Assembly (NCBI RefSeq): GCF_000372465.1
Contig: NZ_AQUZ01000030.1
Location: 1 to 64,000, forward strand
DNA: 64,000 nt
DNA from: Kribbella catacumbae DSM 19601
GTDB lineage: Bacteria; Actinomycetota; Actinomycetes; Propionibacteriales; Kribbellaceae
Direction: 5' to 3'
Shown: positions 1-64,000 of the stretch, piece after piece
How positions within the stretch are numbered: position 1 is the first letter of the stretch
How the letters are laid out: every line of letters begins with the position of its first letter
Position numbers and translations under genes: made by a program
The notes under the pieces: model-generated
Told to the model about the DNA's origin: nothing
What the model saw: the letters and a program-made list of their open reading frames with translations, nothing else
Database searches by the model: none

Positions 1-220
1 GATCGTGCAATGTCTGCAACACCAGCACCGACGCCGCGACCTCACCCGGCAGACTCGGCCGCCCGGTCGAGCTCGGGAACAGATCCTCGAACAACCCGGC
101 CGGGAACACCTCACCACGATGCTCAGCCAAGAACCCGAACACGCTCCCGGCCGGCACCAGATGCCCGACCAACGCCCGAGCGTCCATCAACTCCTGATCA
201 ACCCCAGCTGAACCCTGCAC
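1..220 (-). CDS. IS1182-family transposase, N-terminal part, runs off the window
   Basis: The minus strand reads an open frame from a GTG at 220 to the window edge, with no stop. The translated N terminus contains DARALVGHLVPAGSVF, then FLAEHRGEVFP, DLFPSSTGRPSLP and VLVLQTLHD. This is the usual start of actinobacterial IS1182-type DDE transposases, where a short helical region precedes the catalytic domain. The DDE residues lie outside the window. The frame stays open upstream of the GTG, so the exact start is uncertain. Family assignment is from recognised sequence pattern; whether the element is intact cannot be judged. Confidence 0.75.
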   Translation of the reverse strand, partial: MQGSAGVDQELMDARALVGHLVPAGSVFGFLAEHRGEVFPAGLFEDLFPSSTGRPSLPGEVAASVLVLQTLHD

Positions 221-286
221 CCCACAATCGTCCCAGCACGGTCACCACACGACCGGGCCAACACGCAGGTTATTCAGCAGGCTCCT
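1..286 (-). mobile_element. Left part of an IS1182-like insertion sequence
   Basis: The transposase start is followed by about 65 non-coding bases ending near 286. On the minus strand this flank begins AGGAGCCTGCTGAATAACC, which looks like a terminal inverted repeat, and it abuts the stop codon of the YCII gene. The boundary is inferred because the other end is outside the window and no target duplication can be seen. Confidence 0.5.
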
Positions 287-641
287 AGAGGTCCGCACCA
301 CTGCCGCACATCACCGGGCGGACCTCCACTGCCAGCCCGTCGATCTGTACGTCAGGCAGCAGGTTGGCGAGTTCGAGTGCGCGCTCCCGGCTGTCCACGT
401 CGACCAAGTAGTAGCCGCCCATGTACTCGCCCACCGCATGGAAGGGACCGGACGACACACCCCGACTGTGGAGCACCGTGCTCGTCGAAGGATCGGCGAG
501 CGATTGCGTACTGATCAGCTCGCCCGCGTCGGACGCGACCCGCTGGAACTCCCGGTGCCCGGCGTTCACCGCTGCGCGTTGCTCGGTCGTCAACTGCTCC
601 AGCACCGCGGCCTTCACCTGCAGGATCAGCAAGTACTTCAT
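285..641 (-). CDS. YCII-related domain protein
   Basis: Small 118-residue protein starting MKYLLILQVK, typical of the YCII/DGPF alpha-beta barrel fold, with the later strand motif GGYYLVDVDSRERALELA around residue 85. The ATG at 641 has a good ribosome site (GGAGG) nine bases upstream and was preferred over longer frames. Members are small dimeric proteins of mostly unknown role; some are enzymes. It is transcribed away from the GNAT at 729, and its stop touches the edge of the IS1182 element, so its terminator may have been lost to the insertion. Function beyond the fold is not inferable. Confidence 0.7.
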   Translation of the reverse strand: MKYLLILQVKAAVLEQLTTEQRAAVNAGHREFQRVASDAGELISTQSLADPSTSTVLHSRGVSSGPFHAVGEYMGGYYLVDVDSRERALELANLLPDVQIDGLAVEVRPVMCGSGADL

Positions 642-728
642 CGCCCACCTCCGTCCCGGTCCGCTCCTTGCGGCCTCACTACAAGTACGTAGCCGACTCG
701 CAATTCTTGACATCGTGATACTGGGTGG

Positions 729-1268
729 ATGATCACGACCGCACGTCTGGAGCTGCGCCACTTCCGGCCCGAGGACGCGGAGTCCTTCGCCGCGTACCGA
801 TCGGTGCCGGAGGTGGCCCGCTTCCAGTCCTGGGATGCGCCCTTCAGTCTGGATGACGCCCGTACGACTGTGGCCGGTTTCGCGGCAGGAGATCCTTTGC
901 AGCCTGGGTGGTTCCAGTACGCGATCGCCCTGGATGGTCAGCTCATCGGCGACATCGGGCTGAACACCTTCGACAACTTGCGGCAGGCCGACCTCGGGTT
1001 CACCCTCGCCCCGGCGTACCAGGGCAAGGGTTATGCCACCGAGGCCGTCGGCGCGTTGCTCGAGCACCTCTTCACCGAGCGCGACCTGCACCGCGTCTCG
1101 GCCGAGTGCGATGCCCGCAACGTCTCGTCAGCCCGATTGCTGGAGCGGGTCGGCTTCCAGCAGGAGGGCTTCCGGCCGGAGTACAGCTGGTTCAAGAACG
1201 AGTGGACCGACGACCTGCTGTTCGGACTACTGCAGCGCAACTGGCGTTCAGTTGGTGGCGCGGGCTGA
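729..1268 (+). CDS. GNAT N-acetyltransferase, RimJ/RimL type
   Basis: A 179-residue acetyltransferase. N-terminal TTARLELRHFRPEDAES is the standard opening of the RimJ/RimL group, which acetylates N-terminal amines or small-molecule amines with acetyl-CoA. The acetyl-CoA pyrophosphate loop is visible as AYQGKGYATEA near residues 97-107, followed by ECDARNVSSARLLERVGF. The ATG lies 5-10 bases after a weak GGGTGG site. Divergent from the YCII gene. The substrate is unknown. Confidence 0.85.
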   Translation: MITTARLELRHFRPEDAESFAAYRSVPEVARFQSWDAPFSLDDARTTVAGFAAGDPLQPGWFQYAIALDGQLIGDIGLNTFDNLRQADLGFTLAPAYQGKGYATEAVGALLEHLFTERDLHRVSAECDARNVSSARLLERVGFQQEGFRPEYSWFKNEWTDDLLFGLLQRNWRSVGGAG

Positions 1269-2015
1269 CCACGCCCGTGCGGTGAGCTCGATGGAGCCGT
1301 CGGGGTTGGTCGGCAACCGGGATTCGACCAAGGCCCGGACCTCCGCCTGGGTGGCCGGGTCCAGACTGCGCAGGTAGGCAGGCGCAACGCCTTGACCGCC
1401 GAGGAACGGCGTCCAGTATGCGTCGAAGGACTCGAACAAGGTCGGTACGACGATCGGCCGGGTGACGATGTCGGCGAACCCGGCTTCGGCGAAGAGCCCT
1501 TCGAGGCCGGCCGGATTGCAGAACGGGAACGTCCGGCCCTCGTCGAGCTCGCGGTCCTGCGGCCGGATGTCGCCGGCCGCGTCCCAGAAGTACTTCATCA
1601 ACTGCATGCCCTCGGCGTAGTCCCAGACGTAGACGGCGACCGTCGTACCGATCGAGCGCATCTTGCGCAGTGCCTCAACCCGCTCGGGGATGAAGTTGAG
1701 CACCAGCCCGGAGACCACCACGTCGAAGGCTTCGTCGGACAACTCCGCCGCCGACCGCACCTCGAACCGCGCCCGATCGTCCTGCACCGCGCCGCGGGCG
1801 TAGCCGACGAACCCCTCCGACGGATCCACACCGACCACTTCGCCCGGCGCCGCGGAGGCGAGGATCGTGCTGGTCAAAGCGCCTGTCCCACAACCGACGT
1901 CGAGCCACTTCAACCCCGGCGGCTGATCGAGCCAGCTCACGAACTCCGCCGCGACCAGCCGGCTCCAGCGCCCGACGTACGACTCGTAGATCTCCCCCTG
2001 CGACCACTCACTCAT
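1248..2015 (-). CDS. Class I SAM-dependent methyltransferase
   Basis: 255 residues. Motif I WLDVGCGTGAL lies at about residues 35-45, the acidic VVGVDPSEGFVGYAR follows, and then AFDVVVSGLVLNFI, all consistent with a Methyltransf_11 Rossmann fold. The start is the ATG at 2015; a longer frame runs through the upstream SDR and is a shadow. The 3' end overlaps the opposite-strand GNAT by 21 bases. It follows the SDR on the same strand after 20 bases and may share its transcript. Substrate not inferable. Confidence 0.85.
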   Translation of the reverse strand: MSEWSQGEIYESYVGRWSRLVAAEFVSWLDQPPGLKWLDVGCGTGALTSTILASAAPGEVVGVDPSEGFVGYARGAVQDDRARFEVRSAAELSDEAFDVVVSGLVLNFIPERVEALRKMRSIGTTVAVYVWDYAEGMQLMKYFWDAAGDIRPQDRELDEGRTFPFCNPAGLEGLFAEAGFADIVTRPIVVPTLFESFDAYWTPFLGGQGVAPAYLRSLDPATQAEVRALVESRLPTNPDGSIELTARAWSARATN

Positions 2016-2035
2016 TCCTGCACTGTCGCACAAGG

Positions 2036-2965
2036 TCAGGCGACGCGGCTCGGGAGCGACACACCGGTGAGGCGCTCGGCGGCGAGCCAGAGCCGGGCGT
2101 TGGTCTGCTCGTCGAGCGAACGCCGCGGAGCCTTGACGAGCTTGGTGGGGCCGACCATCCCGAAGCGCTTGCTCGGACCGTAGTACGCGCCGGCTGCCGC
2201 ATTCGGGTCGGTGGCAGCGAACAGCAACGGCTCTGCGCCCTGCTCGACACCCTGCGAAGGAAGCGGGTTGTAGTTCTCGAACAACCGGACGATCAAGGGC
2301 GTCTTGTCCAGGCCGAGGCTCGGGCCGGTGGACTGCAGGTTGGTCCGGGTGAAGCCGGGGTGGGCGGCGTTGCTCATCAGGTTCCAGCCGCGCTCCCGGG
2401 CGATCGCCGCGAGCTGGTGCGCGAACATCAGGTCGGCCAGCTTCGACTGCGCGTACGACGTCGTGGACCGGTAGCTCTGCTCCCAGTGGAGATCGTCGAA
2501 CCGGATCCGGCCGAAGTTGGCCGCGCCGCTGCTCATCGTCGACACCCGCGGCGCCGGCGCGGCCAGCAACAACGGCAGCAGCCGGAGGGTCAGCGCGAAC
2601 GGGCCGAGGAAGTTGCTGCCGAACTGGAGTTCGAAGCCGTCCGAGGTGGTCATCCGGTTGGGCGGCGCCATCACGCCGGCGTTGTTGACGAGCAGGTCGA
2701 TAGCCTTGCCGTCCGCGATCAGCCCGTCGGCGAACTCCCGCACCGAGCCGAGGTCGGCCAGGTCGATCCGCCGTACTTCGAGCTGCGCCTCCGGGTACTG
2801 CGCCAGGATCTCCGCGCGAGCCTGATCGCCCTTCGACGGCGTACGGACCGCCATCACCACGCGGGCACCGGCGCCCGCCAACCGCCTGACCGTCTCCTTG
2901 CCGGTGCCGCTGTTGGCGCCGGTCACCACTGCGTACTTGCCGGTCTGGTCCGGGACGTCGTACAT
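2036..2965 (-). CDS. Short-chain dehydrogenase/reductase
   Basis: 309 residues, longer than a classical SDR because of a C-terminal extension typical of the retinol dehydrogenase/WW-oxidoreductase-like group. The cofactor motif TGANSGTG is at 15-22, NNAG at 94-97, and the catalytic pair Y171 and K175 lies in YAQSK. It should reduce or oxidise a carbonyl or alcohol with NADP(H). GGAGC precedes the ATG at 2965. The gene is divergent from a TetR regulator, and a copy of the shared operator lies 19 bases upstream of its start, so it is the likely regulated target. Confidence 0.88.
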
Positions 2966-2983
2966 GGCACGCTCCTTCGTAAA

Positions 2984-3049
2984 AGACTGGTGGTCTGTTA
3001 CTCGAAACTATCAGACCGGTGGTCTGATGGCAACAGACCGCCGGTCTGT
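2984..3049. promoter_or_regulatory. Three operator copies between SDR and TetR genes
   Basis: Three near-identical dyads occur here: AGACTGGTGGTCT at 2984-2996, TCAGACCGGTGGTCTGA at 3011-3027 and ACAGACCGCCGGTCTGT at 3033-3049. Their centres are 29 and 22 bp apart. They fill the divergent promoter region, so the adjacent TetR protein is the obvious ligand and would control both genes. Confidence 0.75.
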
Positions 3050-3060
3050 AGGATGTGACC

Positions 3061-3723
3061 ATGACGACTTTCCAGCGCGCCCGCAGCGACGAGCAGCGGG
3101 CCGAGCGGCGGCGGGCGATCCTCGCCACCGCCGCCGAGATGCTCACCGAGCTGCCGGTCGCCCAGCTCAGCCTGAACGAGCTGAGCCGCCGCGTCGGGCT
3201 GGCGAAGTCCAACGTGCTGAACTACTTCGAGTCCCGTGAGGCAATCCTGCTGGAACTGCTCGACACCGAGACGCAGGCCTGGATCGGCCAGCTCGACCAG
3301 GAGCTGACGGTTGACCCGAAGGCAACGGCCGACGAGCGGGCCGGCCGGCTCGCGGACGCGATCGTCACGACGCTGGCCGCCCGGCCGATGCTGTGCACGC
3401 TCCTCGCCGCCCAGTCGTCGGTGCTCGAACACAACATCTCGGTCGAGGTCGCACTCACCTTCAAGCGCAGCTCGGTGGCCAACCTCAGCTCCATCCTCGA
3501 GCTGGTACTACGAAGCGTCCCCGAGCTCGGCGAGGAAGGCGCCGCCCGGTTCATCACCGGCGCGGCCATGCTGATCGGCGTGATCTGGACTCACGCCCAC
3601 CCGGCAGCCGCCATCACGGCCGCCTACGAGGCCGACCCCACTGTCGCCACCTTCCGGATCACCTTCGCCCCGGCCCTCCGCGAAACCCTGCAAACCCTGC
3701 TCACCGGCGTCCTTCCCCGGTAG
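3061..3723 (+). CDS. TetR-family regulator
   Basis: 220 residues from the ATG at 3061; a GTG two codons earlier at 3055 is an alternative start. The helix-turn-helix is QLSLNELSRRVGLAKSNVLNYF (broken here for length: recognition helix KSNVLNYF) followed by ESREAILLELL, the TetR signature. The C-terminal half is a typical helical ligand-binding domain. It is divergent from the SDR and downstream of three dyads, so autoregulation and repression of the SDR are likely. The ligand is unknown. Confidence 0.85.
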   Translation: MTTFQRARSDEQRAERRRAILATAAEMLTELPVAQLSLNELSRRVGLAKSNVLNYFESREAILLELLDTETQAWIGQLDQELTVDPKATADERAGRLADAIVTTLAARPMLCTLLAAQSSVLEHNISVEVALTFKRSSVANLSSILELVLRSVPELGEEGAARFITGAAMLIGVIWTHAHPAAAITAAYEADPTVATFRITFAPALRETLQTLLTGVLPR

Positions 3724-3728
3724 TCGGG

Positions 3729-4205
3729 CTAGACCTTCCTCACGTACCGGTGGCAGGCGACCGGGATGGGGCCGTCGTCTGTCACTGCGGGGTAGTCGAA
3801 GGCGCCGTTCTCGGTCCAGCCGGCGCGTTCGTAGAAGCGGCGGGCGCGGGCGTTGCCGGCGGCAACTGCTAGCCAGGCCTGGTCGTGACCGTTCTCCTTG
3901 ACCTGCCGCGCCGCGTCGGCGAGCAGGGCATCGGCCACGCCCGAGCCGCGGTGTTCACCGGAGACGTAGACCTGCTCGACCTCGTCGGCCACCACCATCA
4001 CGAACCCGGCCACCTCGTCGCCGACCAGCGCGACGGTGGTGTCCGGGATCTTCGCCGGTACGCGGTCCCAGAACGACTCCTTGGTGCGGATTTCGACCAG
4101 CTCGTCCGGTACGTTGCCGAAGTGGCCGTCACCCCATCCGCCGTACCAGATCGAGGCGACGGCATGGGCATCAGCCGCGACCGCGGCGCGCAGGGTGATC
4201 GTCAT
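3729..4205 (-). CDS. GNAT N-acetyltransferase
   Basis: 158 residues beginning MTITLRAAVAADAHAVASI. The acetyl-CoA loop is in EHRGSGVADALLADA around residue 88-100, and the C-terminal ARRFYERAGWTENG is the normal GNAT motif B. It converges on the TetR gene with only five bases between stops. It is transcribed in the same direction as metH, which ends 13 bases upstream of its ATG, so it may be the last gene of the metH transcript. Substrate unknown. Confidence 0.85.
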   Translation of the reverse strand: MTITLRAAVAADAHAVASIWYGGWGDGHFGNVPDELVEIRTKESFWDRVPAKIPDTTVALVGDEVAGFVMVVADEVEQVYVSGEHRGSGVADALLADAARQVKENGHDQAWLAVAAGNARARRFYERAGWTENGAFDYPAVTDDGPIPVACHRYVRKV

Positions 4206-4218
4206 CCCGCCATTTTAG

Positions 4219-7830
<3,612 letters not shown>

Positions 7831-7839
7831 CTTCGGCCA

Positions 7840-7930
7840 CCTCCAGAAGAGTTTCCGGAGGCGCCCTTACTCGGTCGAACCAGACCGAGCGTGGCGGAAC
7901 CCTCCGGGCCCGTCGCAGCGCCTCTCGACC
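7840..7930 (-). promoter_or_regulatory. Putative S-adenosylhomocysteine (SAH) riboswitch in the metH leader
   Basis: On the minus strand the leader contains GAGGCGCUGCGAC (7924-7912), then CCACGCUCGGUC (7894-7883), then AAGGGCGCCUCC. This order and the GCUGCGAC core match the SAH riboswitch class. P1 would pair GGUCGAG (7930-7924) with CUCGGUC (7889-7883). The pseudoknot would pair GAGGCGC (7924-7918) with GCGCCUC (7864-7858). Competing hairpins exist: CUCGGUC with GACCGAG (7876-7870), and CCUCCGGA (7861-7854) with the ribosome site UCUGGAGG (7847-7840). Ligand binding would thus free the metH ribosome site. One core base differs from the consensus as I remember it. Confidence 0.6.
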
Positions 7931-7938
7931 TGGACCGC

Positions 7939-7944
7939 CATCTT
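7939..7944 (-). promoter_or_regulatory. Possible -10 element of the metH promoter
   Basis: The minus strand reads TAAGAT at 7944-7939, which would place a transcription start near 7932, directly at the 5' edge of the proposed riboswitch P1 stem. No clear -35 was seen. This is a weak call based on spacing. Confidence 0.3.
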
Positions 7945-7970
7945 AGTGACCGAGACGGGCGAAGAAAGAA

Positions 7971-8426
7971 TCATTGCCCGACTATTGAGACTACCCGCCG
8001 GTATTCGAGACGGCTCAGAGGTCGCGCAGCGCGTCGATGGTGCCTGCCTCGGGGATCCGGCGCGGTCTCGCTCAGGAAGGCGGTCACGCATTCGACCGCG
8101 ACATCCGGCGCGAGACGCTTGAGGCTGAGCGCGAGAATGTTCGCGTCGTTCCACAGCCGCGCGCCCCGGGCGGTCCACGCATCGCTGACCGTCGCCGCCC
8201 GGGCACCCCGCACCTTGTTGGCAGCCATCGCCGTACCGGTGCCCGTCCAGCACATCAACACCCCGTAGTCGCACTCCCCCGAGACGACCACCTCGGCCAC
8301 CTCTTTCGACATACTCGGCCAGACGGCCGACACGGTCGCCGAGATGACCTCGTGCTCCGCCCTCAGGTAGGCCACGACTGCCTGCACACACTCGTTGTCA
8401 TCATCCGCAGCAAACGCGATCTTCAT
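7971..8426 (-). CDS. RpiB/LacAB-family sugar-phosphate isomerase-like protein
   Basis: 151 residues, the usual RpiB length. The catalytic-cysteine loop reads GVLMCWTGTGTAMAANK with C59, and the later LWNDANILAL corresponds to the conserved NDAN segment. RpiB proteins interconvert ribose-5-P and ribulose-5-P or related sugar phosphates. Two standard features differ: the N-terminal SDHAG motif is AADDDN, and the histidine before NDAN is Trp, so phosphate binding or ring opening may differ and substrate is uncertain. GGGAGGT precedes the ATG at 8426. The gene lies upstream of metH on the same strand but is separated from it by the riboswitch leader. Confidence 0.75.
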   Translation of the reverse strand: MKIAFAADDDNECVQAVVAYLRAEHEVISATVSAVWPSMSKEVAEVVVSGECDYGVLMCWTGTGTAMAANKVRGARAATVSDAWTARGARLWNDANILALSLKRLAPDVAVECVTAFLSETAPDPRGRHHRRAARPLSRLEYRRVVSIVGQ

Positions 8427-8467
8427 CAGCTACCTCCCGAAACCATTCAACCAGCGCCGGGCACAGT

Positions 8468-8514
8468 GAGCGGGCCCGGGCGCTCCGGGGGGTGAGAGTG
8501 CGCCGGGCCCGCTC
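8468..8514. terminator. Strong G+C hairpin
   Basis: GAGCGGGCCCGG at 8468-8479 is exactly complementary to CCGGGCCCGCTC at 8503-8514, with a 23-base loop. It sits 3' of the minus-strand protease pseudogene and upstream of the RpiB-like gene, so it is probably the terminator of the former. No U tract follows, as usual in actinomycetes. Confidence 0.6.
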
Positions 8515-8561
8515 GGGCGGTTCGCTGCGTGGGGGGAGACGTCAGCGAACCGGGCCGGTGG

Positions 8562-9226
8562 TTAGTTCGATCGTTTTGGTGTGTTGCTGGCCTGGTCTGT
8601 CCAGGTGACGGGGATCTTGTCGCCTGGGTGGTGCTGGTCGAGGAGGTTCGAGAGGGCTTCGGGGGAATCGACTGTCTTAGCCCGACCCATCGCCAGTGCC
8701 AGTGGTGGCGGTGAGGGCGGCTATTGCGCTGCTGGGGTTCCTGCTGTTGGTGACGTTCGGCTGGTACGCCGTCTGCCCGGGGTTGACGCGACCGGGGTTG
8801 TTCGTACCGCCCGCCGTGTCGACGCCGATCACCTCGCCGGACGCGTTGGCCAGCGGTCCGCCGGAGTCGCCGGCCTGGATGTTCGCATCGGTCTGGATCA
8901 GCCCGGTGAGGTTCTCGGGATCGGCGCCGGACTCGTCGGTCGCGGTGATCGCCTGGTTGAGGCCGGTCACCTTGCCCGGCGCATAGCTCGGCGTACCGCC
9001 CACGCCGCCGCCACCGCCGCCGGATCCATCACCTGCGACACCGTGGAACTGTTCGCAGTCGACTGCTGATCGATACCCCAAGCAACAGACCCGGCTGTAA
9101 GAACCGCCGCCATCCCCAAAGCCCCGATCACCAGAGGCAACCGCTTCCGCCGCCGCGGCGGCGGCTGCTGAAACCCCGGCCCCACTGCGGCACCCAGCCC
9201 TGCTGCGGTCCTTCGGTGTTGCTCAT
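8562..9226 (-). pseudogene. Decayed S1C (HtrA-like) serine protease with PDZ domain
   Basis: Three pieces of one protease lie in order but in different frames. (1) An ATG at 9226 starts MSNTEGPQQGW; after a shift come a basic stretch and the membrane anchor RLPLVIGALGMAAVLTAG, then DQQSTANSSTVSQVMDPAA. (2) After loss of the His/Asp catalytic region, the frame resumes at GGTPSYAPGKVTGLNQAIT and includes the nucleophile motif AGDSGGPL. (3) The tail of a PDZ domain, SPEALSNLLDQHHPGDKIP, occurs at about 8562-8680 in yet another frame. The intact family is near 400 residues; this spans about 220 codons. Non-functional. The piece joins lie in G+C-rich repeats such as GGCGGTGGCGGCG. Confidence 0.8.
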
Positions 9227-9349
9227 GTCCCGTTGCCTCCTCAGCCCTTCCTGCCTGAGATCGAGTAGACCTCGGCAGTCTGAGAACTCCATCGGCTGAA
9301 CCGATGAATCGCCTGAGAATCCACCATGACCTGTACCACCGGCGACGGC

Positions 9350-10762
9350 CTACCTCCGGACGGCGGCGATGGCGTTCGCGAGCAGGTCGATGCCTTCGAC
9401 AATGGCTGGTTCGGTCAGGCTGCCATAGCCGAAGACCAAGCCCTGGGGGCCGGGCTTCTGCACCCAGTAGGGGCCGAGTCCATAGACCCCGATCCCGCGC
9501 TCGAGGGCGGCCGGCATCAAGGCCTCCTCGGTCAGGTCCGGTGGTAGCCAGGTCATCACGTGCAGCCCGGCTGAAATCCCGACCGGCCGCAAGTCGGGAA
9601 TCTTCTCGGCCAGTCGCCCGATCAGGGCATCGCGCAACTGCCGGTACCGCGGCCGCATCCGGCGCAAGTGCCGATCGAACTCACCCCGCGCGACGAAGTC
9701 CGCAAAGGTCAACTGGTCGAACACCGACGACCCGCGATCGTCCACGACCTTCGCCTCCGCCATCGGCTCCACCAGCCGGTCCGGCAGGATCAGCCAGCCC
9801 AGCCGCAACCCCGGCGCCAGCGTCTTGCTCGCCGTCCCCGCATAGGCCACCCGATCCGGCGCAAGCCCCTGCATCGCACCGACCGGCTCACGGTCATACC
9901 GGTACTCCGCGTCGTAGTCGTCCTCGATGATCAACGCCTCCCGCCGAGTCGCCCACTCCACCAGCGCCGTCCGCGTCTGCGCCGAGGTCACCGCCCCGGT
10001 CGGGAACTGATGCGCCGCAGTCACCAGTACGACGTCCGCACCGGACCGCTCGAGCGCCTCCACATCCAGCCCGGTCTCCAGCACCGGTACGCCGACCGAC
10101 TCCAGACCCGCCGCGGCCGCAACGGCGCGGAGCTCATCGTCGGACGGATCCTCGACCGCCAGCCGCCGATAGCCGGAAGCGGCCAGCACCTGAAGCAGCA
10201 ACCGTGACCCCTGCGCGAAACCGTTGCAGATAAGCATGTTCTCCGCCTGCGCCGACGTACCGCGCACCCGGTTGAGGTAGTCCGCCAGCGCCTCGCGCAA
10301 CTCGGAGGCCCCTTGGCCTTCGAGATAGGCCAGCTTGCTGTGCGGCGCCTCGTTCAGCACCTTCCGGATCGACCGCAACCAGGCAGCCCGCGGGAACTGC
10401 GTGACGTCAGGGCGGCTGTACTTGAAGTCGATCCGCGGCGGACCACCGGCCGACGACTTCGGCTTGTCCTGCTGGACGATCCGGGCCGCGGCCGGCGCGA
10501 CCTGGGTATAGCCGCCGATCCGGCTGACAAGGTAGCCCTCGGCAACCAACTGCTGATAGGCCTCGACCACCACACCCCGGGACAGCCCGAGGTCGCTCGC
10601 CAGCGCGCGGGTCGCGGGCAGCACGGTGTCCGCGCGCAGTAACCCCTGCTGGATCCGCTCCCGGATCCCGCCCTCCAACTGCTGGTGCAACGGCAACCCA
10701 CTGTCCCGGCGAAGCTCGATCAGCAGCTCACCGGCGCCCGAATTGGTCCTGGATCGGCTCAT
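9350..10762 (-). CDS. MocR/PdxR-type regulator (GntR HTH fused to aminotransferase-like domain)
   Basis: 470 residues. The N-terminal winged helix reads LPLHQQLEGGIRERI, then LPATRALASDLGLSRGVVVEAYQQL, the GntR pattern. It is followed by a fold-type I aminotransferase domain with the PLP lysine K313 in YAGTASKTLAPGLRLGW and an acidic EDDYDAEYRYDREPVG. MocR proteins sense PLP-linked amines, usually GABA, PLP or taurine, and regulate the divergent gene. Here that neighbour is a flavoprotein oxidase. ATG at 10762. Confidence 0.9.
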   Translation of the reverse strand: MSRSRTNSGAGELLIELRRDSGLPLHQQLEGGIRERIQQGLLRADTVLPATRALASDLGLSRGVVVEAYQQLVAEGYLVSRIGGYTQVAPAAARIVQQDKPKSSAGGPPRIDFKYSRPDVTQFPRAAWLRSIRKVLNEAPHSKLAYLEGQGASELREALADYLNRVRGTSAQAENMLICNGFAQGSRLLLQVLAASGYRRLAVEDPSDDELRAVAAAAGLESVGVPVLETGLDVEALERSGADVVLVTAAHQFPTGAVTSAQTRTALVEWATRREALIIEDDYDAEYRYDREPVGAMQGLAPDRVAYAGTASKTLAPGLRLGWLILPDRLVEPMAEAKVVDDRGSSVFDQLTFADFVARGEFDRHLRRMRPRYRQLRDALIGRLAEKIPDLRPVGISAGLHVMTWLPPDLTEEALMPAALERGIGVYGLGPYWVQKPGPQGLVFGYGSLTEPAIVEGIDLLANAIAAVRR

Positions 10763-10774
10763 AGAACTGGACCT

Positions 10775-10784
10775 TATCCGGATA
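10775..10784. promoter_or_regulatory. Short dyad between MocR regulator and flavoprotein gene
   Basis: TATCCGGATA is a perfect 10-bp palindrome 13 bp upstream of the regulator start, flanked by partly mirrored GAACTGG and CCGGTTC. It is a candidate MocR operator or part of the divergent promoter. Weak on its own. Confidence 0.35.
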
Positions 10785-10839
10785 CCGGTTCGCTGTCAGG
10801 GTAGTGACACCAAGCAACATCCAGCAGAGGAGCAGCACG

Positions 10840-12150
10840 ATGACCGCCACCGACACCCTCACCTTGCTGCACACCGGCGACGCCGGATACGACGAGGCGC
10901 GCACCGTCTGGAACGCGATGGTCGACCGGTACCCGGCCGCGATCGCCCGCTGCCGCAGTACGGCGGACGTCGCCGCCGCGGTCCGGTACGCCCGGGCCAA
11001 CGACCTGGAGATCGCCGTGCGCTGCGGTGGGCACAACATCGCCGGGCTCGCCGTCCCCGAGGGCGGCCTGATGATCGACCTCACCCCGATGGGCGCGGTC
11101 GAGGTCGACCCCGACGCCAAGCTCGCCCGGGTCCAGGGCGGCGCCCTCTTGGGCGAGCTCGACCGGGAGGCGCAGAAGTACGGCCTGGCCACGACGGCCG
11201 GCAACGTCTCGCACACCGGCGTCGGCGGCCTCACTCTCGGCGGCGGCATGGGGTGGCTGGCCCGGCAGTTCGGCCTCGCCTGCGACAACGTCAACTCGTA
11301 CGAGCTGGTCACCGCCGAGGGCGACGTGGTCCGCGCCAGCAAGACCGAAAACCCCGAACTCTTCTGGGGGCTGCGCGGTGGCGGCGGCAACTTCGGCATC
11401 GTGACCGAGTTCGAGTTCCGCCTGCACCAGATCGGCACCCGCGCGATCGTCGCCGAGTTCACCTACCCCACCGACGAGGCCTTCGCCGTACTGCGAGGCT
11501 GGCGCGACCTGAACTCCACCGCCCCGCGGCAAGCGACCTTCACCGCCAACGTGTCGGGCGACCAGCTCACCGTCGGCTTCGTGTGGGTCGGCGGCCCCGG
11601 CGACTCGGACGCACTCCTCAAAGCCTTCAGGGAACTGGGCAACGCGACCAGCGAAACCGTCGAAAAGATGTCCTACCTGACCCTGCAGAGCCGGGACGAC
11701 AACGTCCAGGGCCACCGCTTCCGCCGCTACTGGAAGGGCCACTACTTCAAGTCCCTGCCCGACGACGCGATCCGGGCCCTGCTCCGCAACCCCGGCATCG
11801 GCGCGAGCCTGCAGGCGTACGGCGGCGCGATCTGCGACGTACCGGATGAGGATGCCGCGTTCAGCCACCGGGACACCCTGTTCGAGTTCGTCACCGCGAC
11901 CCGCTGGGAGGACCCGGCCGACGACCAGGAGCGGATCACCACCCTCCGCGCGTACGCCGCGACCCTCGACCAGTACGCCGGCGGCGCCTACCTGAACACG
12001 CTGAACGGGGAGAACGTCAACCGCGCCTTCCCGCCCGCCAAGCTGAGCCGTCTGACCGCCCTGAAGACCACCTGGGACCCGGCCAACGCCTTCCACCTGA
12101 ACCAGAACATCAAGCCTGCCGAGTCGTGCTTGCCGCAAGCCGGGTGGTGA
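10840..12150 (+). CDS. FAD-dependent oxidoreductase with BBE domain (berberine-bridge-like)
   Basis: 436 residues from the ATG at 10840, which follows AGAGGAG; an in-frame GTG at 10804 lacks a ribosome site. FAD_binding_4 fold with the 8-alpha-histidyl FAD attachment H65 in RCGGHNIAG and the C-terminal BBE segment NTLNGENVNRAFPPAKLSRL. The position where bicovalent members carry the second cysteine reads GNVSHTGVGG and has no Cys, so attachment is through His only. Such enzymes oxidise sugars, alcohols or amines with O2. It is divergent from a MocR regulator, suggesting control by an amine-type effector. Its stop overlaps the convergent WYL gene by 41 bases. Confidence 0.88.
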   Translation: MTATDTLTLLHTGDAGYDEARTVWNAMVDRYPAAIARCRSTADVAAAVRYARANDLEIAVRCGGHNIAGLAVPEGGLMIDLTPMGAVEVDPDAKLARVQGGALLGELDREAQKYGLATTAGNVSHTGVGGLTLGGGMGWLARQFGLACDNVNSYELVTAEGDVVRASKTENPELFWGLRGGGGNFGIVTEFEFRLHQIGTRAIVAEFTYPTDEAFAVLRGWRDLNSTAPRQATFTANVSGDQLTVGFVWVGGPGDSDALLKAFRELGNATSETVEKMSYLTLQSRDDNVQGHRFRRYWKGHYFKSLPDDAIRALLRNPGIGASLQAYGGAICDVPDEDAAFSHRDTLFEFVTATRWEDPADDQERITTLRAYAATLDQYAGGAYLNTLNGENVNRAFPPAKLSRLTALKTTWDPANAFHLNQNIKPAESCLPQAGW

Positions 12151-13057
12151 GGTCGCGGACGTGGTCGATGAGTTCGGGTGGGGACTCGACCTGGAAGTCG
12201 ATGCCCAGCATGCCGATGTAGAGGGCGAGCTCATCGAGAGAGTTCGCGCCGGTCGACAAGGTGCAGGTCGAGTCGTCGAGGGATTCGACGGTACCGACGG
12301 TGTTGGCGATGCGGTCGGTGACCTGCGCGGCCGGGGCTTGCAGGATGAAACGGGCCTGGTAGCGATAGCCGCCCGAAGCAACGCCTCGGGCCGTGTCGGC
12401 GAGATCGGGCGCTTCCCGCGGAGTGAAGCGAGGGCCGGTCGGGATGCGCGGTTCCAGGCGGTCGAGACGAAAGGTGCGCCAGTCGTCGCGATCCAGGTCC
12501 CAGGCGACCAGGTACCACCGTCGGCCGGTGTGGACGAGGCGATGCGGTTCCGTAGTACGGATTGTGGAGGTGCCGTCGTGGCTGCGGTAGTCGAAGCGCA
12601 GTCGTTGGTGATCCCGGGAGGCCGTGGCCACCGCCATCACGACCTCGGGTGACACCGAGGCACCGACTGTCGGAGTCACCGCGACCGACTGCAGCAGCCG
12701 CACCCGGTGGCGCAGCCGCGATGGCAGCACCTGCTCGAGCTTGGTCAGGGCCCGGACCGACGACTCTTCGATCCCGGCCACACTCCCGGTCGCGGCCGCC
12801 CGCAACCCGATCGCGACGGCGACCGCCTCCTCGTCATCGAGCAGCAGCGGTGGCAGTGACGCTCCCGCGCCCAGCCGATAGCCGGCCACTCCTGGCACGG
12901 CGTCGACCGGGTACCCGAGGTTGCGGAGCTTGTCGACGTCGCGCCGCACGGTCCGTACGCCGACGCCCAGCTCCTCGGCCAGCGCAGTACCGCTCCAGTC
13001 GCGCGGTGACTGCAGCAAGGAGAGCAGTTTGAGGAGTCGCGCCGAGGTTTCCAACAT
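12110..13057 (-). CDS. WYL-domain transcriptional regulator
   Basis: 315 residues. N-terminal HTH_11 (METSARLLKLLSLLQS-like start, with EELGVGVRTVRRDVDKLR as recognition region), then a central WYL domain with RRWYLVAWDLDRDDWRTFRLDR around residues 185-210, and a WCX C-terminal domain. These proteins are ligand- or nucleic-acid-responsive regulators. Divergent from the epoxide hydrolase across a 35-bp dyad, which is the probable operator. ATG at 13057. Confidence 0.9.
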   Translation of the reverse strand: MLETSARLLKLLSLLQSPRDWSGTALAEELGVGVRTVRRDVDKLRNLGYPVDAVPGVAGYRLGAGASLPPLLLDDEEAVAVAIGLRAAATGSVAGIEESSVRALTKLEQVLPSRLRHRVRLLQSVAVTPTVGASVSPEVVMAVATASRDHQRLRFDYRSHDGTSTIRTTEPHRLVHTGRRWYLVAWDLDRDDWRTFRLDRLEPRIPTGPRFTPREAPDLADTARGVASGGYRYQARFILQAPAAQVTDRIANTVGTVESLDDSTCTLSTGANSLDELALYIGMLGIDFQVESPPELIDHVRDLTTRLAASTTRQA

Positions 13058-13071
13058 GGTTTGAAGTCTGC

Positions 13072-13106
13072 CATCCAGTTAGGACAGAAAGTGTCCTAGC
13101 TGGATG
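13072..13106. promoter_or_regulatory. 35-bp near-perfect dyad, probable WYL operator
   Basis: CATCCAGTTAGGACA at 13072-13086 mirrors TGTCCTAGCTGGATG at 13092-13106 with one mismatch and a 5-base spacer. It lies 15 bp upstream of both the WYL start and the epoxide hydrolase start, so one bound dimer would control both directions. Confidence 0.75.
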
Positions 13107-13120
13107 AGAGAGTCGGAGAC

Positions 13121-14257
13121 ATGAAGCCTTTCAGCATCGACATCCCGCAGAGTCAGCTCGACGACCTCAAGAACCGGCTCGACCAGAGCCGGCTTCCCGC
13201 AGCACTGCCCGGCGACGACTGGGACACCGGCGTACCGGTCGCTTGGCTGAGCGAGCTGGTCGAGTACTGGCGGACCGGCTACGACTGGCGGGCGGCGGAG
13301 AAGCAGCTCAACGACTTCCCGCAGTTCACGACCGAGATCGACGGCCAGCTGATCCACTTCCTGCACGTGAAGTCGGCCAACCCGGATGCGCTCCCGTTGG
13401 TCCTCACGCACGGCTGGCCGGGGTCCGTCGTGGAGTTCCTGGACATCATCGGCCCGCTGACCGACCCCGCGGCGTACGGCGGGGACGCGGCGGACGCCTT
13501 CCACCTGGTGATCCCGTCACTGCCCGGGTTCGGGTTCTCCGGGCCGGTCAGCGAGAGCGGCTGGACCAGAGCGCGGATCGGCCAGACCTGGGCCAAGTTG
13601 ATGGAGCAGCTCGGCTACGACCGGTACGGCGTACAGGGCGGCGACATCGGCGGATCCGTCTCGCCGGAGGTCGCCCGGGCGGCTCGCGAGCACGTCGTCG
13701 GCGTCCACGTGAACGGTGGCCCCAACCTGCCGCCGCTGCAGATGTCGGACGAGGAGCTCGCCGCCCTGACTCCGCTGGAGCAGGACCGGATGGCGCGGGT
13801 GAAGGCGTTCATGCAGGAGGAGTTCGGCTACATCGCGATCCAGTCGACCCGGCCGCAGACGATCGGCTACGGGCTGGTCGACTCACCGGTCGGACAGCTG
13901 GCCTGGATCATGGACAAGTTCCGCGAGTGGACCCACCCGCGGACGACCCTGCCGGACGCGATCATCGACCGGGACCGGCTGCTCACCAACGTGATGCTCT
14001 ACTGGCTGACCGGTACGGCGAGCTCGGCGGCGTACGTCGGCTACGCGATGACCGAGTGGGGAGCGCAGCCGGAGAACTCGGGCGTCCCGACCGGCGTGAT
14101 CGCGTTCGCCCACGACGTCTGCATCCGCAAGTACTCCGAAGAGGCGAACACCATCACCCGCTGGACCGACGTCGACCGTGGCGGCCACTTCGCCGCCCTG
14201 GAAGAGCCGGAAATCCTCACCACCGACATCCGCGAGTTCTTCCGCGAGCTGCGCTAG
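13121..14257 (+). CDS. Epoxide hydrolase (EHN-type alpha/beta hydrolase)
   Basis: 378 residues. An N-terminal EHN segment (PFSIDIPQSQLDDLKNRL) is followed by the alpha/beta hydrolase core: oxyanion motif HGWPG at 97-101, nucleophile D175 in QGGDIGG, and base His near 358 in DRGGHFAALEEP. It opens epoxides to diols through a covalent aspartyl ester, in the cytoplasm. GGAG precedes the ATG. Controlled with the divergent WYL regulator through the dyad just upstream; followed by a strong hairpin. Confidence 0.9.
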   Translation: MKPFSIDIPQSQLDDLKNRLDQSRLPAALPGDDWDTGVPVAWLSELVEYWRTGYDWRAAEKQLNDFPQFTTEIDGQLIHFLHVKSANPDALPLVLTHGWPGSVVEFLDIIGPLTDPAAYGGDAADAFHLVIPSLPGFGFSGPVSESGWTRARIGQTWAKLMEQLGYDRYGVQGGDIGGSVSPEVARAAREHVVGVHVNGGPNLPPLQMSDEELAALTPLEQDRMARVKAFMQEEFGYIAIQSTRPQTIGYGLVDSPVGQLAWIMDKFREWTHPRTTLPDAIIDRDRLLTNVMLYWLTGTASSAAYVGYAMTEWGAQPENSGVPTGVIAFAHDVCIRKYSEEANTITRWTDVDRGGHFAALEEPEILTTDIREFFRELR

Positions 14258-14263
14258 CGGACA

Positions 14264-14300
14264 GTTGCCTAGGGCATGCGAGATGCGTGCCCTAGGCAAC
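14264..14300. terminator. Bidirectional hairpin after the epoxide hydrolase
   Basis: GTTGCCTAGGGCATGC at 14264-14279 pairs with GCGTGCCCTAGGCAAC at 14285-14300, 15 of 16 positions complementary, with a 5-base loop. It begins seven bases after the hydrolase stop and also lies 3' of minus-strand remnants. Confidence 0.75.
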
Positions 14301-14306
14301 CTGTGG

Positions 14307-14373
14307 CTACTGGCGTTCGAGGATCACGATCGGGATCTGGCGGTCCGTCTTCTTGTTCTGCTCCGTACAGCAT
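14307..14373 (-). pseudogene. Deletion remnant of a DUF385 (deazaflavin-dependent nitroreductase-like) gene
   Basis: On the minus strand a perfect ribosome site AAGGAG and an ATG (14373) are followed after about four codons by a frame reading QNKKTDRQIPIVILERQ and a stop at 14307. That end closely resembles the C terminus of DUF385 nitroreductases, which bind F420. Only the start and the end seem to survive; the body is missing and the two ends are out of frame. A dyad (ACAGAAT and ATTCTGT, about 14399-14423) upstream may be its old promoter. Short match, so moderate to low certainty. Confidence 0.4.
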
Positions 14374-14458
14374 CCAGATCTCCTTGCTTACGCGGGTAAC
14401 AGAATTCGTAACCACTATTCTGTACCCGTTGTTCCCGAGGACGGACACCGCGTCACGT

Positions 14459-15368
14459 TCAGCGCCGGGACGGCACCGGAAGGCGGGCCAGATCCGTCGC
14501 CACGACGATCTCGCCGCTGAACTCCTTGGCGGCCTCTTCGTAGAAAGGCGTCAGGTCGGTGTAGCGCTGGGAGAAGTGGGTCAGCACCAGCTTGCGGACC
14601 CCGCACTCCTGGGCGACCCGGGCCGCCTGGCGCGCGGTCAGGTGGCCGAAGTTCCTGGCCAGCTGCGCCTCCGAGGACAGGTACGTCGACTCGATCAACA
14701 GCAGGTCGGCCTGATCGGCGAGCCGGAAGACGCCTTCGCACAACCGGGTGTCCATGACGAACGCGAACCGTTGCCCCGGCCGTGGCTCGCTCACCTGCTC
14801 GATGGTGACCGTACGCCCGTCGACGACCAGCCACCCTGCCTGTTGCAGGCGACCGATGGCCGGCCCCGCTGACGCCGTACCGGTTCAGCAACTCGGGGAG
14901 CATCCGCCGGCCGTCGGGCTCGATCAGCTGGTAGCCGAAGGACTCGACCGGGTGCTCCAGGCGTCTGGCCCACAACTGGCCGAACGACCCGACCGAGAGC
15001 AGCCCTTCCTCCTCGATCGGCTCCTCCCGCAACTCGGCCCGCTCGAAGAACGAAGCGGCGTACCGAAGTCTGGTGAAGTACTCCTGGCCCGACAACGGGT
15101 AGTGCGCATGCACCGGATGCTGCACGTTGTCGAGTGACAGCCGCTGAACCACACCCGGTACGCCGAGGCAGTGGTCGCCGTGGAAATGCGTGACGCACAA
15201 CCGGGTGATCGCGGTCGCCGGGACCCCGGCGTACAGCATCTGCCGCTGGGTACCTTCGCCCGGATCGAAGAGGAAGCCTTCCGAGTCCCAGCGCAGGAAG
15301 TAGCCGTTCTGGTTCCGCTCCCGCGACGCCACCTGACTACTGGTGCCCAGCACAACCAGTTCTCGCAC
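14459..15368 (-). pseudogene. rnz: Ribonuclease Z (MBL fold), interrupted by a frameshift
   Basis: RNase Z trims tRNA 3' trailers. The first frame (GTG at 15368) holds the metal site HFHGDH at residues 61-66 and runs to LLNRYGVSG. It then continues out of frame. The correct continuation, [15 protein letters not shown] and [12 protein letters not shown] to [10 protein letters not shown], is in the next frame and ends at 14459. One extra base in the G run (C run on the plus strand, 14864-14867) explains the shift: expected three, four present. Either a real lesion or a sequencing error. The start lies five bases after the dehydratase stop, suggesting coupling. Confidence 0.82.
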
Positions 15369-15372
15369 CGCC

Positions 15373-16353
15373 TCAGGCTAGTGCAGCCACCAAGGTGCTG
15401 GAGGAGATGTTGCCGCCGCAGGACACGATGGCGACCCGCTGCCCGGCCAGCTCGGTACTGCGTACTCGCGCCGCCGCGACCGCCATCGCGGCCGACCCTT
15501 CGATCAACTGGTGCTCGGTGTCGATGACCATCCGCAAGGCGTCCTTGATCGCGTCCTCGCTGACCAGAACCCAGTCGTCGACAAGACGCCGGCACAGGTC
15601 GAACGTGATGCTGCCGGGCTCGACGCTGCCCGCAGTACCGTCGGACAGGGTTTCGCCACCCTCGATCTGGATGATCTTGCCGGCCTCGACCGACGCCGCC
15701 ATCGCCGCGTCCCGCGCAGGCGACGCGCCGTACACCTTGAGGTTCGGCCGATGCTTCTTGAGGACCGCGGCGACTCCGCTGACCAGTCCGCCGCCACCGA
15801 CGGCGACGACCACCGCGTCGAGCTTCTCGCCCGCCAGTTGCTCGAGGATCTCCACGCCGACCGTGCCCTGCCCGGCGATGATGTCCGGGTCGTTGTACGG
15901 CGAGACGTAGGTCAGCCCGTGGTCGGCGGCATACTCCCGCGCCAACGGCTCCAGTACGCCGGAGTCGGTTCCCTCCGCGCGGAGCTCCAGGCCGAACCGG
16001 CGCAGCGCGGCGACCTTGCTGGGCGAGGCGTTCTCCGGCAGGTACACGATGCCGCGGCCGCCGAGGGTGGCGAGCGCGTTGCCGACGCCGAGGGCGTGGT
16101 TACCCGTCGATGCCGTCACCACGCCTCGCTCGCGCTGCTCATCGGTCAACGTCAGGATCTTCGCCATCGACCCGCGCGCCTTGAACGAGCCGGTCCGCTG
16201 CAAATGCTCACATTTCACCAGCACCTCCGCGTCCAGTTCCTCACTGAACGCCCCAAACCGCTGCAACGGCGTAGCCGGCAAATACCGCCGCAAGCCCACC
16301 GCAACCTGCTCCGCCCTCACCGCAACCTGTGCCGGGCTTGGTCCTTCGGTCAT
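15373..16353 (-). CDS. Threonine/serine dehydratase (PLP, fold type II)
   Basis: 326 residues. The PLP Schiff-base lysine is K58 in TGSFKARG, the PLP phosphate loop is VGGGGLVSG near 175-183, and SCGGNIS is at the C terminus. The protein lacks an ACT regulatory domain, so it fits catabolic threonine/serine dehydratases or serine racemase-like members that give 2-oxobutyrate or pyruvate plus ammonia. Same strand as the RNase Z, which starts five bases later. Confidence 0.88.
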
Positions 16354-16787
16354 CCAGATCTCCTATCCGGTACGCAGGTCGACCGTCGAGCCTCCCCGCC
16401 GAGGCTATCCGGCGGTCCCGACACACAGCGATCTCTCGCAGTACCCGCCAACCGGTCCGCGTGCTCGCCACCGGCCACGGCTCCCGCCATTCCTGTCACC
16501 GACGGTCGGCGGCCCCTTCCGCGTCCACGACCGGGCCGGTCCGAGGCAGCGCGGCGTTGACCGCTGATCTTCACCCCGCCCGCAATCCCGCACCAGCCCC
16601 TGCGATCATTCGCCCCATTTCGCCCGAGTCAGCGGTTGGGGAGGATTTTCGCTGGACTCGCGGAGGGTTTTGCGCCCGGTCCGGGACATTTTCCTCCCCA
16701 GCCGGCGAGGCGGGATCGACCTTGGGCACAGGCTGGGCGTCGTTCGGCGGATTGGGTGCCTGGCCGGTGCACAAGGTGGCGGGGTGG
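16354..16787. other. 434-bp stretch with no recognised gene
   Basis: Reading frames here are open on both strands, as expected at this base composition, but none has a recognisable motif, good ribosome site or clear homology to a family I know. It separates the dehydratase from an LLM pseudogene and may hold further decayed sequence. Confidence 0.5.
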
Positions 16788-17242
16788 TCAAAGGGGGCGA
16801 AGTCGATCAGATCGGCGGCCATCTCGGCCGACGCCGCCGGCCTGGATGACTTCTGGCTGTCGGAGGACTGTTTCAAGGAGAGCGCTGTCGCGAGTGCGGT
16901 GGCCGCTTTGGCTGCCACCGAGCGGGTGCGGGTGGGGATCGCGCTGCTGCCGGTGCCACTGCGATCCGTCGCCCAGGCCGCCATGGAGCTCGCGACCATC
17001 TGATCGGCGCTGCCGGGCCGGATGCCCGCGCACGGGTCGACGCGGAGCTGGGCACCTACGGCATGCCCGGCGGGCCGGAGGTCGGTGCGGTCGGCGACGC
17101 TCGCGCCATCGCCGATCGGATGCTCGACCTGGCCGCTGCCGGGGTGACTGGCATCTCCGTCCAGCCCTGCTCCGACGAATCGGATCTCGAGGCCTTCGCC
17201 CGCTTCCTCGGCGAGGAGGTCAGACCGTTGCTGCAGAGGTAA
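16788..17242 (+). pseudogene. LLM-class flavin-dependent oxidoreductase remnant with internal deletion
   Basis: Two pieces of one luciferase-like monooxygenase survive. The N-terminal piece (to 17003) reads AAGLDDFWLSEDCFKESAVA and then TERVRVGIALLPVPLRSVA, with a stop after MELATI. The C-terminal piece, in another frame (about 17028-17242), reads ARVDAELGTYGMPG and ends EAFARFLGEEVRPLLQR. Roughly the central half of a 280-300 residue protein is gone, and no proper start is visible. Inferred to be non-functional. Confidence 0.75.
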
Positions 17243-17284
17243 GTTATAGCCTCGCTGCCGCGTAGTCAGAAGGAGTGGTGCGTA

Positions 17285-18286
17285 GTGGGAGTGGATCCGC
17301 TCTGGACCGGCTATCGGCATCGGGCCGTGGATGCAGACGGCTGGATGACCTTCTGGCGACTGGATCCGCGTGAGCAGCCGTTCGAGCTGCATGACTGGCT
17401 GGGGCGACCGGAGCGGCCGGGGCACCGGTTGTGGTCACGCGCGGCAACCCCGGCCGGAGTACGGGCTGGATGGCGTACTTCGGCGTCGTCGGTCAGCCTG
17501 GAGATCCGGGCGGCTCTGGACATCTACGCGGAGATCGCGCCCGTCGACTTCCTGGTGAACGGCGAGCTCCATGCGCGGCGTCCGGTCGAGGTCGGGGAGC
17601 AGCGGATCACGGTCGAGCTGCCACCCGGGCCGGTCGTGCTGGAGATCTGGCTGCCGCAAGGTGGCGCGATCGGCGTACGGGAGGTGTCGTTCGACGGCGA
17701 GGCCGAGGCGCAGCCGCCGACCGGTCCGCGGTGGATCACCTACGGCAGCTCGATCACCCAGTGCACGGGCGCGTACGGCCCTTCCGAGACGTGGCCGGCA
17801 CTGGTCGCGCGCCGGCACGGCTGGGAGCTGGTCGCGCTCGGGCTCGCCGGTGAGTGTCACCTCGACCCGATCGCGGCACAGACCATCCGCGATACGCCCG
17901 CGCGGATGATCTCGCTGTGCCTCGGCATCAACATCTACGGCGGCGAGACGTTCGGCGGCCGGACGCTTCCCGGTCAGGTCGAGGCGTTCATCTCGACTGT
18001 GCGCGACGGCCATCCGCACACACCGATCGTCGTGATCACCCCGCTGACCGTACCGAACCAGGAAGGCAAGCCGAACGCCCTCGGCCTGACCCTCGACGAC
18101 ATCCGCGCCTGCGTCGAGCTCGGCGCCCGCACCCTCGGCGACCCGGACCTCCAGCTGATCGACGGCCGCACGATCCTCAGCCACGAAGAAGCCCAGACCC
18201 TGTACGCCGACGACGTCCACCCCAACGCCGACGGCTACCGCCTGATCGCCGACCGCCTCGCCCCTCTCCTCACCCTCTCCCTCTAA
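17285..18286 (+). CDS. SGNH/GDSL-family hydrolase with N-terminal beta-sandwich domain
   Basis: 333 residues. The first ~145 residues look like a carbohydrate-esterase accessory beta domain; the SGNH domain starts at about 150 with WITYGSSITQC, a GDSL variant where Ser in YGSS is the nucleophile. Later blocks include GLAGECHLD, LCLGINIYGG and the catalytic DDVHPNADGY with Asp/His. Likely removes acyl groups from a sugar or other ester. No signal peptide, so cytoplasmic. Start is a GTG at 17285 with a weak ribosome site. Confidence 0.82.
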   Translation: MGVDPLWTGYRHRAVDADGWMTFWRLDPREQPFELHDWLGRPERPGHRLWSRAATPAGVRAGWRTSASSVSLEIRAALDIYAEIAPVDFLVNGELHARRPVEVGEQRITVELPPGPVVLEIWLPQGGAIGVREVSFDGEAEAQPPTGPRWITYGSSITQCTGAYGPSETWPALVARRHGWELVALGLAGECHLDPIAAQTIRDTPARMISLCLGINIYGGETFGGRTLPGQVEAFISTVRDGHPHTPIVVITPLTVPNQEGKPNALGLTLDDIRACVELGARTLGDPDLQLIDGRTILSHEEAQTLYADDVHPNADGYRLIADRLAPLLTLSL

Positions 18287-18431
18287 CCACCATCCCCAGG
18301 GGACCCGGGCGCCTGCCGCGTGTGGTGGTCCAGTAGCCGGGTAAGCAGTTGCACGAACTGGTCGTTCGGCGGGGAGCAGCGGGGCGAGCAGCTCGCTGCG
18401 GTAGATGCCTGGTTTCGGCTCTGCTGGTCAT
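18283..18431 (-). pseudogene. Possible remnant of a regulator gene divergent from the SnoaL-like gene
   Basis: An ATG at 18431 (MTSRAETR) heads the minus strand, but the piece that looks protein-like, PNDQFVQLLTRLLDHHTRQ, is in a different frame and ends in a stop overlapping the SGNH gene stop. Together with operator-like repeats upstream (18453-18513), this could be a regulator (MarR or TetR type) reduced to its two ends. The evidence is thin. Confidence 0.25.
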
Positions 18432-18452
18432 GACGCCGATCCTAGCCGGTTG

Positions 18453-18513
18453 CGTTAGTGGGACTAACGATATAAGTTTGCCTACGCCAGAAACGTTAGT
18501 CATATAAACGTTA
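18453..18513. promoter_or_regulatory. Operator-like repeats upstream of the SnoaL-like gene
   Basis: CGTTAGT at 18453-18459 and ACTAACG at 18463-18469 form a perfect dyad with a 3-base spacer. CGTTAG recurs at about 18494 and AACGTTA at about 18507, and CCAGAAAC occurs twice just downstream. The A+T-rich patch contrasts with its surroundings and is the likely promoter for the gene at 18591. Confidence 0.55.
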
Positions 18514-18590
18514 TTTCCAGAAACAGATTAGAGTCGGGGAACCCTTCCTCCCCGAGACCATCCGCACTCCAGAACGAAAGAGGATGCCCC

Positions 18591-19004
18591 ATGTCCACAG
18601 ATACGCTGATCGCGGACCGTCTCGAGATCGCCGACCTGTTCGCCCGCTTCGTGCGCCTGCTCGACGAGAAGCGGTGGGACGACGCCGGCACCGTCTTCAC
18701 CGACGATGTGGCGGTGCACTCGCCACGCGGAGGCGAACTCCACGGCATCGACAAGGTCGTCGACTTCATGCGACAGGGCGAGGTCGAGGGGCAGCAGGCG
18801 CTGCACACGACCACTGACCTGTTGGTAGACATCGACGGCGACCAGGCGGCCGCTTCGGCCTACTCGGTGGTGTACTACTACCGCGACGGCCAAGCACCTC
18901 ACTTCACAGGCGGCCTGCGAATGACCGGAACCGTGGCACGGACGCCGGCGGGCTGGCGATTCCGCGAACAGCGGATCACGCCCGCCTGGACTCGCGAGTA
19001 CTGA
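18591..19004 (+). CDS. SnoaL-like / NTF2-fold protein
   Basis: 137 residues with the usual SnoaL_4 layout: a helical start (IADRLEIADLFARFVRLLDEKRWDD), then FTDDVAVHSPRGG and strands ending GWRFREQRITPAW. These alpha+beta cone proteins include polyketide cyclases, dehydratases and ring-hydroxylating dioxygenase small subunits, so activity is undetermined. ATG with AGAGGA upstream. Preceded by a conspicuous operator region and followed by a long hairpin shared with the convergent glycyl-tRNA synthetase gene. Confidence 0.75.
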   Translation: MSTDTLIADRLEIADLFARFVRLLDEKRWDDAGTVFTDDVAVHSPRGGELHGIDKVVDFMRQGEVEGQQALHTTTDLLVDIDGDQAAASAYSVVYYYRDGQAPHFTGGLRMTGTVARTPAGWRFREQRITPAWTREY

Positions 19005-19016
19005 CCCGCACAGATT

Positions 19017-19089
19017 CCCTTACGTCCGAAGAAGTGGGCAACACGTCCCGCCTGGGCAACACGTTCCGCCAGTTCTTCGGACGCAAGGG
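19017..19089. terminator. Long hairpin with a duplicated 17-bp loop
   Basis: CCCTTACGTCCGAAGAA at 19017-19033 mirrors TTCTTCGGACGCAAGGG at 19073-19089 (16 of 17). The 39-base loop is almost entirely two copies of GGGCAACACGTYCCGCC (19036-19052 and 19054-19070). It lies between convergent genes and can act as a bidirectional terminator, though the loop duplication is unusual. Confidence 0.65.
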
Positions 19090-19122
19090 TGGATGCCCGC
19101 GCCGCAGGCGTCTCGCGCGGGG

Positions 19123-22119
<2,997 letters not shown>

Positions 22120-22167
22120 GACAACAACCTCAGGTTCGGTCGAAATGCGGGGATCGAGAGCCGCAGT

Positions 22168-22704
22168 CTATGAGACCGCCGCGGGACTCACACCACGGAT
22201 TGCCAGGGCGAGCAACCGGTCGGCCTGGGCGGCGTCCCGTTCGGCGGTCAGCGAGATGGCGTTGACCAGTCCGAGCACGTCGGCGATCGTCGCGCCGGCG
22301 TCGGCGGCGCGGTGCTGCTGAGCGCGTTTCAGGAGTTGCCGGCCTGCCCGGGTGATGCGCGCGTGGAACTCGGAACCACGCTCCGCGCTCAGCAGCAGGG
22401 CGGCGCCGAGGCCGCGGTTCTTGACCGCGTGGGCGATCACCGCCTGCAGCCAGACGCGCAGCGCTTCGCCGGGGTCGCTGTGGCCGAGCAGGTCGGCAGC
22501 TCGTTTGCAGACGGCGTCGATGCTGGTTTCGAAGACGGCCTCGAGCATCGCGGTCCGGCCGCCGAAATGCCGGTGCAGGGTCGCGGAGCCGACCCCGGCC
22601 CGCCGCGCGATCTCCTCCATCGAGGCGTCGGCACCTTGCTCGGCGACCACCTCGGCGGCGACCGCGACGAGGCGCTCGTAGTTCCGCAGGGCGTCAGCTC
22701 GCAT
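22168..22704 (-). CDS. TetR-family regulator
   Basis: 178 residues. HTH: ASMEEIARRAGVGSATLHRHF then GGRTAMLEAVF; the C-terminal part is a TetR_C SBD-like helical domain. Divergent from an F420-type LLM oxidoreductase, with two similar dyads in the 94-bp gap, so it probably represses that gene and itself. Confidence 0.87.
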   Translation of the reverse strand: MRADALRNYERLVAVAAEVVAEQGADASMEEIARRAGVGSATLHRHFGGRTAMLEAVFETSIDAVCKRAADLLGHSDPGEALRVWLQAVIAHAVKNRGLGAALLLSAERGSEFHARITRAGRQLLKRAQQHRAADAGATIADVLGLVNAISLTAERDAAQADRLLALAIRGVSPAAVS

Positions 22705-22729
22705 CGTCGGGCCCTCCAGGTTGCTAAAC

Positions 22730-22777
22730 GGGGTGGTCCCCCATATCGTACGGCGTACCTAAGCGGGGGCCTACCCC
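22730..22777. promoter_or_regulatory. Paired operators between TetR and LLM genes
   Basis: GGGGTGGTCCCCC at 22730-22742 and, in inverse orientation, GGGGGCCTACCCC at 22765-22777 share the pattern GGGGTnGnCCCCC with similar A-rich flanks. Centres are 35 bp apart. Probable binding sites of the adjacent TetR protein. Confidence 0.65.
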
Positions 22778-22798
22778 ACTTACCTTCAGGAGACTCTT

Positions 22799-23698
22799 GT
22801 GCGCCTTGGTCTGGCAGTCGGCGACGTTCGCGGCCCTGCTTCACTCGACGATGTCGTCCAGCAGACGCGGGAGGCCGCCGACGGGTTCGCGACCGCGTGG
22901 ATCTCGCAGGCACTGGGCTCGGACGCCCTGACCGCTCTCGCCGTCGCGGGACGCGAGGTCGACGGAATCGAGCTGGGCACCGCAGTGGTACCGGTGGCGC
23001 AGCGCCATCCGTTGGTGCTCGCAAGCCAGGCGCTGACCGTGCAAGCGGCGACGGCGAACCGGTTGACGCTCGGCATCGGCGCGGGCATCTCGCTCATGGT
23101 CGGCGGCATGTACGGGCTGCCGACGGACCGTCCCGTTCAGCGCATGCGCGAGTATCTGCAAGTACTACGCCCGCTGCTGCGCGGAGAAGCCGTCGACTTC
23201 GACGGCGAGACTTTGAAGGCAGTCGGTTCCGTGCAACTCCCGGAGGCACAAGCACCGCAGGTCTTGCTCGCAGCCCTGGGGCCGGCGATGTTGCGGGTGG
23301 CAGGCGAGTTCGCCGACGGCGTGGTGACGTGGATGACCGGACCACGCACCCTGGCGGATCACATCGTCCCGTCCGTCACCAAGTCCGCCGCCGACGCAGG
23401 TCGTCCGGCGCCGCGAGTGGTTGCCGGCTTGGCGGTCTGCGTGACCGACGACGAGCAAGGGGTGCGGGCGCGATTCGCCGAACAGTTCGCCTTGGCCGGG
23501 CAGGTTCCGGAGTACCGCGCCATGCTCGATCGCGAAGGCGCCCGCACTCCTGCCGATGTCCTGCTGGCCGGCACCGAGTCCGTCGTCTCACGCGCCATCG
23601 AACGCATCGCCGCGACGGGCGCCACCGACCTCTTCCTGGCCCCGACCGGCACCCCGGCCGAACAGCGCAGAACCATTGCCGCCCTCACTCGAGCCTAG
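22799..23698 (+). CDS. LLM-class (F420/FMN) oxidoreductase
   Basis: 299 residues from a GTG preceded by AGGAG. The TIM-barrel pattern of luciferase-like monooxygenases is clear: FATAWISQALGSDALT, AVVPVAQRHPLVLASQALTV, LTLGIGAGISLMV and VLLAALGPAMLRVAGEFADG. It resembles the F420-dependent subgroup common in actinomycetes. Substrate unknown. Regulated by the divergent TetR through paired operators. Confidence 0.85.
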   Translation: MRLGLAVGDVRGPASLDDVVQQTREAADGFATAWISQALGSDALTALAVAGREVDGIELGTAVVPVAQRHPLVLASQALTVQAATANRLTLGIGAGISLMVGGMYGLPTDRPVQRMREYLQVLRPLLRGEAVDFDGETLKAVGSVQLPEAQAPQVLLAALGPAMLRVAGEFADGVVTWMTGPRTLADHIVPSVTKSAADAGRPAPRVVAGLAVCVTDDEQGVRARFAEQFALAGQVPEYRAMLDREGARTPADVLLAGTESVVSRAIERIAATGATDLFLAPTGTPAEQRRTIAALTRA

Positions 23699-23707
23699 AA
23701 TGACGGG

Positions 23708-24137
23708 GTGACCTCACCTCTGCATGCAGCAATCGTCTTCTAGTTGACCGTTCCTGCTCTCCGGCACCTCTCGGCCACCGGATGAGTCGCGCCGACGCGG
23801 TCGGAGTACGTCGAACTGGTGGCCCGGCAACCTTGCCTCGGGCAACTGTTGCCTTCGACATCGGAACGGGAACAGGCGTGCTCGCTGCACTCATCGCCCA
23901 GCGGGCCGATCGAGTTGTTGCCACCGACAACAGCAGCCGGGCGGTCGCCTGCGCACGGGAGAACCTCCGGCGACTCGGTCTGGACGATCGGGTGGAGGTG
24001 AGGCAGGGCGACCTGTTCCCGGACGGCCGAGCAGACCTGATCGTGTGCAATCCGCCGTGGATCCCGGCGCGGCCGATCTCATTGCTGGATCACGCCGTGT
24101 ACGACGAGAACAGCCGGATGCACGCAGGCGATCTCGG
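23708..24137 (+). pseudogene. Class I methyltransferase remnant (HemK-like)
   Basis: A good methyltransferase core survives: AFDIGTGTGVLAALIA, VVATDNSSRAVACARENL and the HemK-type catalytic NPPW (DLIVCNPPWIPARPI), then DHAVYDENSRM. The 5' part (from the GTG at 23708) is broken by stops (TAG, TGA) and shifts. The 3' part ends abruptly where the sequence becomes the opposite strand of the LysR gene, so the C-terminal third is missing. Not functional. Confidence 0.75.
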
Positions 24138-25079
24138 CTACCGGCGGGCGGAGGCCTCGGGTTCGGGGAGCCAGGCGTTGGCGGGGATCGACAGCCAGTC
24201 GTCGGTTGCGAGTTCGTCGATCGCCTCGTTGAGGGCGTCCAGCGCGGGGTGGGCCAGGTCGGCCCGCCACATCATCGACCACGGGTAGAGGACTACCGGG
24301 TCGACGAGCGGACGCAGTACGGCGCCTGGAACCGCGGGCTGGGTGCTCATCGTCAGGATCGGCGCGTCACGGTCGCGCACGTGTTGTGCGAGTTCGTCGG
24401 CGCCTTGGACGTGAGGGTGAGCACCACCGCTGTCGACACCGAAGGGCGCGAGCAACTGGAGTACTGCGTGGTCCCACGCCGGGGTCGCGTGATTGCCGGC
24501 CCGGAAGCAGACACCACTCCCCCGCAGTACGTCCAGCGGTACGGCGGCAAGCTCGGCGAGCGGATGCCGTTCAGGGATCAGGACCGCCAGCGGCTCATGC
24601 CGTACTACGCGCTCGCGCAGTCCGTCGGCCTGGCTGAGATTGCGACCGAAACTCACATCCAGGCGCTCGGAGAGGAGTAGCGGCACGGCCAGCTCGGTGC
24701 CGGTGTGGAAGCGGGCGAAAAACTCGAGCTCGGGCGCGTTCCGCCGCGCTGCAGCGAGCACGAGGGCGGGAGTGAGTCCGGGGCCGACCACGTCGACGGT
24801 CAGCGACGGAGCGTCGCCGCGGAGTTCGCGGACGGTCAGGTCGTGCAACGCGAGCAACTCTCGGGCGCGACTCTGGAGCTTGCGTCCCGAGGGCGTCAGC
24901 TCGACGCGGCGGGTGGTCCGGTCGAGCAGCCGGACACCGAGGCGGTCCTCCAGCCGGCGGATGTCGCGGCTCAGGGCCTGCTGGGCGATGAAGAGGCGCT
25001 GGGCGGCCCGGCTGAAGTGCAGTTCCTCCGCCACGACGACGAAGTACCGCAGGAGCCGGATCTCTAGGTCGTCGGGCAC
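24138..25079 (-). CDS. LysR-family regulator
   Basis: 313 residues. N-terminal winged helix EIRLLRYFVVVAEELHFSRAA, then RLFIAQQALSRDIRRLEDRLG, followed by a LysR substrate-binding domain. Divergent from an MFS exporter and alpha/beta hydrolase pair, which it likely controls in response to a small molecule. Its 3' end abuts the methyltransferase remnant, suggesting a past rearrangement there. Confidence 0.9.
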   Translation of the reverse strand: MPDDLEIRLLRYFVVVAEELHFSRAAQRLFIAQQALSRDIRRLEDRLGVRLLDRTTRRVELTPSGRKLQSRARELLALHDLTVRELRGDAPSLTVDVVGPGLTPALVLAAARRNAPELEFFARFHTGTELAVPLLLSERLDVSFGRNLSQADGLRERVVRHEPLAVLIPERHPLAELAAVPLDVLRGSGVCFRAGNHATPAWDHAVLQLLAPFGVDSGGAHPHVQGADELAQHVRDRDAPILTMSTQPAVPGAVLRPLVDPVVLYPWSMMWRADLAHPALDALNEAIDELATDDWLSIPANAWLPEPEASARR

Positions 25080-25116
25080 GACTCCTTATTAACACACCAG
25101 CTGCGTGAATAGGCGC

Positions 25117-25130
25117 CCAACAGGTGTTGG
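25117..25130. promoter_or_regulatory. Dyad between LysR and MFS genes
   Basis: CCAACAGGTGTTGG is a perfect 14-bp palindrome 33 bp upstream of the MFS start. A LysR-type T-N11-A site may lie beside it (ATTAACACACCAGCTGCGTG). Candidate operator for the adjacent LysR protein. Confidence 0.45.
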
Positions 25131-25163
25131 AGTTCGAGCCCTCTCCGGCCCGATGGTCGAGGC

Positions 25164-26342
25164 ATGGGAGCACGAGGATGGACCGCGATCAGCTACGGGC
25201 TGACCGGCGTACTGAACGCCCTGTGGGGCGCGACCTTGCCGGCCACCGACGCGCGGCTCGACCTCGGGGCTGCGCGAATCGGCGGGCTGCTGATGGCTTT
25301 GGCCGTCGGCGCGTTGGTGGCGATGCCGATCGCGGGACGGCTGGCCGATCGGTGGAGCGGCCAGCGCTTGCTGCGCTGGACGATGCCGATGGCATCGATC
25401 GCGCTGGCTCTCACCGCCTTGGCGCCGTCGGCCGCAGTGCTCACTGTCGCGGTCGTCGTGCTCGGGGTGGTGTCGGGCGCGCTCAATGTCGCGCTGAGTC
25501 TGCAGGCTGTGGCTGTCGAGCGGGCGACCGAGCGGCCGGTGATGGCGACGATGCATGGCACCTGGACGCTCGGCGCTGTTTTCGGGGGCGGCTTGGTCAC
25601 CGCGGGGCTGCACCTCGGCGTCGGCGTACAGGCACTGATGGCTGGCGGTGCTGCTGTCCTTTTAGCAAGCACCCTCGCGCTCACCAGGCGCTTCGACTCG
25701 GACGGCCGACCGGCTAGAGCTGGCCGGGATGTGGCTGGTGGGCCTGGGCGGCATGGCCTGGTGGTTGCGCTGGGCGTGGTGGGAGCGGCGGCCTTTCTGA
25801 CCGAGGGGGCGGCGACGGATTGGGCCGGTCTGCACGCAACGCGGGTGCTGGGAGCCACCCCCGCTGTCGGGTCGCTCGTCTACACCGCCTTCTTTGTCGC
25901 GATGACCGTCGTCCGGTTCGCCGGCGACCCGATCCGCGCCCGGCTCGGCCCCGCGTTGACGATCCGGATCGCCGGCGGCACCGCCACCGCGGGGTACGGG
26001 CTGGTCCTGCTGGCAGGTGCCATCCAGACGCCCAGGGTCGGCACGGCCATCGTCGGCTGGGTGCTCGCCGGCGCCGGGATGGCGGTGGTCTGGCCGGTCG
26101 TGGTCAGCGCTCTGGGCACGTCCGGCGCCTCCGCCCCTCGGCTGTCGACCGTCACCACCATCAGCTACGGCGGCGGCCTCGTCGGCCCCGCTCTGATCGG
26201 CTCCGTCGCCGGGCACGCCGGCCTGTCGACCGCCCTCTTGATCCCGGCAGCACTCGCGGTGGTGGTAGCCGCCGCGGCACCTGCCGTCCTGAACCACTAC
26301 CTCGCGACCAGCGAGGCCGAACTCACGATGAGGAGCACCTGA
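25164..26342 (+). CDS. MFS transporter
   Basis: 392 residues with about 12 hydrophobic segments and the MFS loop 2-3 motif GRLADRWSGQR. Looks like a drug- or metabolite-efflux MFS of the YbjJ/fucose-permease-like group (GALNVALSLQAVAVE). In the inner membrane. It shares a TGATG start/stop overlap with the downstream hydrolase and is divergent from LysR, so the two form a LysR-controlled unit. Confidence 0.88.
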   Translation: MGARGWTAISYGLTGVLNALWGATLPATDARLDLGAARIGGLLMALAVGALVAMPIAGRLADRWSGQRLLRWTMPMASIALALTALAPSAAVLTVAVVVLGVVSGALNVALSLQAVAVERATERPVMATMHGTWTLGAVFGGGLVTAGLHLGVGVQALMAGGAAVLLASTLALTRRFDSDGRPARAGRDVAGGPGRHGLVVALGVVGAAAFLTEGAATDWAGLHATRVLGATPAVGSLVYTAFFVAMTVVRFAGDPIRARLGPALTIRIAGGTATAGYGLVLLAGAIQTPRVGTAIVGWVLAGAGMAVVWPVVVSALGTSGASAPRLSTVTTISYGGGLVGPALIGSVAGHAGLSTALLIPAALAVVVAAAAPAVLNHYLATSEAELTMRST

Positions 26343-27196
26343 TGAACGAGACCCTGACCGCCCTGACCCTCGATGTCGACGACGCCCGCCTGTACTACGA
26401 AGTGCGCGGTACCGGGCCGCTCGTCGTCCTGGTCGGGGCACCCATGGACGCCAAGTCGTTCGCGCCACTGGCCGAACTGCTCGCGACGGAGTACGCCGTG
26501 CTGACGACCGACCCGCGCGGGATCAACCGCAGCCCGCTCGACAATCCCGACCAGAACTCGACACCGGAGCAGCGGGCCGCCGACCTCGCCGGCCTGATCG
26601 CCCACGTCGGCGCCGGACCGGCGATCGTCTTCGGGTCGAGCGGTGGCGCCGTCAGCGCGCTCGCGCTGGCGCAGCACCACCCCGAGGTGGTCAGCACCGT
26701 GATCGCGCACGAACCGCCGCTGCTGAACCTGCTCGACGACCGGGCCGAGCAGCACGCGCTGTCGGCGGACATGCGCGCGACCTATCTGTCGGGTGACGTG
26801 ATCGGTGGCTGGCAGAAGTTCTTCGCGCAGGCGAACATCTTTGTGCCCGAGGGCGTGCTCGAAGGCATGTTCGGTGGCGACCGGGATCCGCAGTCGGTCG
26901 CGGACGAGCGGTTCTGGTTCGCGCACGAGCTGGGTGAGAGCGTCGGCTGGCAGCCCGACGTCGCCGCCTTGCGGGACGGGCCGGTCCACATCGTGGTCGG
27001 CATCGGCGAGGACTCGACCGGCCAGCTCTGCGAGCGGACCTCGACCGCGCTCGCCGCCGGGTTGGGCGTCGACCCGACCCGCTTCCCGGGCGACCACACG
27101 GGTTTCGCCGAGGATGCCGACACGTTCGCGCCGGTTCTGCGCGCAGTACTGGCTGATCGGCCGGACGTGCGCCACTCACAAAGCTCCATCGCCTGA
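26342..27196 (+). CDS. Alpha/beta hydrolase
   Basis: 284 residues from the ATG overlapping the MFS stop by one base (TGATG), which implies translational coupling. The fold is shown by LVVLVGAPMDAKSFAPLAE, LTTDPRGINRS and the nucleophile elbow FGSSGGAVSALAL; the base His is near the end in FPGDHTGFAED. Might act on the compound exported or sensed by its neighbours. The last codons lie in the left arm of a 23-bp inverted repeat. Confidence 0.85.
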   Translation: MNETLTALTLDVDDARLYYEVRGTGPLVVLVGAPMDAKSFAPLAELLATEYAVLTTDPRGINRSPLDNPDQNSTPEQRAADLAGLIAHVGAGPAIVFGSSGGAVSALALAQHHPEVVSTVIAHEPPLLNLLDDRAEQHALSADMRATYLSGDVIGGWQKFFAQANIFVPEGVLEGMFGGDRDPQSVADERFWFAHELGESVGWQPDVAALRDGPVHIVVGIGEDSTGQLCERTSTALAAGLGVDPTRFPGDHTGFAEDADTFAPVLRAVLADRPDVRHSQSSIA

Positions 27197-27265
27197 CCGC
27201 CGCCAGGCGTAGCACCGCTCACTGATCGGCCTGCCGTGCCGGTTTGTGAGTGGTGCACGTCCGGC
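27160..27265. terminator. Long inverted repeat at the hydrolase 3' end
   Basis: A 23-bp arm at 27160-27182 (inside the hydrolase coding end) is complementary to 27243-27265 in 22 of 23 positions, with a 60-base loop that carries the stop codon. The core of the right arm reads TTTGTGAGTGGTGCACGT. Likely a terminator, but it looks like an inverted copy of the gene's own end. Confidence 0.55.
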
Positions 27266-27330
27266 TCCTCGGGCGACCACAGGGTGAACTGTTGCGAGGC
27301 GGCCTACGGACCGGTGGACGGACGGGGCAG

Positions 27331-27500
27331 ACTAGTGGTGTGTCGCATCAAAAACTCGAGTGCTGGCGGTGTCCAGGTGGGTGCCTCGCAAGGCGGAGGG
27401 AAGGGCTCGATGTTTTTCCATCGTGCCCTTTCCTCCAACGCGGCGAGGTGCCCGCCTGGGCGCCGCCAGTGCCGAGGTTTTGATGCGACACACCACTAGT
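27331..27500. mobile_element. 170-bp palindromic MITE-like element
   Basis: The two halves, 27331-27415 and 27416-27500, are mirror images with no insertions or deletions. The outer 23 bp are perfectly inverted (ACTAGTGGTGTGTCGCATCA then AAA), and the interior differs mostly by changes that keep G-U pairs in RNA. It has no reading frame of note. A TA dinucleotide next to GTGGTG at each end suggests insertion at TA, as for IS630/Tc1-type elements, so a non-autonomous element is likely. It lies between the hydrolase and the sod promoter. Confidence 0.65.
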
Positions 27501-27539
27501 GGCGTCGGACCGGGGTCGAGGCGGCACAGGCGTGTCCTC

Positions 27540-27570
27540 TTGACCTCAACACTGGTTGAAGTTTCAAGGT
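27540..27570 (+). promoter_or_regulatory. MerR/SoxR-type promoter upstream of superoxide dismutase
   Basis: A TTGACC -35 (27540-27545) and a CAAGGT -10 (27565-27570) are separated by 19 bases, the overlong spacing typical of MerR-family activated promoters. The spacer holds the dyad CCTCAAC (27544-27550) and GTTGAAG (27555-27561), similar to a SoxR box. It is 108 bp upstream of the sod start. The regulator is not in this window. Confidence 0.55.
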
Positions 27571-27677
27571 AGACCCCTGGAGGTGGGGTTGACCGGCGCC
27601 ACAACGGGCACAAGGTCGGCACACCGCCCTGGATCTCGCAGAAGACGGCCCTGACGGGCCCTGACGAAGGAGCAGAG

Positions 27678-28307
27678 TTGACCACGTCGTACACGCTTCC
27701 GGACCTCGGCTACGACTACGGCGCGCTGGCGCCGCACATCGCGGGCGAGATCATGGAGCTGCACCACTCCAAGCACCACCAGACGTACGTGAACGGCCTG
27801 AACGACACCCTGGAGAAGCTGGCCGCGGCCCGCGAGAAGGGTGACTTCGGCTCGATCGTCGGCCTGGAGAAGACGCTGGCCTTCAACCTCGGCGGCCACG
27901 TCAACCACTCGATCTTCTGGAAGAACCTCTCCCCGGACGGCGGCGACAAGCCCGACGGCGAACTGGCCGCCGCGCTGGACGAGTCCTTCGGCTCGTTCGA
28001 CGCCTTCCAGGCCCACTTCACCGCGGCCGCGACCACCATCCAGGGTTCGGGCTGGGCCATCCTCGGCTGGGACGCGCTGCAGGGTCAGCTGCTGATCCAC
28101 CAGCTGTACGACCAGCAGGGCAACCTGCCGGCCGGCCAGATCCCGATCGTCATGCTGGACATGTGGGAGCACGCGTTCTACCTGCAGTACAAGAACGTGA
28201 AGCCGGACTACGTCAAGGCGTGGTGGAACGTCGTCAACTGGGCCGACGCCCAGGCGCGGTTCGACGCGGCGCGCGCCAACGCGGGCGGGCTCATCACGGT
28301 TGCCTGA
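27678..28307 (+). CDS. sod: Fe/Mn superoxide dismutase
   Basis: 209 residues. Converts superoxide to O2 and H2O2. The four metal ligands are visible: H29 in [13 protein letters not shown]77 in HVNHSIFW, and D161 and H165 in [12 protein letters not shown]. No upstream ATG or GTG fits; AAGGAG precedes a TTG at 27678, so the start is TTG. No signal peptide. Metal choice (Fe or Mn) cannot be settled by eye. Behind a MerR-type promoter, followed by a good terminator. Confidence 0.95.
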
Positions 28308-28325
28308 TTTACCGCTCTTGTTCGG

Positions 28326-28357
28326 AGAACCCCCGGCCTGCTTGGGTCGGGGGTTCT
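28326..28357 (+). terminator. Terminator after superoxide dismutase
   Basis: AGAACCCCCGGCC at 28326-28338 pairs with GGTCGGGGGTTCT at 28345-28357 with one wobble and a 6-base loop, 19 bases after the sod stop. Classic intrinsic hairpin, followed by a short T-containing stretch. Confidence 0.85.
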
Positions 28358-28373
28358 TCAGGTTACGACGTCC

Positions 28374-28820
28374 CTACCGTTGCCCCCGCCCAGACGCCAG
28401 CCGCTCGACTGCCTTGACGATCCGGCCAGCCCGCGTCTCCGCCTTCTTCGCTCCCTCGATCCCCAGCACAAACCAACTCCGCTGGCTGTACGACAACCCC
28501 TCGAAGAACTCCAGCGCCTTAGGCTCCGCAGCCAGCGCCGCCGCAAAATCCTCCGGTACGTCGACCACCCGCGGCTTCTCGTCGAGCTCGATCTCGACCT
28601 GCACCTCATCACCCCCGGCAACTCCAGCCGCCGCGCGGCGCTCAGCGCTCAGCCCGACCATGTAGCGCCCGCCCATCACCGCTATCGAGCTGCGATAGGT
28701 GAAGCCGTTCACCGTCACCACCACCGGTGGCTTCTTCCCCTTGCCCAGCGCCTCGACCACCTCCTCGGGCACCTCGATGCCGGTGGTCGTCGTACCGATC
28801 AACGTCGTCGTGAACTTCAT
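28374..28820 (-). CDS. DUF1905 / YdeI-like protein
   Basis: 148 residues. The N-terminal DUF1905 beta barrel (KFTTTLIGTTTTGIEVPEEVVEALGKGKKPPV) is followed by a YdeI/OmpD-associated helical tail (LEFFEGLSYSQRSWFV, KAETRAGRIVKAVERL). Its biochemical role is unknown. The ATG overlaps the stop of the upstream hydrolase (ATGA), so the two are translated together. Confidence 0.8.
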   Translation of the reverse strand: MKFTTTLIGTTTTGIEVPEEVVEALGKGKKPPVVVTVNGFTYRSSIAVMGGRYMVGLSAERRAAAGVAGGDEVQVEIELDEKPRVVDVPEDFAAALAAEPKALEFFEGLSYSQRSWFVLGIEGAKKAETRAGRIVKAVERLASGRGQR

Positions 28821-29605
28821 CGCCCGTCCCCTCCGAAGAACTTCTCCAGCGCCGGAGCCAGCACCGCCGGGTCGACGTTGTGCTGCTGATCGGCCAGTAC
28901 GACGTGGCGGCCGTCCTCCAACTGCTCCGCCACGAACCGATTGCTGTCCGCCATCCACGGCCAGGCGACGCTCCCGGTCAGCACCTGCGTCGGCTGATGG
29001 ATCGCCTTGAGCTCCTCAACCGGTACGGAGTAGTCGCCCATCACCGTCGCGTCGTACGCGAGCGTGTGCGCGATCGCCTCCTGCGCCGGCCACCACGGTG
29101 ACGCCTTCGCCTGGGCGACGAACTCGGCAGGCAGGCGAACGACCTCAGCCATGAAGTACTCCGCCGCCTTGTCGCGACGCCCCTCCGCCACAAAGCCGCG
29201 GTAGATGGACGCCGTGTCGGGTCGCGGACGACCTTCGGCGCCTTCGAGGAAGTACGGCGGCTCCCAGAGCGCCAGCCGGTTCACCGGCCGCCCGGCCGCG
29301 GTCGCCAGCAGCGCCAGCGCGGCGCCGGACGACGTACCGTAAAGCTGGGCCGAGCCGCCCGCGACGGCGAGGATCGCGTCCAGGTCCTCGAACTCGCGCT
29401 CAATCGCGTAAACCTTGGCGTCACCGCTGTCGCCGCGGCCCCGGCGGTCGTAGTTGTAGACCGTGTGGTTCTGCGCCAGCAGCGCGGCCAGCGGGGCGTT
29501 CGACATCCGGTCCACCGATCCGCCGCAGACCAGGACGACCGCGGGGCCCTCGCCGAGCTGGTCGTACGCGATCGAGGTGCCGTCGGCCGAGATGACCTTT
29601 TCCAT
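28817..29605 (-). CDS. Alpha/beta hydrolase
   Basis: 262 residues from the ATG at 29605, preceded by AAGGAG; a GTG five codons earlier is less likely. Core motifs: VVLVCGGSVDRMS, YDRRGRGDSGD, and the elbow LYGTSSGAALALL with Ser as nucleophile; the base His is probably in DQQHNVDP. Esterase- or peroxidase-like, substrate unknown. In an ATGA-coupled pair with the DUF1905 gene and downstream of the ECF sigma gene on the same strand, so it may belong to its regulon. Confidence 0.83.
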   Translation of the reverse strand: MEKVISADGTSIAYDQLGEGPAVVLVCGGSVDRMSNAPLAALLAQNHTVYNYDRRGRGDSGDAKVYAIEREFEDLDAILAVAGGSAQLYGTSSGAALALLATAAGRPVNRLALWEPPYFLEGAEGRPRPDTASIYRGFVAEGRRDKAAEYFMAEVVRLPAEFVAQAKASPWWPAQEAIAHTLAYDATVMGDYSVPVEELKAIHQPTQVLTGSVAWPWMADSNRFVAEQLEDGRHVVLADQQHNVDPAVLAPALEKFFGGDGR

Positions 29606-29713
29606 GGTGTGCTCCTTCACAACGGCCGATGCCTGTCATCTGGCCTTACCGCTGCGTCGAACGAGCACGGCCCAGATCGACAGGCTCCAAAATATCTAGC
29701 AGCCCAAAAATCT

Positions 29714-30985
29714 CTAACAGGCCGCGGCCCGATCGAGAAGTAGCGCTCGCTCACGCTCGTTCCGGGTCAACCCGGACGCCTTCTCGAACTCAGCCCGCGC
29801 CTCGTCGAGCCGCCCAAGCTTGAACAGCAGGTCACCCCGCACACTCGGCAGCAGGTGGTAGTCCTTCAGCGACGGTTCAGCGGCCAGCGCATCCACCGCG
29901 ACGAGCCCACGCTCCGGGCCGAACGCCATCGAGATCGCGACCGCCCGATTGAGCTCGACCACCGGCGACGGCGTCACCTGCGCCAGTACGGCGTACAGGC
30001 CGGCGATGCGCGCCCAATCGGTGTCCTCGGCCTCGGCCGCTCGCGCGTGGCAGGCGGCGATGGCTGCCTGCAGCAGGTACGGGCCGGGGCTGGTGCCCTC
30101 CATCCCCCAGGCTCGGTCGATGCTCTCCAGCCCGCGACGGATCAGCAGGCGATCCCAGCGGCGGCGGTCCTGGTCGAGCAGCAGAACGGGCTCGCCGTTC
30201 GGACCGACGCGAGCGTTGGCGCGCGATGCCTGGATCTCCATCAACGCCAGCAGACCGTGCACTTCGGGCTCAGACGGCATCAACTCGGCGAGCAGCCGGC
30301 CGAGCCGGAGCGCCTCGTTGCACAGCGCGGGGCGCATCCAGTCGTCACCGGCCGTCGCGGAGTACCCCTCGTTGTAGATCAGGTAGATGACTTCCAGTAC
30401 CGACGACAGCCGGGCGATCAGGTCATCACCGGCCGGTACTTCGAACTCCACCTCGGCCTTGGCCAGATTGCGCTTGGCGCGCACGATCCGCTGCGCGATG
30501 GTCGCCTCGGGAGCGAGGAACGCGCGCGCGATCTCGTCGGTCTTCAGGCCACCGAGCAGCCGCAGCGTGAGCGAGACCCGGGCGTCGGTGGTGAGCACAG
30601 GATGGCACGCGGTGAACACGAGCCGGAGCAGATCGTCCTCGATCGTGTCCTCGAGGATCGCCTCGACCCTGTCTTCAACACTGTCCTCGACTCCGTTGCT
30701 TCCAATCTCGAGTTCGTGACCCATCTCGGCGAGCTTGCGCTGATAGGTCTCCTTGCGCCGGATCAGGTCGATCGCGCGGCGCTTGGCGATCGCCATCAGC
30801 CAGGCGCCCGGATTGTTCGGTACGCCGGAGTCGGGCCACTGCTCGAGCGCGGCGACCAGCGCGTCCTGCGCGAGTTCCTCGGCCAGGCCGACGTCGCGCA
30901 CGATGCGCGCGACGCCGGCGATGATCCTGGCCGACTCGATCCGCCAGACCGCGTCAATCGCCCCGTGGGTGTCCGTAACCGTCAC
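29714..30985 (-). CDS. ECF sigma factor with long C-terminal extension (ECF42 type)
   Basis: 423 residues from a GTG at 30985. Sigma region 2 (RIIAGVARIVRDVGLAEELAQ then PGAWLMAIAKRRAIDLIRR) and region 4 (LGGLKTDEIARAFL, EATIAQRIVRAKRNL) come first. A DUF6596/TPR-like extension of more than 200 residues follows (IYLIYNEGY, DRRRWD, LLQAAIAACHARA). This build, next to a DGPF protein gene, is that of ECF42, which works without a classical anti-sigma factor, the extension being needed for activity. It directs RNA polymerase to its own small regulon. Confidence 0.9.
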   Translation of the reverse strand: MTVTDTHGAIDAVWRIESARIIAGVARIVRDVGLAEELAQDALVAALEQWPDSGVPNNPGAWLMAIAKRRAIDLIRRKETYQRKLAEMGHELEIGSNGVEDSVEDRVEAILEDTIEDDLLRLVFTACHPVLTTDARVSLTLRLLGGLKTDEIARAFLAPEATIAQRIVRAKRNLAKAEVEFEVPAGDDLIARLSSVLEVIYLIYNEGYSATAGDDWMRPALCNEALRLGRLLAELMPSEPEVHGLLALMEIQASRANARVGPNGEPVLLLDQDRRRWDRLLIRRGLESIDRAWGMEGTSPGPYLLQAAIAACHARAAEAEDTDWARIAGLYAVLAQVTPSPVVELNRAVAISMAFGPERGLVAVDALAAEPSLKDYHLLPSVRGDLLFKLGRLDEARAEFEKASGLTRNERERALLLDRAAAC

Positions 30986-31028
30986 CCGACCGATAGAACA
31001 GCACCCCGGGTCCAACGGCAAGCAGGCA

Positions 31029-31406
31029 CTAACTCTGGAAGACGTCCGCGTCCGGGGCGAAGTCGGCTTCCTCGACCACCCGGCGGACCTCGACCTCGTC
31101 GCCGAGCGCCTCGGCCAGCCGCGCGGCCCACTCGATCGCCTCGTCCCTGGAGCGGACCTCGACGACGATCACGCCGCCGATCAGCTCCTTGGTCTCGGCG
31201 AAGGGCCCGTCGGTGACGGTGCGCTTGCCCCCGGCCACCTTCACCCGGGCACCGAGCGAACTGCGGTGCACACCCTCGGCGAACAGCAGGACCCCTGCCT
31301 TCGACAGGTCGTCGATGACCTTGCCGACGCCCACGACGACCTGCTGGCTCGCCATCACGCCGGCTTCGCTCTCGCCGTCGGCCTTGTTGATGATCATGTA
31401 ACGCAT
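31029..31406 (-). CDS. DGPF (YCII-related) protein paired with the ECF sigma factor
   Basis: 125 residues from the ATG at 31406 with GGGAG upstream. The name-giving motif VTDGPFAETKELIGG is present at about residues 69-83, after YMIINKADGESEAG. DGPF proteins are encoded with ECF42 sigma factors; they do not seem to act as anti-sigma factors in studied cases, and their function is not known. The sigma gene starts 43 bases downstream, same strand. Confidence 0.88.
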   Translation of the reverse strand: MRYMIINKADGESEAGVMASQQVVVGVGKVIDDLSKAGVLLFAEGVHRSSLGARVKVAGGKRTVTDGPFAETKELIGGVIVVEVRSRDEAIEWAARLAEALGDEVEVRRVVEEADFAPDADVFQS

Positions 31407-31448
31407 CGCTGCAACTCCCTCGTCCGTGATGTCGGTCTTTGATCTCAC

Positions 31449-31475
31449 GTCGACCGGCTCACGCCAAGATCGACA
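31449..31475 (-). promoter_or_regulatory. Putative ECF42-dependent promoter
   Basis: The minus strand shows TGTCGA (31475-31470), 16 bases, then TCGAC (31453-31449), about 43 bases before the DGPF start. As I recall, ECF42 targets have TGTCGA at -35 and a CGA-containing -10. This would be the autoregulated promoter of the pair. Confidence 0.55.
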
Positions 31476-31493
31476 CCCGGTCGGAAGGATATT

Positions 31494-33029
31494 TCAGCGG
31501 GGCTCGTCGCCGTTCGGGTGGTAGGCGCAGGCGTCGACCAGGTCTTCGGTGGGAGGCGGCGGTGTCGTCTTGCCGGTGCCAGGACGGCCGAGGGTCTTGG
31601 GGTCCTTGGTGGCCGGCGTGCTCGGCGGGGTCGACGTGACGGGCGTCTCCGGCTTCGGTGCGAGGGCAGCGGCCACGGTTTCCCGCAGCCCCTCGTAGTC
31701 GGGGTGGAGGTACTTGAGCTTGAGCTTCGAGACATCCAGCGAGACGTTCGAGACGGTGCCCGACTTCACCAACAGGCCGAGCTGGATCAGGGCCGGCAGG
31801 AGTTCCTGCGGGATGTCGGTGCGGAGCAGGTTCTTGCCTGCCCTCGCGATCGCCTGGTACTTCGTGGCGAGCGTGCGCGGGTCGGCCGCGTCGACGATGC
31901 CCTTGATCGCGCACCGCTGCCGGACCTGACGCTGGTCGTCGTCGGCACCGTACCGGCCGCGGGCGAACCAGAGGGCGTGGCGACCATCCAGATGCTGGTT
32001 CGGACCGGGCTCGATCCACTCGTCCGGCGGAATGCCCGCGCTGCTGACGCCACCCATCGCGACCCGCTCGTTGACGTTGACCCTGATGCCGCCGAGCGCG
32101 TCGACGATCTGGTCGAAGCCCTGCAGGTTGACCTGGAGGTAGTAGTCGAGCTTGAGGCCGACCGCCTCGCCGACCGACTGCTTCAGGACGTCGGCGCCCT
32201 CGTTGTCGGACGGGCCGAGGATGCCGGGATGCGCCTCGGGGATGTTCTGGTACATCGCGGTCAGCATCCACTCCAGCCGGCCCTCGAGGCTGAGCCCCTC
32301 CTTGCCGAAGCCGTTCGGGTAGAACTTGCGCAGCGGCGAGTCCTTCGGGAACGGCATGAAGGTGAGCTGGCGCGGCATCGAGATCAGCGCGGTGTCACCG
32401 GTCACGGTGTCGATGCTGGCGACGATCACGGTGTCGGTCCGGACGCCGACCCGGTCCTTGGCGTCGTCGCCGCCGAGCAGCAGCAGGTTGAGCCGCGGGC
32501 GGTTCTCCCACGGGTCCTTCACGTTGACCGTCTTCGGCCGGGTCGCGCTCTTGCTCTCACCCTGCGCGACGAACACGTTCTGGACCAGGTCCCGCTGGGC
32601 GAGCACGCTCTGCACGGCGACCGCGGCGGGTGCGGCGACCGCGAAGCAGAGCGTCCCGACGAGCACGGCGCCGAGGGCCCGTCCACCCGGAGCAGCCGTT
32701 GCCGGACGCAACAATCGGTGCGAACCGACGATCACCACGATCCAGCACAGCGCGAGAGCACCGATCGCCACACTGGTGATCAGCAGCCGGCTCGGTACGA
32801 CGGCGGCAGCGAGCACCTCGTCACGCCGAGTCAGCCCGACGTACACGCCGAGTCCGACCAGCCCGACCGTCAGCGTGAGCACGAACGCACCCAGCCGCTT
32901 GCGCCCGCCGAGGATCAAGCCGAGTCCGGGCAACAGCGCGCTGACTAGCGTCAGGCCCAACGACCGCGGTACCGTCCGGGCACGCCGCGCGATCCGCGCA
33001 GCCGCCGGCGATTCTCCACGACGCCCCAT
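31494..33029 (-). CDS. LytR-CpsA-Psr (LCP) family cell-wall glycopolymer ligase
   Basis: 511 residues from the ATG at 33029, which follows GGGGAGG. About four membrane segments lie in the first 180 residues (LTLVSALLPGLGLILGG, AFVLTLTVGLVGLGVYV, LITSVAIGALALCWIVVIV, GAVLVGTLCFAVAAPAAVAV). The extracellular LCP domain follows: LLLLGGDDAKDRVGVRTDTVIVASID, LISMPRQLTFMPFP, NVNERVAM and ALWFARGRYGADDDQRQVRQR, with the Asp and Arg residues that bind polyprenyl-pyrophosphate substrates. Attaches teichoic acid-like polymers to peptidoglycan. A multi-span N terminus is longer than the usual single anchor. Confidence 0.9.
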   Translation of the reverse strand: MGRRGESPAAARIARRARTVPRSLGLTLVSALLPGLGLILGGRKRLGAFVLTLTVGLVGLGVYVGLTRRDEVLAAAVVPSRLLITSVAIGALALCWIVVIVGSHRLLRPATAAPGGRALGAVLVGTLCFAVAAPAAVAVQSVLAQRDLVQNVFVAQGESKSATRPKTVNVKDPWENRPRLNLLLLGGDDAKDRVGVRTDTVIVASIDTVTGDTALISMPRQLTFMPFPKDSPLRKFYPNGFGKEGLSLEGRLEWMLTAMYQNIPEAHPGILGPSDNEGADVLKQSVGEAVGLKLDYYLQVNLQGFDQIVDALGGIRVNVNERVAMGGVSSAGIPPDEWIEPGPNQHLDGRHALWFARGRYGADDDQRQVRQRCAIKGIVDAADPRTLATKYQAIARAGKNLLRTDIPQELLPALIQLGLLVKSGTVSNVSLDVSKLKLKYLHPDYEGLRETVAAALAPKPETPVTSTPPSTPATKDPKTLGRPGTGKTTPPPPTEDLVDACAYHPNGDEPR

Positions 33030-33112
33030 GGCCTCCCCTGACCCGTTGGTACGCAGCCGGTACCCATGCCGCACACCCTCTTAGACGCCGGAAACACGCA
33101 AAAGGTTTACTT

Positions 33113-33379
33113 TCAGCGAAAGTCCACCTGCCCTTGCGGTACGCGTGATGGGTCCAGCGGTCGCAACAGCCCCGCCGCGAACCAGGCCTCGACCGACTTC
33201 GCCTCCTTCGGGTTCGGCACGTAGACCACCCGTGCCATCCAGTCGTCGGAGTTGTTCCGGCGCCACTCCAGGATCAGTCCCGGCCAGGGGCCGCGCTCGT
33301 ACGCCGTACCGAGCACCCAGCAGTGCCGGCGCCGATTGTCGGGCGGCGGTTCGCGCGGATAGCGCCTGTTGCTCCCCAT
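33113..33379 (-). CDS. Small hypothetical protein
   Basis: 88 residues from an ATG at 33379; an in-frame ATG at 33397 is possible. Arg-rich start (MGSNRRYPREPPPDNRRRH) followed by HCWVLGTAYERGPWPGLILEW and VVYVPNPKEAKSVEAWFAA. No family recognised. The composition and the Trp-rich conserved-looking core suggest a real gene, probably binding nucleic acid or protein; that is only a guess. Confidence 0.55.
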   Translation of the reverse strand: MGSNRRYPREPPPDNRRRHCWVLGTAYERGPWPGLILEWRRNNSDDWMARVVYVPNPKEAKSVEAWFAAGLLRPLDPSRVPQGQVDFR

Positions 33380-33417
33380 GTTCTTAGCATCGCACATAGG
33401 TTCGAATACAAGGCAAA

Positions 33418-34092
33418 TCAGACTGGGAGGTGTGCTCCCGTGACGCCTGGAGTCTCGGCGAGCAGACGGAGTACGGTCGCGATCTGGGCGGGCGGACTCC
33501 ATGTGGAGGTGTCTGCGTTCGGCCTCGCGCGCCGGTTCGCGGCGGTGTCGATCGTGCCGGGCAGGATGGCGTTCACCCGGATGTGGTCCTTCGCGTACTC
33601 GACCGCGAGCGCGTCGACGAACGCGAGCACCCCGGCCTTGGCGGTGATGTACCCGGCTGCCCCGGAGAACGGCTTGACGGCCGACCCGCTCGACGTACAG
33701 GTGATCGATCCGCCACCCGCAGCGATCAGGTGCGGCAGCACAGCCTGAGTGACCAGGTACGTCGGCCGCAGGTTGAGCGTGAGCTGCGCCTCGAACTCCT
33801 CGATCGGCGTCTCATGCACCCGCGCCCCCGAGGCGAAACCCCCCACCAGATTCACCAACGCCCGCACCGGCGCCCCAGCATCCGCACCGGCCACCCGCGC
33901 AACCTCAGCCGCCCCCGCCGGATCCCCCAAATCCACAACAAGCGTCTCCAGCCCGTCAGCCACTCCCAACGCAGCCAACGCCCCCTCCGACCGCCCCGGC
34001 ACGACAACCCGCCACCCCGCCCCCAAGAACTCCGCTGTAACTGCCGACCCAAGCCCACCGGTACCCCCGGCAATCACTACGGTTCCAGTCAT
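33418..34092 (-). CDS. Short-chain dehydrogenase/reductase
   Basis: 224 residues. Cofactor motif GGTGGLGSA at about 9-17; NLVGG in place of NNAG; the catalytic Tyr-x3-Lys is YITAKAG near 147-151, followed by HIRVNAILPGTIDT. Short for the family but complete. Substrate unknown. Same strand as, and 9 bases after, the membrane protein gene upstream. Confidence 0.86.
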   Translation of the reverse strand: MTGTVVIAGGTGGLGSAVTAEFLGAGWRVVVPGRSEGALAALGVADGLETLVVDLGDPAGAAEVARVAGADAGAPVRALVNLVGGFASGARVHETPIEEFEAQLTLNLRPTYLVTQAVLPHLIAAGGGSITCTSSGSAVKPFSGAAGYITAKAGVLAFVDALAVEYAKDHIRVNAILPGTIDTAANRRARPNADTSTWSPPAQIATVLRLLAETPGVTGAHLPV

Positions 34093-34101
34093 CCGCGCAG
34101 A

Positions 34102-34983
34102 CTACTCGGGCAGAGCTAGCGTTCGGCCTGCGTCTCGGGCAGCCGCGATGCTGCGCGAGAGGGTGTCTTTGAGGGCACCCGCTTCGTCGGCGAAGCCTTG
34201 TACTACGGAAGTGTCGCCGACGGGTTCGGTGCGGGCCAGGAGTTCGATGTAGCGGTCGCCGTCTTCCAGGGCGGCTTCGGCTCGGAGGGCTGCGTCGGCT
34301 GAGCGGACTCGGTCGGCGTAGCGCTCCAGGAGTTCGACCTTGCGTTTGATCGCGTCGACCGAGCGGGTCAGGGCGCGCCGTTGCGGGCCGAGGACGGCTT
34401 CCAGTTCGGCGGTGGCCATGCCGCGAGCTACCTCGCGCTGGCGGGCGCGGAGGACGGACTGTTCGTGCAGGACCTGGCCGATGTCCCAGAGTTGCTCGGG
34501 CAGGACGAGTTCGTTCTTCACGTCGTCGAGCAGGCCGCGCCGGGTGACTGTTGCCTCAAGCACCGTTTTGACGGCGCGCTGGGCGCGGGTCAGCAGCCGG
34601 GCGGAGTCGTCGTCGAAATCCTCAGCCAGCAGGTACTTGCCGTGCTGCAGCCGGACCGCCCGCTGGCTGCGATTCTCGACCGCTGAACTGACCCCGACCA
34701 CACCGGTGGTGACGACGGCGACCGCCGCGAGCACGAGCGACGACCACGCGGCGACGGCCGTCGGCAGGGTGATCGCGAAGATGATCAGCGCGAGGATCCA
34801 GCCGCCGACGCAGACCGCGAGCCAGACGAGCAACGAGCCGAAGGTCGCGCCCGGCTCGGTCGACCAGGAGGTCTGCCGTTTCGGTTTCGGCCGGCTGGCA
34901 GGCACGAACAGCTCGGGTTTCCGCTCGAACAGCCGGCGTACCTCCGCCGGCACATCCGGCGCGAACACCGGTTCGGGGCCCAT
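34102..34983 (-). CDS. Membrane-anchored coiled-coil protein of unknown function
   Basis: 293 residues. A Pro/Lys-rich N-terminal region (~45 residues) precedes two adjacent membrane segments (LLVWLAVCVGGWILALIIF and LVLAAVAVVTTGVVGVSSA, roughly 50-105). The rest is a long charged helical region (LLTRAQRAVKTVLEA, RARQREVARGMATAELEAV, KRKVELLERYADRVRSADA) likely to form coiled coil in the cytoplasm. No family recognised; a scaffold or cell-envelope role is possible but not shown. Confidence 0.7.
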   Translation of the reverse strand: MGPEPVFAPDVPAEVRRLFERKPELFVPASRPKPKRQTSWSTEPGATFGSLLVWLAVCVGGWILALIIFAITLPTAVAAWSSLVLAAVAVVTTGVVGVSSAVENRSQRAVRLQHGKYLLAEDFDDDSARLLTRAQRAVKTVLEATVTRRGLLDDVKNELVLPEQLWDIGQVLHEQSVLRARQREVARGMATAELEAVLGPQRRALTRSVDAIKRKVELLERYADRVRSADAALRAEAALEDGDRYIELLARTEPVGDTSVVQGFADEAGALKDTLSRSIAAARDAGRTLALPE

Positions 34984-35014
34984 CGCACCTCCCTGATCAC
35001 AAACCTGCCGATAC

Positions 35015-35935
35015 TCAGCGTAGCGGCGCGCGCAGCCGTTGGAGCTTCACGGCCAGTCCGTCGAGCACGATTCCGAGCCCGAACTCGAACAACTGGTCCA
35101 GGTCGAAGTCGAACTCGAACCCACCAGGCATCCCCAGAGCACGGAAGCCGGCGAGATCCTGGTCGACGACCAGCGTCGCCAGCCGCCCGGCCTGGTGGTC
35201 GGCCCACTCGTCAGCCGTCATCCCGGTGTCCTGCTCGGCCTGCGCCTCGGTCTCCAGGTTGAGCGCGACACCCCGCACGTAGCCGAACACGGTGACCGCG
35301 GCATACATGGCAGTGTCGGCGCCTGCGCCGAAGCCGGCCACAGCACGCAGTACGGCGTCAGTGTGCGGCAGGAGATTGGGCAACACCTGCGGCCGCCCGA
35401 TACTGACCGCACTCGCGAGCCAGAGATGAGCCCGGTACGCCGACCACTGCTGCCGCGCGGCCGCCTCGATCCCGGCCCGCCAACTCCCCGGCCGCTGAGC
35501 CGGCGGCGGGAAGTCACCGATCGCGGTGTCGACCATCTGCAACACCAGCGCGTCCTTGCCACCGACATACCGATAGAGGGCCATCGTCGAAACCCCGAGC
35601 TCAGTAGCCACCCGCCGCATCGACAACGCCGCAAGCCCCTCCTCATCCGCGATCCGGATGGCACTCCTCACCACCTGCTCCTTACTGAGCACCCCCGAGA
35701 CGACAGGAGAGCCGGCCGGGCGGGGCGCGGGGCCCACGACCGTGCCGACGCCGGGGCGGGCGTGGACGACGCCTTCCTGTTGGAGAGTGGTGAGGACCTT
35801 GGTGGCTGTCGCCATTGCGATTCCGTAGTCGCGCACTAGTGCACGTGTCGATGGCACCCGGCCGCCCGGCCGAAGCTCCCCGACCGCGATCAGACGCCTG
35901 ATCTCCGCTGCGATCTCCTGGTACGGCGCTGCCAT
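35015..35935 (-). CDS. GntR-TetR hybrid regulator
   Basis: 306 residues from the ATG at 35935 (GGAGGGG upstream). It carries two DNA-binding domains: a GntR winged helix (PYQEIAAEIRRLIAVGELRPGG, then PSTRALVRDYGIAMATATKVL) and, from about residue 80, a TetR HTH (AALSMRRVATELGVSTMALYRYV) with a TetR_C ligand domain. Divergent from the FAD monooxygenase, with repeated GTGCAC sites between and inside its own start. Probably a repressor of the monooxygenase, likely inducible by its substrate. Confidence 0.88.
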   Translation of the reverse strand: MAAPYQEIAAEIRRLIAVGELRPGGRVPSTRALVRDYGIAMATATKVLTTLQQEGVVHARPGVGTVVGPAPRPAGSPVVSGVLSKEQVVRSAIRIADEEGLAALSMRRVATELGVSTMALYRYVGGKDALVLQMVDTAIGDFPPPAQRPGSWRAGIEAAARQQWSAYRAHLWLASAVSIGRPQVLPNLLPHTDAVLRAVAGFGAGADTAMYAAVTVFGYVRGVALNLETEAQAEQDTGMTADEWADHQAGRLATLVVDQDLAGFRALGMPGGFEFDFDLDQLFEFGLGIVLDGLAVKLQRLRAPLR

Positions 35936-35951
35936 GAACCCCTCCGAACTA

Positions 35952-36012
35952 GTGCACTCGAGACAGTGCACGCGCAGACCTGTGACTCTGTACGCGTACA
36001 CCGTACGTGCAC
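35952..36012. promoter_or_regulatory. GTGCAC operator cluster
   Basis: AGTGCAC occurs at 35951-35957 and 35965-35971, 14 bp apart, and GTGCAC again at 36007-36012; a further copy lies in the regulator coding region at 35839-35844. They flank the divergent promoter region and fit binding by the hybrid GntR-TetR protein. Confidence 0.55.
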
Positions 36013-36034
36013 TACCTACAACGGAGGAACCCCC

Positions 36035-37225
36035 ATGAACGTTCTCATCTCCGGCGCCGGAATCGCCGGCCCCGCGCTCGCCTTCTGGCTGCACCGGGCC
36101 GGCTTCCGCCCCACGATCGTCGAGCTCGCCCCCGCACCCCGCCCGGGCGGCCAGACCGTCGACATCCGCGGCATCGCCCGCGAGGTGGTCGAGCGGATGG
36201 GCCTCCTCCCGGCCATCCTCGACCGCCGGATGCACGAACGCGGTCTCGCCTACGTCCGCGCCAACGGCCGCCAGAGCGCCGCGCTTCCGGCCGAGTTCCT
36301 CGACGGCGCCGGCCCGGTCGCTGAGATCGAGATCCTCCGCGGCGACCTGTCGCAGGTCCTGCTCGACGCCACCTCGGACGATGTCGAGTACATCTACGGC
36401 GACTCGATCACCCAACTCGAGCAGGACGACAACGGCGTGCTGGTCACCTTCCAGAGCGGCACCCAGCGACGCTTCGACCTGGTGGTCGGCGCCGATGGCG
36501 TGCACTCGCGGGTGCGGTCGCTCGCGTTCGGCCCGGAGGCGCAGTACGTCGAGCACCTCGGTGGCTACACCTCGTTCTTCACCGTCGAGACGCCCGAACC
36601 ACTCGACGGCTGGATGAAGATCCACTCCGCGCCCGGCGGACGCTGGGTCGGACTACGGCCGGACCACGACCCGCAGTACGCGAAGGCCCTGCTGAGCTTC
36701 AGGTCTCCGCTTCTCCCCCGGCTCAACCAAGCTGAGCAGAAGGAACTGCTGACCAAGACGTTCGCGGGCGTCGGCTGGCATGCGAGCCGCCTCCTCGACG
36801 CGATGCGCGAGGCCGACGACTTCTACTTCGACACCACCAGCCGCGTCGTCGTACCGGAGTGGTCCCGTGGACGCGTCGTGCTGCTGGGAGACGCCGGGTA
36901 CTGCGGTTCGCCACTCGCCGGGCACGGTACTGCGCTGTCGCTGGTCGGCGCCTACGTGCTGGCCGGTGAACTGGCGGCGTACGAGGGCGACCACGGTCGC
37001 GCGTTCCCGGCGTACCAGCGGGAGATGCAGGCGTATGTCGAGCAGCGGATGGAGCTGCCGCCGGGCGGGATCAAGATGGCGATGCCGATGACGGCGGCCG
37101 GCATCCGGTTGCGGGACGCCTCGACCCGGCTGATGACTTCGCGCCCGTTCCGCCGCCTGCTCGCCAAGCTGGCCGCCGCCCAACCGGACGCCATCACGCT
37201 CAAGCAGGTTGCCGGACGGCGGTGA
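36035..37225 (+). CDS. FAD-dependent monooxygenase (PHBH-like)
   Basis: 396 residues from the ATG at 36035 after GGAGGAA; a longer ATG frame from 35966 is less likely. FAD motifs: ISGAGIAGPALAFWLHRAG at the N terminus, GADGVHSRVR (DG motif) and GDAGYCGSPLAGHGTALSL (GD motif). Typical of group A aromatic or tetracycline-type hydroxylases using NAD(P)H and O2. Controlled by the divergent hybrid regulator. Its stop overlaps the convergent TetR gene by 26 bases. Confidence 0.9.
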   Translation: MNVLISGAGIAGPALAFWLHRAGFRPTIVELAPAPRPGGQTVDIRGIAREVVERMGLLPAILDRRMHERGLAYVRANGRQSAALPAEFLDGAGPVAEIEILRGDLSQVLLDATSDDVEYIYGDSITQLEQDDNGVLVTFQSGTQRRFDLVVGADGVHSRVRSLAFGPEAQYVEHLGGYTSFFTVETPEPLDGWMKIHSAPGGRWVGLRPDHDPQYAKALLSFRSPLLPRLNQAEQKELLTKTFAGVGWHASRLLDAMREADDFYFDTTSRVVVPEWSRGRVVLLGDAGYCGSPLAGHGTALSLVGAYVLAGELAAYEGDHGRAFPAYQREMQAYVEQRMELPPGGIKMAMPMTAAGIRLRDASTRLMTSRPFRRLLAKLAAAQPDAITLKQVAGRR

Positions 37226-37790
37226 ACAATCGCAGGCATCGCTCGGTCATCTGCTGGGGCGTTTGGGTGGGGTTCTCGCTCCACCAGGCGATCGTGGTGG
37301 ACACGATGCTGAACCAAAGAGCGAGCAGCAGCGAGTGGTCGTCGGCGTCGTCGCTGCCGGCCAGGACCTCGGCCACGCCTTCTGCGCCCATGGTGTTGAG
37401 TGCGTCCTGGTACTCGCGGGCGAGGGCGTAGGCCTCACTCGGGCGGGGAAGGGTGGTGTCGTAGATGAGCTTCCAGTTCTCGGTCTGCCCGTCGAGGGCG
37501 CGAAAGATCGCGGTCAGCGTCGCGAGCGCCTTGTCGGCACCCGAGACGGTCTGGGCGGAGGCGACGGCGTCGACGAGGCTCTTGCCCGCGCGCTGGACGC
37601 ATGCTGCGTGCAAGCCGTCCCGGGAGCCGAAGTAGGTATAGATGAGCGGCTTGGAGACTCCGGCGGCGGTGGCGATGTCGGTGAGCGAGGTGTAGGCGTA
37701 GCCGCGGCCGCCGAACTCGGTGGTGGCGATTTCGAGGATCTGCTGTTCGCGTTGCTCGCGCGGGACACCTTTGGTGCCCGGTCTGCTCAT
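37200..37790 (-). CDS. TetR-family regulator
   Basis: 196 residues from the ATG at 37790. HTH: YAYTSLTDIATAAGVSKPLI then YTYFGSRDGLHAACV; helical C-terminal domain. Its ATG overlaps the stop of the upstream FAD oxidase (ATGA), so enzyme and regulator are one operon; a large dyad upstream of the oxidase is the expected operator. Confidence 0.87.
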   Translation of the reverse strand: MSRPGTKGVPREQREQQILEIATTEFGGRGYAYTSLTDIATAAGVSKPLIYTYFGSRDGLHAACVQRAGKSLVDAVASAQTVSGADKALATLTAIFRALDGQTENWKLIYDTTLPRPSEAYALAREYQDALNTMGAEGVAEVLAGSDDADDHSLLLALWFSIVSTTIAWWSENPTQTPQQMTERCLRLFTAVRQPA

Positions 37791-39391
37791 CGGGTGGGGT
37801 CGATCAGGACGCCGGGGTTCAGGATGCCTGCCGGGTCGAGGGCCGACTTCGCCGCGCGGAGGGCGACGGCGAACGGTTCGGGTCGCTGGCGGTCGTACCA
37901 CGGGCGGTGATCACGGCCGACCGCGTGATGGTGTGTGATCGTGGCTCCGTTGTCGGCCAGGGCTTCGGAGACAGCGAGCTTGATCTCGTCCCACTGCTCG
38001 ACGGTCTGTCCCCACCGTCCGGCGGCGTACACGCCGAAGTACGGCGCCGGTCCATCGGGGTAGACGTGCGAGAAGCGGCAGCTGACCACACCGATCGTCC
38101 CGGTGGCGGCGAACGCAGCGGTCGCCGCAGCGAGGACGGCAGCGCGCAAGTCGTCGAAACGGTCCCAGGTGCAAGCGGTTTCGAAGGTTTCCACGATCAT
38201 CGACTGGGCGGCGAGCGCGTCGCGTTGATAGGGCATCCGCAGGAAGGACGATCGCCACGTGTCGGCCGCGCCCGGCCGGGCGGCCTCCTCGGCCGAGTCG
38301 GTGACGCTGATCCCGTCGGGCGCTCGTCCACCAAAGTCGCGGCAGATGGCCTCGGCCCGTCGCATCGACTCTTCGACCGGATGATCCGCGGACTCGAACC
38401 CCAGCACCAGCACGCCGCCGGCGCTTTGGCTGCCGGCGTTGAGGAAGGCCTCCACCGGGTCCAGCAACCGGCAGTTCGTGGGGAACAGACCCGACTGGGC
38501 GATCGTGCGGGTGGCCGCGACCGCCTGGCCGTAGTCGTCGAACACCACCGATGCGCCGGCTCGCCAGCGCGGCCGGTCCTGGAGCCGCATCCAGGCTTCG
38601 GTGATCACGCCGAGGATGCCCTCGGACCCCAGGAACAGCCGATCCGGCGACGGACCGGCACCGGAACCCGGCAGCCGGAGCGACTCGCTGACCCCGGCCG
38701 GGGTCGCCACCCGCATCGACTCGACCAGGTCATCGATGTGGGTGTAGACAGTGGCGTAGTGCCCGCCGGCCCGAGTGGCCAGCCAGCCACCGAGCGTCGA
38801 GAACTCGAACGACTGCGGGAAGTGGCGCAAGGTCAGACCGGCGGGTCGCAACCCGGCCTCCAGCGCCGGCCCGAAGATGCCTGCCTGGATTCGCGCCGCC
38901 CGGCTGGTCCGGTCGATCTCGATGATCCGGTCCAGCCGTCCCATGTCCAACGACACGGTGCCCGCGTAGCCGGCCGAGTTGCGTGGTTCCACGCCACCCA
39001 CCACCGAGGTGCCCCCGCCGTACGGGATCAAGGCGATGCCCGCCGCACCGCACCAGTCGATGATGTCGAGCACGGTCTGCTCGGTGTCCGGCCGCAGTAC
39101 GAGATCCGGTACGTCGCCGACCCGGCCGAGCAGGTTGCGCACCACATCCCGGAATGCCTGCCCGCGGCCGTGCGCGACCCGATCGGCGAGATCCTGCGAC
39201 GCCAGCGCGGCCAGCGGAGCCGGCGCCTGCACGCGGGGTGCAGGGACCTCCAACGAGGCCACCGAGGGCGGCTCGTGCACCGTCAGGTCCGCGTCGGGCA
39301 GCAGCGCCGCCACCCGTTCGGTGAGCACGGCTCGCTCGGCGCCGGCCACCGCGTCCTCGACGTTTCCCCAGCCCCACCACGATCTCGTCAC
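37787..39391 (-). CDS. FAD-linked oxidase, alkyldihydroxyacetonephosphate synthase-like
   Basis: 534 residues. FAD_binding_4 with YGGGTSVVGGVEPR around 124-137 and LGSEGILGVITEAWMRL near 260; FAD-oxidase C domain ending DPAGILNPGVL. The C-terminal motif ATITHHHAVGRDHRPWY resembles the HHH...G segment needed in alkyl-DHAP synthase (ether lipid synthesis), so this subgroup is the nearest relative; related proteins also act on D-lactate or glycolate. Translationally coupled to TetR. Confidence 0.85.
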   Translation of the reverse strand: MTRSWWGWGNVEDAVAGAERAVLTERVAALLPDADLTVHEPPSVASLEVPAPRVQAPAPLAALASQDLADRVAHGRGQAFRDVVRNLLGRVGDVPDLVLRPDTEQTVLDIIDWCGAAGIALIPYGGGTSVVGGVEPRNSAGYAGTVSLDMGRLDRIIEIDRTSRAARIQAGIFGPALEAGLRPAGLTLRHFPQSFEFSTLGGWLATRAGGHYATVYTHIDDLVESMRVATPAGVSESLRLPGSGAGPSPDRLFLGSEGILGVITEAWMRLQDRPRWRAGASVVFDDYGQAVAATRTIAQSGLFPTNCRLLDPVEAFLNAGSQSAGGVLVLGFESADHPVEESMRRAEAICRDFGGRAPDGISVTDSAEEAARPGAADTWRSSFLRMPYQRDALAAQSMIVETFETACTWDRFDDLRAAVLAAATAAFAATGTIGVVSCRFSHVYPDGPAPYFGVYAAGRWGQTVEQWDEIKLAVSEALADNGATITHHHAVGRDHRPWYDRQRPEPFAVALRAAKSALDPAGILNPGVLIDPTR

Positions 39392-39422
39392 AGACCTACT
39401 CCTCCGAAAGCCGGATCGGAGA

Positions 39423-39455
39423 ATTGACTCTACGGTAAATTACCGCCGAGTCAAT
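39423..39455. promoter_or_regulatory. 33-bp dyad upstream of the oxidase-TetR operon
   Basis: Symmetric about 39439: outer ATTGACTC (39423-39430) and GAGTCAAT (39448-39455), inner CGGTAAATTACCG (39433-39445). Only two of sixteen pairs mismatch. It lies 32 bp upstream of the oxidase start and is the probable operator of the TetR protein. Confidence 0.75.
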
Positions 39456-39459
39456 CTGT

Positions 39460-40050
39460 TCAGTCGAGCGGGGAGATCCAGTCGGGGTTGCGGCCGAGGA
39501 GGCTCAGCAGGGTGGCCAGGCCGGAGGCTTCGCCGGGAGTCTTGACGCTGCGTTCGAAGGCGGCGCCGGGGCCGCGGCTGGACTCGGTGTCGGGGATCCG
39601 GCGGGCCAGCGTGAGTGCCATCTCGACCATGTCCTGCGGTGGGTCGTACGGCGCGTCGATCGCCTTGGCCAGGTCCCACGCGTGCACCACGCAGTCCAGT
39701 TGCCGGAAGGTGAGCGCGACCCGGCGGGGGAAGGTGCCGAACTCGCGGACCTCCATCGGCCGGTCCAGCGCGCCACCGTCGGCGAAGGCGTCGGCGACCC
39801 GCACGTTCGACCGTCGGTAGGCGCCCGCGGGGTTGTCGCCGAGCCGCCCGCCGGTCCAGGTCTGCACTGGGGCCGAGCCGTCGATCGCCGCCGCGGCGAA
39901 GCCTTCGTTCTCGCTGACGATGTGCCGCAACAGGCCACGAACCGTCCAGTCGGGGCAGGGGGTCGGGAACCACAGGTGCTCGGCGCGCACCTGCATGACC
40001 ACCTCGCCGAGTACTGCGCCGGCCCGCCGATCCAGATCCCGGATGTCCAT
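39460..40050 (-). CDS. Maleylpyruvate isomerase-like metal-binding protein (TIGR03086 type)
   Basis: 196 residues from the ATG at 40050 (GGAGGAG upstream). DinB/MDMPI four-helix fold: LWFPTPCPDWTVRGLLRHIVSE with the first metal His, and ALTFRQLDCVVHAWDLAKA with the second. The family includes mycothiol-dependent enzymes. No clear substrate. Divergent from the HhH-GPD gene. Confidence 0.85.
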   Translation of the reverse strand: MDIRDLDRRAGAVLGEVVMQVRAEHLWFPTPCPDWTVRGLLRHIVSENEGFAAAAIDGSAPVQTWTGGRLGDNPAGAYRRSNVRVADAFADGGALDRPMEVREFGTFPRRVALTFRQLDCVVHAWDLAKAIDAPYDPPQDMVEMALTLARRIPDTESSRGPGAAFERSVKTPGEASGLATLLSLLGRNPDWISPLD

Positions 40051-40123
40051 CCGCGCTCCTCCACGTCGTCCTGCCCTCGCCGAGCATAGGCCCAGGACTC
40101 CCGGTGGTGCGAGAATCGGCGGC

Positions 40124-40699
40124 ATGGGCTTCCAGATCGCTAACGAGCCGGCCGCCGACCAGGTTCTCGACCAGTATCCGTTCGCCGTCCTGGTCGGCAT
40201 GATGCTCGATCAGCAGTACGGCATGGAGCATGCTTTCCGCGGCGGCTGGAAGGTGCTGAGCCGGTTCGGGAATCTCGAGCCGGCCGCCATCGCCGCCGCC
40301 GAACCCGAGGCGTTCAAGGAACTGTGCAGCCAGCCGCCGGCCATTCACCGGTTCCCGGGCTCGATGTCGGCGCGGCTGCAGGAACTCGCCGCGCTGGTCG
40401 AGACCCGGTACGACGGTGACGTGACTCGCCTGTGGACCGAGGCGACCACCGGGCAGGAGCTGTTCAAGCGGGTGCAGGAGCTGCCCGGCTTCGGCAAGCA
40501 GAAGGCGCAGATCTTCGTCGCCCTGCTGGCCAAGCAGCTCGGCGTCCGGCCGCCTGGCTGGGAGGCGGTGGCCGGGGACTACGCGCTGGACGGCTATCGG
40601 TCGGTGGCCGATGTCGTAGACGCGGACTCGCTGCTCAAGGTCCGCGAGTTCAAACAGCAGAAGAAGAAAGCCGCCAAGGACGCCAACCTCGCCGGCTGA
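40124..40699 (+). CDS. HhH-GPD family protein (DNA glycosylase-like)
   Basis: 191 residues from an ATG at 40124. DQQYGMEHAFRGGW near 29-42 and the helix-hairpin-helix LPGFGKQKAQIFVALLAKQLG near 125-145 identify the HhH-GPD fold. No 4Fe-4S cysteines and no clear catalytic Asp in the usual spacing, so activity is uncertain. The small uncharacterised actinobacterial glycosylase-like family (TIGR03252 type) fits. The C terminus is Lys-rich (QQKKKAAKD), suited to DNA contact. Twelve bases upstream of the next gene. Confidence 0.82.
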   Translation: MGFQIANEPAADQVLDQYPFAVLVGMMLDQQYGMEHAFRGGWKVLSRFGNLEPAAIAAAEPEAFKELCSQPPAIHRFPGSMSARLQELAALVETRYDGDVTRLWTEATTGQELFKRVQELPGFGKQKAQIFVALLAKQLGVRPPGWEAVAGDYALDGYRSVADVVDADSLLKVREFKQQKKKAAKDANLAG

Positions 40700-40711
40700 G
40701 CCACCACTCCC

Positions 40712-41656
40712 ATGCCCGCCGCCCACGAGTCCGCTCAGGTGAGTGGCGCACGGCTGGCGGAGGCGCTCAGCCGTGGACCGTTCTGTCTCGCGTTGCGGTT
40801 GGCTGTGCGGGAGAGCGGGTTGAGCCTTGACCGGCTGCAGTTCAAGCTGCGGGAGCGCGGTGCGCCGGTGAGCAAGACGGCGCTCAGCTACTGGCAGCAC
40901 GGGCGGAACCAGCCGGAGCGACCGGAGTCGCTGCGCGCGCTGGCCGCGATCGAGGAGATCCTCGGCCTCGACGCAGGCGCCCTGGCCGCGCTGCTCGGCC
41001 CGCCACGTCCCCGCGGACGCTGGCTGGTCCAGAAGCCCGGGGCGCTGCGACCGGACCAGGCCTGGGCCCGTCCCGACGGCTTGGCGCGGGCGCTGCAGCG
41101 GATGGGGAGCAGCCTCGACGCGTTCCACCAGTTCGCTCAGCTCGGGCTGCACCTGCACCTGACCGTCGACGCCGAGCAACGGCTCGAGTCGATCTCGCAC
41201 CACCTGGTCGCGCGCGCCGACGTCGACGGCATCGACCGCAAGATCGTCGCCGTCCGCAGCGACGCCGGTACTACGGAGCCGCTCGAGATCACCAGCACCC
41301 GCGGCTGCCGAGTCGGCCGCCAGCGGCAGGACGAGCCAACCGGCTTCACCACCTTCGAGCTGCTCCTGGATCGCCCCCTGCGCGTCGGCGAGCTCGCAGT
41401 ACTGCACTACAAGGTCCGCACCAGCCTGCCGGACACCCTGCACAGCCAGCGGGTGCAGCAGTCGATGCGCGACTTCTCGATGCAGGTGTCGTTCGCGCCA
41501 TCGGTACTACCGGCTCGGGTCTGCCGCCGCTACCGTTCCTCGGTCAGCGACAGCGGCACCGTCACCGACCTCTCCGTCGGCGCCAGCCACACCGCCGCGT
41601 ACGCCGTCCTCGACCCCTCTCCCGGCATCCACACTCTCGCCTGGGACTGGTTCTAG
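40712..41656 (+). CDS. HTH-domain protein of unknown function
   Basis: 314 residues. The first ~90 form a cro/XRE-like HTH: GPFCLALRLAVRESGLSLDR, LKLRERG-type helix, VSKTALSYWQHGRNQPERPESLRA. The rest (~ 110-314) is rich in beta segments (HLHLTVDAEQRLESISHHLVA, TTFELLLDRPLRVGELAVLHY) and ends TAAYAVLDPSPGIHTLAWDW. I know no family name for this tail; it might be a ligand-sensing domain. Follows the HhH gene closely, same strand. Confidence 0.72.
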   Translation: MPAAHESAQVSGARLAEALSRGPFCLALRLAVRESGLSLDRLQFKLRERGAPVSKTALSYWQHGRNQPERPESLRALAAIEEILGLDAGALAALLGPPRPRGRWLVQKPGALRPDQAWARPDGLARALQRMGSSLDAFHQFAQLGLHLHLTVDAEQRLESISHHLVARADVDGIDRKIVAVRSDAGTTEPLEITSTRGCRVGRQRQDEPTGFTTFELLLDRPLRVGELAVLHYKVRTSLPDTLHSQRVQQSMRDFSMQVSFAPSVLPARVCRRYRSSVSDSGTVTDLSVGASHTAAYAVLDPSPGIHTLAWDWF

Positions 41657-42142
41657 TTTTGCCAGCGCTGTTGCCAGTGCTGTGGTGATCGGGACGGCCG
41701 CGATGATTCCCAACCCACCCACCAGAGCACGTACGACCTCCACCGCCACTCGCTCGGTCGACAGCACATAGGTCTCCGGTACTCCGCTGATGCTGAACAG
41801 CATGAGCATCGGCAACGCAGCCCCGGCGTACGCGAGCACCTGCACTCGCGGCACCAGGGGATGCTTGACCGCCCGTGCAGTCACGACTGTCCCGGCGCCG
41901 ACGCCGTCGGTCAGCCGGACGGTCGCCCGGTCGCACTCGTCGGGCGCCAGCGGACACGGCACAAGCGCAGTCACCACTCCCCTGGCCTTCGCGCTCTGCA
42001 ACGCGTCGACCTTGATCTCACCGTCAGGTCGCAGCACCACCAGAAGCACAACCGTCAAGCCCAGCAACGGTAACAGCAATCCGAGCACCAGCAACCGGGT
42101 CCGCCGCGCCACCTGCCCGACGGGCCCGTGATGATGCCCCAT
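41507..42142 (-). pseudogene. YibE/F-like membrane protein with a large internal deletion
   Basis: The 211-codon frame starts MGHHHGPVGQVARRTR, a membrane helix, then GVVTALVPCPLAPDECDRATVRL as in the N terminus of YibE/F proteins. It then jumps directly to the family's C-terminal segment VLAYAGAALPMLMLFSISG and EVVRALVGGLGIIAAVPITTALA. The central multi-span part of some 200 or more residues is missing. The original stop is also lost: the last ~50 codons run antisense over the 3' end of the HTH gene. Last gene of the phosphatase operon. Probably inactive. Confidence 0.7.
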
Positions 42143-42146
42143 CGCG

Positions 42147-43088
42147 CTACCAGGCCGCCGGTGACGAACCAGCTACCAGCTTGCGCGGCTGCCCACTCCC
42201 ATCAGCCGGTACTGCGAAAACGCCCGGCTGCCCGTCATCTTGCTTGCCATAAGCAACCGTGTCGTCGGCTAGCCACGCAGGCTGGTCATCGATGTGACTC
42301 GTCTCGGCCAGCGCGATGTCAGCACCGGTGGCCACCGTGAGCACGTGCAGCCGCCAGGTCTTGCCTGTTCTGAACTTGTAGGCGATCCGAGACCCATCCG
42401 GCGACAGCGACGGGCACTCGACGTTCTCGCGCAGCGCCGTGAGACTCCGGTTGGCCAGGTCGCCGCGTACCAGCCAGGTCTTCCCCTTCGACGCCATCGT
42501 CGCGTAGAACCTGGCGTCGTCGGCCGCGAACGTCACGCCCCAGTAGTTCACATCCACCGACCGATACGGCCGCCCGTCGACGTACGCCGTGAAATCCTCG
42601 AGCGAGCCATAGTGCGTTCCACTCCGCAGGTCGTAGATGCCGGCGGTTGTCGAGAACGCACCGGCCGCCAGGTAGCTGTCGCCCGATCGGAACACCGTCC
42701 AGGCGGCCAGCTTGCCCGACGGAGAGACCCTGACTCGACTCGGATTCCCCCACAATTGCAGGGTTTTGAGCACCTTCCCAGTCGTGTCGATGAGATCGAC
42801 TTCCGATGCCATCGGTACTGCGGTAGCGCGTAGGCACGCCATTGTTCCACCGCTCGCGTAGACCCGCTGACACGCTGGCCCCGTGCCCACGACGGCATCG
42901 CCACGGACTTGCCGGACCCGATTCGTTCCAGGTTCGACGTACAGCATCGTGTCCGGCCGATCGAGCTGTACTCCGGTCTGCGCCGCCGCCGACTGCGTGG
43001 TCGCCACTCGCCAGCCGAGGTAGCCGATGCCCGCAGCAACAAACACCGCAATCAAGGTGATACCGGCAACAATTCTGCTGCGGCTCAT
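42147..43088 (-). CDS. Membrane-anchored beta-propeller (WD40/TolB-like) protein
   Basis: 313 residues. An N-terminal membrane helix (IVAGITLIAVFVAAGIGYLGW, residues ~5-25) and then repeated blade-like segments including RVRVSPSGKLAAWTV, ECPSLSPDGSRIAYKFRTG and HIDDQPAWLADDTVAYG, of the PD40 pattern. Extracytoplasmic, anchored at the membrane. Starts in an ATGA overlap with the MFS gene. Role unknown; the operon suggests phosphate-starvation function. Confidence 0.8.
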   Translation of the reverse strand: MSRSRIVAGITLIAVFVAAGIGYLGWRVATTQSAAAQTGVQLDRPDTMLYVEPGTNRVRQVRGDAVVGTGPACQRVYASGGTMACLRATAVPMASEVDLIDTTGKVLKTLQLWGNPSRVRVSPSGKLAAWTVFRSGDSYLAAGAFSTTAGIYDLRSGTHYGSLEDFTAYVDGRPYRSVDVNYWGVTFAADDARFYATMASKGKTWLVRGDLANRSLTALRENVECPSLSPDGSRIAYKFRTGKTWRLHVLTVATGADIALAETSHIDDQPAWLADDTVAYGKQDDGQPGVFAVPADGSGQPRKLVAGSSPAAW

Positions 43089-44329
43089 CGGGCTGCCCCT
43101 GGACGGCAGAGCCAAGCGCCGGTGGCGATTGCTGCAGCGAGGGCGATCGCGAACAGCGCGAAGGTCAGAGTCGGTTGGACCAGGGCTGCCATCGCTCCGA
43201 AGGCCAAGGCGCCGATGGCGCGAGTCACAGCCTGCGCGGTCTGGACCACGGCCATTCCCGTTGCACGCAAGGGCGCCGGGATCAGCGGGCCGGCGTACGC
43301 CATTAGTACGCCGTCGCTTGCTGCGTAGAAGAGTCCGTGGAGTAGCAAGACCGCAGCGGCAACTAGTCGGCCTTCGATGTCGGAGGCAATCAGTAGATAC
43401 GCAGCTAGCAACAACCCATGCCCGAGGAGGAACAGCTTCCACCGGCCGATCCGGTCGGCGAGTCGTCCGAACGGGATGGCGGCCAGCATGAACGTCAGCG
43501 CGGTACCGAGTGGCAACAGTGGAAGCACGGCCGGTGGTAGGCCGGCCGTGCGTTGCACCGAGAAGTACAGGAACATGTCGCCGACGGTGACCAGGCCGAG
43601 CAGGCCCGCTGCCATCATCAAACGACGGAGCTCTGGCGCGGTGGCAGCCTTGAGTGCGGCCCGGACGCTGACCGCCGCCCGGCTGACGCGGGTTGGAGGC
43701 TGCCTGACGAAGAAGACGAGGATCAGTACGCCGATCGCGGCTAGGCAGAAGCTCGTACTGAAGACGACGTCGTAGCCGCCCGGGATCGCGGCGATGATCG
43801 CGAATCCGAGCAGCGGGCCGAGTAGCGCGCCCGCTGTGTCGAGGGCTCGGTGGACGCCGAATGCTCGGCCGAGATCCTCGACTGGTGTGGAGAGCGAGAT
43901 GAGTGCGTCGCGGGGCGCAGTACGGATGCCCTTGCCGGCACGGTCGACTGCGATCACTGAGCTTAGGCCGGACAGCGATCCACCGACGGCGGGGAGTCCG
44001 AGCTTCGTCACTGCGGACAGGCTGTATCCGGCGATAGCGACTGCCTTGGGTCGGCCCAGCCGGTCGGCCACGTGGCCGCCGGCTAGGCGGAGGAGCGCTG
44101 TCGCGCCCGTGTAGAGCGCATCAAGCGCACCCAGTTGCAGGAAGCCGAGCCCGAGCCCGTACATCAGATAGAGCGGCAGGATCGCCGTGACCATCTCAGC
44201 CGAGGCGTCGGTCACCAAGCTCACCAAGCCGAGGGCGACAACCGTCCCGGACACACTCCGCCCGATGGTAGGTGTCTTCAGATCAGCGGTGCGGGCGGTG
44301 TCTGCCGCCCGCGTGCTGGAGAGGTACAT
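43085..44329 (-). CDS. MFS transporter
   Basis: 414 residues, about 12 membrane segments, with the MFS loop motif GGHVADRLGRPKAVAIAG and a second GRLADRIGRWKLFLLG. Start ATG at 44329 shares one base with the phosphatase stop (TGATG). Substrate unknown; because it lies between a secreted phosphatase and a propeller protein it might import or export a phosphorylated or dephosphorylated product. Confidence 0.87.
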   Translation of the reverse strand: MYLSSTRAADTARTADLKTPTIGRSVSGTVVALGLVSLVTDASAEMVTAILPLYLMYGLGLGFLQLGALDALYTGATALLRLAGGHVADRLGRPKAVAIAGYSLSAVTKLGLPAVGGSLSGLSSVIAVDRAGKGIRTAPRDALISLSTPVEDLGRAFGVHRALDTAGALLGPLLGFAIIAAIPGGYDVVFSTSFCLAAIGVLILVFFVRQPPTRVSRAAVSVRAALKAATAPELRRLMMAAGLLGLVTVGDMFLYFSVQRTAGLPPAVLPLLPLGTALTFMLAAIPFGRLADRIGRWKLFLLGHGLLLAAYLLIASDIEGRLVAAAVLLLHGLFYAASDGVLMAYAGPLIPAPLRATGMAVVQTAQAVTRAIGALAFGAMAALVQPTLTFALFAIALAAAIATGAWLCRPGAAR

Positions 44330-45612
44330 CACTTGGGGTGGCAGGTGCCTTGGACCGTGTCCGTGAAGGTCCGGCCCGCTACGGGTACGAAGTCGGCCGT
44401 GTAGCCGGTGGCCGTCAGGGTGAGTTTGCCGACGCCGAAGGTGTTGTACTCCTTCTTCTCGATCGTCGCGCGGGTGGTGCCACCGGAGCCGTACAGGGAC
44501 TTGCCGCCGGTACCGATCAGCAGCTGCCGTACTCCGTTCACCGTGTCCTTGGTGCCATCCGGCTTCGACGGCGCGAACCGGATGTAGTTGTGGTCGTGCC
44601 CGCTGACCACCAGGTCCGCCTTGTAGTCGTAGAGCGCCTGGAAGAACGGCTGCACCGAGGTGTTGTCGCTGTAGTTGCCCGCGGCAAAGCGCGAGTGGTG
44701 CCAGTAGGCCGCGGTACAAGGCTTCGTGCTCGCGGCCAGGTCGGCGCGCAGCCACTGGACCTGAGTGCTCGTGGAGGTTTTGGAGATGTTCGAGTTCAGC
44801 GCGATGAAGTGCCAGTCGCCGACGTCATAGCTGTAGTAGCCCTTACCCCGTTCCCCAGCCCGTCCGGTGTTCTGGCCGACGCCGTTGAAGTAGTCGAAGT
44901 ATCCCTTGGCACCGGAGGTGTAGTACTCGTGGTTGCCCGCCGACGGGTAGGTCTTGCTCTTGAAGACACCCCACTGCGGGTTGTACTTGGTGTTGAACTC
45001 CGACAGCGTGCCACTGTCGTACGCGTTGTCGCCGGCGGTGATCACGGCGACCGGGTTCATGTTCTCCACGACCGGCCGAGTCTGGTTGCAGGCCGAGCCG
45101 CAGATGTCACCAGCAGCCGCGACTGTGACGGTCGCCGCGACTCCTGCCTGGTAGGCGTCGATCCGGTAGTTGCTGGCGGGCGAAGCGAAGCTCGGCTTCA
45201 CCGTCACACAGTTGCCCTGGAAAGCCCTGGTGTAGAAGGCCTTTCCTTGCCAGTTCGTTGCCTTGAGCGTGTAACTGCCACCGCGGGAACCCGTGACGGT
45301 GACCGTGTCCTTGCCGCTCAGAGCCAGTTCCTTGAAGCGAACTCGAACCCACCGAGAGTCCGCGGCCGCACAGACCTGCTGGCTCGCGCCGGCCTTGGCA
45401 GCGACCGCAGCGACCACGACCGTCTTGGCGCCGCTCTCAGCGAGCTGCAGTTGCTCACCCGCGACGATCGTGTCCTGCTGCTGGAGTTGCATCGACGCGG
45501 CGGCCGGCCGCGCGTCATCGCCGTACGAGACAGTGGCGACGGTGGTCAGCAGACCGCCGGTGACGAGGACAGCGATCGCAGTACGCCGGGACGGTCTTTT
45601 CAGCACGCTCAT
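44329..45612 (-). CDS. Secreted metallophosphoesterase (purple acid phosphatase-like)
   Basis: 427 residues. N-terminal signal (RRTAIAVLVTGGLLTTVATVSYG), a beta domain, then the calcineurin-like core with metal and phosphate residues AAGDIC, ITAGDNAYDSG, SAGNHEY, WHHSRF and VSGHDHNYIRF. It should hydrolyse phosphate esters outside the cell. GAGGTGG precedes the ATG. First gene of a four-gene operon, with a PHO-box-like sequence 90 bp upstream, so phosphate starvation control is likely. Confidence 0.92.
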   Translation of the reverse strand: MSVLKRPSRRTAIAVLVTGGLLTTVATVSYGDDARPAAASMQLQQQDTIVAGEQLQLAESGAKTVVVAAVAAKAGASQQVCAAADSRWVRVRFKELALSGKDTVTVTGSRGGSYTLKATNWQGKAFYTRAFQGNCVTVKPSFASPASNYRIDAYQAGVAATVTVAAAGDICGSACNQTRPVVENMNPVAVITAGDNAYDSGTLSEFNTKYNPQWGVFKSKTYPSAGNHEYYTSGAKGYFDYFNGVGQNTGRAGERGKGYYSYDVGDWHFIALNSNISKTSTSTQVQWLRADLAASTKPCTAAYWHHSRFAAGNYSDNTSVQPFFQALYDYKADLVVSGHDHNYIRFAPSKPDGTKDTVNGVRQLLIGTGGKSLYGSGGTTRATIEKKEYNTFGVGKLTLTATGYTADFVPVAGRTFTDTVQGTCHPK

Positions 45613-45701
45613 GATTCCACCTCGGGGCGGTAGGAGGACCAGGCTCTAGTGAGAGCAAAGTAACCGCCCGAGCACAATCAGCAACCACCGGAGAATCCAC
45701 C

Positions 45702-45734
45702 AGCCGATGTTCACTGAATGAACACCGCGTGAAG
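45702..45734 (-). promoter_or_regulatory. PHO-box-like direct repeats
   Basis: On the minus strand three contiguous 11-mers read CTTCACGCGGT (45734-45724), GTTCATTCAGT (45723-45713) and GAACATCGGCT (45712-45702). The first two fit the actinomycete PhoP repeat pattern with GTTCA in the lead and 11-bp period. Located about 90 bp before a phosphatase gene. Confidence 0.55.
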
Positions 45735-45765
45735 CCGCCGCTCGCGACCTGTTTTCCCGGATCGT

Positions 45766-47862
45766 TCAGAGTTTTACCGCGCGCGTCCGCCAGAGCAGAT
45801 AGACGAAGTACGGGGCACCGATCATGGCGGTCAGCAGCCCCGCCGGGATCTGCGCGGGAGCCAGCAGCGTACGGCCGAGGCTGTCCGCGACACTGACCAG
45901 TACTGCGCCCAGCAGCGCCGCGACCGGGAGCAGCCGGGCATGGCGTCCACCCACCAGCGCACGGGCTGCATGGGGAGCGACCAGGCCGACGAAGCCGACC
46001 ACCCCGATCGCCGAGACCGCGGCGGCCGTCATCAGGGCAGCGCAGGCTAGCGCGATCAGCCGCATGCGCTCCAGCCGCACGCCGAGGATCCGCGGTACAT
46101 CGTCATCCAGCGAAAGCAGGTCGAGCTCGCGGCGGGCGAGAACGATGATCGGTGTGAGGACCAGCAACGCGACCGCGACCGGGATCACCTGAGGCAACGT
46201 CCGTCCGTACGTGCTGCCGGACAGCCACGTCATCGCCAGGCTGATGTTCCACGGGTCGGTGTAGACGATGACGAAGGTGATGACCGCGGTCGTCGCCGAG
46301 GAGACGCCGACCCCGATCAGCACCAGCCGGTCCGAGCTGAGCCCACCCCTCCAGGAGACCAGGTAGACCAGCGCAAAGGTGGCCAGTGCGGCCGCTGCGG
46401 CGACGCCGGACAGGAGCCAGATCCCGGCCGTCGGGACGGCCATCAGGACGATCACGGCGCCAACTCCGGCACCGCCGGTGATACCGAGGATGCCCGGCTC
46501 GGCGAGCGGATTGCGGCAGACGGCCTGCACGGTGGCGCCCGCGATCGCGAGCGCGGCGCCGCAGAGGATGGCCGACAGCACGCGCGGGAAGCGCTGGTCG
46601 AGGACGAAGGTGATCGCGCGACCGGAGCGGCCGCTGATCCAGTTGGTGATGTCGCCGGTACGCAGGAAGGCGTCCCCCGCGAGCATCCCGAACACGAGTG
46701 CGCCAACGGCCAGGACGACCAGCGTGCCGGTCACGATCCAGAACGTGCGCAGGCTCCGCAGTCCTGAGCCAGTGCCGCCCGCTGCCTGACGGCTCGGGCC
46801 CGAGTCGCGGAACCGGCGGGCCAGCCAGACGAGCACGATCGCGCCGACGAGCATGGTCATGATGCCGGTCGGGATCTCCACGCCGGCCTGGCCGCCCAGG
46901 ATCGCCCGCAGTACGACGTCCGAGCAGAGCACCACCAGGATGCCTGCCAGCCCTGACAGCGGCAGGAGCACACGGTGTCGCATCAGCCCGGGCACCAGCG
47001 GCGCGATCAGCCGGACGAGTACCGGCGCGACGAGGCCGACGAAGCCGACCGGGCCGGCGACGGTGACCGCCGCGGCCGAGAGCAGGACGGTCACCAGGGT
47101 GATCCAGATGCGCGTCCGGCGTACCGGGACGCCGAGCACGGAGGCCGTGTCGTCGCCCAGGGCAAGGATGTCGAGCTTGGACGCCAGCATCATCGCACCG
47201 ATGATGCCGACGGCAACGACCGGCGCCATCTGCTTGACGGCTTCAAGATCGGTCTGGACGAGCGTCCCGCTCCCCCACGCGAAGGTGCCGATGGTCTCTT
47301 CGCGATACAGCAACAGCAACAAGGTGGTCAGCCCGGCCAACGCCATCGCGACCGCCGACCCGGCCAGGATCAACCGCGTCGGGCCGGCAGTGCCACCAGC
47401 CGACAACCCCAGTACCAGTACTGCGGCCGCCAGGCCCCCCAGGAACGCGACACCGCCCGACGACAGCACCGGAAGCGAAATCCCGAACGCCGCGACCACG
47501 ACGACCGCCAGGTACGCACCCGCGTTCACGCCGAGCGTGTCCGGCGAAGCAAGCGGGTTCCTGGCCAGCGACTGGAGCCCGGCGCCGGCAACTCCCAGCG
47601 CCAGGCCGACCAGTACTCCGGCCAGCAGCCGGGGCAGCCGCGACGCGATGAGCACGTTCGCGGAGTTGTCCGTGCCCTGGCCGATCGCCAGCCTGAGCAG
47701 GTCCCCGGCGTTCACCGAGGACGTGCCCTGGGTCAGGTGGACCGCGGCCAGCACGACCACCGCGACGACCGCGATGACGAACACGCCGGCCACCCGCACC
47801 CGGCGTACGGGCTCCAGCGGCGCGGTGGTGATGTCGGGCCGCGCCGCGGTCAGCTGGGTCAA
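45766..47862 (-). CDS. Fe3+-siderophore ABC transporter permease, two fused FecCD domains
   Basis: 698 residues, two tandem permease domains of about 340 residues each, so a single FhuB-type chain replaces a two-protein membrane part. Typical segments appear twice: LARNPLASPDTLGVNAGAYL and VCRNPLAEPGILGITGGAG, and GPVGFVGLVAPVLVRL and GVVGFVGLVAPHAARALVG. About 20 membrane spans. It imports ferric siderophores with the binding protein and ATPase encoded upstream; the start overlaps the binding-protein stop (ATGA). Confidence 0.94.
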   Translation of the reverse strand: MTQLTAARPDITTAPLEPVRRVRVAGVFVIAVVAVVVLAAVHLTQGTSSVNAGDLLRLAIGQGTDNSANVLIASRLPRLLAGVLVGLALGVAGAGLQSLARNPLASPDTLGVNAGAYLAVVVVAAFGISLPVLSSGGVAFLGGLAAAVLVLGLSAGGTAGPTRLILAGSAVAMALAGLTTLLLLLYREETIGTFAWGSGTLVQTDLEAVKQMAPVVAVGIIGAMMLASKLDILALGDDTASVLGVPVRRTRIWITLVTVLLSAAAVTVAGPVGFVGLVAPVLVRLIAPLVPGLMRHRVLLPLSGLAGILVVLCSDVVLRAILGGQAGVEIPTGIMTMLVGAIVLVWLARRFRDSGPSRQAAGGTGSGLRSLRTFWIVTGTLVVLAVGALVFGMLAGDAFLRTGDITNWISGRSGRAITFVLDQRFPRVLSAILCGAALAIAGATVQAVCRNPLAEPGILGITGGAGVGAVIVLMAVPTAGIWLLSGVAAAAALATFALVYLVSWRGGLSSDRLVLIGVGVSSATTAVITFVIVYTDPWNISLAMTWLSGSTYGRTLPQVIPVAVALLVLTPIIVLARRELDLLSLDDDVPRILGVRLERMRLIALACAALMTAAAVSAIGVVGFVGLVAPHAARALVGGRHARLLPVAALLGAVLVSVADSLGRTLLAPAQIPAGLLTAMIGAPYFVYLLWRTRAVKL

Positions 47863-48833
47863 GAGGTGACTGCCTGCACCGTCGCGTCGATGAACTGCTC
47901 GGTCGACTTCGGGCCGCCGAACATCCAGATGCCGTCGGCGAGCCGGTGCACGTTGCCGCTCTTCACGAACGGCAGGTTCTTCCAGATCGCGTTCTTGGCC
48001 AGGTCGCCACCGAACACGTCACCACCGTCGGCGGTGTTGGCGATGTAGAGGAACTCGCCGTCCTTCAGCTTGGTCAGGCCCTCGATGTCGGTCGAGGCCA
48101 GGCCGTAGTCCGGGTCGCCGGCGCCGGTCCAGGCGTTCTTCATGCCCAGCTCGTTCGTGACCGCGCCGAGCAGCGAGCCGGAGGTGTACATCCGGATCGA
48201 GATCGTGCTGCCTTCCTTGTACCCGTCGGCCATCGTGTACGCCGCACCACCCTTGCCCGCGTCGGCGATCTTCTGCTTGCCGTCGGCAAGCTTCTTGTCG
48301 AAGTCCGCGAGGGCGGTCTTGGCCTGCTCGGTCTTGCCGACGGCCTGGCCGATCAGCTCGAAGTTCTTCCGCATCTGCGGGATCGCGTTCTTCGCGTCCG
48401 CGCCCCGGACGACGAGTACCGGCGCGGCCTTCTCCATCTGCGCGATGGTGGCGGCGGACTCGTCGGTGGTGGTGATGATCAGGTCGGGGTTGAGCGCGAC
48501 GATCGCGTCCACACTCGACTCACCGCGGGTACCGACGTCCTTGACCGACGCGTCGAGCTTCTCCGCGGTCACCCAGGCCTTGTAGCCCTTGGTGTCGGCG
48601 ACGCCGACCGGCATCACGCCGAGGGAGATCAGGCTCTCGACGACACCCCACTCCAGGCCGACCACCTTGGCTGCAGGCGCCTTGAGGTCGATCTTCTTGT
48701 TCCGCGCATCAGTGACGGAGACCGGCTGGGCCGCAGCCGACCTGTTCGCCTCCGGGGTGACGTTCTCGCTGCTGCCACAGGCGGTAAGCACCAGGGCCAG
48801 TGCGGCGGCTGCTAGGGCGGTGACTCGTTTCAT
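47859..48833 (-). CDS. Ferric-siderophore-binding lipoprotein
   Basis: 324 residues from the ATG at 48833. Lipobox LVLTAC (Cys ~19) shows lipid anchoring outside the membrane. Peripla_BP_2 fold: VVGLEWGVVESLISLGVMPVGVAD, GESSVDAIVALNPDLIITT and FVKSGNVHRLADGIWMFGG. Binds ferric siderophore and delivers it to the fused permease. Middle gene of the ATPase-binding protein-permease operon. Confidence 0.92.
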   Translation of the reverse strand: MKRVTALAAAALALVLTACGSSENVTPEANRSAAAQPVSVTDARNKKIDLKAPAAKVVGLEWGVVESLISLGVMPVGVADTKGYKAWVTAEKLDASVKDVGTRGESSVDAIVALNPDLIITTTDESAATIAQMEKAAPVLVVRGADAKNAIPQMRKNFELIGQAVGKTEQAKTALADFDKKLADGKQKIADAGKGGAAYTMADGYKEGSTISIRMYTSGSLLGAVTNELGMKNAWTGAGDPDYGLASTDIEGLTKLKDGEFLYIANTADGGDVFGGDLAKNAIWKNLPFVKSGNVHRLADGIWMFGGPKSTEQFIDATVQAVTS

Positions 48834-48840
48834 CAGGACC

Positions 48841-49662
48841 TCAGTTGGTTTGGAGGGTGGGTCGTTGCAGGTGCTTGCCGACGGGCTGGGTGCTGACCAG
48901 CCCGGTGCTCGAGTCGGTACTGACCTCGATCCGGATCCCGTAGGTCTCGGACAGTGCATCCGCCTGCAGGACTTCGGCCGGCGTACCGGTTGCACGGATC
49001 CTGCCCTTGTCCAGCAGGGCGATCCGGTCGGCCACGGCGGCGGCCTGGTTCAGGTCGTGCAGGACAACACCGACGGCAACCCCGTGGTCGTCGGCGAGAT
49101 CGCGCATCAGGTCGAGGATCTCGATCTGGTAGCGCAGGTCGAGAAAGGTGGTCGGCTCGTCGAGCAGCAGGACGCCGGTGTCCTGGGCCAGGCAGGTGGC
49201 GAGCCAGACGCGCTGGAGCTCACCGCCGGACAGTTCGTCCACGGCCCGCTCAGCCATCGAGGTGACGCCGGTGACGTCCATCGCGTGGGTGATGGCCCGG
49301 TTGCCGTCCGGGTCGTCGTGCCGCCAGCGCCCGCGGTACGGGTGCCGGCCGTAGCCGACGACGTCGCGGACACTGACGCCGTTCGGGGTCGGTCGGGACT
49401 GTGAGAGCAAGGTCACCCGGCGCGCGAAGTCCTTCGAGGACAACGCGAGCGCGGACTCGCCGTCGGGGAAGCTGATCTCCCCCGCGTCCGGCTTGTGCAA
49501 CCGGGCGAGGGCACGCAGCAGCGTCGACTTCCCGCTGCCGTTCGGCCCAACCAGAGCAGTGACGCCGGCCGCCGGGATCTCGAGCGACGCGCCGTCCACC
49601 ACCTGTTTGCCGTGATACCCGAGACAGAGCCCTACCCCGGCCAGCCCCACAGATTCCCGCAT
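48841..49662 (-). CDS. Siderophore ABC transporter ATPase (FhuC/FecE type)
   Basis: 273 residues. Walker A GPNGSGKST near 40-48, signature DELSGGELQRVWLA, Walker B VLLLDEPT and switch His in VVLHDLN. Powers the ferric siderophore importer on the cytoplasmic face. First gene of the iron operon, eight bases before the binding-protein gene; an IdeR-like box lies at its promoter. Confidence 0.94.
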   Translation of the reverse strand: MRESVGLAGVGLCLGYHGKQVVDGASLEIPAAGVTALVGPNGSGKSTLLRALARLHKPDAGEISFPDGESALALSSKDFARRVTLLSQSRPTPNGVSVRDVVGYGRHPYRGRWRHDDPDGNRAITHAMDVTGVTSMAERAVDELSGGELQRVWLATCLAQDTGVLLLDEPTTFLDLRYQIEILDLMRDLADDHGVAVGVVLHDLNQAAAVADRIALLDKGRIRATGTPAEVLQADALSETYGIRIEVSTDSSTGLVSTQPVGKHLQRPTLQTN

Positions 49663-49667
49663 GGCCC

Positions 49668-49686
49668 GAAGGCTAGCCTAACCTAA
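49668..49686 (-). promoter_or_regulatory. IdeR/DtxR-like iron box
   Basis: The minus strand reads TTAGGTTAGGCTAGCCTTC, which matches the DtxR/IdeR consensus TTAGGTTAGGCTAACCTAA at 16 of 19 positions. It is six bases before the ATPase start. Iron-loaded IdeR would repress the importer; no siderophore synthesis genes are in the window. Confidence 0.8.
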
Positions 49687-49893
49687 CCAACCGTGTCAGC
49701 CTCACGATCAGCAACAGTCCGACTACAGAAGGCGGCGCGACCATTCCGGCCCGAGGCGAGCGCAGCCCCGTCTGCGGCTGGCCAAGCCCAGTAATCTTAC
49801 TGCGTTTCTGTCATTCTGCGATGTGTTGTTTCCCCTTGTGGACAAGGGCTTTGCGGCCAGAAACTGTCGGCGGCGCCGTCTAGCCTTGGCTGT

Positions 49894-51270
49894 ATGGATG
49901 CTCGTGCGGCGGTGTTGATGAGTGGCAGCGAACTGCTGTCCACTCTCGACGAGCTGCACGATGAGATCGCCGAGCGGGAGACCCGCCGCCGGGAGGTGAT
50001 CGCTCGCCTGGACGAGATCGGGTACGCCAAGGAGATCGGTGCTCACGACACCGCCCGGCTGATCGCCGACCGGTATCGTCTGGACCCGGCCGAGGCCGCT
50101 CGCCTGGTCAGGTTCGGCAAGGCGCTTCCGAAGTACTCCGCGGTCGCGGCAGCGTTGCCGGGCGGTTGCGGTGAGGGCATGCTGCTGCACCCGGCGCAGG
50201 CCGAGGCGATCATGTCCGCGCTCGAACAGATCCCGGCGGCGGCGAACGTCCCGGTCGACGACCTGATCGAGGCCGAGCAGCGGATGGTTCAGGCAGCCCA
50301 GCGCATGTGTCCCAGCGAGCTGCGGTCGATGGGTGTCCAGGTCCGCAACATCCTCGACACCGACGGCCCCGAACCCCGCGAAGACGCCGCCCGCCAGAAG
50401 GAAGACCTGTGGTTGAAGAAGACTGAGGACGGTGTCCGGTTCGGTGGCAATCTGGCCGCCGAGAACGCCGAACTGTTCCAGACCCTGATCCAAGCCGGCG
50501 CCAAACCCCACAAAGCCGCCGACGGTGAGCCTGATCCCCGGTCGCGTGGCAAACGCCATGCCGATGCCCTGGTCGACGTACTGAACATCGCTGCCGGTTC
50601 GGGTGAGTTGCCTGGCCGGGGCGCCATCAAGCCGCACATCACCGTCATCATCAACCTGGACGACCTCATCAACGCCGGGAAGAACGCAACCGGCGACCTC
50701 GTCTTCGGTGACGGCCTGTCCGCGAGCGCGGTGCGCCGCCTGGCCTGCGACGCCGGCGTCATCCCGGTGGTGCTGGGCTCGGACAGTCAGCCGTTGGATG
50801 TCGGGCGGGAGGTCCGGTTCGTCACCCCTGCCCTGCGTAACGTCCTCAACCAGCGTGACCGCGGCTGTGTCGTATGCGGCGCCCCGCCGATCTACTGCGA
50901 CGCGCATCACCTGGCGAGCTGGCTCGACGGTGGCATCACCAGCGTCGCGAACCTAGTCTTGTTGTGCCGGGTGCATCACACCGCCCTGCACAAGGGCCAC
51001 TGGACCATCCAGATCATCGACAACCAGGTCCAGGTCACCCACCCCACCTGGGCCGACCGACCACCAGGTCGGCACCGAAAACCCACACCGCCCAGCCCAC
51101 CCGTCGATGCACCACTCGCACCGCCGGACGCTGGCACCTGCACCACCGCCGCCGACGCCGACGCCGACGCACCACCCACACTCAACCGGGTCTGGCCCTT
51201 CAGCAGCGACGCCAATTGGATCACTCCCCAAGAGGCAGCCGCATTCGACCCCTGGGCCGACAACGCCTGA
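49894..51270 (+). CDS. DUF222/HNH endonuclease
   Basis: 458 residues. An N-terminal DUF222 helical domain (LLSTLDELHDEIAERETRRREV) and a C-terminal HNH site: CVVCGAPPIYCDAHHLASW, then NLVLLCRVHHTALHKGHW, with the Cys pairs that hold zinc and the catalytic His. Such genes are multi-copy in actinobacteria (including the 13E12 repeat family) and often behave as mobile or selfish sequences. The C-terminal tail is low-complexity Pro/Asp/Ala. An A+T-rich patch precedes the start. Confidence 0.9.
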   Translation: MDARAAVLMSGSELLSTLDELHDEIAERETRRREVIARLDEIGYAKEIGAHDTARLIADRYRLDPAEAARLVRFGKALPKYSAVAAALPGGCGEGMLLHPAQAEAIMSALEQIPAAANVPVDDLIEAEQRMVQAAQRMCPSELRSMGVQVRNILDTDGPEPREDAARQKEDLWLKKTEDGVRFGGNLAAENAELFQTLIQAGAKPHKAADGEPDPRSRGKRHADALVDVLNIAAGSGELPGRGAIKPHITVIINLDDLINAGKNATGDLVFGDGLSASAVRRLACDAGVIPVVLGSDSQPLDVGREVRFVTPALRNVLNQRDRGCVVCGAPPIYCDAHHLASWLDGGITSVANLVLLCRVHHTALHKGHWTIQIIDNQVQVTHPTWADRPPGRHRKPTPPSPPVDAPLAPPDAGTCTTAADADADAPPTLNRVWPFSSDANWITPQEAAAFDPWADNA

Positions 51271-51384
51271 CAACCGACGCGATCGGCAGCACCCCGGGCC
51301 CAGTTGCCGCCAGATGCACCCGGTCTCGGCCCGCGGCGATGCGGAGAGCGCTCCGCGCCACTGTCTGCGGCTACGTTGTAGGGC

Positions 51385-51633
51385 GTGAGTGCTGAGACTG
51401 GATGGACCTGGGCGCACTACAGCGCCGACAAGCCGCTTGGGCCTCCCGTGTGGCTTGGAGAGACCTACCCAACGGAGGCACAAGCCAGAGAAGCGCTTGT
51501 GCGCTACATACTCGCCCTGGACACCCCACACCGAGAACTCGCTCTCCAGCAGCTCGCCGAAGAGTCCGCGAACCCAACCGTCGTACTCATGCTCCCGGAC
51601 GCCGTCTTCACCACCCGAGCCACCGAGACCTGA
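51385..51633 (+). CDS. Small hypothetical protein
   Basis: 82 residues from a GTG at 51385. WTWAHYSADKPLGPPVWLGETYPTEAQAREALVRY looks like a compact folded domain. No family recognised. A ribosome site is not clear (GTAGGGC). It has no obvious partner; it follows the HNH gene by 114 bases. Confidence 0.5.
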   Translation: MSAETGWTWAHYSADKPLGPPVWLGETYPTEAQAREALVRYILALDTPHRELALQQLAEESANPTVVLMLPDAVFTTRATET

Positions 51634-51734
51634 ACCTTAGGCAGTCTCAGCCCGAATGCCGCCAGCCTCATCGCCTACTTCTCAGCCCAAGGCCAACGGT
51701 CAGCCTCAGCGCCTCCTCAGCTCTCTATCTATCT

Positions 51735-51803
51735 CTTGCTCTTGTACTTCGCTCTTGCTCTTGCACTTCGCTCTTGTACTCGTTCTTGTTCGTGTTCTTG
51801 TTC

Positions 51804-51805
<2 letters not shown>
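51735..51805. repeat. Tandem 19-bp repeat and TTGTTC-rich tract
   Basis: CTTGCTCTTGTACTTCGCT at 51735-51753 is repeated with one change at 51754-51772, and the next 33 bases are degenerate CTTGTTC-like units. Strong strand asymmetry (C/T on plus). It lies directly 3' of the minus-strand reductase gene and would be transcribed as A/G-rich RNA. Confidence 0.7.
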
Positions 51806-56190
<4,385 letters not shown>

Positions 56191-56191
<1 letters not shown>

Positions 56192-56306
56192 CCGGACCGC
56201 CACCACACACCAACTTCCTCTCTGCGCCACCGAACGGGCGAAGCTGAGCGTGAATGGGTGCGATCTCCCCCGATCAGCAGGCCTTGGTGTGTGATGGCGG
56301 TCCGGT
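56191..56306. terminator. Long inverted repeat between convergent genes
   Basis: A 23-bp arm at 56191-56213 matches its complement at 56284-56306 in 22 of 23 positions, with a 70-base loop. The left arm starts at the antiporter stop codon, the right one ends at the YdeI-like stop. Core: GGACCGCCACCACACACC. Bidirectional terminator candidate. Confidence 0.65.
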
Positions 56307-56893
56307 CAGCGGGGGTGATTCGCGCGTTGGTTGACCGCGGCGAGGGTGACCGTCTGGGTGATGCGGTGGGCGCGGGTTTCGGGGCGCTTGGCCAGGGCGA
56401 TCCACTCGAGGATCCGGCGCTTGGACGACGGCGAGAAGGCTGCGAAGTGCTTCGCGGCCTCCTCACACCCGTCGAGCTCCGCCTGCAGGTCGGCCGGGAT
56501 CACGCCATTCTGGGCCTCGGCCAGGCAGTCCCAGGTGCCAGTGCGATGAGCTAGATCGAGCAACTCCTGACCCGCAGCCTCCATCAGCCCGGCGGCGAGC
56601 AGTTTCTCGACGCGGTCGCGGTTGACCTGGCTCCAGGTACTGCGTGGGTTGCGCGGCGTGAAGGTCTGGTAGGTGCTGGAGTCGTCGCGGCGCAACGTCT
56701 TGCTGTCGATCCACCCGAAGCAGAGCGCGTGCTCGACCGCCTCGGCCAGGTTGATCCCGGTCTCGCCCTTGCGGTGGACAACCACCCACACCGCGCGCTC
56801 GGTCCGCCCGTGCTGCGCCAGCCACTCGCGCCACTCCCCGACCGTCGCCGGGTCGAACGCCTCGTCATCGGTGACTACCTGCTTTGTGCTCAT
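56306..56893 (-). CDS. YdeI/OmpD-associated family protein
   Basis: 195 residues from an ATG at 56893; an in-frame ATG ten codons earlier is possible. Motifs FGWIDSKTLRRDD and TFTPRNPRSTWSQVNRDRVEKLLAAGLM are diagnostic of the YdeI group of unknown biochemical function. Lies downstream of ogt, same strand, after 47 bases that include the small dyad GTGCTC/GAGCAC, so it may be part of the repair cluster or have its own promoter. Confidence 0.85.
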   Translation of the reverse strand: MSTKQVVTDDEAFDPATVGEWREWLAQHGRTERAVWVVVHRKGETGINLAEAVEHALCFGWIDSKTLRRDDSSTYQTFTPRNPRSTWSQVNRDRVEKLLAAGLMEAAGQELLDLAHRTGTWDCLAEAQNGVIPADLQAELDGCEEAAKHFAAFSPSSKRRILEWIALAKRPETRAHRITQTVTLAAVNQRANHPR

Positions 56894-56939
56894 ACCCAGA
56901 GCATGCTCCCGATAAGTGCTCATCCACTGAGCACTTTGT

Positions 56940-57425
56940 TCAGAAGAGTACGTCGGACCGCTCGTGGTCGAGCAACCGCTGCTTGCGGTCCAGCCCGCCG
57001 CCGTACCCGGTCAGGCTTCCCGTCGAGCCGATGACGCGATGGCACGGCACGATGATGCTGACCGGGTTCTTCCCGTTGGCGAGGCCGACCGCCCGGGACG
57101 CACCCGGGACCAGGCCGAGGGTGGCGGCGAGTTGCCCGTACGTCGTGACCTCGCCGTAAGGGATGTCCTGCAACGCCTCCCAGACCCGCTGCTGGAAGGG
57201 CGTGCCGGTCAGCTTCAGCGGTACGTCGAAGGTGGTGCGCTCGCCCGCGAAGTACTCCTTCAACTGTTGCTCGACCTCGGGCAGGATCGAGTCGTCGCGC
57301 AGCCCGAAGATCTCCTGCGGCGGGCGATGCCGCTGCTGCTCCATGTACAGCCCGGCCAGCTCCCCCGTGTCCGCGGCCACCAGCGTGAGCGACCCGAGCG
57401 GGCTCTCGATCACCGCGTGAGTCAC
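56940..57425 (-). CDS. ogt: Methylated-DNA--protein-cysteine methyltransferase
   Basis: 161 residues from a GTG at 57425 that overlaps the upstream GNAT stop (GTGA). The acceptor site is IIVPCHRVIG, and GLANGKNP and the upstream VWEALQDIPYGEVTTYGQLA wing are typical. It removes O6-alkyl groups from guanine in a suicide reaction. Part of the Ada-AlkA/GNAT/Ogt operon for alkylation damage. Confidence 0.94.
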   Translation of the reverse strand: MTHAVIESPLGSLTLVAADTGELAGLYMEQQRHRPPQEIFGLRDDSILPEVEQQLKEYFAGERTTFDVPLKLTGTPFQQRVWEALQDIPYGEVTTYGQLAATLGLVPGASRAVGLANGKNPVSIIVPCHRVIGSTGSLTGYGGGLDRKQRLLDHERSDVLF

Positions 57426-57994
57426 TGCGATGCCGCCCACTGCGCACTGATGATCCGGTAGAGCACGTGTCGCTGCAACGGATGGCCCGCAGCCAACCTC
57501 GGGTGGTCGAAGTCGCCGGCCTGGTCGTGCGTCATGCCGATCCGCTCCATCACCCGCTGGGAGGGTTTGTTCGTGGTCGTCGTGAACGAGACCAGTTCCT
57601 CAAGTCCAGCCGGCCCGAACGCATAGGCCAGCGAGGCCCGCGCCGCCTCGGACGCATAACCGTTGCCCCAGGCATCCTTTGCCAGACGCCAGCCGATCTC
57701 GACGGCCGGCATGAAGTGCGCCTCGAAGCTCGGCACCGACAACCCGGTGAAGCCGATGAACTGCCCGGTCTCCCGTACTTCGACAGCCCACAGCCCGAAG
57801 CCCCGCTCGGCGAACCTCGCTTTGCTCCGCTCGATCAGGGCGTCACTGTCCGCCCGCGTCGTCAGTGCCGGGAAGTGCTCCATCACGGCCGGGTCCGCGT
57901 TCATCGCCGCGAACGGCTCGTAGTCGCTGTCCTTCCACTGCCGGAGCAGCAGACGGTCGGTGGCCAGCTCGGGGCGGTGGTTCGGCTGAGTCAT
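57422..57994 (-). CDS. GNAT N-acetyltransferase, RimJ/RimL type
   Basis: 190 residues from the ATG at 57994. RPELATDRLLLRQWKDSDYEP at the start and WGNGYASEAARASLAYAF as the acetyl-CoA loop. It sits between ada-alkA and ogt, one base after the former's stop and in a 4-base overlap with the latter, so it is co-translated with repair enzymes. Whether it has a role in repair or is just a passenger is not known. Confidence 0.88.
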   Translation of the reverse strand: MTQPNHRPELATDRLLLRQWKDSDYEPFAAMNADPAVMEHFPALTTRADSDALIERSKARFAERGFGLWAVEVRETGQFIGFTGLSVPSFEAHFMPAVEIGWRLAKDAWGNGYASEAARASLAYAFGPAGLEELVSFTTTTNKPSQRVMERIGMTHDQAGDFDHPRLAAGHPLQRHVLYRIISAQWAASQ

Positions 57995-57995
57995 G

Positions 57996-59480
57996 TCACT
58001 CCGCACTCTCGACGGCAGGGATCTTGTTGATGGCGTGGTCTCCGGTCGCCCACAGATACTGCACGGCGTACGCGCGCCACGGCCGCCAGGCCCGGGCATG
58101 CTCCGTCAGTACTTTAGGGGCCTCCGGCAACCCCAGCTCGCGAGCGGCGTACTTGATGCCCAGATCGCTGGCCACGAAGGCGTCCGGATCACCGAGCGCG
58201 CGCATCGCGATCGACTCGACCGTCCACGGACCGATACCGGGCAACGCCGCGAGCTGCTCGCGCGCCTTGTCCCAGTCGCTGCCGGCGCCGAGGTCGATCT
58301 CCCCGGCCGCGAGCGTGGCGACCAGCGTGGTCAACGTCGTACGCCGGGACTTCGGGAACGCGAGCGTCTCGGGATCAAGCCCGGCCAGCGCCTCCATCGT
58401 CGGGAACAGGTGAGTCAATCCACCGGCCGGATCCTCGATGGGCTCGCCATAAGCCTGGACGAGCCGGCTGGCGTGAGTCCGCGCCGCGGCCGTCGACACC
58501 TGCTGCCCAAGCACGGCCCGTACTGCGAACTCCGCGCCGTCGACGGTGTGCGGCACCCGCCGGCCTGGTGCCTTGTCGATCAGCGGTGCGAGCACAGGGT
58601 CGGTCCGCAGCCGGTCGTCGACGGCGGTCGGATCCGCATCGAGGTCGAGCATCCGGCGGCAGCGGCTGATCGCGATCGCCAGGTCGCGCTGGTCGGTGAG
58701 GGACAACTGGCAAGCGATGTGGTCTGGCATCGGCCGGAGCGCGACGACGCCGTGCCCGTGCGGCAGCCGCAGCGTCCGGCGGTAGGCGCCGCCATGCCAT
58801 TCCTCCACACCTGGCACGCCGGTCGCGATCAGGTGCCCGAAGAGGTTGTCGGGCGTCAACGGCTGACGGAACGGCAGCCGCAACGAGATCGTGCCCGGGG
58901 CTGCGGTCGCGTTCCCGCGTTTGGAGCGCGTGCGCAGCTCGCTCGGCGAGAGCGCGAAGACCTCCTGCACCGTCTCGTTGAACGTCCGCACACTGGAGAA
59001 TCCTGCGGCGAAAGCGACATCGGCCATCTGCAGCGAACTGGTCTCGATCAGCAGCCGCGCGGTCTGGGCCCGCTGCGCCCTGGCCAGCGCGAGCGGCCCC
59101 GCACCGAGCTCGGCCTGCAACTGCCGCTGCACCTGGCGAACGCTGTAGCCGAGCTGCGTCGCCAGCCCCGGTACGCCGTCGCGGTCGACCACGCCGTCGC
59201 CGATCAAGCGCATCGCCCGCGCGACCAGGTCGGCCCGGTGATTCCACTCGGGCGACCCCGGGCTGGCATCCGGACGGCAGCGCTTGCAGGCGCGGAACCC
59301 GGCCTGCTGGGCAGCGGCGGCGCTCGGGTAGAACCGCATGTTCTCAACCTTGGGCGGCACCACCGGGCAGCTCGGCCGGCAGTAGATCTTGGTGGTCAGG
59401 ACTGCAGTGAAGAACCACCCGTCGAACCGGGCGTCCTTCGACTGAACCGCTCGCACGCACCGCTCGACGCATTCATACAC
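57996..59480 (-). CDS. alkA: Ada-AlkA fusion: methylphosphotriester sensor, AraC HTH and 3-methyladenine glycosylase
   Basis: 494 residues from a GTG at 59480. Ada zinc domain with C34, C38, C65 and C68 (IYCRPSCP and ACKRCRP), AraC-type HTH (about 85-185: YSVRQVQRQLQAELG, MADVAFAAGFSSVRTFNE), AlkA N domain, and HhH-GPD (LPGIGPWTVESIAMRAL, then DAFVASDLG with the catalytic Asp). Probably senses methylated backbone through the zinc cysteines, activates the operon, and excises alkylated bases. First gene of the repair operon. Confidence 0.93.
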   Translation of the reverse strand: MYECVERCVRAVQSKDARFDGWFFTAVLTTKIYCRPSCPVVPPKVENMRFYPSAAAAQQAGFRACKRCRPDASPGSPEWNHRADLVARAMRLIGDGVVDRDGVPGLATQLGYSVRQVQRQLQAELGAGPLALARAQRAQTARLLIETSSLQMADVAFAAGFSSVRTFNETVQEVFALSPSELRTRSKRGNATAAPGTISLRLPFRQPLTPDNLFGHLIATGVPGVEEWHGGAYRRTLRLPHGHGVVALRPMPDHIACQLSLTDQRDLAIAISRCRRMLDLDADPTAVDDRLRTDPVLAPLIDKAPGRRVPHTVDGAEFAVRAVLGQQVSTAAARTHASRLVQAYGEPIEDPAGGLTHLFPTMEALAGLDPETLAFPKSRRTTLTTLVATLAAGEIDLGAGSDWDKAREQLAALPGIGPWTVESIAMRALGDPDAFVASDLGIKYAARELGLPEAPKVLTEHARAWRPWRAYAVQYLWATGDHAINKIPAVESAE

Positions 59481-59561
59481 ATCCCCAGCATCCCCGGCCC
59501 CACCGACAGTTTCTAGCGAATTTGCGACATCGAGGTACGCCGCCCCTCAACGCCCGCAGTA

Positions 59562-59600
59562 GCGGAAATACGACCTGAGGATCCCGGGTCGTATTTCCGC
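59562..59600. promoter_or_regulatory. 39-bp perfect dyad upstream of an SDR gene
   Basis: GCGGAAATACGACC at 59562-59575 mirrors GGTCGTATTTCCGC at 59587-59600 without mismatch, spacer 11 bases. It ends 35 bp before the SDR start. No regulator gene is adjacent, so the binding protein is encoded elsewhere, or the arms form a leader hairpin. Confidence 0.65.
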
Positions 59601-59635
59601 CAGCCTGGCCGGGCTCGGGCGGGAAGGCTGAAGCT

Positions 59636-60376
59636 ATGACTGAACTTACTGGGAAGATGGCATTGGTGACCGGCGGCAGCCGTGGGATCGGGGCCGCGGT
59701 GGCGATCGCGCTGGCTGAGCAGGGCGCCGATGTCGCCCTCACCTACAACAACTCGCCTGAGGATGCGGCCGCAGTAGTCAAGGAGATCGAGGCCGCCGGG
59801 CGGCGTGGGTTCGCTATCAAGGCTGACTCGGCGGATGCGAGTGCCGTGACGGCGGCGGTCACCCGGGCGTACGAAGTACTAGGCGGGCTCGACATCTTCG
59901 TCAACAACGCGGGCATCGGCGCGATGGGCGTGATCGGCGACGTCACGCTCGAGGACCTCGACCGGGTGCTCGCGATCAACGTGCGCGGCGTGTACGTCGC
60001 AGCGCAGGCCGCGGCGGCAGTCCTGGCCGACGGCGGTCGGATGATCCACATCGGCAGCTGCATCGCGGACCGCAATACCGGCCCGGGCATGAGCCTCTAC
60101 ACGATGAGCAAGTCAGCGGTGGTCGGGATGAACAAGGGCCTGGCCAGGGACCTCGGCGCTCGCGGGATCACCTCGAACGTCGTACAGCCCGGCCCGATCG
60201 ACACCTCGATGAACCCTGCCGACGGACCTTTCGCCGCACCGCAGCGAGCGTTCCTCGCGCTCGACCGCTTCGGCACGGTTCACGACGTCGCAGCAGCCGT
60301 CCGCTACCTCGCCGGCCCGGGCGGCGCCTACGTCACCGGCACCGAACTGAGCGTCGACGGCGGCCACGCGGCCTAA
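59636..60376 (+). CDS. Short-chain dehydrogenase/reductase
   Basis: 246 residues, a classical SDR. Cofactor motif TGGSRGIGAAVA near 13-24, NNAGIG near 90-95, catalytic Ser in HIGSC and Tyr-x3-Lys in YTMSKSAV, and C-terminal GTELSVDGGHAA. NADP(H) enzyme of unknown substrate; similar to bacterial ketoreductases or 3-oxoacyl-ACP reductase-like proteins. Downstream of a large perfect dyad. Confidence 0.9.
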   Translation: MTELTGKMALVTGGSRGIGAAVAIALAEQGADVALTYNNSPEDAAAVVKEIEAAGRRGFAIKADSADASAVTAAVTRAYEVLGGLDIFVNNAGIGAMGVIGDVTLEDLDRVLAINVRGVYVAAQAAAAVLADGGRMIHIGSCIADRNTGPGMSLYTMSKSAVVGMNKGLARDLGARGITSNVVQPGPIDTSMNPADGPFAAPQRAFLALDRFGTVHDVAAAVRYLAGPGGAYVTGTELSVDGGHAA

Positions 60377-60407
60377 AACTGTCGGACCTGCTGACTAGCT
60401 TGGCAGG

Positions 60408-61193
60408 ATGCGCTTCTCATTGACGTTCGGAGCAGTAGGGCCAGGCCGCGACCCACGCGGCCTGGCCGAGCTCGCACGGATGGCGGAGGACTGCGGATGG
60501 GACGCGGTCTTCCTGGAGGACTACCTCATCTACCAAGGCGAGGCCGCGCAACCGGCGTACGATCCGTGGATCTGTCTGGCGGCAATGGCGTGCGCGACCT
60601 CGACGCTCAAGCTCGGTACTACGGTGACGCCGGTGCCGCGTCGCCATCCCTGGAAGCTGGCCGCCGAAGCCGTTGCCTTGGATCACCTATCGGGCGGGCG
60701 GATGATCTTCGGGGTGGGGATCGGCGACCCTGGTGATCCTTTCCTGACAGGTGAACCGCGTGTGCTGGCCGAGAAGCTGGATGAGTCGCTGGAGGTCATC
60801 GACGCGCTGTGGACTGGTGAGCCTGTGCACTACGCGGGTCAGCACTACCAACTCGACGGTGCTCAGATGACTGCGAGACCTCTTCAGCAACCCCGCATTC
60901 CGATCTGGGTCGGCGGCAACTTCCTGGTCCCCTCCGTCCGCCGGCGGATCCTCCGCTGGGACGGCAGCTGTGCCTACAAAGGCACCACCACAGCACCCCA
61001 GCAAACAACCCCCGAAGACGTCCGCGCACTCCGCGCCGACCGAGGCCAGGGCAACTTCGACATCAAGGTCAGCAACGGTGACCCCGGCGCCTTCGCCGAG
61101 GCCGGCGCCACCTGGTGGGGCCGCTGGATCGCGCCTGGCCCCCTCGCAGACGCTCACCAAGCCCTGCGCGCCGGCCCACCCCGCCTTCACTGA
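60408..61193 (+). CDS. LLM-class flavin/F420 oxidoreductase
   Basis: 261 residues. Starts RFSLTFGAVGPGRDPRGLAELARMAEDCGWDAVFLEDY, then TLKLGTTVTPVPRRHPWKLA, SGGRMIFGVGIGDPG and PIWVGGNF, the luciferase-like pattern. Somewhat short; the C-terminal part after RILRWDGSCAY lacks a clear last barrel strand but has no break. Follows the SDR after 31 bases and may be in its transcript. Confidence 0.84.
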   Translation: MRFSLTFGAVGPGRDPRGLAELARMAEDCGWDAVFLEDYLIYQGEAAQPAYDPWICLAAMACATSTLKLGTTVTPVPRRHPWKLAAEAVALDHLSGGRMIFGVGIGDPGDPFLTGEPRVLAEKLDESLEVIDALWTGEPVHYAGQHYQLDGAQMTARPLQQPRIPIWVGGNFLVPSVRRRILRWDGSCAYKGTTTAPQQTTPEDVRALRADRGQGNFDIKVSNGDPGAFAEAGATWWGRWIAPGPLADAHQALRAGPPRLH

Positions 61194-61381
61194 CTCCTGA
61201 CCTCCCCCGCAGCTGAACGGACCGCGGCGCTCTCGGTCTGCTGCGATAGCGCCTTATCCCACCAATAGCCTGCTATACAGCGCGCCATCGGTAACAGAAC
61301 CGGCCATCGGTACCTCGCAACCCGGCGTACCCGACCTGAATGGGCGCTGTCCCGGCCCGTCTTCGCCGGCTAGGTGTACCG

Positions 61382-61483
61382 AGCCCACCGGTGGTGGGCT
61401 TGAACACCTTGTGGTGACCTTGAACAGGGTGGACCTTGTTCAAGGTCGCCGTTAGGGGTCCGAGCCCACCACATGTGGGCTCG
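61382..61483. repeat. Array of three hairpins with repeated arm sequence
   Basis: Hairpin 1: AGCCCACC (61382-61389) with GGTGGGCT (61393-61400). Hairpin 2: ACCTTGAAC (61417-61425) with GTTCAAGGT (61438-61446). Hairpin 3: CGAGCCCA (61461-61468) with TGGGCTCG (61476-61483). Hairpins 1 and 3 share the GAGCCCACC sequence in direct orientation; the TTGAACA core also recurs at 61400-61406. Could be a non-coding RNA, a REP-like repeat or a compound terminator after the LLM gene. Confidence 0.55.
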
Positions 61484-61611
61484 CGGCCGAAAGGTCGGGG
61501 GCGGGGCGTGCGTGCGCGGCCGTGTGCGCCTTCGGCTTCCATGCCTCTGCCTGCGGGTCGGCGGGGGCGAGACGTTGACAGGGAAGGGGGTTGGCGGCGA
61601 GACTGCGGGTG

Positions 61612-61629
61612 CGTTTGAACGTTAAAACG
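61612..61629. promoter_or_regulatory. LacI-type operator
   Basis: CGTTTGAACGTTAAAACG is an 18-bp near-palindrome centred on AACGTT (one pair mismatched), 32 bp before the LacI start. Fits the CG-centred, A/T-flanked operators of LacI-family regulators; likely autoregulatory. Confidence 0.65.
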
Positions 61630-61660
61630 CCGGTCTCCGGGTGATGCGAGGGGGTACGTC

Positions 61661-62671
61661 GTGGCTACGTTGAAGCAAGTTGCCGCTCATGCGGAGGTGT
61701 CGGTTCAGACCGTCTCCAACGCTCTGAACGCGCCTCACCGGCTACGGGCGGCCACCCTCCAGCGGGTGACCCGGTCGATCGAACTGCTCAACTACCGGCC
61801 CAATCGTAACGCGCGCAGCCTGCGGACGAGCGCCGTCGAGCTGATCGGGTACTGCGTCCCCAGCTGGCCCAACGGGCAGGCGCATCTGGTGATGGACCAG
61901 TTCCTGCACGCGCTCTGCGCCTCGGCGGAGAGCAGCGGCCGGCACATTCTGCTGTTCACCGCTCCGGTCGGGGTCGAGGGCATGCCGGTCTACGAAGACC
62001 TGCACGCCCGCCGTCTCGTGGACGGGTTCGTGCTCTCGCAGACCGAGACCCACGATCCGCGGCACGGCTGGCTGAAGGAGCAGCTGATTCCGTTCGTCTC
62101 GTTCGGCCGGGTCTGGAAGGAGTCCACTCAGCCGGGCCCGTGGGTCGACGTCGACGGCGCCGGTGGTTGTGCAGCCGCGGTCCGCCATCTGCACGAGACG
62201 GGCCGCCGGCGGATCGGTTTCCTCAGCTGGCCGAAGACCTCCGGACTCGCCGAGGACCGGCTGAGCGGCTGGCAGACCAGCTGCCGCGAACTGGGTCTCC
62301 CGAGCAACCACGAGCTGGCCTTCCGTTGCCAGGAAGACACCATCGACGCCGGCGCCCGTGGTACCGCGGAACTGCTCGACGCCGACCCCGGCATCGACGC
62401 GATCGTTGCCATCAGCGACATTCTCGCGCTCGGCGCCCTGCGCGAACTCACCCGGCGTGGGCTCACCGCCGGCGTCGACATCGCCGTCACCGGGTTCGAC
62501 GACTCGCCGCTCGCGTCGGTGGTCTCCCCCGCGCTGACCAGCATCCGGCAGCCGATGGACCAGATCGCCACCGAGCTGATCGACATCCTCACCGCCCCGG
62601 CCCCGGCCGGTTCCACCGAACGGCTCCTGCAACCCGAACTAGTAGTCAGGGGCAGCTCAGCCCCTGGCTGA
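61661..62671 (+). CDS. LacI-family transcriptional regulator
   Basis: 336 residues from a GTG. N-terminal HTH TLKQVAAHAEVSVQTVSNALN and hinge YRPNRNARSLRT; periplasmic-binding-protein-like sugar domain with FVSFGRVW, AVTGFDDSPLASVVSPALTSIRQP. Likely represses the secreted glycosidase gene 18 bp downstream in response to a sugar. A small hairpin (CAGGGGC and GCCCCTG-type arms, 62647-62666) sits at its 3' end. Confidence 0.92.
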   Translation: MATLKQVAAHAEVSVQTVSNALNAPHRLRAATLQRVTRSIELLNYRPNRNARSLRTSAVELIGYCVPSWPNGQAHLVMDQFLHALCASAESSGRHILLFTAPVGVEGMPVYEDLHARRLVDGFVLSQTETHDPRHGWLKEQLIPFVSFGRVWKESTQPGPWVDVDGAGGCAAAVRHLHETGRRRIGFLSWPKTSGLAEDRLSGWQTSCRELGLPSNHELAFRCQEDTIDAGARGTAELLDADPGIDAIVAISDILALGALRELTRRGLTAGVDIAVTGFDDSPLASVVSPALTSIRQPMDQIATELIDILTAPAPAGSTERLLQPELVVRGSSAPG

Positions 62672-62688
62672 TAAGGAGGAAGCACGTC

Positions 62689-64000
62689 ATGACCCGCCCT
62701 GTCAGACGAACCAGAAGGCCAACCACAAGACGGTATGCCGGTGGGGCCGGCCTACTCGCCGCAGCCACGGTCCTCGCGATCAGCGGGATCCCCTCCATCG
62801 CCTCAGCAGGACAACCCGCGACCACCAGCGAGTTGTCCGAGTCCACCCGGCTGGCCGATCGACGGTCCCTGGTGGTCGGCGATCGTGCCTACGCGATGGG
62901 CGCCGAGACCGGGCTCTACCCCGCCACCGGATGGCACACGCGCGGCGAGATGGGCGGGATCTGGACTCCCCCGCTGAAACTGCTCGACGGCATCTGGTTC
63001 GGGGTCGACGGCGCGTGGCTCGGCAAGGATGTCGCCGCCGCGAAGTACACGAGTGGCCACGGCTACCAGCGGATCAGTTACCCGAGCGACGTCAGCGTCG
63101 AGCGCACCGACTTCGTCCCCGACGGCGTCCGCGCGACGGTCGTCGGCCTGACCCTCAAATCCAGCACGGCCAAGACGGTCAAGCTCGACGTCGACGCGCA
63201 CTCCGAGCTCATGCCGGCGTACCCGTGGGGCTGGACGACCCCGCACGCCGGCCAGACCAACCTGCCCGACACCGGCTCGTACGCCGATGGCACGTTGCAG
63301 TTCCGCGATCAGGGCACCCCGCCAGTGCCCAACTCCGCGGCGCACGACTACAACGCCATCGTCGGATCATCCCTCCAGCCGGCTACCCACGCGCTCGGCG
63401 CGAACCACCGAGGACCACAAGACCCCGCAGTCATCTGCCCGGCCGACGGTACTGCGCCCGCCCACTGCGACGACTCCGCTTTCGGTAAGGGCACCGGTGG
63501 CCGGCTCACTTACAACGTCAACCTCGCACCAGGCCGAACGACGACCGTATGGTTCGCGGTCGCGGGGTCCGACGAGGGCAAGGCCGCGGCCCAGCGCGAG
63601 TACAAGCGGGCCATCAGCAACCCGGAAAAGTTGCTGCAGGCAAAGAAGCATAGCCGTGCCGCGATCGACGAGATGACCGCAGTGGACCTGCCTGGTGACC
63701 GGCTACTGCAGCAAAGTGTCGAGTGGAGCAAGCAGAATCTCGCCGACTCCGTCCAGGAGGCGCACAACCTGCGGATCCGCGACGTCAACGAGGGCAAGTC
63801 GTACCCCGCACCCGTCGGCACCGTCGACGTCGCCCGCTGGTTCGGCGCCGGCTTCCCCGACTATCCGTGGCTGTTCGCCACCGACGGCGAGTACACCTCG
63901 TACGCCGCCGTCGCGGCCGGCCAGTTCGACACGGTGAAGACCCATCTGCGGGCGTTGCGCGACGTGAGCGACCTCCTCAACAACCGCAGCGGCAAGGTCG
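62689..64000 (+). CDS. Secreted glycoside hydrolase-like protein, amylo-alpha-1,6-glucosidase type (partial, runs off the window)
   Basis: An open frame of 437 codons runs from an ATG at 62689 (AAGGAGGAAG upstream) to the window end. A twin-Arg-containing basic N terminus and hydrophobic core (RRYAGGAGLLAAATVLAISG, ending ASA) act as export signal. The next ~250 residues are beta-rich; then, from about 340, LLQQSVEWSKQNLADSV and WFGAGFPDYPWLFATDGEYT start an (alpha/alpha)6-type catalytic domain. That motif resembles glycogen-debranching and related six-hairpin glycosidases. Probably induced through the upstream LacI protein. Confidence 0.72.
   Translation, partial: MTRPVRRTRRPTTRRYAGGAGLLAAATVLAISGIPSIASAGQPATTSELSESTRLADRRSLVVGDRAYAMGAETGLYPATGWHTRGEMGGIWTPPLKLLDGIWFGVDGAWLGKDVAAAKYTSGHGYQRISYPSDVSVERTDFVPDGVRATVVGLTLKSSTAKTVKLDVDAHSELMPAYPWGWTTPHAGQTNLPDTGSYADGTLQFRDQGTPPVPNSAAHDYNAIVGSSLQPATHALGANHRGPQDPAVICPADGTAPAHCDDSAFGKGTGGRLTYNVNLAPGRTTTVWFAVAGSDEGKAAAQREYKRAISNPEKLLQAKKHSRAAIDEMTAVDLPGDRLLQQSVEWSKQNLADSVQEAHNLRIRDVNEGKSYPAPVGTVDVARWFGAGFPDYPWLFATDGEYTSYAAVAAGQFDTVKTHLRALRDVSDLLNNRSGKV

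Follow-up and report, generated by a model that had tools for sequence, protein, structure and literature searches.

A probable actinomycete variant of the SAH riboswitch in the leader of metH

Is a methionine synthase gene of an actinomycete controlled by an S-adenosylhomocysteine (SAH) riboswitch? The class (Rfam RF01057; crystal structure 3NPQ) is known mainly from ahcY leaders of beta- and gammaproteobacteria. The question is raised by the leader of metH in the window, i.e. the whole 64,000-nt stretch of Kribbella catacumbae DSM 19601 DNA analysed here, where a reading of the letters without database searches (the sequence-only reading) had recognised an aptamer core, a P1 helix, a pseudoknot and two competing hairpins, one of them hiding the ribosome site of metH, along with one deviating conserved base. 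Matches to RF01057, covariation and complementarity between Shine-Dalgarno (SD) and anti-SD strands in 119 leaders support a leader of the SAH-riboswitch type before this actinomycete metH, and we regard it with good confidence as an actinomycete variant of the SAH riboswitch that acts on translation as an ON switch.

The aptamer 5' of metH

The presumed regulated gene, metH for B12-dependent methionine synthase, occupies 4219-7830 of the minus strand, on which all features described below also lie, and begins with a GTG codon at 7830. Its 1203-residue product matches NCBIfam TIGR02082 with 1556.6 bits against a cut-off of 1010.85 and contains five Pfam domains of MetH. A gene for a GNAT-family acetyltransferase (3729-4205, minus strand) begins 13 nt past metH, with which it may share a transcript.

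On the minus strand, the leader of metH contains every element that had been named, namely the core, P1, the pseudoknot and both competing hairpins (coordinates were read by eye). The core GCGCUGCGAC lies at 7921-7912. In P1, the 5' strand GGUCGAG (7930-7924) pairs with the 3' strand CUCGGUC (7889-7883), and the helix gains one pair beyond the seven originally counted, A7931-U7882, extending the strands to 7924-7931 and 7882-7889. The P2 hairpin (7895-7912), supported like P1 by the RF01057 match and by covariation, is formed by 7912-7909 with 7898-7895 and, after a mismatch, by 7907-7906 with 7901-7900 (by eye). The pseudoknot helix P4 joins AGGCGC (7918-7923) to GCGCCU (7859-7864) by six pairs, and the bases of its 3' strand, for which covariation, SD complementarity and the predicted fold all provide evidence, are also the start of the anti-SD. 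The seventh pair formerly proposed for the pseudoknot, G7924-C7858, competes with the P1 pair G7924-C7889. The deviating base is the C at 7891, which we take to be position 30 in Ralstonia numbering; it adjoins A29 (7892), and its proposed partner, the G at position 46, lies at 7866.

The second competing hairpin, CUCGGUC/GACCGAG (7870-7889, with the GACCGAG strand at 7876-7870), does exist in the window, but it occurs exactly in only three rows of the actinomycete alignment A1 described below (L001, L152, L154) and nearly so in a fourth (L021; by eye), and is thus a local feature. As a part of the conserved switch it was rejected, being present in the closest relatives only.

A permissive Rfam scan of 7700-8100 returned RF01057 as the sole match with E < 0.5, at 7932-7852 (minus strand) with 29.9 bits (E 8.2e-4 in 401 nt; model positions 1-78). 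Unlike standard members of the family, the window copy falls under the Rfam gathering cut-off of 37, a score that 17/38 genomes in the genus pass, and a default gathering-threshold scan of the whole window gave no match. Across the whole 9.6-Mb genome the window copy has an E of 0.0046, the next two matches having 3.5 and 8.5. R1, a covariance model trained on 111 distinct actinomycete aptamers, scores it at 73.5 bits, the copy itself belonging to the training set. The folding energy of the window leader is not unusual when compared to shuffles (z -1.27). The SAM/SAH riboswitch RF01727 was absent among matches at E up to 10 in 7700-8100 and from the default scan; according to the available text of PMC7367207 it is likewise a small pseudoknot able to bind SAH, but it has another fold, lies before metK in Rhodobacterales, and its ligand turns translation off.

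Conservation, distribution and target genes

The actinomycete comparison drew on 104 loci found with RF01057, from which five without a full core under the score limit were dropped (L162, L163, L165, L166, L180); none of these has metH in its stretch, and L165 and L166 read G30:C46 in a first pass. L166 (genome G092) matches RF01057 only weakly, at 26 bits; its 5' core, proteobacterial-like with G30, and its J motif are good, but its 3' part is poor, and it is not near metH. Public genomes supplied twenty further actinomycete copies, drawn from 80 metH loci. Alignment A1 comprises 111 distinct actinomycete copies (L040, one of 112, was left out; the ranges of L007 and L183 were set by hand, and the aligned row of L183 reads C:G), and the joint alignment A2 comprises 72 sequences, 33 actinomycete and 39 gammaproteobacterial.

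In A1, 94.6% of cells are paired and the covariation score of 0.186 was reached by 0/500 shuffles; P1, P2 and the P4 pseudoknot each show compensatory changes, and in P4 the paired fraction is 99.8% over the 111 copies. Seven pairs are changed on both sides, a number that 9/500 shuffles also reach. In the combined actinomycete and gammaproteobacterial set, 94.7% of cells are paired and the covariation score is 0.494; controls with slid partners do not exceed 0.126.

Within the genus of the window, RF01057 matches 37/38 genomes, 17 of them over the Rfam cut-off, and the best copy in each of the 37 sits directly 5' of metH (31 loci, i.e. 30 from one search and the window's own, plus six fetched later). 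The RF01057 score and the covariation in related metH leaders, by which the sequence-only reading had proposed to be judged, both came out in its favour, with matches in 37/38 genomes of the genus and compensation in P1, P2 and P4. The one genome without a match (G031) has only a distant metH of 35% identity, and no convincing aptamer was found at that metH locus (10.7 bits, E 1.9). The distant gene and the missing aptamer would fit a replacement of the conventional metH together with its riboswitch, and the 35% type may be the MetHa treated in the available part of PMC4428469.

At E up to 0.02, RF01057 further matches 58/245 genomes in the order, a figure that includes the genus's 37, and at E up to 0.005 it matches 54/394 genomes of a class sample; a few of the weak matches are not real copies. 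In 35 of these 54 genomes no copy exceeds the Rfam cut-off, so that such actinomycete copies are easily missed. With R1, matches at E up to 1e-4 rise to 74/394 genomes in nine families. The notion of a one-species oddity is thereby contradicted, the same form being seen across genus and class. Of the 74 genomes, 21 are absent from the RF01057 finds and carry their copies 5' of metH; these copies, unused in R1, all have C30:G46, an SD-complementary strand and the TANNNT element discussed below (21/21), with 126/126 P4 pairs standard, in a set that is biased towards C30 and G46 as R1 itself expects them. The first actinomycete set, most of which was found with the Rfam model and its expected G30 and C46, is biased in the opposite direction. 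A search of thirty genomes from other groups yielded no match, but had no positive at all, so that absence there is not shown.

The aptamer appears to go with the conventional metH, as its presence varies by MetH type. Among the matches listed, all 39 genomes with the window's type (at least 77% identity) have an aptamer 24-162 nt before the metH match, as do 32/73 with a second type (54-59%) 5' of metH. Two of the 282 other class genomes, in which metH is more distant, fragmentary or lacking, have an aptamer among the matches listed, neither of them before metH; the metH matches are listed by score, and fragmentary genes further down may be missed. In the remaining 41/73 genomes with the 54-59% type no aptamer was detected before metH among the matches listed, and within that type the element seems to have been lost or gained.

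Downstream of 95 of the 99 retained RF01057-found actinomycete copies (37 of the 99 from the window's genus) lies metH. The other four precede ahcY (L150 and L170; TIGR00936, 587 and 611 bits), an adenosine deaminase gene (L164; 587 bits) and a gene for a class I methyltransferase (L176). The targets act in forming, removing or recycling SAH or the compounds derived from it, and the four copies make it probable that the ligand is still SAH; they also point to a small SAH regulon. At L164 (genome G099) the aptamer, with an SD-complementary strand, stands directly before adenosine deaminase, and the metH of that genome is on another contig; the SAM-dependent methyltransferase at L176 (G274) is of unassigned role. 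One genome, G577, carries two aptamers, before ahcY (L170) and before metH (L175), the ahcY leader being about 100 nt longer. In both ahcY leaders, about 100 nt separate GGAGG from the start codon that homology suggests for ahcY, which makes the proposed platform less clear in these two.

The exchanged pair at positions 30 and 46

The deviation noticed earlier in ACGCUCGG is real, but it is not the single change it was taken for, as positions 30 and 46 are exchanged together. All 111 distinct aligned actinomycete copies of A1 have C30 and G46, and all 81 distinct gammaproteobacterial copies counted have G30 and C46. The latter come from 93/125 match places (94 loci, one taken twice); among 12 that the script did not locate, nine agree in reading G:C by eye and three are cut at contig ends. 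A looser first locator had given 79 G:C, 4 A:C, 1 T:T and 1 C:T over 85 gammaproteobacterial copies; the four A:C cases were due to the wrong motif being picked and read G:C with the later locator. Outside the pair count stand the rows G185:C1, G166, G167, G291, G442 and G451 and, within the genus, six second matches that are weak (E 0.15-0.41). In A2, six columns are nearly fixed but different between the groups (majority letter at least 85% in the first and at least 70% in the second), and they make up three exchanged pairs, 12:90, 13:89 and 46:83, of which the last is 30:46 and the other two belong to P4.

The deviating base as the sign of a decayed aptamer was rejected, as it is fixed throughout A1 and its partner is exchanged too. 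Being invariant within actinomycetes, 30:46 gives no covariation signal there, and the exchange, which may be one event on one branch, does not amount to repeated covariation. The alignments suggest that a tertiary pair next to the ligand was swapped with compensation, and the two bases would pair in three dimensions. Searches of the open-licence literature found no statement on the pairing of 30 and 46 in the crystal and no account of their exchange. While the G30 and C46 that RF01057 expects are absent, the pair is exchanged jointly, and for this reason we class the leader as a variant of the SAH riboswitch; very probably it senses SAH and switches metH on, in an actinomycete form with both pocket bases exchanged.

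What the exchange would mean for ligand recognition can be judged from the solved complex, in which, according to the available text of PMC7057144, A29 stacks on the adenine of the ligand, G15, C16, A29 and C46 are its neighbours, and C46 adjoins its homocysteine tail; the Ralstonia numbering assumed here agrees with the residues so named. One proposal is that actinomycetes hold a separate, largely metH-dedicated SAH branch, with 30:46 and two P4 pairs inverted and with a pseudoknot strand that is itself the anti-SD, and that the inverted pair shifts the ligand response (in affinity, or in tolerance of adenosine or SAM) to suit the re-methylation of homocysteine rather than the hydrolysis of SAH. 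We consider this, taken as a whole, unlikely. Distinctly improbable, too, is the explanation that the same fold has another ligand preference, the exchanged pair shifting specificity, e.g. to adenosine, SAM or some other adenosyl compound that would suit metH; in its favour one may invoke the place of C46 by the homocysteine tail, the completeness of the exchange in actinomycetes and the copy before adenosine deaminase. The ligand neighbours G15, C16 and A29 argue against it, being invariant (in the assumed numbering) across the 72 sequences of A2, with G15 and A29 invariant and C16 conserved to at least 90% in A1. An exchange of G:C to C:G keeps the minor-groove acceptors in near-equivalent places, and hence the ligand contact is probably kept. 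The exchange also follows lineage rather than target, as variant copies stand before ahcY as well, and a G30:C46 copy in a gammaproteobacterial MAG precedes metH (L093).

Expression platform and relation to known systems

The hairpin said to hide the ribosome site of metH is borne out: CCUCCGGA (7861-7854) pairs with UCUGGAGG (7847-7840) and covers the GGAGG motif before metH (7840-7844). The thermodynamic fold lengthens it to 11 pairs between the anti-SD at 7863-7853 and 7848-7838, and this OFF hairpin (7838-7863) and P4 exclude each other over five shared bases. The 3' strand of P4 complements the SD motif across 119 leaders, at four positions in 119/119 and at the fifth in 118/119, which predicts a translational ON switch. 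Since the pattern search took as SD whichever GGAGG-like motif came first after P4, and most leaders have CCUCC as their anti-SD, the complementarity partly reflects two common motifs; CCUCC/GGAGG occurs in 91 leaders and CCUUCC/GGAAGG in 22, and the latter, changed on both sides, are the informative ones. In folding models, withholding the P4 bases as a stand-in for the pseudoknot, which the program cannot fold, raises the mean unpaired probability of the SD from 0.03 to 0.45 (up in 118/119 leaders) and that of the window's SD from 0.0001 to 0.41.

A -10-like element, TAAGAT, lies at 7940-7945. TANNNT motifs occur within 24 nt 5' of P1 in 115/118 leaders, against 2/118 further upstream and 14.7% of shuffled 24-mers, and from this enrichment transcription probably starts at the aptamer, in the window at about 7933-7935, the foot of P1. 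A scan with the strict sigma-70 consensus found no promoter.

Sequence comparison establishes a conserved structure, located 5' of metH, with pairings that exclude each other, and a mechanism can be proposed in which SAH would be the ligand and its binding would turn translation on. Transcription would start at the foot of P1, and without ligand 7863-7853 would pair with the SD region and keep translation of metH off. When S-adenosylhomocysteine, a toxic by-product, accumulates, it would fill the pocket and P4 would form, taking five anti-SD bases and freeing GGAGG. The MetH then made would return the homocysteine derived from SAH to methionine.

Transcriptional control is common among riboswitches, and an SAH aptamer might act mainly through early termination rather than on translation; we hold this to be very improbable here, given the SD complementarity in the 119 leaders and the lack of any terminator-like site in a scan of 7700-8500 for intrinsic terminators. 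That a plain SD-sequestering hairpin merely accompanies a conserved leader of other purpose (a protein-binding site or an RNA thermometer), with a chance likeness to SAH riboswitches, is hardly credible, for although the SD hairpin is strong in the predicted fold and the window copy is below the Rfam cut-off, the whole aptamer including the joining core and the pseudoknot is conserved across the class and common to the proteobacterial SAH family, and 17/38 genomes of the genus do exceed that cut-off.

The translational SAH switch favoured here shares with RF01057 the helices P1 and P2, the P4 pseudoknot, the core GCGYUGC, A29, G31 and the AA before position 46, as well as the SAM-cycle genes downstream. 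It differs in having C30:G46 instead of G30:C46, in two P4 end pairs exchanged between AU/GC and GC/AU, and in a target that is mostly metH, not ahcY. Its P4 3' strand doubles as the anti-SD, the comparison with gammaproteobacterial copies covering the aptamer. In the literature, PMC3766115 devotes one sentence to SAH riboswitches of Mycobacteriaceae; this is the same class in actinomycetes, with neither the target gene nor the base exchange named in the portion of the text available. In Comamonadaceae, MetH is a taxon-specific member of the SAH-riboswitch regulon, as metH would be here, but that regulon is proteobacterial and its core is ahcY and metF (available text of PMC4239095). Class-wide control of metH by an actinomycete SAH riboswitch was not found in the open-licence literature, as far as the texts were available, the Mycobacteriaceae sentence being the nearest statement.

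Through the leader of metH, SAH sensing would extend beyond its main setting, the ahcY genes of proteobacteria, to actinomycete metH, over nine families of the class sample. Sequence data alone thus predict, from the exchange at 30 and 46, that a tertiary base pair adjoins the ligand, and the exchange would offer a natural double mutant for how the pocket reads SAH.
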